Virus record (IMG/VR): IMGVR_UViG_3300042518_001188
Coordinates: 1-29,753 of that record
DNA from: a virus
Strand: one strand, 5' to 3'
DNA: 29,753 nucleotides
The position numbers and the translations under genes are program-made. Each line of letters begins with the position of its first letter. Positions within the stretch are counted from its first letter, which is position 1. Below are positions 1-29,753 of this stretch, one piece after another. The notes beneath the pieces are model-generated. The model searched no databases and had not been told where the DNA came from. It saw only the letters and a program-made list of their open reading frames with translations.

Positions 1-1
1 C

Positions 2-826
2 GCCGAGGCCGGCCGCCGCAGCTATCATCTCTCCTCGCTCTACTCGCCCTGGCGCACTTGGCCTGATCTGGCCGTGAAGTATTTGCAGGACTACGAAGCC
101 CCGGGCGGATTGCAGGATTTCTTGAACCGGGAGATGGCCGAACCGTGGAAGCCGCAAGGGGCGCTCATCACGACGGCCATGATCCGCGACCGCGTGGATG
201 CTTCGCCTCGCTACATGATAGGCACCGCGCCCGAGGGCAAGATGATCGGCCGCCTCATGTCCATCGACGTGGGCCAGACGGAAATGTGGTGGATTGTCCG
301 CGAGCTCCACGAAGACGGCAGCAGCTACCTCCTCGATTACGGGGCGATGGTCGGATGGGACGGGATCATGGACAAATTCAAGCACTACAAGTGCTATCGC
401 GGCATCGTGGACGCGGGCTACGCGGCCAAGACCCCGGCGGGCGTCTACGATTTCGTTGCCAAGTCGGGCGGGCTCTTTGTCGCAGCCAAGGGGCGAACCG
501 TCAGCCAGGGATTGCGCGAGCCCTACAAGTTCCAGCAAATCGTGTCGGCCGGCGCGGTGCTGTGGGCCGTGCAATTCGACGCGCACTTCTGGCAGGCCCG
601 ACTCTATCACGACATCCTGCGGGACGGGCGGGGGCGGTGGTATCTGCCCCGGGACATCGCCAAGGACTACGTCGGCCAGTTGCAGGGCGAGGCGCTCATC
701 GAGAAAGACGGGGAGTCCAAGTGGCAACGCCTCGGGCCGAACCACCTTGCCGACTGCGAAAAGATGGCCCTCGTGCTGATTGATTCGATCATGGCGCAGT
801 TCAAGGCAACCAACGCCACTCCTTGA
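2..826 (+). CDS. Phage terminase large subunit, C-terminal part (5' end outside window)
   Basis: This is the motor/nuclease subunit that packages DNA into the prohead and cuts the concatemer. The frame is open from base 2, so the gene starts before the window. A GTG at 74 is in frame, but the residues before it (SYHLSSLYSPW) match the conserved segment of GpA-type terminases and should be kept. The visible part is mainly the RNase H-like nuclease domain: an acidic strand SIDVGQ, then GIVDAGYAA with a second acidic residue. The Walker ATPase motifs must lie upstream. The stop codon is embedded in a TTGACA hexamer that precedes the next gene by 14 nt. The order terminase, small joiner, portal, protease is lambda-like and supports the call. 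Confidence 0.9.
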   Translation, partial: AEAGRRSYHLSSLYSPWRTWPDLAVKYLQDYEAPGGLQDFLNREMAEPWKPQGALITTAMIRDRVDASPRYMIGTAPEGKMIGRLMSIDVGQTEMWWIVRELHEDGSSYLLDYGAMVGWDGIMDKFKHYKCYRGIVDAGYAAKTPAGVYDFVAKSGGLFVAAKGRTVSQGLREPYKFQQIVSAGAVLWAVQFDAHFWQARLYHDILRDGRGRWYLPRDIAKDYVGQLQGEALIEKDGESKWQRLGPNHLADCEKMALVLIDSIMAQFKATNATP

Positions 827-828
827 CA
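823..828 (+). promoter_or_regulatory. TTGACA start-associated motif, copy 1
   Basis: TTGACA overlaps the terminase stop codon (TGA at 824-826). It lies 14 nt before the ATG at 843, with GAGGGC directly before the ATG. It shares hexamer, spacing and GAGGGC with the copy at 8376. Its function is unknown; no -10 hexamer follows at the usual distance. Confidence 0.55.
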
Positions 829-842
829 CAAAGACCGAGGGC

Positions 843-1106
843 ATGACCGACGCCTCGATGCTGGCCTCCGTTTTCACGGCCAGCGAATTGTCCCAACTGA
901 AAGCCTCCTGCAAAGCGCAGATTCTTGCGGGCGGGGCTTCGCAAGCGTTCGTTGTGTCAAGCAGCGTGGGCGGCCGCTCTGTCACGCTTCAGCAAACCTA
1001 CAACGCCTGGGATATGCTCGGCCTGATTGAGACGGCGCTGGCGATCAATGCCGGCACGGTGGGCAACAGCCGCGTCACCCAAGTCCGCTTTCCGAACCGC
1101 ACCTAA
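843..1106 (+). CDS. gpW-like head-tail joining protein
   Basis: An 87-residue protein sits between terminase and portal, the place of gpW in lambda-type head modules. gpW stabilises the packaged head and provides part of the surface to which the tail binds. An N-terminal helical stretch (FTASELSQLKASCKAQILAG) is followed by a predicted beta hairpin (AFVVSSSVGGRSVTLQ), the helix/hairpin order of gpW-type proteins. The frame is open further upstream to 780, but that would overlap the terminase coding region. The ATG at 843 fits the 16-nt gap and the TTGACA/GAGGGC start signal. The stop overlaps the portal start (TAATG). The family call rests on position, size and pattern. Confidence 0.6.
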   Translation: MTDASMLASVFTASELSQLKASCKAQILAGGASQAFVVSSSVGGRSVTLQQTYNAWDMLGLIETALAINAGTVGNSRVTQVRFPNRT

Positions 1107-2632
1107 TGGCCAAAAACACCAGCTTTGTTGACCGTCTCGCCGCGCGCTTTGGCTTTTCGCGCATGATCGAAGCCGTGAACCACCGCAGCGAGGAGCGCGG
1201 CTGGGTCTACGCGCAGGCGCAGGATAGCAAGGTCGATCTTTCCTCCTATGACCGCACGCGCCTGATGGCGTTAAGCCGCAAATGCTTTTACAACAACGCC
1301 ATTGTGCGCGGGGCTGTCAGGGATAAAGCTCTGTATTCTGTCGGCTCGGGCATCGGCATCCGTCCGCAGGCCATGACCGGGGATCAGGAGTGGGACGATG
1401 CGGCCGAGGCATGGTGGGAAAACTGGTCGCGGCAGCCCGAGATCAGTGGCCGCCACGATATGCGCGGCCTGCAAATGCTGGTTTCGGAGGCCATCGACCG
1501 CGACGGCGAAATCTTTGCTATCCTCACCGCCCGGCAAGACGGCGCTCCCGCCGTCCAGATTGTCGAAGCCCACCGCATCGAGTCGCCCGACACGGCGGCC
1601 AACAACGGCGGCGTGGTGGATGGCGTGAAGCTAGACAAATTCCAGCGTCCGCTCAGTTACTTCATCGGAGAAGGCGACGAATACCCCCGCCGGCATCGGG
1701 AGATCAAAGCCGAGGCCATGCTTCACGTCTTTGAGCCCGAGCGCGCCGATCAGGTGCGCGGCTATCCAGCCGTCGGTGTGGCGCTCAACTCCATCTTGGA
1801 CCGCGACGAGCTTTTGCGCTTCGAGATGATGGCGGCCAAGGCAGGCAGCAGCATCGGCCTGGTCATCAAAAACAACAGCGGCACGATCGGCGCCGAAGGG
1901 TTCTTTGGCGATCTGAGCAAAGACAGCAACGGCAACCTGACGCGCGAATCCATGTTCGGCGGTGGTTTGGTGCCGCGCCTCAAGACCACGGAAGACATCC
2001 AGAGCTTCCAGATGAACCGCCCCAACGAGAAGCTCGACAAGCACCTCGAGCAATACATCCGCGCGGCGGCCATCGGGCTCGGGCTGCCGTATGAGTTTGT
2101 TTGGGACACGTCCGCTGTCGGAGGTGTCGCGCAAAGATTTATCATTCAAAAAGCCGCGCGTTGTTTTGCGGGCCGCCAGGATGTCCTGATCAATGCCTTC
2201 CTCAATAAGTTGTGGGGCTACGCCATCGCCAACGCCATGCGCCGCCGCGAGCTTCCGATGAATCCCAACTGGCGCAACGTCGGCTGGCAGACCCCGCGCT
2301 CCATTACCGTGGACGTTGGCCGCGAGGCCGCCGCACGCCGGGACGATGTGAAGGCCGGGCTGATGACGCTTTCCGATTTCTTTGGCGAGCAGGGCATCGA
2401 CTGGAAAGAGGCGGTGTCGGAGATTGCCGCCGAACGTGAATTTGCCGCATCGCTCGGCGTCAGCATTGGCGTGGAGCAACCGCAGCCGCAGGCCGAGATT
2501 CTCCCGCAAGAAGAAGCGCCGGCCGCCGAACCGCCACAACTTTCCGAACCTACCCAACCGACCGAATTGGCACTGCCGAAAAAACGCAAACGCCTCTATC
2601 GCCGGAAGAAGGTCGGAAAGCCGACTGCTTGA
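1106..2632 (+). CDS. Portal protein (lambda gpB family)
   Basis: A 508-residue portal, the dodecameric ring at the capsid vertex through which DNA enters and leaves and on which the head is nucleated. Typical features of the lambda portal family are an N-terminal segment with SYDRTRLMALSRKCFYNN, then VRGAVRDKALYSVGSGI, a central SEAIDRDGEIFAIL strand/helix, and EAHRIESPD. The C-terminus (about residues 460-508) is rich in Pro, Glu and Lys and looks disordered. The start overlaps the joiner stop (TAATG), so translation is probably coupled. The stop is again part of a TTGACA hexamer. Confidence 0.92.
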   Translation: MAKNTSFVDRLAARFGFSRMIEAVNHRSEERGWVYAQAQDSKVDLSSYDRTRLMALSRKCFYNNAIVRGAVRDKALYSVGSGIGIRPQAMTGDQEWDDAAEAWWENWSRQPEISGRHDMRGLQMLVSEAIDRDGEIFAILTARQDGAPAVQIVEAHRIESPDTAANNGGVVDGVKLDKFQRPLSYFIGEGDEYPRRHREIKAEAMLHVFEPERADQVRGYPAVGVALNSILDRDELLRFEMMAAKAGSSIGLVIKNNSGTIGAEGFFGDLSKDSNGNLTRESMFGGGLVPRLKTTEDIQSFQMNRPNEKLDKHLEQYIRAAAIGLGLPYEFVWDTSAVGGVAQRFIIQKAARCFAGRQDVLINAFLNKLWGYAIANAMRRRELPMNPNWRNVGWQTPRSITVDVGREAAARRDDVKAGLMTLSDFFGEQGIDWKEAVSEIAAEREFAASLGVSIGVEQPQPQAEILPQEEAPAAEPPQLSEPTQPTELALPKKRKRLYRRKKVGKPTA

Positions 2633-2634
2633 CA
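2629..2634 (+). promoter_or_regulatory. TTGACA start-associated motif, copy 2
   Basis: TTGACA overlaps the portal stop codon and is followed after 15 nt by the ATG at 2650. The segment before the ATG reads CCGAGT rather than GAGGGC. Confidence 0.5.
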
Positions 2635-2649
2635 TGAGCCCGTCCGAGT

Positions 2650-3498
2650 ATGGACGCGCTAAAATTTGAAGGCATCTCCGTCGCCACCGTTGGCCCGGCG
2701 CTCGGTCATGCCATGCTGGTGGACGATGTGACGCTGTTGCAGGCCGAAGCGGCCGGCCAAGTGGGCAGCCCGGTCAAAGTGTTTGTCGATCACGACGAAA
2801 GCATCGACAGCCTGATCGGCTTTCTCGCCAACTTCCGCATCGAGGAAGACCAACTGCGCGCGGACCTCGAGCTCCTCGGCTCACACCCCCAGGCGTCTTT
2901 CTATTCCGAGATCCTGACCAAAGCCCCGCAGCGCGTCGGCTTCAGCATGACCTTCAGCGGAACGCCTGACGAAAACGAAGACGGCACCCGCCTGGCGCGC
3001 GTTTCGGAACTGGTCAGCGTGGACCTTGTCTCGCGCCCGGCCGCCAATCCCGACGGAGTTTTTCGCGCGTTGCCGCAGGCCGAAAAGCCGGTCGCGGTTG
3101 ACACCGCAGAAAAGGGCATGGATCAAAAATCCGCTCCTGAACAGTTCGACGCGAAGGCCGCCATCGAAGCGATGGCCGCCGAACTCCGCGCCGAGATCAA
3201 AGCCGCTTTTGAAGAAAAAGCCGAAGTGGCACCCGAAGCACCCGCTCCCGCTCCCGTCGAGGACAGCAAAGCCGCTGAACTCGCCGCGAAGCTCGAAGCC
3301 GTCACCTCCAAGCTCTCCGTTTTGGAAGTCGAACTCGCCGCTCGCGGCGACAACGCCGTGACGGGCAACGGCTCCGCCGTCTCCGTCGAAGAGGCTTACG
3401 CCTCGGGCGATCGCTCCACCAAATTTGAAATCGTCCGCAAAGCCCTCGAGGCCGGCGATTTCGCGCTCATCTCCAAGCTCAAACAATCCAACAAATAA
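2650..3498 (+). CDS. Prohead protease with C-terminal scaffold domain
   Basis: A 282-residue maturation protease that would cleave scaffold and other head proteins before DNA packaging. Residues 1-140 form the protease: FVDHDES places a candidate catalytic His at 48, RVGFSMTFSG a candidate Ser at 99, and ELVSVDLVSRPA a conserved C-terminal strand. Residues about 145-282 are Ala/Glu/Lys-rich, probably coiled coil, and resemble an assembly scaffold. This matches protease-scaffold fusions in which scaffold is also made separately from an internal start. Such a start exists in frame at 3118. The gene lies between portal and major capsid protein, as expected. Catalytic residues are assigned by pattern only. 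Confidence 0.85.
   Translation: MDALKFEGISVATVGPALGHAMLVDDVTLLQAEAAGQVGSPVKVFVDHDESIDSLIGFLANFRIEEDQLRADLELLGSHPQASFYSEILTKAPQRVGFSMTFSGTPDENEDGTRLARVSELVSVDLVSRPAANPDGVFRALPQAEKPVAVDTAEKGMDQKSAPEQFDAKAAIEAMAAELRAEIKAAFEEKAEVAPEAPAPAPVEDSKAAELAAKLEAVTSKLSVLEVELAARGDNAVTGNGSAVSVEEAYASGDRSTKFEIVRKALEAGDFALISKLKQSNK
3098..3103 (+). promoter_or_regulatory. TTGACA start-associated motif, copy 3 (inside protease gene)
   Basis: This copy is inside the protease coding region and encodes part of residues 150-152. Fourteen nt later an in-frame ATG (3118) opens the scaffold domain, directly preceded by AAGGGC. Hexamer, spacing and the GGGC before ATG match the gene-junction copies at 823 and 8376. Confidence 0.5.
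3118..3498 (+). CDS. Internal in-frame scaffold protein (Nu3-like)
   Basis: A 126-residue product from an internal ATG in the protease frame. It would consist of only the Ala/Glu-rich helical part (MDQKSAPEQFDAKAAIEAMA and onward), with a long predicted coiled coil and a basic C-terminus (LISKLKQSNK). Lambda makes Nu3 scaffold from an in-frame internal start in the C protease gene, so the arrangement has a clear precedent. The sequence evidence is the ATG at the domain boundary plus TTGACA 14 nt before it. No strong Shine-Dalgarno sequence is seen at normal spacing. This is an inference until the short product is detected. Confidence 0.55.
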   Translation: MDQKSAPEQFDAKAAIEAMAAELRAEIKAAFEEKAEVAPEAPAPAPVEDSKAAELAAKLEAVTSKLSVLEVELAARGDNAVTGNGSAVSVEEAYASGDRSTKFEIVRKALEAGDFALISKLKQSNK

Positions 3499-3504
3499 CT
3501 CATC

Positions 3505-4419
3505 ATGGCCTCCATCACTGGTCTGAACGACGACATCATCTCCTCAAGCGCCCTCAAAGCGTTCGTGGATTCCCTCCATCCGCTGAATGCGTTCAGCGTG
3601 AACTACAACGCCGAGGCCGCCCGCAAGGGTGAGGTCGTGAGCATCCCGCTCATCTCCTCGATCACGGCTTCGACCTTCAACAACACTTACGAAGGTGCCG
3701 ACGGCGACGTGACCCTCACGGCCCGCGAAGTCACCATCGACAAGCACTTCCTGTCCACGGTCGATTTCACCGACACGCAATGGAGCAAATCCAGCGCGCT
3801 CACCCCGCAAATGCTGTCCGAGATCGGCGCAGAGCAGGGCCGCGCGGTTGCCCAGGCGTTCATCGCTTCGTGCTGGGGATTGATCACCACCGCCAACTTC
3901 GGCGCGGCGGTCGCCTCCTTCACCTCGGCCAGCTTCAGCATGGCGGATGTCCGCAAAGCCCGCCTTGAGCTCACCAAAGCCAAAGCTCCTCAGAATGACC
4001 GCGCGTTGTTCATCGAGCCCGACGCTTACGACGCGCTCCTGTCCGACAGCACCAACATCCTCGCCAACCTCAACTTCGGTTCGGAAGGCATCCGCGAGGG
4101 TCAGGTCCGCCGTCTGGCTGGCATGAACGTCTTCGAGAGCACCCTGATCCCGGCCACCAACGTCGGCACCAGCATCACTCTCGCCGGCTTCGCGGTGCAT
4201 CCTTCGGCCATCGCCGTGGCAATCCGCACCCTTCAGCCGCAGGCTCCGAGCGAATACCTCGAAGCCCGCACGGTGGTCGATCCCGTCAGCGGCATTGGTC
4301 TCGGGTATCGTCGCCACTACAACACGGCGAACGGAACCCACTTCCTCAACTTCGAGGTGGTCGGCGGCTTCACCTACGGCATCACGGCCGGTCTCAAGAT
4401 TCTGGCGAAGAAAGCCTAA
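3505..4419 (+). CDS. Major capsid protein
   Basis: A 304-residue protein with the size, position (right after protease/scaffold) and composition of an HK97-fold coat protein. Features seen: an N-terminal segment with ALKAFVDSLHPLNAFS, a beta-rich middle (VVSIPLISSITASTF), the helix of the P domain (AEQGRAVAQAFIASCWGLI), FIEPDAYDALLSD, and a C-terminal strand-rich region ending in GLKILAKKA. It resembles the P22/HK97-type coat proteins found in many metagenomic siphoviruses. The gene is followed by the strongest terminator in the window, consistent with very high expression. The next gene starts 84 nt later. Confidence 0.85.
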   Translation: MASITGLNDDIISSSALKAFVDSLHPLNAFSVNYNAEAARKGEVVSIPLISSITASTFNNTYEGADGDVTLTAREVTIDKHFLSTVDFTDTQWSKSSALTPQMLSEIGAEQGRAVAQAFIASCWGLITTANFGAAVASFTSASFSMADVRKARLELTKAKAPQNDRALFIEPDAYDALLSDSTNILANLNFGSEGIREGQVRRLAGMNVFESTLIPATNVGTSITLAGFAVHPSAIAVAIRTLQPQAPSEYLEARTVVDPVSGIGLGYRRHYNTANGTHFLNFEVVGGFTYGITAGLKILAKKA

Positions 4420-4442
4420 GCACTGGTTTGTGTGTTCAAGCG

Positions 4443-4474
4443 CCCCGGGGCATCTGCCCCGGGGTTTTGCTTTT
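4443..4474 (+). terminator. Rho-independent terminator after major capsid gene
   Basis: A perfect 9-bp G+C stem (4443-4451 with 4456-4464, sequence CCCCGGGGC) closes on an ATCT loop. It is followed by TTTTGCTTTT. It lies 23 nt after the capsid stop codon, so it should separate capsid expression from the downstream glycosyltransferase and tail genes. Confidence 0.9.
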
Positions 4475-4481
4475 GGTGCGG

Positions 4482-4487
4482 TTGACA
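4482..4487 (+). promoter_or_regulatory. TTGACA start-associated motif, copy 4
   Basis: TTGACA lies just after the capsid terminator and 16 nt before the ATG at 4504. Because it follows a terminator it could be a -35 element, but the bases 17 nt later (TGGAGA, already coding) are not a convincing -10 box. Confidence 0.5.
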
Positions 4488-4503
4488 AAAATGCCGTGCC
4501 CGC

Positions 4504-6258
4504 ATGGAGAACACACAGCCCTCGTTGGCGCTGGTGGCGATTGCGGGCAACTGCGAGAGCTACGTCCGGCGGTTTATCGAATCCTTCCAGCGGCTCACGC
4601 CGCACATCTACATCGTCCGCGCCTGCGGCAGCCGAGATCCAGACAAGACCCTGGACATCGCCCGCGAAATGGGGTGCAAGGTCGGCGAATACAAGAACGC
4701 CGAGGCGCACCAATTCTGGGACCATGTGGACAACTTCGGCGCCGCCCGGCAAATGGCCGCCGACATGGCCGAGGCCGACGGCCACGAGTGGCTCATGTGG
4801 GCCGACACCGATGACATCCTCGAGCCCGAGAGCGCTGACATCATCCGCGAGCATCTACGCATTACCGCCCCAGAAACTACGCTGGCGCTCGTTCCTTATC
4901 GTCTGACCAACAACGGCCTTAATCTCCTGCGGGAGCGCATCTGGCGGCGCGGCACGGCCGTCTGGGCGGACCCTGTGCATGAACACCTCGAGCCGGTGGA
5001 CAAATCGGGCGACGGCCACGTCCGCTGGGAGGACTGCCGCATCGTCCACGCGCCCGACTCGCACAAAGACGAGGCCGACGGCAAGCAGGGCAACCAGCGC
5101 AACTGGCGCATCATCTCATCCATTCCCGACTTCGACAAAAACCCGCGTTGGCTTTTCTACGCGAGCCTCGAGCATTTCGGGTTCAAGGATGACGAGAACG
5201 GCATGGCCTACGCGGTCGAGGCTCTCAAAACGCCAGGGCTGGACGATAACGAGCGTTACGAGCTTTACCTTCAACTCGCCATGCGGACGCACGGCTTCGC
5301 GCCGAAAAAGTCGCTCCTGCATGAAGCCTACAAAGTGAGCCCGTGGCGCCGCGAAGCCTTGGCCCAACTGGCTGCCGTGTCGCTCGACAACAACGAGCCG
5401 CAAGATGCCTTGGCCTATGCCCGCGCTTTCATGGCGATCCCGGTGCCCGACGTGGTGCCGTGGACGCACCGCCCGGTGGTCTATGGTTTCGGCGGGGTGG
5501 GGCTGTATGCCTGCTGCCTGCGCGCCAACGGCGATACCGAGAAGGCCGACAAGTTCGAGCTTGAGTGGTTCAAGAAGTGCGGCGGCAAGATTAGCGTGTG
5601 CCACCCGACGCGCGGCCGCCCGTTGCAGGCCGCCGAGACGCGCAAGAAGTGGCTCGAGGCCGCCAAAGATCCGCAGGCCATTGAATACATCTTTGGGTTT
5701 TCGGCCGACGATACCGAAACGGCAGACATCTTGGGTCGATTCCGCCATGCGCAGTCTGCCGCCGGCAACCTGGACGCCGTGGGCGGAACGCTCGTCCAAA
5801 ATTACAATGCCGCCGTGCGCGCAAGTAGCGGCAAAATCATCCTGACAATCCAAGACGATCTGGAACCCTGCCTTTTCTGGGACGAACTCATTTGGAAGGC
5901 GCTTGCAAATCACCTCAACAGGCCGGCCGTTCTCCGGGTAGGCGACGGCTACCGAAACGACGATTTGCTGATTACGTTCTGCGTCACACGCCCGACCCTG
6001 CGCGCCATGAATCACAACGGGGGCATTGTTAGCGATGAATATCGGGGCGTGTTTTGCGACAACGAGTTCACGCACCGGGCCAAAAAGAACGGATGGATCG
6101 TGCCAAGCGACATTGTCCTGCGGCACGAGCATCCATTTTTCAATCCGGCCGTCCCAACCGACGACATCTACGCCATAGAAAATAGCTCAGAGGGCTACAA
6201 GTTCGGCCTTGAAGTATTCCGCCGCCGCAACCCCGACGCCTTTGACTCGCAGGGTTAG
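4504..6258 (+). CDS. Two-domain glycosyltransferase in the head module
   Basis: A 584-residue protein with two GT-A-like parts. Residues 1-about 215 are a family 2 glycosyltransferase: LALVAIAGNCESYVRRFIES at the nucleotide-sugar-binding strand, ADTDD (residues 100-104) as the metal-binding DxD motif, and IWRRGTAVWADPVHEHL as the acceptor-side motif common in GT2-TPR proteins. Residues about 220-350 are helical and TPR-like. A second GT-like domain starts near 360 (KISVCHPTRGRP) and has an acidic motif IQDDLEP near 448. Host cell-wall synthesis is unlikely, given its place between capsid and connector genes. Glycosylation of the virion or modification of the host surface are the reasonable options. 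The start is ATG 4504; the upstream ATG at 4491 is out of frame. Confidence 0.8.
   Translation: MENTQPSLALVAIAGNCESYVRRFIESFQRLTPHIYIVRACGSRDPDKTLDIAREMGCKVGEYKNAEAHQFWDHVDNFGAARQMAADMAEADGHEWLMWADTDDILEPESADIIREHLRITAPETTLALVPYRLTNNGLNLLRERIWRRGTAVWADPVHEHLEPVDKSGDGHVRWEDCRIVHAPDSHKDEADGKQGNQRNWRIISSIPDFDKNPRWLFYASLEHFGFKDDENGMAYAVEALKTPGLDDNERYELYLQLAMRTHGFAPKKSLLHEAYKVSPWRREALAQLAAVSLDNNEPQDALAYARAFMAIPVPDVVPWTHRPVVYGFGGVGLYACCLRANGDTEKADKFELEWFKKCGGKISVCHPTRGRPLQAAETRKKWLEAAKDPQAIEYIFGFSADDTETADILGRFRHAQSAAGNLDAVGGTLVQNYNAAVRASSGKIILTIQDDLEPCLFWDELIWKALANHLNRPAVLRVGDGYRNDDLLITFCVTRPTLRAMNHNGGIVSDEYRGVFCDNEFTHRAKKNGWIVPSDIVLRHEHPFFNPAVPTDDIYAIENSSEGYKFGLEVFRRRNPDAFDSQG
6242..6247 (+). promoter_or_regulatory. 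TTGACT variant of the start-associated motif
   Basis: One mismatch from TTGACA, inside the last codons of the glycosyltransferase. It is followed after exactly 14 nt by the ATG at 6262, again with GGGC immediately before ATG. The segment GGGTTAGGG could also act as a weak ribosome-binding site. Confidence 0.35.
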
Positions 6259-6261
6259 GGC

Positions 6262-6600
6262 ATGGCGAACCAGTTAGATACCGCGCACATTCTCGGCGTT
6301 TCCGCCATCGCGGACGTGGGCGGCGAGGTTGTCACGATCGGAAGCACCGCGCTCAAAGCCGTGGTGGGCGACATGGATTCCCGCGATGAATTGGCCGAGG
6401 GTGGTGTTCGCCAGGTGCGCTCGGTTCGACTTGGGATTCCGCGCTCGGAGTTTGAACGCTGCATAGCTATGGGAATCACCGAGGTATCGGTCCCGACAAT
6501 CTGGAGCCGCATTACCGTTCGAGACATCGAGCTACAAGTGCTCGGCGTTTCGCAAGATGCGGCTGTTATTGAAATCACGGCTGGCGGTCTGGCGGAGTAA
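6262..6600 (+). CDS. Hypothetical head-tail connector/adaptor protein
   Basis: A 112-residue protein, 3 nt after the glycosyltransferase stop. It is mostly beta-strand, with paired segments such as GGEVVTIGSTALKAVVGDM and EVSVPTIWSRITVRDIELQV. No family motif is recognised. In siphovirus gene order, small proteins between the capsid gene and the tail terminator are adaptor, stopper or neck proteins, and such a role is likely here. The gene ends 5 nt before the next start at GTG 6605. Confidence 0.5.
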   Translation: MANQLDTAHILGVSAIADVGGEVVTIGSTALKAVVGDMDSRDELAEGGVRQVRSVRLGIPRSEFERCIAMGITEVSVPTIWSRITVRDIELQVLGVSQDAAVIEITAGGLAE

Positions 6601-6604
6601 AGCC

Positions 6605-7504
6605 GTGGAAATCACGGTAGATGTTTCAAAGTTCGGCCGGCTGATCCCACAGCTTGCCAATGTGACCAAGCGTTCGCTTCGATCCGTGGTCAAGCAGCAG
6701 GCCGCGCTCATTATTCGAGGCAGCGGATCGGGCCGCGACGAGGGTTTAATCCCCTACACGCCACCGCCCAAAGGACAGCAGCAGGGCGAAAACGCCGTGC
6801 GCCGCGACATTTCTCGCGTCTTTGGGTCGCTCTCCAACGTCAAAAAAATCCTCAAATACTCCAATGTGCGCGGAGCCGGAACCGCTTTTAATCGCTACAT
6901 CCGCGAAGGAGACCACGAAAAAGCCAAGGCATTGTTAAACGGGACAATGCAAAAGAACTTCCGCACCAAAGCCCACCAACGCAACCAGAAGGGAAAGACG
7001 GTTCGCGTGCGCTCCTACGTTCAAAGCCGCCCGACAGAGATTGATCTAAAGAGCAGTCGCCTCGGTCGCGTGACCGACATCATCCAATCCCTCCCGGCGG
7101 CCGGCACGCACCCGATCCACAAGTCGCGGCAGAACAACCGCAAATTTGTGTCCCGCCGCCAATGGTCTGCAGTCGTGCTGCAAAGCGGCACCGTGGCCGC
7201 CTACATCAAACAGAAGCAAAAGAACGTCGGCACCATGAAAGCGGGGTGGGTGGCCGCCGCCCGCGCTCTTAGCATTACGGGATTGCCCAAGTTTGTGTCC
7301 CGCAACTTCCGCAACAACGGCAGCTTTCTCAACGAACTCGACCAAGAAAGCCCTGCTTTCACGGCGATCAACTCCACGCCAGGCATCGGCAGCAGTCTCC
7401 GCTCGGTCATGGCCCGAACCCTGCGCGGGCGCGTCATCCGCATGAAGGCTGACATCCAAAACAAACTAAACGCCGAACTCGGCAAGCTCCAGACCGCCGC
7501 ATGA
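6605..7504 (+). CDS. Putative neck / minor tail protein
   Basis: A 299-residue, strongly basic protein with many Arg and Lys. The chosen start is GTG 6605 (MEITVDVSKFGRLI), just after the previous stop. An upstream in-frame start at 6557 would overlap the previous gene and add residues that look like its shadow. A motif KQKNVGTMKAGWVAAARAL is reminiscent of the conserved region of gp10-like neck and tail-completion proteins, but the protein is about twice their usual length. It overlaps the next gene by 4 nt (ATGA). The role in neck or tail completion is inferred from position. Confidence 0.5.
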   Translation: MEITVDVSKFGRLIPQLANVTKRSLRSVVKQQAALIIRGSGSGRDEGLIPYTPPPKGQQQGENAVRRDISRVFGSLSNVKKILKYSNVRGAGTAFNRYIREGDHEKAKALLNGTMQKNFRTKAHQRNQKGKTVRVRSYVQSRPTEIDLKSSRLGRVTDIIQSLPAAGTHPIHKSRQNNRKFVSRRQWSAVVLQSGTVAAYIKQKQKNVGTMKAGWVAAARALSITGLPKFVSRNFRNNGSFLNELDQESPAFTAINSTPGIGSSLRSVMARTLRGRVIRMKADIQNKLNAELGKLQTAA

Positions 7505-8379
7505 TCCACCGCGAACTCGAATCCAGTTTTGCCACTTGGCTCGTCTCGGGCGTGAGCGGGACCAGCCTCTCGGGCGTTCCCATCCGTCATGCCGTGCCCG
7601 CCGATCCTCTGGCCCTGCCGTGCGTCATCGTGGCCTCGGCCGGCGCGGAGCTCCTCGAGGGCGGTGTGAGGGCAGCCAGCCGCGTCAGCATGGACTTTTC
7701 CGTCATGTCGGCGGCCAATGGTGGCCCCGGGTGGCAGACCGCCCACAAGAACCGCGTGGCCACCTTGTCCCGCAGGCTGGACGATACCAATACCAACGCC
7801 GCGCTGGCCTCGATCAATGGCGCGCAAACGGACTTCACGCTTTACGGCTGGCATCTGGTCGAACTTGCCGCCGAGGCCGAGCCAAACATCCAGACCGACA
7901 CCATCCGCATCAGCCTTATCGCAGGAGATCGCATCGCCACATCCCCGACCGGACCGACGGCCACGCCGCAGAATTACAGCCTGCGGCACGAGATCGAGCA
8001 GATCGTCAGCGCCCACCTTGGCACCGAGCTCCCGTCGGCCGTCACCGACGATTATTCCGTCTATCCCTTCTATTCGGAAAACGTCGTGCCAGAGCGCCGG
8101 ATCGTGGCCGCGTGTTTGGCCGCCGAGCGTCCGTTCCCGCAACTGGCCCGCTGGTCCGCGCAAGTCACCATCCACGTCATCACCCCCGGCATCTACGCGA
8201 CAACGCACGACGAGGCCGTGCGTCAGGTGCAGGACACCCTGCGCGACCTCGTGGCCCAGGACTACACCTCGGCCAACGTCACTGTAGCCGGGATGCTCGA
8301 GACGGGCCACACGATCGACCGATCCGACAACCGCATCGTGGACGTGTTGGCCGTGACCCTCTATTGCCAGCAAAATTGA
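7501..8379 (+). CDS. Putative tail terminator protein with duplicated domain
   Basis: A 292-residue protein placed directly before the probable tail tube gene, where the tail terminator/completion protein usually lies. Family members are usually one domain of about 130-150 residues. Here two halves look alike: residues about 35-145 (CVIVASAGAELLEGG, then HKNRVATLSRRL and DTIRISLIAG) and about 198-292 (RIVAACLAAERPF, then HDEAVRQVQDTL and RIVDVLAVTLYC). This suggests a tandem domain duplication or two fused genes. The start overlaps the previous stop by 4 nt. The duplication was seen by eye, without an alignment score. Confidence 0.5.
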   Translation: MIHRELESSFATWLVSGVSGTSLSGVPIRHAVPADPLALPCVIVASAGAELLEGGVRAASRVSMDFSVMSAANGGPGWQTAHKNRVATLSRRLDDTNTNAALASINGAQTDFTLYGWHLVELAAEAEPNIQTDTIRISLIAGDRIATSPTGPTATPQNYSLRHEIEQIVSAHLGTELPSAVTDDYSVYPFYSENVVPERRIVAACLAAERPFPQLARWSAQVTIHVITPGIYATTHDEAVRQVQDTLRDLVAQDYTSANVTVAGMLETGHTIDRSDNRIVDVLAVTLYCQQN

Positions 8380-8381
8380 CA
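8376..8381 (+). promoter_or_regulatory. TTGACA start-associated motif, copy 5
   Basis: TTGACA overlaps the stop codon of the tail terminator gene and stands 14 nt before the ATG at 8396. CCGAGGGC lies directly before the ATG, as in copy 1. Confidence 0.55.
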
Positions 8382-8395
8382 TCGCCCCCGAGGGC

Positions 8396-8956
8396 ATGGC
8401 GATTACTTACGGCGTAACTGGCGGATTCTCCGTCCAGACCTCCAAGACTTTTGAGAAATTGCTCGTGGCCGACAAAAACGGCGTCACGACAACGATCATT
8501 TCCAAATACGTCCGCACCGAAACCACGACCGAGACAGTGGGAACGACCTTCGGCGGCTACGCCATTGGATCTGATGACGTTCTCAACGCCACCTTGACCG
8601 CCCAAGTAGACGAGCAACTGATCGAAAGCGGCAGCGCCAACACCGCGCCGCCGGCCGTTCGCTTCTACAACCCCCGCGTGGAGGCGTCGGCCACCATCCT
8701 CGGGGCGTTCACGGCCAGCACGTTCAGCCTTGCCGGCATTAGCTTCACCACGCTTTCGGCCGAGAAGTCGGAAACCTCGGGCGATGTGGTCAAGACTTCC
8801 ATTCGCGGAACGGCCATCAACACAGCCGCCCTCGATGGCAGCACCCTTACCACGGGCGACCATTCCTCTTCTTCGACCATCCGCGTTGAGCTTCGCATCA
8901 GCAATACGGACTACGCCCGCAAAACGGTCACATCCGTAGCCTTCAGCGGAACTTAA
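8396..8956 (+). CDS. Putative major tail (tube) protein
   Basis: A 186-residue protein rich in Thr, Ser and Ala and almost entirely beta-strand. Segments alternate such as VTTTIISKYVRTETTTETV and KTSIRGTAINTAALDGS. This is the look of tube-forming tail proteins. It lies after the tail terminator candidate and before the chaperone and tape measure, the usual siphovirus position of the tube gene. No contractile sheath gene is seen nearby. The start is ATG 8396, with the TTGACA motif and GAGGGC upstream. The assignment is by position and composition. Confidence 0.55.
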   Translation: MAITYGVTGGFSVQTSKTFEKLLVADKNGVTTTIISKYVRTETTTETVGTTFGGYAIGSDDVLNATLTAQVDEQLIESGSANTAPPAVRFYNPRVEASATILGAFTASTFSLAGISFTTLSAEKSETSGDVVKTSIRGTAINTAALDGSTLTTGDHSSSSTIRVELRISNTDYARKTVTSVAFSGT

Positions 8957-8972
8957 TCCGCGACAGCGCCCT

Positions 8973-9545
8973 ATGGACGCGCTCGCGGCAGAATCCTTTC
9001 TCAACGCGCCACACAAGGTTTGTGGCCTGCGGATGCGTCCGCTTTCCCTGGGCCATGCCTTCGCCCTCGAGGCCATCGGCTCACCCTTCTACCACGGCGA
9101 GCTCGGCAGCGAAGCCGACTTGCGCCTTGCCGCGTGGATCTGCTCACGCCCGCCGTTGGCTTTGCCGCAGATGGATGGGTGGCGCTGCCGCCTATGGAAG
9201 TGCCGCAAATTGGATTTTGTGGCCGAGGTGGCGCGATGGAAAACCTACGTTGCCGATTATTGCGCGCCTCCGCAAATGTGGAACAAATCGCCCAAGCCGG
9301 GCGAGCAAAGGCACGAGCCGTCCGCCATTCCGTCAGGCATATCGACCGTCGTGCGCCTCATGCGCCTCGGCATGACCGAGGAGCAAGCCTGGGCCACACC
9401 CGTCGGCGCCGCGACATGGTATGAGGCCGCCGCTTACGAGACAGAGAGCGGGTCACGCCTTGACATAGTCTCTGACAGCGAACGCCTTGCCATTGCGCGA
9501 GCCAAGGCGCGGGCGGCCAAATCCGAGGAAACATCCGCCCCATGA
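8973..9545 (+). CDS. Putative tail assembly chaperone
   Basis: A 190-residue protein between the tube and tape-measure genes, the place of the gpG/gpGT-type chaperone that coats the tape measure during tail assembly. The N-terminal half has the pattern GLRMRPLSLGHAFALEAIGS, seen in chaperone-like phage proteins. The C-terminal third is helical and basic (ERLAIARAKARAAKSEE). It overlaps the tape-measure start by 4 nt (ATGA). I see no slippery sequence with a second overlapping frame, so the usual programmed frameshift may be absent. Confidence 0.5.
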   Translation: MDALAAESFLNAPHKVCGLRMRPLSLGHAFALEAIGSPFYHGELGSEADLRLAAWICSRPPLALPQMDGWRCRLWKCRKLDFVAEVARWKTYVADYCAPPQMWNKSPKPGEQRHEPSAIPSGISTVVRLMRLGMTEEQAWATPVGAATWYEAAAYETESGSRLDIVSDSERLAIARAKARAAKSEETSAP

Positions 9546-10936
9546 GCGACGTAAGAGTAAAAGTCACAGCGCAGAACGAAACCCGCACCGGGTTTCAGCA
9601 GGCGCTTGGCGATGCCCGCAAATTCGGCCAAGAGGCGGGCAAGTCGATTGGCGGCGGCCTCGGTGGTATCGGCTCAGAGATCCGCTCCTCGCTTGTCGGC
9701 GCTCTGGCCGGCATCGGCATCGGGCAATTTGTCCGCTCCACCTTTGAGCAATTCGGGCGCATCAACGATCTCAGCCAGCAATTCGGCGTATCGGCCGAGA
9801 CGCTGCAACGGTTTGGGCAAGTGGCCTCCGAGAGCGGCAGCAACATAGAGCAAGTGGCGGTGGCGCTTTCCACACTCACGCGAAATGTGCAGGCGGCAAA
9901 AGACGGCACAGGCGAGCAGGCTGAGGCGTTGCAAAGGCTGGGGCTTTCAGCGCAACAGCTTGGCAACGTGGACGCGTCTCAGGGCTTGCTCAAATTGGCC
10001 GATGCCTATGTCGCGTCGGGAGACAAACAGCGCGCATATGCCGACGTTCTGACGATCATCGGAGCCCGGCAGCGCAACCTGATCCCACTGCTCCAACAGG
10101 GTTCGGCCGCCATTCTCGAGCAAGCCAACCAGGTGCAAGTTGCCAGCGACGAGATCATCGCCAAGGCCGATGAGGTGGGCGACAGATTTGCCAGACTCGG
10201 CCAGCAATTAACCGCCGCCCTTGGACCCGTTTTAATTCCCGTCGGTCAGGCCATTCTTTCATCCTTTGAAGCTATTCGTGCCGGCGTTGATGGGATTGTC
10301 GGAACGATTGTGCAATCAGCCTTGGGGGTGCGTTCAATCTTGGGGGGCAACGTCATGGGTGGTGCCGCGCAAGTCGGGGCCGCCCCAATTCAAAACGCTT
10401 TGCGCGCAGCCGACGAACTAAAGACCAAGCTCAAAGACATCTGGTCCGACCCCGCGACAAAGCCGCCCTCCATGCTCCCGCCCGAAGACATGGACATCAC
10501 GCCAGGCGCCTCTTCGGGCCAAAAATCAGGCACGCAAAAAGGCAACGTCACAGGCAAGCAATTATCCCCGGGCAGCATCGAAGGCATCCGCGAGTTCGAG
10601 CGCGAGCAGGAGGCCGCCCGCCGCGCCCTCGGCACCGAGTTCGGCCCTGGCACAGCCGATGCCGCCGCCGGCGGATTCCGCGTCGATGCGGCAGACTTCG
10701 CCCGCCAGCAGGCAGAGGAAGCGGCCAAGGCGATGGCCTCGGTGGCGCCCAGCGGCATGACCGGCTCCTTCGGCGCCTCCCAACTCCAGCGCATCGGCTT
10801 CGCCTCAAACGAGTTTTTCGACACCCGCCGCAAAGAAGACCCAGCAAAGACAATGCAGCAAGTGGTCAGAGAGCTTCAGAAGGTAAACAAGAACCTCGAA
10901 AATGGAGAACCCATCGTTCTCCGCAACAACGGATAA
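9542..10936 (+). CDS. Tape measure protein (short)
   Basis: A 464-residue tail length ruler. The N-terminus (VRVKVTAQNETRTGFQQALG) is typical of tape measures. It is followed by a Gly/Ala-rich hydrophobic stretch (about residues 36-62) and the conserved QFGVSAETLQRFGQVASESG segment. A second hydrophobic zone lies around residues 222-260, and the tail is charged and helical. It is short for this family. By the usual ruler relation of about 0.15 nm per residue the tail would be roughly 70 nm, which is inference. It overlaps the upstream chaperone by 4 nt. Confidence 0.8.
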   Translation: MSDVRVKVTAQNETRTGFQQALGDARKFGQEAGKSIGGGLGGIGSEIRSSLVGALAGIGIGQFVRSTFEQFGRINDLSQQFGVSAETLQRFGQVASESGSNIEQVAVALSTLTRNVQAAKDGTGEQAEALQRLGLSAQQLGNVDASQGLLKLADAYVASGDKQRAYADVLTIIGARQRNLIPLLQQGSAAILEQANQVQVASDEIIAKADEVGDRFARLGQQLTAALGPVLIPVGQAILSSFEAIRAGVDGIVGTIVQSALGVRSILGGNVMGGAAQVGAAPIQNALRAADELKTKLKDIWSDPATKPPSMLPPEDMDITPGASSGQKSGTQKGNVTGKQLSPGSIEGIREFEREQEAARRALGTEFGPGTADAAAGGFRVDAADFARQQAEEAAKAMASVAPSGMTGSFGASQLQRIGFASNEFFDTRRKEDPAKTMQQVVRELQKVNKNLENGEPIVLRNNG

Positions 10937-10939
10937 GTC

Positions 10940-11587
10940 ATGGCACAAATCGAAACAACAGGCGGCGGGTATCTCGACAGCGGGGACAGAAAGGTCATCC
11001 GCAAGGTTTATGTCGCCACAGACGGGCAACTGGTCAACATCCCCGTCACCGAACAGGGCTTCCCCTTGTCCTCGGTCAGCGCCAGCGAAGAACCCGGCGG
11101 CATCCGCCGCGCCGTGGCCGAATACTCGCAGGGCGGCGAGGGGGGCGCGTCTTACAACGCATACGGCAAGCGCATCGAGCTAACGGGTGGGACGCGGGAG
11201 GTGCCGATCTACAACCACCCGACTTTTGAGGGGATGTCGACGGCGCAAATTCAACAAGTCCAAACGGCAATCGAGAACAGAACGCCAAACCCAACTTTTG
11301 ACACTGCTTCGCAGACCAAACTGTTCGGCTTCCTTCTGCGCGGCACGGAATACTTTCTTGCCCCGGCCGTCGTCGGGCGCATCTCGGAAATCGAATCCAG
11401 CCTGCCAAGTCTGTCTCCCATTGCCAAAGTCGCCAACCCCTCGGAGCTAAACGCGCCAAGCGGAACCTTTTGGATCTGCACCGCGATTACGGCCAACCCC
11501 ATCGGAACGCGCTACGAAGTGACCCGCGAATACACTTTGAGCTTCAGCGGGTGGGAAGACGTGCAAGCCCTTTACAGTTGGAGTTAG
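10940..11587 (+). CDS. Hypothetical tail/baseplate protein
   Basis: A 215-residue protein, 3 nt after the tape measure stop, so probably a distal tail or baseplate component. It starts with a beta-rich part (RKVIRKVYVATDGQLVNIPV). A middle helix follows (FEGMSTAQIQQVQTAIENRT), and the C-terminus contains FWICTAITANPIGTRYEVTR. No enzyme motif is seen and no family is recognised. In siphoviruses the first gene after the tape measure is often the distal tail protein, but I cannot confirm that fold here. Confidence 0.5.
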   Translation: MAQIETTGGGYLDSGDRKVIRKVYVATDGQLVNIPVTEQGFPLSSVSASEEPGGIRRAVAEYSQGGEGGASYNAYGKRIELTGGTREVPIYNHPTFEGMSTAQIQQVQTAIENRTPNPTFDTASQTKLFGFLLRGTEYFLAPAVVGRISEIESSLPSLSPIAKVANPSELNAPSGTFWICTAITANPIGTRYEVTREYTLSFSGWEDVQALYSWS

Positions 11588-11590
11588 GCC

Positions 11591-12163
11591 ATGTCCGACT
11601 TCGCGCAAATCCGATTTCTACCCAACAGGCCGCTCCTGCGCGAACTGTCTGCCGATCGTCTCAACACAATCCTGCAAGAGATCAAACGCAATAAGCCAAA
11701 GGGCGAGCGCGGCATTACGGTCAGGCAAGACGGAAACCAAACGTGGATCGGCCTTGCTGCTCCCACACCTCGCATCCCGCAACCCACCCACCCATTCCAG
11801 CTGACGCAAGTAAGCGGCGAAAACCCTGACGCAGTCTATGCGCGTGTCCGTTACGGCACGGTGAACGGGGAAAGACCAGAGGGCATGAGCGTTGCAGACG
11901 AGCCGCCGTATGTGATCGAGCTAACCGTGAACACGGGCTACATTTTCCTCGGCGCGACCATCGCGGAAGAAACTTTCGAAATCACCTCACTGTGGATTGA
12001 CCATGCCGAGGAAATGCCAGAAGAGGAGGAGGAAGGCTTTGAGTTTTACCTTGAGATCGGCACTTTTGAAGTGACCGACAAAGTGGCCGTCTTTGCCCAG
12101 AGTGTGACAACGTCTTTGGCCTACATTCGGGCCGGGTTCATCAACCTCTGGGGGCAGGCTTAA
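11591..12163 (+). CDS. Hypothetical tail-associated protein, acidic
   Basis: A 190-residue protein with a basic N-terminal segment (FLPNRPLLRELSADRLNTIL, then a Lys/Arg-rich stretch). A run of acidic residues (EEMPEEEEEGFEF) lies near residues 137-150. The C-terminus contains LAYIRAGFINLWGQA. No known domain is recognised. The gene is 3 nt downstream of the previous one and its stop overlaps the next start (TAATG). It is therefore part of the tail/baseplate operon and likely structural. Confidence 0.45.
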   Translation: MSDFAQIRFLPNRPLLRELSADRLNTILQEIKRNKPKGERGITVRQDGNQTWIGLAAPTPRIPQPTHPFQLTQVSGENPDAVYARVRYGTVNGERPEGMSVADEPPYVIELTVNTGYIFLGATIAEETFEITSLWIDHAEEMPEEEEEGFEFYLEIGTFEVTDKVAVFAQSVTTSLAYIRAGFINLWGQA

Positions 12164-12849
12164 TGTTTATCTTTTCCTGTTTGCCGATCGAGTTGCTTTA
12201 TTACGGGCGTGTTTTTCCGTTTCCGGTTGTTTGGCAAGCCACGATTGACTGGTCATTTTCGGTCGATGCCGAGCGTGTGGACTACCCGCCCGGTCGCACA
12301 GAAACTACAACGCTCAGTGGGAGCGGTGGCGGAAGCATAACAATCGACTGCGACCCACACAGAGCAAACCGCCCAGGCATTACAAATGTGACCCCTGAGA
12401 GGTTTATTGTCACCCGCAGGATGGAAGCGATGGAAGAAGACTCGCAAGACATCAGGAGGTTTCAGTTGTATTGCGACCGATCGGCCATTGCGGGCGACTA
12501 CTCGGTGACGCAAACCGTGGAGAAAGTCTACGATGACCCCAACACGCCGACCGAAACGACAACCCAGACAGAGGCGTCCGATGCCGTCATTGCTCCGATT
12601 TGGTTAATCATCGACCCGGAAACAGTCGTTTTGCAGGACATTTCCGTCATCTCAACAACAACCGACCAGACCCCCGCGTCGAGTTGGATGGCCCCGGATG
12701 ATTGGACTTTTGCCCGCAGCGCCCTTTGGGAGCCACAGACTTTTGCCGCGACAAAAACGCCTGTCGAAATGGGGTATCAAACGGGCGAGGGCTGGGAGCA
12801 GTCTATCACGATTACGCTGACGAAATGGTCTGACCAGCCGGGGCTTTGA
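12163..12849 (+). CDS. Hypothetical tail/baseplate protein
   Basis: A 228-residue, beta-rich protein with many Thr, Ser and Trp. The N-terminus (FIFSCLPIELLYYGRVFPF) is hydrophobic but lacks a basic n-region and a clear cleavage site, so I do not call a signal peptide. Later segments such as TTTLSGSGGGSITIDCD and WEQSITITLTKWSDQPG suggest strand repeats. No family is recognised. The start overlaps the preceding stop. The stop is part of a TTGACA hexamer. Confidence 0.45.
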   Translation: MFIFSCLPIELLYYGRVFPFPVVWQATIDWSFSVDAERVDYPPGRTETTTLSGSGGGSITIDCDPHRANRPGITNVTPERFIVTRRMEAMEEDSQDIRRFQLYCDRSAIAGDYSVTQTVEKVYDDPNTPTETTTQTEASDAVIAPIWLIIDPETVVLQDISVISTTTDQTPASSWMAPDDWTFARSALWEPQTFAATKTPVEMGYQTGEGWEQSITITLTKWSDQPGL

Positions 12850-12851
12850 CA
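12846..12851 (+). promoter_or_regulatory. TTGACA motif, copy 6, with altered start codon position
   Basis: The hexamer is followed after 14 nt by AGG at 12866, where the other copies have ATG. The segment between (CCGAGGGCA) is nearly identical to copy 1. The downstream gene instead appears to use GTG 12877, with AGGAG at 12866-12870 as a ribosome-binding site 6 nt away. Confidence 0.5.
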
Positions 12852-12876
12852 CAGAGGCCGAGGGCAGGAGTCCTCC

Positions 12877-13410
12877 GTGCGCGTTTACATTAACCTCGAC
12901 ACCAACGAACCCGTTGTTTCGCCCGTCCTCACCCAGCGGGTCAACACGTTCTATTTCGTTCGCCGGGACATCGTGCCTGTTGAGGTGCAATTTGTCCGCA
13001 ACGGGGCCGTGGTCGAGCTTGGGGCGGAGGCAACCGGGGCCATTGGCCTCAAAAAGACCTACGCGGGCAGCTTTCTTGCCAACGACAGCGGATGGACGAA
13101 AACAGGAGCGGGCAGCAGCACGGTTTACACTTTCGATCTTAACCTGAACACGACCGAACTCGGAACCGAGTTCACCGTGGACACCCTCGACTCGATCACT
13201 TGCAAGCTGGAAGTCTCGTGGAGCGTCAGCGGCACCACCTCCAGCACGATGCCCACGGCTGCTGTGGTTTACAACGATGTCATTCGCGGCACGGAAGGCG
13301 CTCCCAACTTTGCCACCGTTCTTTCGCAGTTTGATCTCCGCTCCCCCGACAACGCCACCTGGCGGATCACGGTGGACAACGACGGTTCCCTGACCGCAAC
13401 CAAGCAATAA
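12877..13410 (+). CDS. Putative baseplate/fibre-attachment protein
   Basis: A 177-residue protein starting at GTG 12877, with AGGAG at good spacing. It begins MRVYINLDTNEPV and has RRDIVPVEVQFVRNGAVVEL, a pattern seen in N-terminal domains of phage receptor-binding and baseplate-upper proteins. The rest is beta-rich (STVYTFDLNLNTTELG). It ends 1 nt before the next start. The function is inferred from this pattern and from the neighbouring fibre genes. Confidence 0.45.
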   Translation: MRVYINLDTNEPVVSPVLTQRVNTFYFVRRDIVPVEVQFVRNGAVVELGAEATGAIGLKKTYAGSFLANDSGWTKTGAGSSTVYTFDLNLNTTELGTEFTVDTLDSITCKLEVSWSVSGTTSSTMPTAAVVYNDVIRGTEGAPNFATVLSQFDLRSPDNATWRITVDNDGSLTATKQ

Positions 13411-13411
13411 C

Positions 13412-13939
13412 ATGAAAACTCTTCTCGCCATCCTCCTCGCCACCCTCTGCGCGGCCACCAGCTACGGCCAGATCATCAAAACGCTATCCTACAACAGCAC
13501 AAACAATACCGTTGTCGCCACGCAGCGCGTGACATTTCCCGCGCTTGGCCTTGCCACGGGATCGGCAGCAGCACCCTCTCTGACTTACGCAATCGGCACA
13601 AACGTATTTGGAACATTTGCAACAACACAACTCGGCATTGGCCCCCATCTCGGTTTCAGCGTGAACGGAACGCGGCAATTTTACATTGCGACAAATACCA
13701 TCCGCGCCGAACTGCCGATCAGTTTTAGCACAACAACAAATGCCGCCGAAACCCGGACAAATTTGAGCCTCGGACTTCCAGCCCTAACCAACACCAGCAA
13801 CGTCACCATCATGCGGGCGTTGGCTGGCAGCACAAACACGAACCAACCTTATAGCGGAACCATTGAACTCAGCGATGGCACACAGGGATGGTCGCTGACT
13901 TTTAGCAACGGCATTTTGCTGTCAATCACAGGAACATGA
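13412..13939 (+). CDS. Exported fibre-like protein (signal peptide)
   Basis: A 175-residue protein with a textbook signal peptide: MKTLLAILLATLCAATSYGQ, with a basic start, a hydrophobic core and a probable cut after Gly19. The mature part is Thr/Asn/Ser-rich and beta-strand-like. Its middle contains NAAETRTNLSLGLPALTNTS, a motif of the type found in phage tail fibres. A related stretch, DAAAQRTSLGLAASATTDTT, occurs in the large fibre encoded downstream at 14485. A secretion signal on a protein coded among virion genes is unusual. It might act in the periplasm or on the cell surface, for example as a receptor decoy. The first possibility to exclude is a chance hydrophobic N-terminus. Confidence 0.6.
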   Translation: MKTLLAILLATLCAATSYGQIIKTLSYNSTNNTVVATQRVTFPALGLATGSAAAPSLTYAIGTNVFGTFATTQLGIGPHLGFSVNGTRQFYIATNTIRAELPISFSTTTNAAETRTNLSLGLPALTNTSNVTIMRALAGSTNTNQPYSGTIELSDGTQGWSLTFSNGILLSITGT

Positions 13940-14121
13940 GCTTCCACGACCCCATCGACTTCCTTTCGCGTCCGCTTATCGGCGTCTCGACATCGCTCGG
14001 CAGTGTGATCGTTAGCCTGCTGCCGCACCTTGAGACTGCCGCACGCTTAGGAGTGCTTGGGCTCGGACTCATAGCGGGACTGCTGACCGTTCGCAAAGCC
14101 TGGAGGGACAGAAACAAATGA
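13936..14121 (+). CDS. Small membrane protein, holin-like
   Basis: A 61-residue protein with two hydrophobic segments (about residues 14-29 and 37-51) and a basic C-terminus (VRKAWRDRNK). It overlaps both neighbours by 4 nt (ATGA at each end). Size and topology fit a small holin, but a second holin-like protein lies directly before the amidase at 18009. This one may instead be a membrane protein linked to the exported protein upstream. The exact function is unknown. Confidence 0.5.
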   Translation: MSFHDPIDFLSRPLIGVSTSLGSVIVSLLPHLETAARLGVLGLGLIAGLLTVRKAWRDRNK

Positions 14122-14483
14122 GCGCCTGCACCACCTCACAAGCCGATCTCTGCTGGACGCGCGGCGACAGCGGACGCCTCGATGTCGCGGTCAAAGACGC
14201 GAGCGGCAATGCCTACAGCCTCGTCGGAGCCACGCTGTTCTTGACCGTGAAGAACGCGCTTACCGATGCGGATTCTGCCGCCGTCATTCGCAAGGAAGTC
14301 ACCTCACACAGCAACGCAGCGGGTGGGATTTCCCATTTTGATCTTCTGACCACCGACAACGCCACGGCAGGAACGCGGTATTACGATGTGCAGTTGAAAG
14401 ATTCGACTAACAAAATCTACACGCTTTTCGGCGGCTTGTGGAAAGTCCTCTCTGACGTAACGACTCGCACCGCCCCGCTCTAA
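14118..14483 (+). CDS. BppU-like N-terminal domain protein (baseplate/fibre)
   Basis: A 121-residue protein resembling the N-terminal virion-attachment domain of baseplate-upper proteins: WTRGDSGRLDVAVKDASGN, LVGATLFLTVKNALTD, YYDVQLKDSTNKIYTL and KVLSDVTTRT. This beta-sandwich usually anchors receptor-binding proteins to the baseplate. Here it is a stand-alone protein directly before the fibre gene (1-nt gap). It may be the adaptor between baseplate and fibre. The family is recognised by pattern only. Confidence 0.6.
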   Translation: MSACTTSQADLCWTRGDSGRLDVAVKDASGNAYSLVGATLFLTVKNALTDADSAAVIRKEVTSHSNAAGGISHFDLLTTDNATAGTRYYDVQLKDSTNKIYTLFGGLWKVLSDVTTRTAPL

Positions 14484-14484
14484 C

Positions 14485-17400
14485 ATGGCCGCCTACCACA
14501 AAGTTGAGGTCAGTCTAAACACCAACGCGGTTGAGGTTGGTGTGCCTTCGCCGCAGACAGTGAACGTGGTAGTGCCGACCATCGGCCCGGCTGGGCCAAC
14601 CGGGGCGCAGGGGCCAGCGGGGGCAGGCATTGAAACGCTTACGACCCAAGGCGACCTCCTTTATCGCGGGGCATCGGTTGCTTCCCGACTCCCCATCGGC
14701 ACAAGCGGCCAAGTGTTGAAAGTCGCCAACGGCATACCCGCGTGGGGCGCAGAGTCGGGGGCGGTGACGAGCGTGAACGGCGACACGGGGGCCGTCACCA
14801 TCACGCCTGCTTCGATTGGCGCCGCCAACGCCAACCACGATCATCAGCCGTCTGATGTATTTGCCGACGCGGCTTTTGTCACCCAAAGCGGGGGCAGCGG
14901 CACTCATGGCGGGATTTACATTAGAAACGGAAGCGACAACAGCAAGCCCGTCTACGAAAACGCCACCACGCGGAGCTATATCTGGTGGGACAGCGACTTG
15001 TCTAAATGGTTTTTAACCAACAAAGCAGATGTTAATCTTTTTGAAAAGAGCAGCAGCGCAAGCTTTCCTTGGCAGGCAACAGGACAGTGGAGCGCCGTAA
15101 GTCCTCAGGCGGGCAGCGTCGAGGTCGATCAAGCCAATTTGTTTGATGTTTCGGACGCTGCTGCTTCAAATACTATTGGGCTAAAAACGGCAAAAACAGG
15201 CAACGCCAGCAGCACTGAAGTCGTTCTCGGCAACGACACCCGCCTTTCGGATGACCGCGACCCGAATCTTCATGCCGCCAGCCACCTCCCCGAAGGCGCG
15301 GATGAGATTTTTGACCAAGACCTCAATACTCACGATTCGCCAACATTTACAGGACTTGCCATAGAAGACGCAGCCGCAGTTGATACAACATTAATCCCTG
15401 TTGTGGGCGGTGCATCTGGATACGGTTTAGTTCAAGGAGTTGGCGGCTGGAACGGCAGCGGAATATATTTTTCAAATTCTACGGGCGGAAGCGACATTGG
15501 CGGTCTTGTTTACAACAATGACACTTTTTATTTTGGCTATCCAACAGCAGGCGAAAATGCCGCTGAATTAAGTGCTTCGGGCTTAAATATATACGGCAAT
15601 GCTGTGTTGCGAGACAACGCAAACGGTCATTCAGCCACATTCGACGCTCAAAGCAACCTCACCGATGACCAGACCTATGGCCTTCCAGACGCCAGCGGCA
15701 CCCTCGCCCTCACAAGCGACAACGCCGATCAATTCGGCAGCGGAGCCGCGGCAGACGGCTACGTCCTTACGTCTGACGGGGCTGGGGGAGCGGCATGGGA
15801 GGCTGCAACGGGTGGAGGTGGCGGCGATACCGTCTCAATCGAATCAACCGCCGCAGATATCCTTTCCGTCTCATCGGGCGCAATCTCGGCAGACGATGCG
15901 GGCGCGGATCGTATCGTTTACTGGAACAACACGAGCAACAAGCTCACCTACGGAACGCCGTCCGATGTCGGCGCGGCGGCAAGCTCGCATACGCACTCGG
16001 ACGCCACGCAGTCTGTCGCTGGATTTCTTTCTACGGCAGACAAGACCAAGCTTGACGGCATTGCCAGCGGCGCGGAAGTAAACGTCAACGCCGACTGGAA
16101 CGCATCCAGCGGTGACGCGCAGATTCTAAACAAGCCAACCCTCGGCACGGCAGCAGCAGCAGCGACTACGGACTTTGCGGCGGCATCGCACACGCACCCC
16201 GCTTCCGCAATCTCCGACAGCACCACCGCAGGCCGCGCCCTGCTCACGGGCGCAGACGCAGCGGCACAGCGCACATCTCTCGGCCTCGCCGCCTCGGCCA
16301 CGACCGACACGACCAACGCCAGCAACATTTCCAGCGGAACGCTTGCTCCTGCGCGGATGGGCGGCGGCACACCTTCCGCCAGCAACTATCTTCGCGGGGA
16401 TGGGTCATGGCAAACTGTCGCGGCTGGTGTGTCTGGCAGCACATCCACCGACAACGCCATCGTCCGCGCAGACAGCACAGCGAACACGGTGCAAGAGTCT
16501 GCCTTGCTTTTGGATGATGCGACCACAAGCACCCAAGCCAATGTCGCCATCCGTAACAACCACAGCCAAACAAACTCGGCCTTAGTGCTGACGCCAAAGG
16601 GCACGGGCTCGTTTATTGTTGGGCCAAAGCCAGACGGAACATCTACTGGCGGAAACTCAAGAGGGGCCAACTCCGTAGACATTCAATCATCGCGCACTGG
16701 CGCGTCACAGGTAGCCTCTGGAACCCGCTCGATTGCGATAGGCACACTAAATACGGCAAGCAACACAGAGTCCGTTGCTATTGGATATTCCGCCACCTCA
16801 AGCGCCATCGGCACTGTCAGCTTGGGATCGCAAAATAGTGCCACGGCAAATTATGCCGCCGCACTCGGTGGGCAAAGCAACCTAGCCAGCGGAAGCGATT
16901 GGTCATGTGTTGCTGGCGGATTGCAAAATACAGCATCCAATAACTGCTCTTTTGTCGGCGGAGGAGAATCAAACACGGCCTCTGGTTCCCATTCTTTTGT
17001 TGCTGGGGGTCAAAACAACCTTGCATCGGCAACCAGATCATTTGCTTGTGGTGAACGATCTGTCGCTGATCGCTACGGAATGTTTGCCCACTCCGCTGGC
17101 CGCTTCGCCGCAAATGGAGATGCGCAGCGCATTCGCGCTGTCCTTCGCTGCACCACAAGCAACGCCACGGCAACAGAACTGTTTTTGAACGGATCTTCGA
17201 GTCGCCTAACTATTCCCACCAACAAAATAATGGCGGGAATCATAAACATAGTCGGCACAAAGACGGACGGGGCGACTGTTGCTCACTATGTTCGCCAGTT
17301 CTGCGTGAAAAATGTCAGCGGGACGAGCAGCGCAGTTTATACCGCACAAACCATTGGGACGGACAATGCTGCGGGAACAAGCATCACTTTCAACGACCCT

Positions 17401-17502
17401 GACACCAACGGCGATGCGCTGTCAATATCTGTGACTGGTATTGCCAGCGAAAACTGGAGATGGGTGGCCTCGGTGGATGCCGTTGAAATTACCAGAACCT
17501 AA
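14485..17502 (+). CDS. Tail fibre protein with collagen-like, HxH and YadA-head-like repeats
   Basis: A 1005-residue fibre, the largest protein here and the likely receptor-binding protein. Residues about 34-48 form a short collagen-like segment (GPAGPTGAQGPAGAG). Histidine motifs NHDH (117-120), SSHTH and ASHTH recur, as in trimeric fibres that bind metal between HxH motifs. Residues about 745-870 carry repeats of the trimeric autotransporter head type (SVAIGYSATS, FVGGGESNTASGSHSFVAGG). The C-terminal domain (about 880-1005) has a mixed beta pattern and could be the tip. Parts of the gene (15300-15650) are more A+T-rich than the rest, which may reflect exchange of fibre segments. Confidence 0.85.
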   Translation: MAAYHKVEVSLNTNAVEVGVPSPQTVNVVVPTIGPAGPTGAQGPAGAGIETLTTQGDLLYRGASVASRLPIGTSGQVLKVANGIPAWGAESGAVTSVNGDTGAVTITPASIGAANANHDHQPSDVFADAAFVTQSGGSGTHGGIYIRNGSDNSKPVYENATTRSYIWWDSDLSKWFLTNKADVNLFEKSSSASFPWQATGQWSAVSPQAGSVEVDQANLFDVSDAAASNTIGLKTAKTGNASSTEVVLGNDTRLSDDRDPNLHAASHLPEGADEIFDQDLNTHDSPTFTGLAIEDAAAVDTTLIPVVGGASGYGLVQGVGGWNGSGIYFSNSTGGSDIGGLVYNNDTFYFGYPTAGENAAELSASGLNIYGNAVLRDNANGHSATFDAQSNLTDDQTYGLPDASGTLALTSDNADQFGSGAAADGYVLTSDGAGGAAWEAATGGGGGDTVSIESTAADILSVSSGAISADDAGADRIVYWNNTSNKLTYGTPSDVGAAASSHTHSDATQSVAGFLSTADKTKLDGIASGAEVNVNADWNASSGDAQILNKPTLGTAAAAATTDFAAASHTHPASAISDSTTAGRALLTGADAAAQRTSLGLAASATTDTTNASNISSGTLAPARMGGGTPSASNYLRGDGSWQTVAAGVSGSTSTDNAIVRADSTANTVQESALLLDDATTSTQANVAIRNNHSQTNSALVLTPKGTGSFIVGPKPDGTSTGGNSRGANSVDIQSSRTGASQVASGTRSIAIGTLNTASNTESVAIGYSATSSAIGTVSLGSQNSATANYAAALGGQSNLASGSDWSCVAGGLQNTASNNCSFVGGGESNTASGSHSFVAGGQNNLASATRSFACGERSVADRYGMFAHSAGRFAANGDAQRIRAVLRCTTSNATATELFLNGSSSRLTIPTNKIMAGIINIVGTKTDGATVAHYVRQFCVKNVSGTSSAVYTAQTIGTDNAAGTSITFNDPDTNGDALSISVTGIASENWRWVASVDAVEITRT

Positions 17503-17503
17503 T

Positions 17504-17986
17504 ATGAACGCCCCAAACTCCATGTTCACAGTCGGCCTTGTGCCGTCACAGCAACTCGTCAGCCTGCTCACCGATGACGAAGGCAACTGGCGCGATGTGC
17601 CAGATGGCGAAACGGTGTTGCCGCTAGTCAAAATCCCGAAACCCGAAACGGGCGCATGGGAGCCGAACGTGGTCTGGTTTGCTGATCGCGTGGAGCGGCA
17701 GTGGGTCGAGGGAACGCCTGCGCCTGTGGCTACGATGACCGCCGAGCAGGCCGTCAGCCAATACTTTTCCGCCTACCAAATCGCCGCCCTGCAACGCCTT
17801 GAAATGGCCCTGCTCCAAGCAGGTAAGCCCCTCGGCCCGAAGATGACCGCCTGCAAGCAGTGGTTGGAGAGCGTGATGCTTGGGTGGGCGATGAATCCTG
17901 TCGCTGCACCAGCGGAGAGCTTTGGAAGTCCTACGGCTACGTTTGAAGAGGCCAGCGCGGAGGCTGTCACCGACCTCGCCGGGTAG
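17504..17986 (+). CDS. Hypothetical protein downstream of fibre (possible fibre accessory)
   Basis: A 160-residue protein, 1 nt after the fibre stop. Residues about 15-75 contain a Trp/Pro-rich beta segment (WRDVPDGETVLPLVKIPKPE). Residues about 78-130 are helical (AVSQYFSAYQIAALQRLEMA). The start at ATG 17504 avoids an in-frame extension into the fibre gene. The position suggests a fibre chaperone or a second receptor-binding component, but no family is recognised. Confidence 0.45.
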   Translation: MNAPNSMFTVGLVPSQQLVSLLTDDEGNWRDVPDGETVLPLVKIPKPETGAWEPNVVWFADRVERQWVEGTPAPVATMTAEQAVSQYFSAYQIAALQRLEMALLQAGKPLGPKMTACKQWLESVMLGWAMNPVAAPAESFGSPTATFEEASAEAVTDLAG

Positions 17987-17989
17987 GCT

Positions 17990-17995
17990 TTGACA
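17990..17995 (+). promoter_or_regulatory. TTGACA start-associated motif, copy 7
   Basis: TTGACA stands 3 nt after the previous stop codon (TAG) and 13 nt before the ATG at 18009, with AGGGGC directly before the ATG. It is the only copy on the plus strand outside a coding region besides copy 4. Confidence 0.5.
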
Positions 17996-18008
17996 CCCCG
18001 CAAGGGGC

Positions 18009-18176
18009 ATGAACTACCTGCTTGAAAGGCTGACGGAAAACTCCACTTGGCGCGGGCTCATTATGCTGCTGACGGCTGTCGGCGTGCAACTCGACCCTTC
18101 ACAGGCCAACGCGATTATCGCGGTCGGCTTGGCGCTGGTTGGCCTCATCAACGTATTCCGCAAGCAGGCCAAGTAA
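18009..18176 (+). CDS. Holin-like membrane protein of the lysis cassette
   Basis: A 55-residue protein. A first hydrophobic segment (about residues 16-28, GLIMLLTAVGVQL) and a second (about 35-50, AIIAVGLALVGLINVF) are joined by a short polar turn, and a basic C-terminus ends in RKQAK. This is the topology of a small two-span holin. Its position, followed by a lipoprotein and an amidase with overlapping starts and stops, fits a lysis gene cassette in which the holin times membrane permeabilisation. The stop overlaps the next start (TAATG). Confidence 0.7.
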   Translation: MNYLLERLTENSTWRGLIMLLTAVGVQLDPSQANAIIAVGLALVGLINVFRKQAK

Positions 18177-18316
18177 TGCGCCCGGTCCTGTTGGCGCTGC
18201 TCGTGCTTTGCCTCACCGGCTGCGCCGGGATGAAGTTGGGCGGCGGCTACAATTTCGAGACGAAACAGTTTTTCGTGAATTTGGAAAAGCCGCTTGAGAG
18301 CGGCTACAAGAAGTGA
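18176..18316 (+). CDS. Small lipoprotein, outer-membrane-spanin-like
   Basis: A 46-residue protein with a lipoprotein signal: MRPVLLALLVLCLTGC, where LTGC is the lipobox and Cys16 the lipidation site. Only about 30 residues remain after cleavage (AGMKLGGGYNFETKQFFVNL and a basic end). Small lipoproteins next to holin and endolysin are usually outer-membrane spanins, which help disrupt the outer membrane. This implies a diderm host. A matching inner-membrane spanin is not evident, and the mature part lacks the Pro-rich character of Rz1. The start overlaps the holin stop, and the stop overlaps the amidase GTG. Confidence 0.65.
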   Translation: MRPVLLALLVLCLTGCAGMKLGGGYNFETKQFFVNLEKPLESGYKK

Positions 18317-18954
18317 ACCCGCTGTGCTACCTAAAACGCTTATTCGCGCCATTCGGGCGTGGCCCACGACCGACCTTGCCGAACTTCTCGGACTCCTACA
18401 CACCGAAATCCACAGACGCGCCGAAACCGAGCGCAAAGCCGCCAAAAAGCGCCCCAAGCACAAAGGCGAAAAGCCGTAGCGGATACCCCGAAAAACTGCT
18501 CAACACGCCTAATACCTCACAAGGCAGGCGTATCACGCCCAAGGCTATTGTATTGCATCACACAAGCGGCACTTACGCGGGCTCAGTCGCATGGTGCATG
18601 AACCCTGCCAGCCGCGTGAGCTACCACGCCATCGTGGCGAAGGACGGACGGCGCTCTACGCTGGCCGATCCAGACGAAAGAACATGGCACGCTGGCGTTA
18701 GCTCCTGGCGTGGCAAGCGTGACCTTAATTCGTGGAGCGTTGGGGCGGCGTTTGAGGGCGATACCTACAAGCGCCCGTTAGGCGAGGACGAGATGGCCTC
18801 GATGGCGGAATACCTTGTGCCGATCATGCGCGAATACAACCTTGCGCTTGGCGATGTGACCGATCATCGCACCGTTTCGCCGGGGCGCAAAGACGATTTG
18901 AACCCGGTTGAACTGGCGCGGTTCAAGGCGTATCTGGCAAAGCGGTTGGCGTAA
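18313..18954 (+). CDS. N-acetylmuramoyl-L-alanine amidase (endolysin)
   Basis: A 213-residue zinc amidase of the Amidase_2/AmpD type that cuts the bond between MurNAc and the stem peptide. The catalytic domain begins near residue 73: ITPKAIVLHHTSG gives the first zinc ligand (His82). TDHRTVSPGRKDDL supplies His185, Lys193 and Asp195 with the same spacing as AmpD His154, Lys162 and Asp164. Residues 1-70 are a Lys/Pro/Ser-rich linker with no clear domain. The start GTG 18313 overlaps the lipoprotein stop (GTGA). No signal peptide is seen, so release should depend on the holin. A second open frame covers much of the linker. Confidence 0.88.
   Translation: MNPLCYLKRLFAPFGRGPRPTLPNFSDSYTPKSTDAPKPSAKPPKSAPSTKAKSRSGYPEKLLNTPNTSQGRRITPKAIVLHHTSGTYAGSVAWCMNPASRVSYHAIVAKDGRRSTLADPDERTWHAGVSSWRGKRDLNSWSVGAAFEGDTYKRPLGEDEMASMAEYLVPIMREYNLALGDVTDHRTVSPGRKDDLNPVELARFKAYLAKRLA
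18324..18479 (+). CDS. Possible nested small protein in another frame of the amidase linker
   Basis: From GTG 18324 an alternative frame encodes about 51 residues (AIRAWPTTDLAELLGLLHTE and a Lys/Arg-rich tail ending KHKGEKP). It looks like a well-formed amphipathic helix with a basic tail, while the amidase frame over the same bases is low-complexity. The coding potential may therefore lie in either frame or both. No transmembrane segment is visible, so it is not an obvious inner-membrane spanin. A TTG at 18294 would give a longer version. Low confidence. Confidence 0.3.
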   Translation: MLPKTLIRAIRAWPTTDLAELLGLLHTEIHRRAETERKAAKKRPKHKGEKP

Positions 18955-18959
18955 TTTTT

Positions 18960-19032
18960 GAGCGCGTGGCGGAACAGCAGACGCAAGCCCATAAAGCCCA
19001 AAGTTGCAGGTATCGAATCCTGCCGCGCTCCA
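18960..19032 (+). tRNA. Degenerate tRNA-like element after the endolysin gene
   Basis: A perfect 7-bp acceptor stem (GAGCGCG 18960-18966 with CGCGCTC 19024-19030). The D-arm is like that of tRNA-Leu (GCG 18969-18971 with CGC 18982-18984). The T-arm is perfect (GCAGG 19006-19010 with CCTGC 19019-19023), but its loop has 8 nt (TATCGAAT) instead of 7. The central 21 nt hold CCCATAAAG, resembling a Met (CAT) anticodon loop, but no anticodon stem can form. No encoded CCA follows; the bases read CACA. It could be a decayed phage tRNA, an old attachment remnant or a tRNA mimic. It lies 5 nt after the amidase stop. Confidence 0.5.
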
Positions 19033-19102
19033 CATAACCTGTCGAAAAGTGCAAAGTTTTTGAACACATCGGCGGTGATATGTTTAAGGCATCGACATTT
19101 GC

Positions 19103-19173
19103 TATACCCGAAAGGGAGCGGCCCAACGGCGACAACAGTGTTTGTGGTCTGGTGGCGACACCGATCGGGTATA
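19103..19173 (+). repeat. Inverted repeat enclosing a small hairpin (possible structured RNA)
   Basis: TATACCCGA (19103-19111) and TCGGGTATA (19165-19173) form a perfect 9-bp stem closing a 53-nt interior. Inside are ACAA/TTGT around 19132-19145 and a GNRA-capped hairpin GGTG-GCGA-CACC near 19151-19162. The region is intergenic between the convergent late and integrase operons. It may be a structured RNA, a protein-binding site or part of a bidirectional terminator. Confidence 0.35.
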
Positions 19174-19175
19174 AA

Positions 19176-19206
19176 AAAGGAGGGGGGCGATTTGTCCCCG
19201 CCCTTA
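19176..19206 (-). terminator. Second, weaker hairpin with T-run for the integrase operon
   Basis: Read on the minus strand, GGGCG and CGCCC pair across a 9-nt loop, followed by CCCTCC and then a run of six T. It lies behind the first terminator at 19229-19250 and could act as a back-up for minus-strand transcription arriving from the integrase operon. Confidence 0.4.
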
Positions 19207-19228
19207 ACCCGTGGATTTCGACGGGATT

Positions 19229-19250
19229 AAAACCCATCGGATTCGATGGG
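19229..19250 (-). terminator. Terminator of the integrase operon
   Basis: On the minus strand, immediately after the stop codon of the last operon gene, CCCATCG (19250-19244) and CGATGGG (19239-19233) form a 7-bp stem with an AATC loop, followed by TTTTAAT. A related palindrome CCCGT/ACGGG (19225-19208) follows with similar flanks, so the two look like an imperfect tandem copy. Confidence 0.7.
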
Positions 19251-19251
19251 A

Positions 19252-19404
19252 TTAGCGCCACCCCAAGGCAATCGCCATAAACCCCGCATTGGCGCAGGCA
19301 TAGAACAGGAAGCACGTTCCGAGGGCTGGCTGGCCTTGGCTCCAGAATCCGTAGGCTGTCCAAAGGTAGCAGACGGTGGTGATGACGAGCGGCCAGAAGG
19401 TCAC
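19252..19404 (-). CDS. Small membrane protein at the end of the integrase operon
   Basis: A 50-residue protein from GTG 19404 to TAA 19252, hydrophobic throughout with two probable membrane segments: MTFWPLVITTVCYLWTAYGF, then ALGTCFLFYACANAG and FMAIALGW. It is supported by a 4-nt overlap (GTGA) with the preceding metallopeptidase gene. Its stop codon abuts the operon terminator. It is Cys- and Trp-rich. The function is unknown; it may work with the metallopeptidase or be an exclusion-type membrane protein, which is speculation. Confidence 0.6.
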   Translation of the reverse strand: MTFWPLVITTVCYLWTAYGFWSQGQPALGTCFLFYACANAGFMAIALGWR

Positions 19405-19745
19405 GATGCTTTATGCCTCCCGATGCTGATTTTGCCGTCATTGCATCGAGTCGCCGCCCACCGAACCACCGCGCAAACCAGCCGCTCCAAGTCCCGAACG
19501 TGCGTTTCGTCAGTCGGAGGGATGCAAGCGTGCGTTAATTCGTGCGTAACAATGCCAAGCAAGTCGCCTTTCACCGCTGCGGGATTCAGCCACACGGTGC
19601 GCTTCTTGTAGTGGCACAGGCCGTCGAGCTTTTCTTTGTCGGGTGGACGCTCTACCCGGACACGCCACCACTGGCCGTCCAACTTAAACCGCATTGTCGG
19701 GGCGGGTTTCTTGCGCCGACGTTGGCCTGTGGCGGGCTTTTTCAT
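19401..19745 (-). CDS. Small HExxH metallopeptidase-like protein (SprT/ImmA-like)
   Basis: A 114-residue protein with a zincin signature HELTH (residues 68-72), which binds zinc through His68 and His72 with Glu69 as catalytic base. A third ligand may come from DETHVRDLE just downstream. Before it, RTVWLNPAAVKGDLLGIVT is the strand-helix usually leading into this motif in small phage SprT-like proteins. The N-terminus is Lys/Arg-rich (MKKPATGQRRRKKPAP). The start ATG 19745 overlaps the upstream HTH gene stop by 4 nt; the longer open frame upstream is a shadow of the phosphoesterase. The substrate is unknown. It could act on a repressor or host regulator, or be structural without activity. Confidence 0.65.
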   Translation of the reverse strand: MKKPATGQRRRKKPAPTMRFKLDGQWWRVRVERPPDKEKLDGLCHYKKRTVWLNPAAVKGDLLGIVTHELTHACIPPTDETHVRDLERLVCAVVRWAATRCNDGKISIGRHKAS

Positions 19746-19996
19746 TTCAGTCGGTAATGCGGCGTCAGGCGCACAAAGCTGCCAACGCTCGCGCGGAATT
19801 TTTGCATCTCGCAGCGGCCATCTTCTACCGCAGCGCCCAGCAGGCGGGCCATTGTTGGGCGTGTCTTGCCGAGCTTGTCGGCAAGTTGTTTGGTGGTGAA
19901 CCAGCCGGGTGGAACTACGTCCGTCACGGCGGGAGCCGCGAGGGCCGCACACCACTGGGCAAGGTCGGGGTCGGGGCTGGCAGCGCGCTTGCTCAT
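19742..19996 (-). CDS. Small winged-helix DNA-binding protein
   Basis: An 84-residue protein with a helix-turn-helix at about residues 32-62 (WFTTKQLADKLGKTRPTMAR, then LLGAAVEDGRCEMQKFR as the wing). The pattern is that of MarR/ArsR-like winged helices. The start ATG 19996 overlaps the phosphoesterase stop by 4 nt, and the stop overlaps the metallopeptidase start by 4 nt. It could regulate the operon or lysogeny. Its C-terminus (RLTPHYRLK) resembles that of the upstream gene product (TLSPHYRLPL), which is odd for unrelated proteins. Confidence 0.65.
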   Translation of the reverse strand: MSKRAASPDPDLAQWCAALAAPAVTDVVPPGWFTTKQLADKLGKTRPTMARLLGAAVEDGRCEMQKFRASVGSFVRLTPHYRLK

Positions 19997-20733
19997 AGCG
20001 GGAGCCTGTAATGGGGGGAAAGAGTGACGAGGTTGACCGTGCAGGCGTTGTCGGAGTATTCGCCGTAGGCGAAGCCATGCCGCCACGCCAAGGTCTGCCG
20101 CCGGCCTGCGGCATACTCCATATCGAGGCGAGCCAGGCACCCGATGTTGTAGCCGATGGCGTCGGCATGGGTGCGGGCGGGCTCCATCGCCACCCGGTGC
20201 GTGTGGCCGAACACACAATGCGCGCCGATAGTTTCCGCCGTGTCGCGGGCCGCGCTGACGTTGAAGAGAGCGCCGTGCAGGAAGGCCGTGCCGCCCAGAT
20301 ACCGCACCGAGTCGCGGGCCATACCGCGATAAGGGATGATCTCGGTTTTGTATTTGGCGAGGTTGTCGTGGATCTTCGCCATGACCGCGCCCGCCGCGTA
20401 GGCCACGACCTGATTGGCGCTATGGGTCAGGGCAACGGCGCGGGCCTCGTGGTTGCCGTGGAAATACATGGTGGGCCGCATCTCGTGCAGGAACGAAAGC
20501 CCGGCGAGCAGATCGTCCATAAGGGACTCGGCGCGGTCGGGGTCATCGGGATCACGGCGAGCGCCAGCGCGGAGGCAGGCGAGGTCAATGGCATCGCCAA
20601 GGTGGATACGTTGGTGCGGGTTGTAGCGGTCGAGGAAAGTCAGGAACGCTTCGCGGGCCTTCGGGTCGATGTCGGAACCGTGGGAGCAGGTCGCCGCCGC
20701 CCACTTTTTCCATTTACGGGTGATCGTCGCCAC
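19993..20733 (-). CDS. Calcineurin-like metallophosphoesterase
   Basis: A 246-residue enzyme with the motifs of the calcineurin-like phosphoesterase fold in order: an N-terminal motif that reads SHGSD instead of the usual DxH, HLGDAID (residues 44-50), FHGNHEAR (91-98), FLHG (151-154) and FGHTHR (175-180). These residues would bind two metal ions and hydrolyse a phosphoester. The substrate could be nucleic acid, a nucleotide or a phosphoprotein and is not known. The start is GTG 20733, which carries the TTGACA motif upstream, on the minus strand. It is the second gene of the integrase operon. Confidence 0.75.
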   Translation of the reverse strand: MATITRKWKKWAAATCSHGSDIDPKAREAFLTFLDRYNPHQRIHLGDAIDLACLRAGARRDPDDPDRAESLMDDLLAGLSFLHEMRPTMYFHGNHEARAVALTHSANQVVAYAAGAVMAKIHDNLAKYKTEIIPYRGMARDSVRYLGGTAFLHGALFNVSAARDTAETIGAHCVFGHTHRVAMEPARTHADAIGYNIGCLARLDMEYAAGRRQTLAWRHGFAYGEYSDNACTVNLVTLSPHYRLPL

Positions 20734-20749
20734 GCAAGGGCGAACGGGG

Positions 20750-20755
20750 TGTCAA
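20750..20755 (-). promoter_or_regulatory. TTGACA start-associated motif, copy 8 (minus strand)
   Basis: Read on the minus strand, TTGACA is followed after 16 nt by the GTG start of the phosphoesterase at 20733. It lies in the 35-nt gap after the integrase stop. This is the only copy outside the late operon and on the opposite strand. Confidence 0.5.
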
Positions 20756-20768
20756 AACCCTATGACAG

Positions 20769-21788
20769 CTACAAAGCCCACCAAGCCCGCCAATCAGCCA
20801 ATGCGGCAGGAACGGCATAGACCTTTTGCACCATTCTGGAATCGGTGTGGCCCATTTGGTAGGCCGTGAGCCCCGCATTTTTGGCGCGGCCCAAGTGATA
20901 GGTAGCAAAGCTATGCCGCAGGCAGTTGTCGGGCCATTCGGCCAGCACGGGCGCACAGGCGCGGCGGCGGTGCGTGTGCAGGGTTTCGGACGCCACGGGA
21001 ATGATCTTGCCCTTTTGCTTGGCAAGCCACGCCCTGCGTCGTCGTAGCGGCTCGGTGAAATCCACAATGCGCTGGTCATAGCCCCCAGAGTCTTTCATCA
21101 CGCCGGGCGGGACGTGGATCTGGCCCGTTTTAGTATTTACGTTTGCCCAATCCATCCGATCAACCTCCTCGGTTCGCAGCCCGGCAAAGCCGCCAAGGAG
21201 CAACAGGGCGCGCACATGGTCTGGCAGATCCAAGGCCAGCAGCGCCTTCATTTGGGCGGGAGTTAGGATGTCGCGTCGCGGCTTGGTCTTGGGGGCGGGA
21301 ACCGCCGTCATCGGATCGTGGGGGATTAAGCGGTTGGCCGCGAGGTAGCCAAAAAACATTTTTGCGTAGCGGTAATACATGGCCTGAGTGTTGCCATTGG
21401 CCGACCGGGACTTGACCCATTTGCGAATAGCGATTGGCTCGATGTGCGTAACCGCTCCGTGGAAGGCGCCGCCAAAGGCGCGCTCAAAGATGCCGAGCTT
21501 TTCGGCGTGGCTGTCACTTTGCGGGTCGGCCTCGGCCATATACATCCGAAGCGCGGCCCTGACGGTGAAACCATCTGGATGCTGTAAAACTTGGACGCCC
21601 CTTTCGGTGACGCTGGCCGTCAGCTTGGCCCCCTCGCTCCACGCCAATTCCTCCGAGGCAAAAAACTTTCTGACCCTCTTGCCGTGAGCCCAAAAATCAC
21701 AAAGCCACGGGCTGTCGGGGTTCCAATCCACCCGGCGCACACTGAAGCGAACGGGGTTAATGTTGCGTCTAACTGCCATAACTGCCAC
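20769..21788 (-). CDS. int: Tyrosine recombinase (phage integrase)
   Basis: A 339-residue site-specific recombinase that would integrate the phage at attP. The catalytic domain carries GGFAGLRTEEVDRMDW (Arg205, Glu208), a likely catalytic Lys near MKDSGG (232), NCLRHSFATYH (Arg291), MGHTDSR (His314) and the nucleophile Tyr324 in QKVYAVP. The first residue of the HxxR box is Asn288 rather than His. The core-binding domain is about residues 75-160. GTG 21788 and ATG 21779 are both possible starts; the repeated GGCAGTT sites overlap this start. The gene lies about 105 bp from the tRNA-derived core and reads away from it. Confidence 0.93.
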   Translation of the reverse strand: MAVMAVRRNINPVRFSVRRVDWNPDSPWLCDFWAHGKRVRKFFASEELAWSEGAKLTASVTERGVQVLQHPDGFTVRAALRMYMAEADPQSDSHAEKLGIFERAFGGAFHGAVTHIEPIAIRKWVKSRSANGNTQAMYYRYAKMFFGYLAANRLIPHDPMTAVPAPKTKPRRDILTPAQMKALLALDLPDHVRALLLLGGFAGLRTEEVDRMDWANVNTKTGQIHVPPGVMKDSGGYDQRIVDFTEPLRRRRAWLAKQKGKIIPVASETLHTHRRRACAPVLAEWPDNCLRHSFATYHLGRAKNAGLTAYQMGHTDSRMVQKVYAVPAALADWRAWWAL

Positions 21789-21797
21789 GAAACTGCC
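21771..21797. repeat. Triple GGCAGTT repeat, probable integrase arm-type sites (P arm)
   Basis: Three copies of AACTGCC (minus strand GGCAGTT) start at 21771, 21780 and 21791, over the start of the integrase gene. Related sites occur on the other side of the tRNA-derived core at 21992-22049. Repeated short sites on both sides of a core are what arm-binding sites of lambda-type integrases look like. Their location could also allow autoregulation of int. Confidence 0.55.
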
Positions 21798-21821
21798 CTA
21801 TCTTTGCAACTTTGGCAAATG

Positions 21822-21881
21822 AAAAGCCGCAACAAGCAAAGACGCCTGAGCGGCGTAAGTGTCTGAACCCGTGCGGCTTTT
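21822..21881. repeat. Inverted repeat between integrase and the att core
   Basis: AAAAGCCGCA (21822-21831) and TGCGGCTTTT (21872-21881) form a 10-bp stem. An inner hairpin ACGCC/GGCGT (21842-21846 and 21852-21856) closes on TGAGC. Each outer arm ends in an A or T run, so it could serve as a terminator in either direction or a cruciform. It may insulate the integrase from host tRNA transcription in the lysogen. Confidence 0.4.
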
Positions 21882-21892
21882 ACAGAGCAAAA

Positions 21893-21950
21893 TGGCGGAA
21901 GGGGTGGGATTCGAACCCACGGTTGGTTTAACCCAACGCTCGATTTCGAG
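21893..21950 (-). other. attP: attP core: 3' half of a tRNA-Ser(CGA)
   Basis: On the minus strand, 21950 to 21893 reads as the 3' half of a class II tRNA: anticodon loop CTCGAAA (anticodon CGA), stem half TCGAG, a long variable arm (GTTGG/CCAAC), T-arm GTGGG-TTCGAAT-CCCAC, acceptor half CCCTTCC, discriminator G and CCA. The 5' half is absent: no GGAAGGG or matching anticodon stem lies upstream on that strand. Phages that integrate into tRNA genes carry exactly such a 3' fragment, so that integration restores the tRNA. The adjacent integrase supports this reading. Confidence 0.85.
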
Positions 21951-21991
21951 GGGAGCGGTCGCCGCTAATGGTCAATGGTTTACAAAAGCAC

Positions 21992-22049
21992 TGCCAACAA
22001 CTGCCAAGCACAGCGGTATCATACTCCGTAACATTGGCAAGTGTTGGCA
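21992..22049. repeat. Inverted TGCCAA/TTGGCA sites, probable P' arm of attP
   Basis: TGCCAACAACTGCCAA (21992-22007) and TTGGCAAGTGTTGGCA (22034-22049) are inverted copies matching at 14 of 16 positions, each built from two TGCCAA-type half sites. They share CTGCC with the triple repeat at the start of the integrase gene. They lie on the far side of the core, so they are probably integrase arm sites, possibly overlapping control sites for the early genes that start at 22093. Confidence 0.55.
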
Positions 22050-22092
22050 TTGTGTGCGAGTGTGTCGCGTGCCCAATCAGCGCGCGTCATTT

Positions 22093-22242
22093 ATGAAGAG
22101 AACCACCATCACCGTGGATCAGTCTCTCTACGCGTGGGCGATGGCCGAAGCCAAGCGCAGGGGAATTAATGACTTCAGCACGTTCGTCCGCACGCTGATT
22201 GCCGCCGAAAAAAGAAACAAGAGCCATGAAAAAGACCGTTGA
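22093..22242 (+). CDS. Ribbon-helix-helix protein 1
   Basis: A 49-residue protein of the ribbon-helix-helix type: an N-terminal strand MKRTTITVDQ that would insert into the DNA major groove as a dimer, then helix SLYAWAMAEAKRRG, a turn IND and helix FSTFVRTLIAAEKR. Such proteins are repressors or antitoxins. It is the first early gene right of attP and overlaps the next gene by 17 nt. The start ATG 22093 was chosen because upstream in-frame sequence runs through the tRNA-derived core. Confidence 0.65.
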   Translation: MKRTTITVDQSLYAWAMAEAKRRGINDFSTFVRTLIAAEKRNKSHEKDR

Positions 22243-22399
22243 AATCTCGCCGCAGGCCGTTGCTGAACTCGATGCCGCTCGCGGCGGCGTTTCTCGCAGC
22301 AAATATGTGGACGCGCTCTTAAAAAAGTATCAAGGTGTCACACTTCCTCACACGCAGGGTGCCGACTGCCCCAAACGTCGGAAAAAACCGAAACCCTAG
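22226..22399 (+). CDS. Ribbon-helix-helix protein 2
   Basis: A 57-residue protein with MKKTVEISPQAVAELDAARG as strand and first helix, then SRSKYVDALLKKYQG as second helix: the ribbon-helix-helix order. The C-terminal tail is basic (CPKRRKKPKP). It overlaps the preceding gene in another frame, so the two may be co-translated. An imperfect palindrome AAGGTGTCACACTT lies in its 3' part (22332-22345). Likely DNA-binding regulator; target unknown. Confidence 0.6.
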   Translation: MKKTVEISPQAVAELDAARGGVSRSKYVDALLKKYQGVTLPHTQGADCPKRRKKPKP

Positions 22400-22407
22400 G
22401 ACAATGA

Positions 22408-22644
22408 ATGTCCGACCCCTCAGGAGAAACTTGGCCGATGAAAGAAGAACTGGCTATCGCGTGCATACTCCACGTTGCTCAACAAGAGCAGCTTACACCG
22501 GAAAATGTGCTATGGGCACTTGTCCCCATACCAAACCGTCATATAGTGTCTGACACTTGCAGGCATGAAGAAGCAACAGAAACCGCGAGACAGAGCAGCC
22601 AACCGGATACGGAAGACCATCCCGTTTCCCGATGCGCTGGCTGA
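22408..22644 (+). CDS. Small hypothetical protein
   Basis: A 78-residue open frame that fills the gap between the second and third ribbon-helix-helix genes. The first part is helical (MKEELAIACILHVAQQEQLT, with an alternative start at 22441), and the last 26 residues overlap the next gene in another frame. No family is recognised. The overlap of 80 nt is larger than elsewhere in this region, so the true end, or the existence of the gene, is uncertain. Confidence 0.35.
   Translation: MSDPSGETWPMKEELAIACILHVAQQEQLTPENVLWALVPIPNRHIVSDTCRHEEATETARQSSQPDTEDHPVSRCAG
22545..22557. promoter_or_regulatory. Operator-like palindrome AGTGTC-T-GACACT
   Basis: A perfect 13-bp palindrome with a central T, 20 nt upstream of the third ribbon-helix-helix gene. 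Its centre GTCTGAC is shared with the two later palindromes at 22800 and 22971. It is a candidate binding site for one of the nearby regulators. Confidence 0.45.
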
Positions 22645-22783
22645 CGAGATTCAGGCCATCGCTGACGAGAAATACAAAGGCGACTTCACCCGCGCAGTGC
22701 TTGAAGAGATGGCGCGGCGATTCCCTACGGCGCGAGAGTTTTTGCGGACGAACACCACGTCCAAATTCTCGACCAAAAGATAA
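22565..22783 (+). CDS. Ribbon-helix-helix protein 3
   Basis: A 72-residue protein with a basic N-terminal extension (MKKQQKPRDRAANRI), then strand RKTIPFPDALA, helix DEIQAIADEKY and helix DFTRAVLEEMARRF. It resembles the fourth protein of the set (RKTIPFP versus RKTISFP, and a DF-led second helix), so the two are probably duplicates. It is preceded by the AGTGTCTGACACT palindrome and followed by a T-tract plus the AGCCGTC palindrome. Confidence 0.6.
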   Translation: MKKQQKPRDRAANRIRKTIPFPDALADEIQAIADEKYKGDFTRAVLEEMARRFPTAREFLRTNTTSKFSTKR

Positions 22784-22799
22784 TTTATTTTTTTCCTTG

Positions 22800-22814
22800 A
22801 GCCGTCTGACGGCT
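22800..22814. promoter_or_regulatory. Operator-like palindrome AGCCGTC-T-GACGGCT, copy 1
   Basis: A perfect 15-bp palindrome (7+1+7), 36 nt before the start of the fourth ribbon-helix-helix gene and just after a T-rich tract at 22784-22794. It is repeated with only the central base changed at 22971. As DNA it is a dimer-binding site candidate; as RNA it would be a short hairpin. Confidence 0.5.
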
Positions 22815-22835
22815 GGTGGTAGAAACACCACCCAG

Positions 22836-23009
22836 ATGCAAGGAGTGACCCGCAAAACCATCTCGTTTCCCTCGCAGCTTGCGAAGGAGATTGCGGCTTT
22901 GGCCGCAGACGAGCACCGCGATTTTAGCAAGCAAGTCGTTGCAATTTGTGAGGCTCTTTTTTTTGACCCAAGCCGTCAGACGGCTCGCAGCAAGAAGGAC
23001 AAAAAATGA
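22836..23009 (+). CDS. Ribbon-helix-helix protein 4
   Basis: A 57-residue protein: strand TRKTISFPSQLA, helix KEIAALAADEHR and helix DFSKQVVAICEALFF, with a basic tail. The start ATG 22836 gives this form; GTG 22845 is also possible. The gene is bracketed by the two AGCCGTC palindromes, the second lying inside its own 3' end. It overlaps the following excisionase-like gene by 4 nt (ATGA). Confidence 0.6.
   Translation: MQGVTRKTISFPSQLAKEIAALAADEHRDFSKQVVAICEALFFDPSRQTARSKKDKK
22971..22985. promoter_or_regulatory. Operator-like palindrome AGCCGTC-A-GACGGCT, copy 2
   Basis: Same 15-bp palindrome as at 22800 apart from the central base. It lies 35 nt before the start of the excisionase-like gene and follows a run of eight T (22957-22964). 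The matching distances to the next start codon (36 and 35 nt) argue for a regulatory function. Confidence 0.5.
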
Positions 23010-23209
23010 GCACGACCGATTTCATTATCCGCCCAGAGCAGGCCGCAGAGATGACCGGATATTCGGTCTACATGATCCGGCGTTTCGCGCATCGCGGCGA
23101 GTTTGCCGCGTGTATGCCGCGCGGACGCAAGGGCGGATGGGAAATCGTCAAACCATCTTTTGAGGCGTGGTGGAGCAGTAAGCGGGCCTCTTCATCGAAC
23201 AGAAAATAA
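23006..23209 (+). CDS. Excisionase-like helix-turn-helix protein
   Basis: A 67-residue protein of the Xis/AlpA/MerR-like type: IIRPEQAAEMTGYSVYMIRR is the helix-turn-helix and GEFAACMPRGRKGGWEIVKP the wing, followed by FEAWWSSK. Such proteins bend attachment DNA and direct excision, or act as transcription factors. It overlaps the upstream gene by 4 nt. Whether this phage uses it for excision is not shown, but no other Xis candidate is seen near the integrase. Confidence 0.6.
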   Translation: MSTTDFIIRPEQAAEMTGYSVYMIRRFAHRGEFAACMPRGRKGGWEIVKPSFEAWWSSKRASSSNRK

Positions 23210-23218
23210 ACACACACA

Positions 23219-23422
23219 ATGGACTACATGACCATCATACTCGGAACCACCGCTCTCGCGGCCCTTGTCGGCTTTGCGTGGATCGGTGGCTACGAACTCG
23301 GACAAGCAAACGCCAAACCGCGTCGGCCTACGGTGGCCGAACTAATCAACGAACTGCAACCGCGCCGCCCTAAGGCCGCAAAGAACCGCCGCAAGGCAGC
23401 ACGAAAGGCGGTGCGGGCGTGA
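23219..23422 (+). CDS. Small single-pass membrane protein with basic tail
   Basis: A 67-residue protein with one membrane segment (about residues 4-23, MTIILGTTALAALVGFAWIG). A cytoplasmic part rich in Lys, Arg, Pro and Ala follows (ELINELQPRRPKAAKNRRKA). The function is unknown. The stop overlaps the next GTG by 4 nt, so it belongs to the run of tiny early genes. Confidence 0.5.
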   Translation: MDYMTIILGTTALAALVGFAWIGGYELGQANAKPRRPTVAELINELQPRRPKAAKNRRKAARKAVRA

Positions 23423-23583
23423 GTATTCGCCCCACCATTATCGACCGGGACGGATCGCGGCCATGCATACCGCAGTTGGCCCTGCTTGGCGCCATGACTG
23501 CCGCCGCCGAAGGCCACGCGCCTACTTTAGCCGACAGGGTGAAGAGGGCGCTGGCGCAACTCCGCAAGAAACTAGCGCGATGA
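23419..23583 (+). CDS. Small hypothetical protein
   Basis: A 54-residue frame from GTG 23419 (MSIRPTIIDRDGSRPCIPQL, then a helical part ending VKRALAQLRKKLAR). It overlaps the upstream stop (GTGA) and the downstream start (ATGA) by 4 nt each, which is the main support for it being a gene. The C-terminal half is an amphipathic basic helix. Function unknown. Confidence 0.5.
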   Translation: MSIRPTIIDRDGSRPCIPQLALLGAMTAAAEGHAPTLADRVKRALAQLRKKLAR

Positions 23584-23690
23584 ACCGCCCGGAACCCCCA
23601 GAGACGGCCATCAAGGCAATGCTGTTACTCACGGCGTTGGCCGTTGGGCTGGTGCTGTTCGTGGAATTTATCGCCAAAAACCTGCGATGA
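23580..23690 (+). CDS. Tiny membrane protein
   Basis: A 36-residue protein with a single hydrophobic segment (about residues 12-31, AMLLLTALAVGLVLFVEFIA) between polar ends. It overlaps neighbours by 4 nt on both sides. Small phage membrane peptides of this sort may act in superinfection exclusion or modulate host functions, but there is no direct evidence here. Confidence 0.5.
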   Translation: MNRPEPPETAIKAMLLLTALAVGLVLFVEFIAKNLR

Positions 23691-24118
23691 TTGCCGACCT
23701 GGCCACATCCTTTGCGGCGGCAACGCACAACGGCAAGCCCGCCTTAGCAAACACCAGCAAGACACCAGAGCGCACGGGCTGGGAGTTGTTGGCCTGGGCT
23801 ATTTTGGAGCAGGCGGTCGATGACCTTGTTCTGTTCTGCCGCTTCGGCATCGTGACGCAGGCGGGCAAATGTTTGCCGTGGCCGCGCACGGTTAAGCGGC
23901 GCATCAAGTGGACGACGAAGGGTCCGCGCTACAGCTACGACCGAGTTCCCCACGCGATTGCCTCGTGCAAAGGGCCTAACGACCACAAGCAACTGTGCGC
24001 TTGGTTTCAGTCCGAAGATGCCGAGAGCTTTTGCGACCTGATCGGATGCCGGATGCCACCGCGGGAGATTTTCTGGAGCGTCATTAAGAACCACGGAGGC
24101 CTACACCATGTCGCATGA
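23687..24118 (+). CDS. Hypothetical early protein
   Basis: A 143-residue protein. A central helix (WELLAWAILEQAVDDLVLFC) is followed by a basic segment (RTVKRRIKWTTKGPRYSYDR). A C-terminal part AWFQSEDAESFCDLIGCRMP resembles a pattern I associate with small phage early proteins of unknown role. The N-terminus is low-complexity. It overlaps the upstream gene by 4 nt and the next by 11 nt. No enzyme motif is visible. Confidence 0.5.
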   Translation: MIADLATSFAAATHNGKPALANTSKTPERTGWELLAWAILEQAVDDLVLFCRFGIVTQAGKCLPWPRTVKRRIKWTTKGPRYSYDRVPHAIASCKGPNDHKQLCAWFQSEDAESFCDLIGCRMPPREIFWSVIKNHGGLHHVA

Positions 24119-24347
24119 GATGGAGCTAGAGGACTATTACCATCAGGCACAGGCCGAAAACGGCGCCCTTCGCGAACAGGTGGACAACTTGGTGGCGATG
24201 GTGGCGGATCGGGACCGCCAGATTGCGGGCCTCACCGAACGCCTTAATCGCATGACGGTGGCGCTCGATGACGCGCTCTACATTATCCGCGACCGCAATG
24301 CTAAAGACGCGGCGCTCAAGGCCGAAGCGGAGGCGTTAGAGCTATGA
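24108..24347 (+). CDS. Small coiled-coil protein
   Basis: A 79-residue protein that is helical from end to end, with heptad-like spacing (NGALREQVDNLVAMVADRDR, then IAGLTERLNRMTVALDDALY). This predicts a coiled coil, probably a dimer. It overlaps both neighbours. The function is unknown; the next gene also encodes a coiled coil with similar acidic and Leu spacing, so the pair may interact. Confidence 0.5.
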   Translation: MSHEMELEDYYHQAQAENGALREQVDNLVAMVADRDRQIAGLTERLNRMTVALDDALYIIRDRNAKDAALKAEAEALEL

Positions 24348-24697
24348 ATTTGTCCAACGGACATACGGCGTTTCACGGGGGTGGAACAAGCGGGGCCGGT
24401 GACAGCTTGGGGGCTGTCGCTAATGCCGGCCCCGCGCATCCTTTGATGGTTGGCGCCGTTGGCTTTGGGCCAGCGTGGACAATGGAAGACTCAATGGCGG
24501 CGAGCATCGTGCGGCTAGAGTGCGAGAACGAGGAGCTACGCGCACAGGTCGCAATGAACGAAGTTGAACGCGGCATCCTGGTGCGCGAGTTGGAGCGGCT
24601 GCGCGAAATGGTGGCCGACGAACGCGCACGGGACGCGGCTTGCGCGGAGAAGTGCCGCGACAAGGCAGCGGCGGATGGGGGTTGGGCGAACATATGA
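24344..24697 (+). CDS. Coiled-coil protein with Gly-rich N-terminus
   Basis: A 117-residue protein with a Gly/Ala-rich N-terminal part (HGGGTSGAGDSLGAVANAGP). From about residue 50 a long charged helix follows (IVRLECENEELRAQVAMNEV and onward) with a coiled-coil pattern. It overlaps the upstream gene (ATGA) and the resolvase start by 4 nt. No known family; perhaps a phage-specific partner in replication or recombination because of its neighbours. Confidence 0.45.
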   Translation: MNLSNGHTAFHGGGTSGAGDSLGAVANAGPAHPLMVGAVGFGPAWTMEDSMAASIVRLECENEELRAQVAMNEVERGILVRELERLREMVADERARDAACAEKCRDKAAADGGWANI

Positions 24698-25077
24698 GCA
24701 AGATGTCCCGCGACAAGGGCAAGCGTGGAGAACGGGAGTTCTGCGAGTTGCTGCGCGAGCACGGCTTCGAGGCCAGGCGCGGCCAGCAGTTTGCCGGGGG
24801 CAACGACTCGCCCGACGTGGTGACCGATCTGCCCTGTCACGTCGAGGTGAAGCGCACCGAGACTTTCTCGCCCTCCTACTTGCTCCAAGCCGAGCGGGAC
24901 GCGCATCCGGCTTTGCAGCCGGCGGTCTTTTGGAAGCGCAACGGGTGGAAGTGGTGCGCGTTTGTTTGCGCCCACCACTACGTGGCGATGTGGAAAGAAC
25001 TTTTGGCCCTGCGGGAGGAAGTCGAGCGACTTCGCCGCGGGCAAAACAGCGAAACGCCTGGTGCGCCGGTTCGCTGA
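24694..25077 (+). CDS. PD-(D/E)XK nuclease, Holliday-junction-resolvase-like
   Basis: A 127-residue protein with the compact nuclease core seen in Hjc-type resolvases: GKRGEREFCELLREHGFEA (catalytic Glu13), GGNDSPDVV (Asp41) and HVEVKRTE (Glu51-x-Lys53). These residues would bind metal and cut branched DNA. A C-terminal helix (ELLALREEVERLRRG) could mediate dimerisation. The start ATG 24694 overlaps the previous stop. Its place before the ssDNA-binding protein and the exonuclease supports a recombination/replication role. It could instead be a general phage endonuclease. Confidence 0.75.
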   Translation: MSKMSRDKGKRGEREFCELLREHGFEARRGQQFAGGNDSPDVVTDLPCHVEVKRTETFSPSYLLQAERDAHPALQPAVFWKRNGWKWCAFVCAHHYVAMWKELLALREEVERLRRGQNSETPGAPVR

Positions 25078-25108
25078 ACAACTAAGCACCAAAGGAGAAC
25101 AAGAACAC

Positions 25109-25639
25109 ATGGCTAAGATACCACAATCAACGGGCAGCGGCCTCGGCGCGCTGGGAGAACCACCACCGGCAGGGACATACCTCGCCGTCTGCGTGGACGT
25201 AATCGACAGCTACGGCGTCGATCGTCCCAAGTTCCAAAGCGAGGAGATGGAGAAGGTGGACGTGACGCGCTTTGTCTTCGGCGTGAAGACGAAGGGCGGC
25301 GCGTTGCACAAGCTCGCCACGCGGGAAATGAAGATCACGGGCGGGCCGAAGGCCAACCTGACCAAGTTCCTGAAAGCCTGGACGGGTGAGAACCCGAAGC
25401 CCGGTATGGACACCGAGGAGCTCAAGGGCAAGGGCGCTCAGATCACGGTGACGGCCGAGGAGTCCCGCAACGGGAAGACCTACAACAACATCACCGGCAT
25501 CGCGCCGGTCATGGATGGTCTCGAGGACAAGGTGCCGAAGGTCGAAGCGTTTGCTTCGGTCGGCGGATCGTCGGCCAAGTCGGATGATTCGGACTTGGAA
25601 TTTCTCGGGCCGGTCAAAGACAGCAACGACCCGTTCTGA
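25109..25639 (+). CDS. Probable ssDNA-binding protein (phage type)
   Basis: A 176-residue protein with an OB-fold-like strand pattern (GTYLAVCVDVIDSYGVDRPK, then VTRFVFGVKTKGGALHKL). A conserved segment LTKFLKAWTGENPKPGMDTE and GAQITVTAEESRNGKTYNNI follows. The C-terminus is flexible and acidic and ends in SNDPF, like the acidic tip that SSB-type proteins use to recruit partners. A Shine-Dalgarno sequence AGGAG lies about 11 nt upstream of the ATG. It is adjacent to the resolvase and exonuclease genes. The family is judged by pattern and context. Confidence 0.5.
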   Translation: MAKIPQSTGSGLGALGEPPPAGTYLAVCVDVIDSYGVDRPKFQSEEMEKVDVTRFVFGVKTKGGALHKLATREMKITGGPKANLTKFLKAWTGENPKPGMDTEELKGKGAQITVTAEESRNGKTYNNITGIAPVMDGLEDKVPKVEAFASVGGSSAKSDDSDLEFLGPVKDSNDPF

Positions 25640-25646
25640 GGAAATT

Positions 25647-25703
25647 GGGGCGGGAGCGCAGCGGAGTCCAACTTTCGACGGGAAGACTCCAGCGCCCCGC
25701 CCC
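25647..25703 (+). repeat. Long imperfect hairpin between ssDNA-binding and exonuclease genes
   Basis: GGGGCGGG...GGAGTC (25647-25668) can pair with GACTCC...CCCGCCCC (25685-25703), with several bulges and a 16-nt loop. No T-run follows, so it is not a standard terminator. It could attenuate transcription or control translation of the exonuclease, whose ATG lies 19 nt after the hairpin. Confidence 0.4.
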
Positions 25704-25721
25704 GCAACCCTTGCGATTGCG

Positions 25722-26564
25722 ATGGCTATCCTAACGAAGCCGACCCTCGGGTCGAGTCATTGGTATTCCTTAGACGGCAAACCGTGCCACACGGTGCCGA
25801 CCAAGGACGGAGATGGAACACGCGCCACGACGATTCGTGATGCGCGCAAGATGGGGCTCTTGCCTTCAGTCACGACGATCATCGGCATCCTCGACAAACC
25901 GCAACTGACCAAATGGAAAATGAGGGAAGCGGCCAAGGCGGCGCTGTCCGTGCCGCCGCCGCAGGGCGAGGAACCGCTGGATCGGTTTGCCGATCGGGCC
26001 ATCGAGCACGCCATGAGCCAAGTGGGCGAGGCGGCCGATCTCGGCAGCCGGATTCACACGGCGATCGAGAATCTGATGCGCGGCAGCGCGGAGGAAGCGC
26101 CGGCCGATCTGATCCCTTACGTCAAACCCGTCATAACTTGGATGCGGGAGAAGGGCATCCGTGTGACGCATAGCGAGATTGTCCTGGTCAATCCGATCCA
26201 CGGCTTTGCCGGGCGGGTGGACAGTCTTTTCACCTGGGGGCCGGTGGATGCGCCGAATATGGGCATCCTCGACTTCAAGACGAAGAAAACAAAGCCCGAC
26301 GAGAAGGTCGAAGCCTATGACGAGCACACGTTGCAACTCGCGGCCTACGCGGCGACGCACTACGGGGCCGAGTATCTCGACCGCGTGCTGGCGGCGAATC
26401 TCTTCATCAGCTCGACCGAACCCGGGCGCCTCGAGGTGGTGAAGCACGACAAGGCGCGGTTGGTGGAGGCTTACCATGCTTTCACGCAGATGTGCGCGGT
26501 GTGGCGCTTCCGCAAGGGGTATGACCCACGGCCGGAGCAATACAGGGAGAGGAGGGCGGCGTGA
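25722..26564 (+). CDS. RecB-like PD-(D/E)XK exonuclease
   Basis: A 280-residue nuclease with the RecB/Cas4-type motif set in order: DLGSRIHTAIENL (His112), THSEIVLVNP (Glu152), FAGRVDSLF (Asp167), GILDFKTKK (Asp184-Phe-Lys186) and EHTLQLAAYA (Gln205 and Tyr209). It would degrade one DNA strand to make 3' tails for recombination or take part in DNA processing. The start ATG 25722 is the first in frame after the long hairpin; an upstream extension would overlap the ssDNA-binding gene. The stop overlaps the next GTG by 4 nt. A separate annealing protein such as Beta/RecT is not seen in the window. Confidence 0.8.
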   Translation: MAILTKPTLGSSHWYSLDGKPCHTVPTKDGDGTRATTIRDARKMGLLPSVTTIIGILDKPQLTKWKMREAAKAALSVPPPQGEEPLDRFADRAIEHAMSQVGEAADLGSRIHTAIENLMRGSAEEAPADLIPYVKPVITWMREKGIRVTHSEIVLVNPIHGFAGRVDSLFTWGPVDAPNMGILDFKTKKTKPDEKVEAYDEHTLQLAAYAATHYGAEYLDRVLAANLFISSTEPGRLEVVKHDKARLVEAYHAFTQMCAVWRFRKGYDPRPEQYRERRAA

Positions 26565-26953
26565 GGACGGTCAAACAGATTGTCCCAGCCGTTCCGGGCA
26601 CGCTTGTTGTTTTCTACAACCATTGCTGGCAAACGACCAGTGTTGAAGAAGTGGCGTTCTGGGGTTTGCAAAGAGACGACACCGACAACTGTGACTATGT
26701 GGTCCCGATGGTCATCAACGAAATGGGCGGATTTTTTACTGAACTTGATCTGCCAGAACGCGAGTTTCCAGAGGGCGACCCCAGGCACGATGACTACTCT
26801 CGAGTTATCGCTTACGAAATACCCGGATGGGGGCGCATTCAGCTTGATACAGGTACAAACGATGTTGATGGACCGACTTTTGGCGGAAGGTATCTAAATC
26901 AAGCCAAGGGCTACGTTCCCACTTTAGGCGCCCCGGCAAAGGAGGCCGCATGA
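26561..26953 (+). CDS. Hypothetical protein, less G+C-rich than neighbours
   Basis: A 130-residue protein from GTG 26561. Notable parts are VEEVAFWGLQRDDTDNCDYV, FFTELDLPEREF and a C-terminal YLNQAKGYVPTLG. It is acidic and aromatic-rich. No known domain. Codon choice has more A/T in third positions than flanking genes, which suggests a later arrival. It overlaps both neighbours by 4 nt. Confidence 0.5.
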   Translation: MRTVKQIVPAVPGTLVVFYNHCWQTTSVEEVAFWGLQRDDTDNCDYVVPMVINEMGGFFTELDLPEREFPEGDPRHDDYSRVIAYEIPGWGRIQLDTGTNDVDGPTFGGRYLNQAKGYVPTLGAPAKEAA

Positions 26954-27135
26954 TCGCCTCCCAACCCACCATCGACAGCGCCATCCTGCGTCTCGCCAAA
27001 GAACGCAACGAGGCGCGGGAGCTCGTCAAGCGGATGGCCTACGCGCCGGCCGACGACACGAGCCAGGAGCGGCATGAGGCGCATTGTGCTGCGCTTCGCG
27101 CGGTTCGGATGTGGAAGGAGGGCGGCCATGAGTGA
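26950..27135 (+). CDS. Small hypothetical helical protein
   Basis: A 61-residue protein with a helical core (SAILRLAKERNEARELVKRM) and a second helix (ERHEAHCAALRAVRMWKEGG). It overlaps the previous gene by 4 nt and the next by 8 nt. No family recognised. Its place between exonuclease and methyltransferase suggests only that it is an early gene. Confidence 0.5.
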   Translation: MIASQPTIDSAILRLAKERNEARELVKRMAYAPADDTSQERHEAHCAALRAVRMWKEGGHE

Positions 27136-27334
27136 GTGGACACCCGCCGACAAGGAACTCCCGGGCAACCCGCGCTGCGTGCTGGCGACGGATGGCGAGT
27201 GCGTTTTCATCGCTTGTTATTCCGAGAACGGAACGATGGATCTGTTGCAGGGCTGGAATGACGCGCACAGCGACACGGGCATCGACAGCGTTATCACGCA
27301 TTGGATGGAACTGCCGGAGGTGCCGATTGTCTAA
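27128..27334 (+). CDS. DUF551-like small protein
   Basis: A 68-residue protein with the pattern WTPADKELPGNPRCVLATDG at its start and SVITHWMELPEVPIV at its end. This matches the layout of DUF551 proteins that are common in phages: a Trp-x-Pro start, a VLA strand, and HWMxLPxxP near the C-terminus. The biochemical role of that family is not known. It overlaps the methyltransferase start by 8 nt. Confidence 0.65.
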   Translation: MSEWTPADKELPGNPRCVLATDGECVFIACYSENGTMDLLQGWNDAHSDTGIDSVITHWMELPEVPIV

Positions 27335-28844
27335 AGCAATTAAGATTGCTGACCTGTTCTGTGGCGCGGGCGGCACATCCACTGGAGCGTGCGAGGCCGT
27401 GGAGGCATTGGGCTATCGCCCGATGCTCACGGCCATCAACCATTGGCCCGTCGCCGTGGAGACGCACACGCGCAACCATCCCGAGGCGCGGCACTTTTGC
27501 GCGTCACTCGATGCGCTGAACCCGCGCGACCTGTTTGCCCCCGGTGAGCTTGATTTGCTGTGGGCTTCGCCGGAATGCACACATCACTCGGTTGCTCGAG
27601 GTGGCAAGCCGATCAATGAGCAAAGCCGCGCGACTGCGTGGTGTGTGATTCGCTGGGCCGATGCGCTTATGCCACCGACAATCCTTGTGGAGAATGTGCC
27701 CGAGTTTTTGGGCTGGGGAGGATTAACCGTGGAGGGTCGTCCAATGAAGTCCAAAAAAGGCGCAACGTTCGCCGCGTGGGTTGGCGCGCTGGAAAGTCTG
27801 GGCTACCGCGTCGAATGGAAGATCCTGTGCGCGGCCAACTACGGCGACCCCACCACACGCCGCCGGTTGTTTGTTCAAGCGGTGCGCGGCAGGCGCAAGA
27901 TTGTCTGGCCCGATCCGACGCACGCGGCGGCGGGCGAGGGTGATTTGTTAGGCGGGCGTAAGCCTTGGGTGGCAGCCAAGCAGATTATTGACTGGGACAT
28001 TCCGGGGGAATCTATCTACGAGCGCAAGCGCCCGTTAAAGCCTAAGACGATGGCGCGCATCATGGACGGGCTAGAACGCTTTGGCCTGCGACCGTTCATT
28101 CAGACAATGGAACACGGCGGATCAGTGCGAGACGCCGACCGACCATTGCCGACGATCACCACGGCCAAAGGCGGAGCCTTCGGGCTGACTGAGCCGTATC
28201 TAATCCACGTCGCTCATCACGGCAAACGTAAGGCGCGCAGCTTGGAACAGCCGCTTCCGACTGTTGCCGGCAAGGGCGGAACGATTGCACTGGCGCATCC
28301 GTATTTGATCGAAATGCGCGGCACGTCCGAGGCGCAATGCCGCGCGTCGGCCCGCAGCATTAGCGATCCGCTAGGCACCGTGACCGCTGGCGGCGTGCAT
28401 CACGGTCTTGTGGAGCCCTGTCTGCTCCCGCAGCAGTCCTGCGGCGCTCTGCGGCCCGTGAGCGAGCCCGCCCCGACTGTCAGCACTGCCGGAGCCATTG
28501 CGCTCATCGAGCCATTTCTGGTCGAATACTACGGCAACGGACGGGCGCAAAGCGTCAATGAGCCGCTTGGCACGGCAACCACCCGGGACCGTTTCGGGTT
28601 GGCGCGGCCCGAGGTCGTCGTTGACGGCAACCGATACCTGCTCGACATCCGCTTTCGGATGCTCCAGGCGCACGAGCTTGCCGCCGCCCAAGGGTTTCCG
28701 CGCGACTACCAATTCAGCGGCACGAAGACGCAAGCCATCAAGCAAATCGGCAACGCGGTGCCGCGACATCTCGCCCGGGCGCTTGTGCTGGCAGCGATGA
28801 GCCAGAGCAACCAGATCTCGGAGTTTTTAGGGGAGGCCGCATGA
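27327..28844 (+). CDS. DNA (cytosine-5-)-methyltransferase with repeated middle region
   Basis: A 505-residue C5 methyltransferase. Motif I ADLFCGAGGTSTG (residues 8-20) binds AdoMet. Motif IV reads WASPECTHHS, giving catalytic Cys84 but SPEC instead of the usual PPC. Motif VI is LVENVPEF (Glu122), motif VIII TTRRRLF (about 177-182), and motifs IX-X ELAAAQGFP to QIGNAVP near the C-terminus. Residues about 268-434, where target recognition lies, hold five related units of about 33-40 residues (PLPTIT...EPYLI). The best start is TTG 27327, overlapping the previous stop by 8 nt. It could protect phage DNA from host restriction. No partner nuclease is seen. Confidence 0.9.
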   Translation: MSKAIKIADLFCGAGGTSTGACEAVEALGYRPMLTAINHWPVAVETHTRNHPEARHFCASLDALNPRDLFAPGELDLLWASPECTHHSVARGGKPINEQSRATAWCVIRWADALMPPTILVENVPEFLGWGGLTVEGRPMKSKKGATFAAWVGALESLGYRVEWKILCAANYGDPTTRRRLFVQAVRGRRKIVWPDPTHAAAGEGDLLGGRKPWVAAKQIIDWDIPGESIYERKRPLKPKTMARIMDGLERFGLRPFIQTMEHGGSVRDADRPLPTITTAKGGAFGLTEPYLIHVAHHGKRKARSLEQPLPTVAGKGGTIALAHPYLIEMRGTSEAQCRASARSISDPLGTVTAGGVHHGLVEPCLLPQQSCGALRPVSEPAPTVSTAGAIALIEPFLVEYYGNGRAQSVNEPLGTATTRDRFGLARPEVVVDGNRYLLDIRFRMLQAHELAAAQGFPRDYQFSGTKTQAIKQIGNAVPRHLARALVLAAMSQSNQISEFLGEAA

Positions 28845-29737
28845 CCGACAGCAAATTCCTCGCCTGGTGCCGCAACCCGAACAAGCGCAAGCGGCAGGCA
28901 TCCAGCTTGCACGGGCAGATTTATGCCTGGGCGTGTATGCTGCGCGATGACGGGATCGGCCATGCCCGCGCTTATCACATCATCCGGCGGATGGTGGATG
29001 CGGTGCGCGAGGACAACGGCGGGCGGTTCACGCCGGACCGCGAGATCCTGTCGGCCATCCAATACGCCTATGAGGTGACGCCGAGCACGGGCACAGCGAG
29101 GGTGAGGCCTTGGCCGGTGCCGAATAAGACCCTGCAAGCGGAGTGCCGCCGGCTGTCGAAGCGGCGGGAGTGGTCGCTGGAGAAGCTGCGGGAGGCGTCG
29201 GCACTGGATGCTGCGGAGATGGAGAAGACCGCGCCTGAGTGGTTCCTTGGCTCATTGCTGGGCGGCAGCGAGGTGCTTGCTTGCGTGGGGCTTGGGGTGG
29301 CGAAGTTCGAGACGGCGGCGATGTCGGCTTTTGCCGGGCAGTTGCGGATGTGGGAGTTCGTCGTGCCGAACGCGATGTCGGCCCTCGAGGGCAAGCGCAA
29401 GAGCGACGGGGAACTGTCGGCGCACACCCTGGACAACACGGGGCCGCGTCAGAACATCGTGGTGGAGTTTGATGACGGGGCAACCTTGGACGAGCAGGCT
29501 GCGCGGCATATCTGGCTCTCCGAGTTCCGCGATCTGCGGATGGTGGTCTTCAGCGGCAGCAAGTCGCTGCATGGCTGGTATCGGGCGACCGATGAGGCCA
29601 GTGACCGGAAATTTATGGAGGAGGCCGTCCGCCTGGGCGGCGACCCGAAGACATGGCTCAAGTCGCAGTTCGTGCGGATGCCGAACGGGCAGCGGGAGAA
29701 CGGGACAATTCAACGAGTGGAGTTTTTCGATGCGTAA
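28841..29737 (+). CDS. Archaeo-eukaryotic-type primase (AEP superfamily)
   Basis: A 298-residue protein whose C-terminal half carries primase-like motifs: QNIVVEFDD (acidic EFD/FDD near residues 209-212, a candidate metal site), then VVFSGSKSLHGWY (238-247), a sGgkSLH motif of AEP primases, and SQFVRMPNGQREN. The N-terminal part (residues 1-75, basic and helical) may be a DNA-binding or regulatory domain. It would prime phage replication, or act as a primase-polymerase. It overlaps the methyltransferase stop (ATGA). The C-terminus is complete (TAA 29735-29737). A helicase is expected downstream but lies outside the window. Confidence 0.7.
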   Translation: MTDSKFLAWCRNPNKRKRQASSLHGQIYAWACMLRDDGIGHARAYHIIRRMVDAVREDNGGRFTPDREILSAIQYAYEVTPSTGTARVRPWPVPNKTLQAECRRLSKRREWSLEKLREASALDAAEMEKTAPEWFLGSLLGGSEVLACVGLGVAKFETAAMSAFAGQLRMWEFVVPNAMSALEGKRKSDGELSAHTLDNTGPRQNIVVEFDDGATLDEQAARHIWLSEFRDLRMVVFSGSKSLHGWYRATDEASDRKFMEEAVRLGGDPKTWLKSQFVRMPNGQRENGTIQRVEFFDA

Positions 29738-29753
29738 TGTTCACAAAGCACAA
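29737..29753 (+). CDS. Start of next gene (5' end only)
   Basis: ATG at 29737 overlaps the primase stop (TAATG), the same coupling seen at other junctions here. Only the first codons (MFTKH) are inside the window, so nothing can be said about function. Confidence 0.4.

Follow-up and report, generated by a model that had tools for sequence, protein, structure and literature searches.

What do the four short genes behind the integrase gene of this phage do, and do they belong together? The stretch of DNA analysed here (the window) comprises 29,753 nucleotides, positions 1 to 29,753 of the IMG/VR virus record IMGVR_UViG_3300042518_001188. Our answer comes in two parts of different standing: the anatomy of the gene cassette is firm, and its function is inferred from the company that the genes keep, the residues that they conserve, and the ways in which they are exchanged.

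Anatomy of the cassette

The four genes lie in series on the minus strand. The first (20,733-19,993, GTG start) encodes a calcineurin-like metallophosphoesterase (MPE) of 246 amino acids, here called type A, which was recognized from its open reading frame, a match to PHROG 221, and an AlphaFold (AF2) model searched with Foldseek. It is followed by a small winged helix protein (wHTH; 84 amino acids, 19,996-19,742), assigned from the reading frame, an alignment, and weak HTH HMM matches; by a minimal zinc peptidase with an HExxH motif (114 amino acids, 19,745-19,401), assigned from the reading frame, an alignment of 36 sequences, AF2, and Foldseek; and by a two-helix membrane protein (TM; 50 amino acids, GTG start, 19,404-19,252), recognized from the reading frame and an alignment. 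Gene starts were assigned by rule. Successive genes overlap by exactly 4 nt (ATGA, ATGA, and GTGA for the MPE-wHTH, wHTH-HExxH, and HExxH-TM junctions, respectively). These reading frames and junctions bear out an earlier, sequence-only reading of the window, which had described four genes overlapping in series and co-oriented with the integrase gene; its functional labels were also right at the level of the fold, for the MPE and the HExxH peptidase by the models and for the HTH protein by the weak HMM matches. The tyrosine integrase gene itself (339 amino acids, 21,788-20,769, minus strand; PF00589 with an E-value of 2e-6, PHROG 1 with 5e-30) is separated from the MPE gene by about 35 nt, without overlap, and is a neighbor of the cassette rather than a constant member.

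Among relatives, the 4-nt overlap recurs at 66 of 115 MPE-wHTH junctions, 75 of 97 wHTH-HExxH junctions, and 87 of 100 HExxH-TM junctions. The dN/dS values of the cassette reading frames, calculated for the closest relative pairs, range from 0.02 to 0.23, indicating purifying selection on all four, and pN/pS against the relatives is far below 1. Because of the purifying selection and the recurrent overlaps, we consider the four reading frames to be real genes and not chance open reading frames.

The operon was also said to end at a terminator. Terminator-like hairpins are present at 19,185-19,250 (minus strand); directly 3' of the last stop codon, a stem at 19,250-19,233 is followed by TTTTAAT, and this region folds more stably than shuffled sequences (z = -2.1). 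However, a simple scan gave 8 sites of this kind where 5.0 +/- 2.3 were expected, which is not above chance, so that the hairpin, its T-rich stretch, and the folding stability are no more than suggestive of a terminator at the operon end.

Two further sequence features were observed at this locus. In the window group, the type A MPE ends in PHYxLPL (near 19,996-20,020) and the wHTH in PHYRLK (near 19,745-19,765); most relatives have this common ending as well, despite differing DNA, and in phages whose wHTH ends in -YRP the MPE ends in PWLLP. The sequence TTTGACACCCC is found just upstream of the holin gene (17,989-17,999, plus strand) and just upstream of the MPE gene (20,746-20,756, minus strand). 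It is common before the holin gene in many relatives; it was set aside as a signal of the cassette, since it precedes the MPE gene in the window and only a few other loci.

Integrase, attachment site, and host

The attP core (21,892-21,947, minus strand) corresponds to the 3' part of tRNA-Ser(CGA), as comparison with intact tRNA genes in Verrucomicrobiota genomes revealed. Where it was detected, attP is located on the 5' side of the integrase gene. The integrases of relatives are co-oriented with that of the window (79-100% identity), inverted (65-83%), or of a type with about 30% identity. As both orientation and identity vary, the cassette has no fixed tie to the integrase, and the linkage between the two proposed earlier is unsupported. 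Between close relatives, the integrase-attP block (window 20,769-21,947) is inverted relative to the cassette while retaining the same tRNA-Ser(CGA)-derived core (loci L012, L013, L014, L020, L065, L075, L084, L110, and L151). In these inverted relatives, attP lies between the integrase gene and the cassette; therefore, the cassette would be located at a prophage end, in agreement with the position beside attP that had been noted.

A tyrosine integrase is present in 13 of 18 cassette-bearing records checked, one of the 13 being a metagenome-assembled genome (MAG) with several of its own; no resolvase or serine recombinase was found in the 18. A role as an RDF of the Bxb1 type, which needs a large serine integrase, was rejected, because the integrase is of the PF00589 tyrosine type and no serine integrase was found. 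The wHTH was likewise rejected as an excisionase (Xis), since it is constant with the MPE and not with the integrase, and since a separate excisionase-like gene is located at 23,006; that none of the four is an integration gene had been stated correctly. This HTH_17 gene (23,006-23,209) follows a row of several small open reading frames beside attP (22,199-23,009, plus strand), which look ribbon-helix-helix-like by eye and have no Pfam match. Elsewhere in the window, a C-5 cytosine DNA methyltransferase of 504 amino acids (27,330-28,844, plus strand; PF00145, E-value 5e-33) is encoded near the right contig end, and a family 2 glycosyltransferase of 584 amino acids (4,504-6,258, plus strand) within the head gene cluster.

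An attB-like tRNA-Ser(CGA) sequence was found in 28 of 388 Verrucomicrobiota genomes. The genome scan gave only one match to a bacterial assembly, a phage-like contig in a Verrucomicrobia MAG. Judging from this contig and the tRNA matches, the host of the window phage most likely belongs to the Verrucomicrobiota.

The metallophosphoesterase

The MPE matches PHROG 221 with an E-value of 3.5e-15 and scores under the Pfam cut-offs. Its motifs are CxH (C16, H18), GD..D (46-50), GNHE (93-96), HG (153-154), and GHTH (176-179). The AF2 model has a pLDDT of 87.7, with low confidence in the C-terminal tail, which ends in PHYRLPL. Foldseek matched it to calcineurin-like phosphoesterases in general, including YfcE, SapH, LpxH, and SbcD/Mre11; a sequence search of the PDB gave no meaningful match, and none that was significant to any solved MPE. 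In an alignment of 33 MPE sequences the catalytic residues are invariant. Four of the superfamily motifs (D-x-H, G-D-x-x-D, G-N-H-E/D, H, and G-H-x-H) are kept in these sequences, the last as GHTH or AHLH, and motif I reads C-x-H. The aspartate of motif I is replaced by cysteine in 147 of 149 MPE sequences; the two exceptions gave no match where the motif should lie, and they seem to be truncated or misread.

Dbr1 is described as having this cysteine without exception, and the rest of the MPE superfamily as almost never having it (PMC4176325). The window MPE has the cysteine in motif I, in the alpha metal pocket, that is part of the definition of Dbr1 (PMC4176325); in contrast to Dbr1, it lacks the C-terminal domain and lariat recognition loop, being too short at 246 amino acids with the core filling the model, and Dbr1 is absent from its 50 best fold matches.

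The peptidase, the winged helix, and the membrane protein

Residues H68, E69, H72, and E80 of the HExxH peptidase are invariant in the alignment of 36 sequences, and Glu80 is likely the third zinc ligand. The AF2 model has a pLDDT of 90.7. Its best PDB matches in Foldseek are abylysin, selecase, jannalysin, and PprI, all weak (E-value about 0.1 or worse), and in BFVD it matches IrrE/SprT-like phage proteins with an E-value of about 3e-4. With about 110 amino acids, HExxH plus a downstream glutamate, and a similar predicted fold, the protein resembles both the minigluzincins (abylysin, jannalysin, and selecase), whose definition it fits, and the IrrE/PprI and SprT-like phage peptidases; in contrast to this structural likeness, the PDB match is weak (E 0.1) and the sequence HMM matches are below cut-off. 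The score against SprT-like PF10263 is 13.1 bits (cut-off 25.6), and a sequence search of the PDB gave no meaningful match. The MPE and the HExxH peptidase are likely two active enzymes.

For the wHTH and the TM protein, family assignment is limited to the weak HTH HMM matches of the former, to which a sequence search of the PDB added weak HTH matches only. The TM protein has the conserved pattern MTFWPLL..T..Y..T..GF...GN...F.GY..N.GF in the alignment.

Conservation and distribution of the cassette

Searches with the MPE and the HExxH peptidase gathered well over 100 viral loci. The IMG/VR relatives were found by peptide patterns, so that the following counts are no census and may include near-duplicates; moreover, every record comes from a metagenome and may be incomplete. 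Of 124 viral loci, 121 have the wHTH gene after the MPE gene. The order MPE-wHTH-HExxH-TM is present in 80 of the 124, MPE-wHTH-GNAT in 18, and, in the sequence available, MPE-wHTH only in 22. The gene set is thus conserved as a unit, as the sequence-only reading had supposed; nor are the same genes scattered as ordinary early genes, since they move as one cassette.

Relatives were also collected independently of the cassette, using the portal protein of the window as query, which gave 16 contigs with a length of 24 kb or more. The type A MPE and the HExxH peptidase are each present in 13 of the 16; two contigs (G408 and G419) have a type B MPE in the first slot, and in two more (G409 and G413, to which loci L084 and L087 belong) a GNAT takes the slot of the HExxH peptidase. 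One contig (G414) seems to stop inside the tail-fibre and early genes and hence to be without the region altogether. The cassette is present in 15 of 15 portal-selected contigs that contain the region; it therefore is core in the group of the window phage and not sporadic cargo.

A search of 50,697 annotated phage records gave no close relative of the MPE or the HExxH peptidase of the window, or of the HExxH peptidase of L015; likewise, plasmids gave none of the L052 MPE. The 388 Verrucomicrobiota genomes contained three MPE matches and a single HExxH match, which was borderline, partial, and had an internal stop; the cassette genes are confined to phages, being nearly absent from these bacterial genomes of the phylum. 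A literature search did not turn up a description of such a set of genes, and the cassette genes obtain superfamily matches at most in PADLOC, Pfam, NCBIfam, and PHROGs. None of these catalogues names the set, in keeping with its earlier description as a candidate undescribed system. Against the defence components of PADLOC 2.0, the cassette had one weak match at chance level (E-value 0.03). With no PADLOC match beyond this and no such gene set in the 388 genomes, the placement in a defence island is unsupported, and the anti-phage defence that had been offered as an example of function finds no backing.

Exchange of genes within the slots

The cassette can be described as four slots: an MPE (type A with CxH or type B with SDLH in motif I), the wHTH, a zinc peptidase or a GNAT acetyltransferase, and the TM protein. 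Types A and B are treated as separate families because a profile comparison revealed no significant similarity between them. The type B MPE precedes the same wHTH-HExxH-TM genes, including in close relatives of the window phage (L045/G408 and L258/G419) and in podoviruses (L164 and L179), where the cassette is located between the scaffold and capsid (MCP) genes. In L189, a type B MPE, the same wHTH, and a GNAT lie between TerL and portal, and in L191 the same three precede the scaffold gene. The GNAT alternates with the HExxH peptidase in both MPE backgrounds, and the third slot of L190 contains another, distinct minimal peptidase. The location of the cassette varies among the lysis/integrase junction, TerL-portal, before scaffold, and scaffold-MCP; in these other phages, head genes were named from gene order and sequence, not from database matches. 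Neighboring genes also differ in identity (L025 compared to the window: MPE 61%, HExxH 98%); therefore, the slots recombine. The podovirus ctMEh928 (MW202647) likewise has an SDLH-type (type B) MPE followed by a small HTH gene with the same ATGA overlap, but has no HExxH, GNAT, or TM gene thereafter. L042 contains an extra open reading frame encoding 84 amino acids (969-1223) between GNAT and TM, which we take to be a possible SaV/DUF3310-like protein.

These exchanges bear on the proposal that the cassette is a protease-controlled switch in the manner of ImmR/ImmA, in which the wHTH would act as a repressor and be cut by the HExxH peptidase. The frequent wHTH-HExxH overlap (75 of 97) and the resemblance of the peptidase to IrrE-like proteins are consistent with such a switch. 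However, the wHTH remains with the MPE where the peptidase is absent (22 loci) or replaced by a GNAT (18 loci), and the operon order and the location in head operons do not suit a repressor gene. Repressors of the ImmR kind are of the Xre type, and the wHTH, a small winged helix, is unlike them. We consider a regulatory switch very unlikely.

The sequence-only reading itself had proposed a lysogeny-expressed cargo for superinfection exclusion or defence; the TM protein and the peptidase would then be the effectors. The position of the cassette at the would-be prophage end in divergent relatives, the tyrosine integrase in 13 of the 18 records, and an operon of its own with a terminator-like end agree with this. 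In contrast, a cargo of this kind would not be expected to be core in the window group or to be embedded in the head-gene and packaging operons of other phages, and these two findings speak against expression in lysogeny only; in addition, no PADLOC match and no defence-island set in the 388 genomes was found. We consider a lysogeny cargo rather unlikely.

A possible function of the cassette

The cassette is conserved, mobile, and built from slots. We favor, with a probability of about 0.35, the interpretation that it serves temperate phages in host takeover or counter-defence. The wHTH would be the nucleic-acid-binding partner of the MPE, the two forming a nuclease or phosphodiesterase unit; the enzyme in the third slot would cleave or acetylate a host protein; and the slots jointly may condition the host cell in the phage's favor during infection, perhaps also during lysogeny. 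This reading draws on the conserved gene order with its overlaps and purifying selection, the nearly constant MPE-wHTH pairing, the presence in all portal-selected phages that contain the region, the exchange of enzymes in the first and third slots, the varying location, the confinement to phages, the invariant catalytic residues of both enzymes, and the distant homology to mycobacteriophage MPEs. The model leaves the TM protein without a part.

The closest precedents are the MPEs of cluster A mycobacteriophages (A10ZJ24 gp48, the Bxb1 RDF gp47, and D29 gp66; PHROG 221). A10ZJ24 gp48 is a tested counter-defence factor, which causes damage to the host DNA and shuts down defence genes (PMC12287305); excision and phage DNA replication depend on Bxb1 gp47 (PMC12287305; PMC4111918). 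Like the window MPE, they are phage calcineurin-like phosphoesterases, comparable in length and with GD, GN, and GHTH motifs. However, motif I is DxQ in these proteins and CxH in the window, and in tblastn the MPE of a relative matched them only weakly (24-26% identity), so the transfer of function is weak. Their genes also belong to the early replication region and, in the two regions read, are not part of a wHTH-peptidase/GNAT-TM cassette.

The same precedents bear on another reading, in which the MPE and wHTH are a pair resembling SbcD/Mre11 or an RDF that serves in replication, recombination, or prophage excision, and the other two genes are passengers. SbcD/Mre11 is among the fold neighbors of the MPE, the homologous Bxb1 gp47 acts in excision and is also required for DNA replication (PMC12287305; PMC4111918), and in L036, L037, and L040 the MPE-HTH pair is located a few kb from an exonuclease gene. 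The core status of the cassette in the window group points the same way, and presence in all phages of the group, which would also fit housekeeping in phage DNA metabolism, counts against host takeover. However, the MPE fold matches YfcE, SapH, and LpxH at least as well as SbcD; the integrase is a tyrosine type of three kinds and two orientations, and elsewhere the cassette is found far from it among head genes; the window has its separate excisionase-like HTH_17 gene (23,006-23,209); and the tight coupling to a peptidase or acetyltransferase is left unexplained. A role in DNA metabolism is doubtful, but it is a serious possibility.

Within the preferred host-takeover or counter-defence interpretation, a more specific version can be imagined, to which we give very little credence. 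The CxH MPE might share the chemistry of Dbr1 and cleave 2'-5' phosphodiester bonds, for example those of the 2'-5'-linked cyclic nucleotides in CBASS-type immunity. The exchangeable enzyme, peptidase or acetyltransferase, would disarm the protein side of the same defence, making the cassette a modular counter-defence system. The change from aspartate to cysteine provides a specific biochemical prediction.

That non-orthologous enzymes take each other's place in the same slots in unrelated phages strongly suggests selection for a common task. With four short genes, two of them with clear catalytic residues, in phages of the poorly studied Verrucomicrobiota, the cassette is a compact and testable target; if it acts in counter-defence, its variable slots would indicate which host systems these phages fight.
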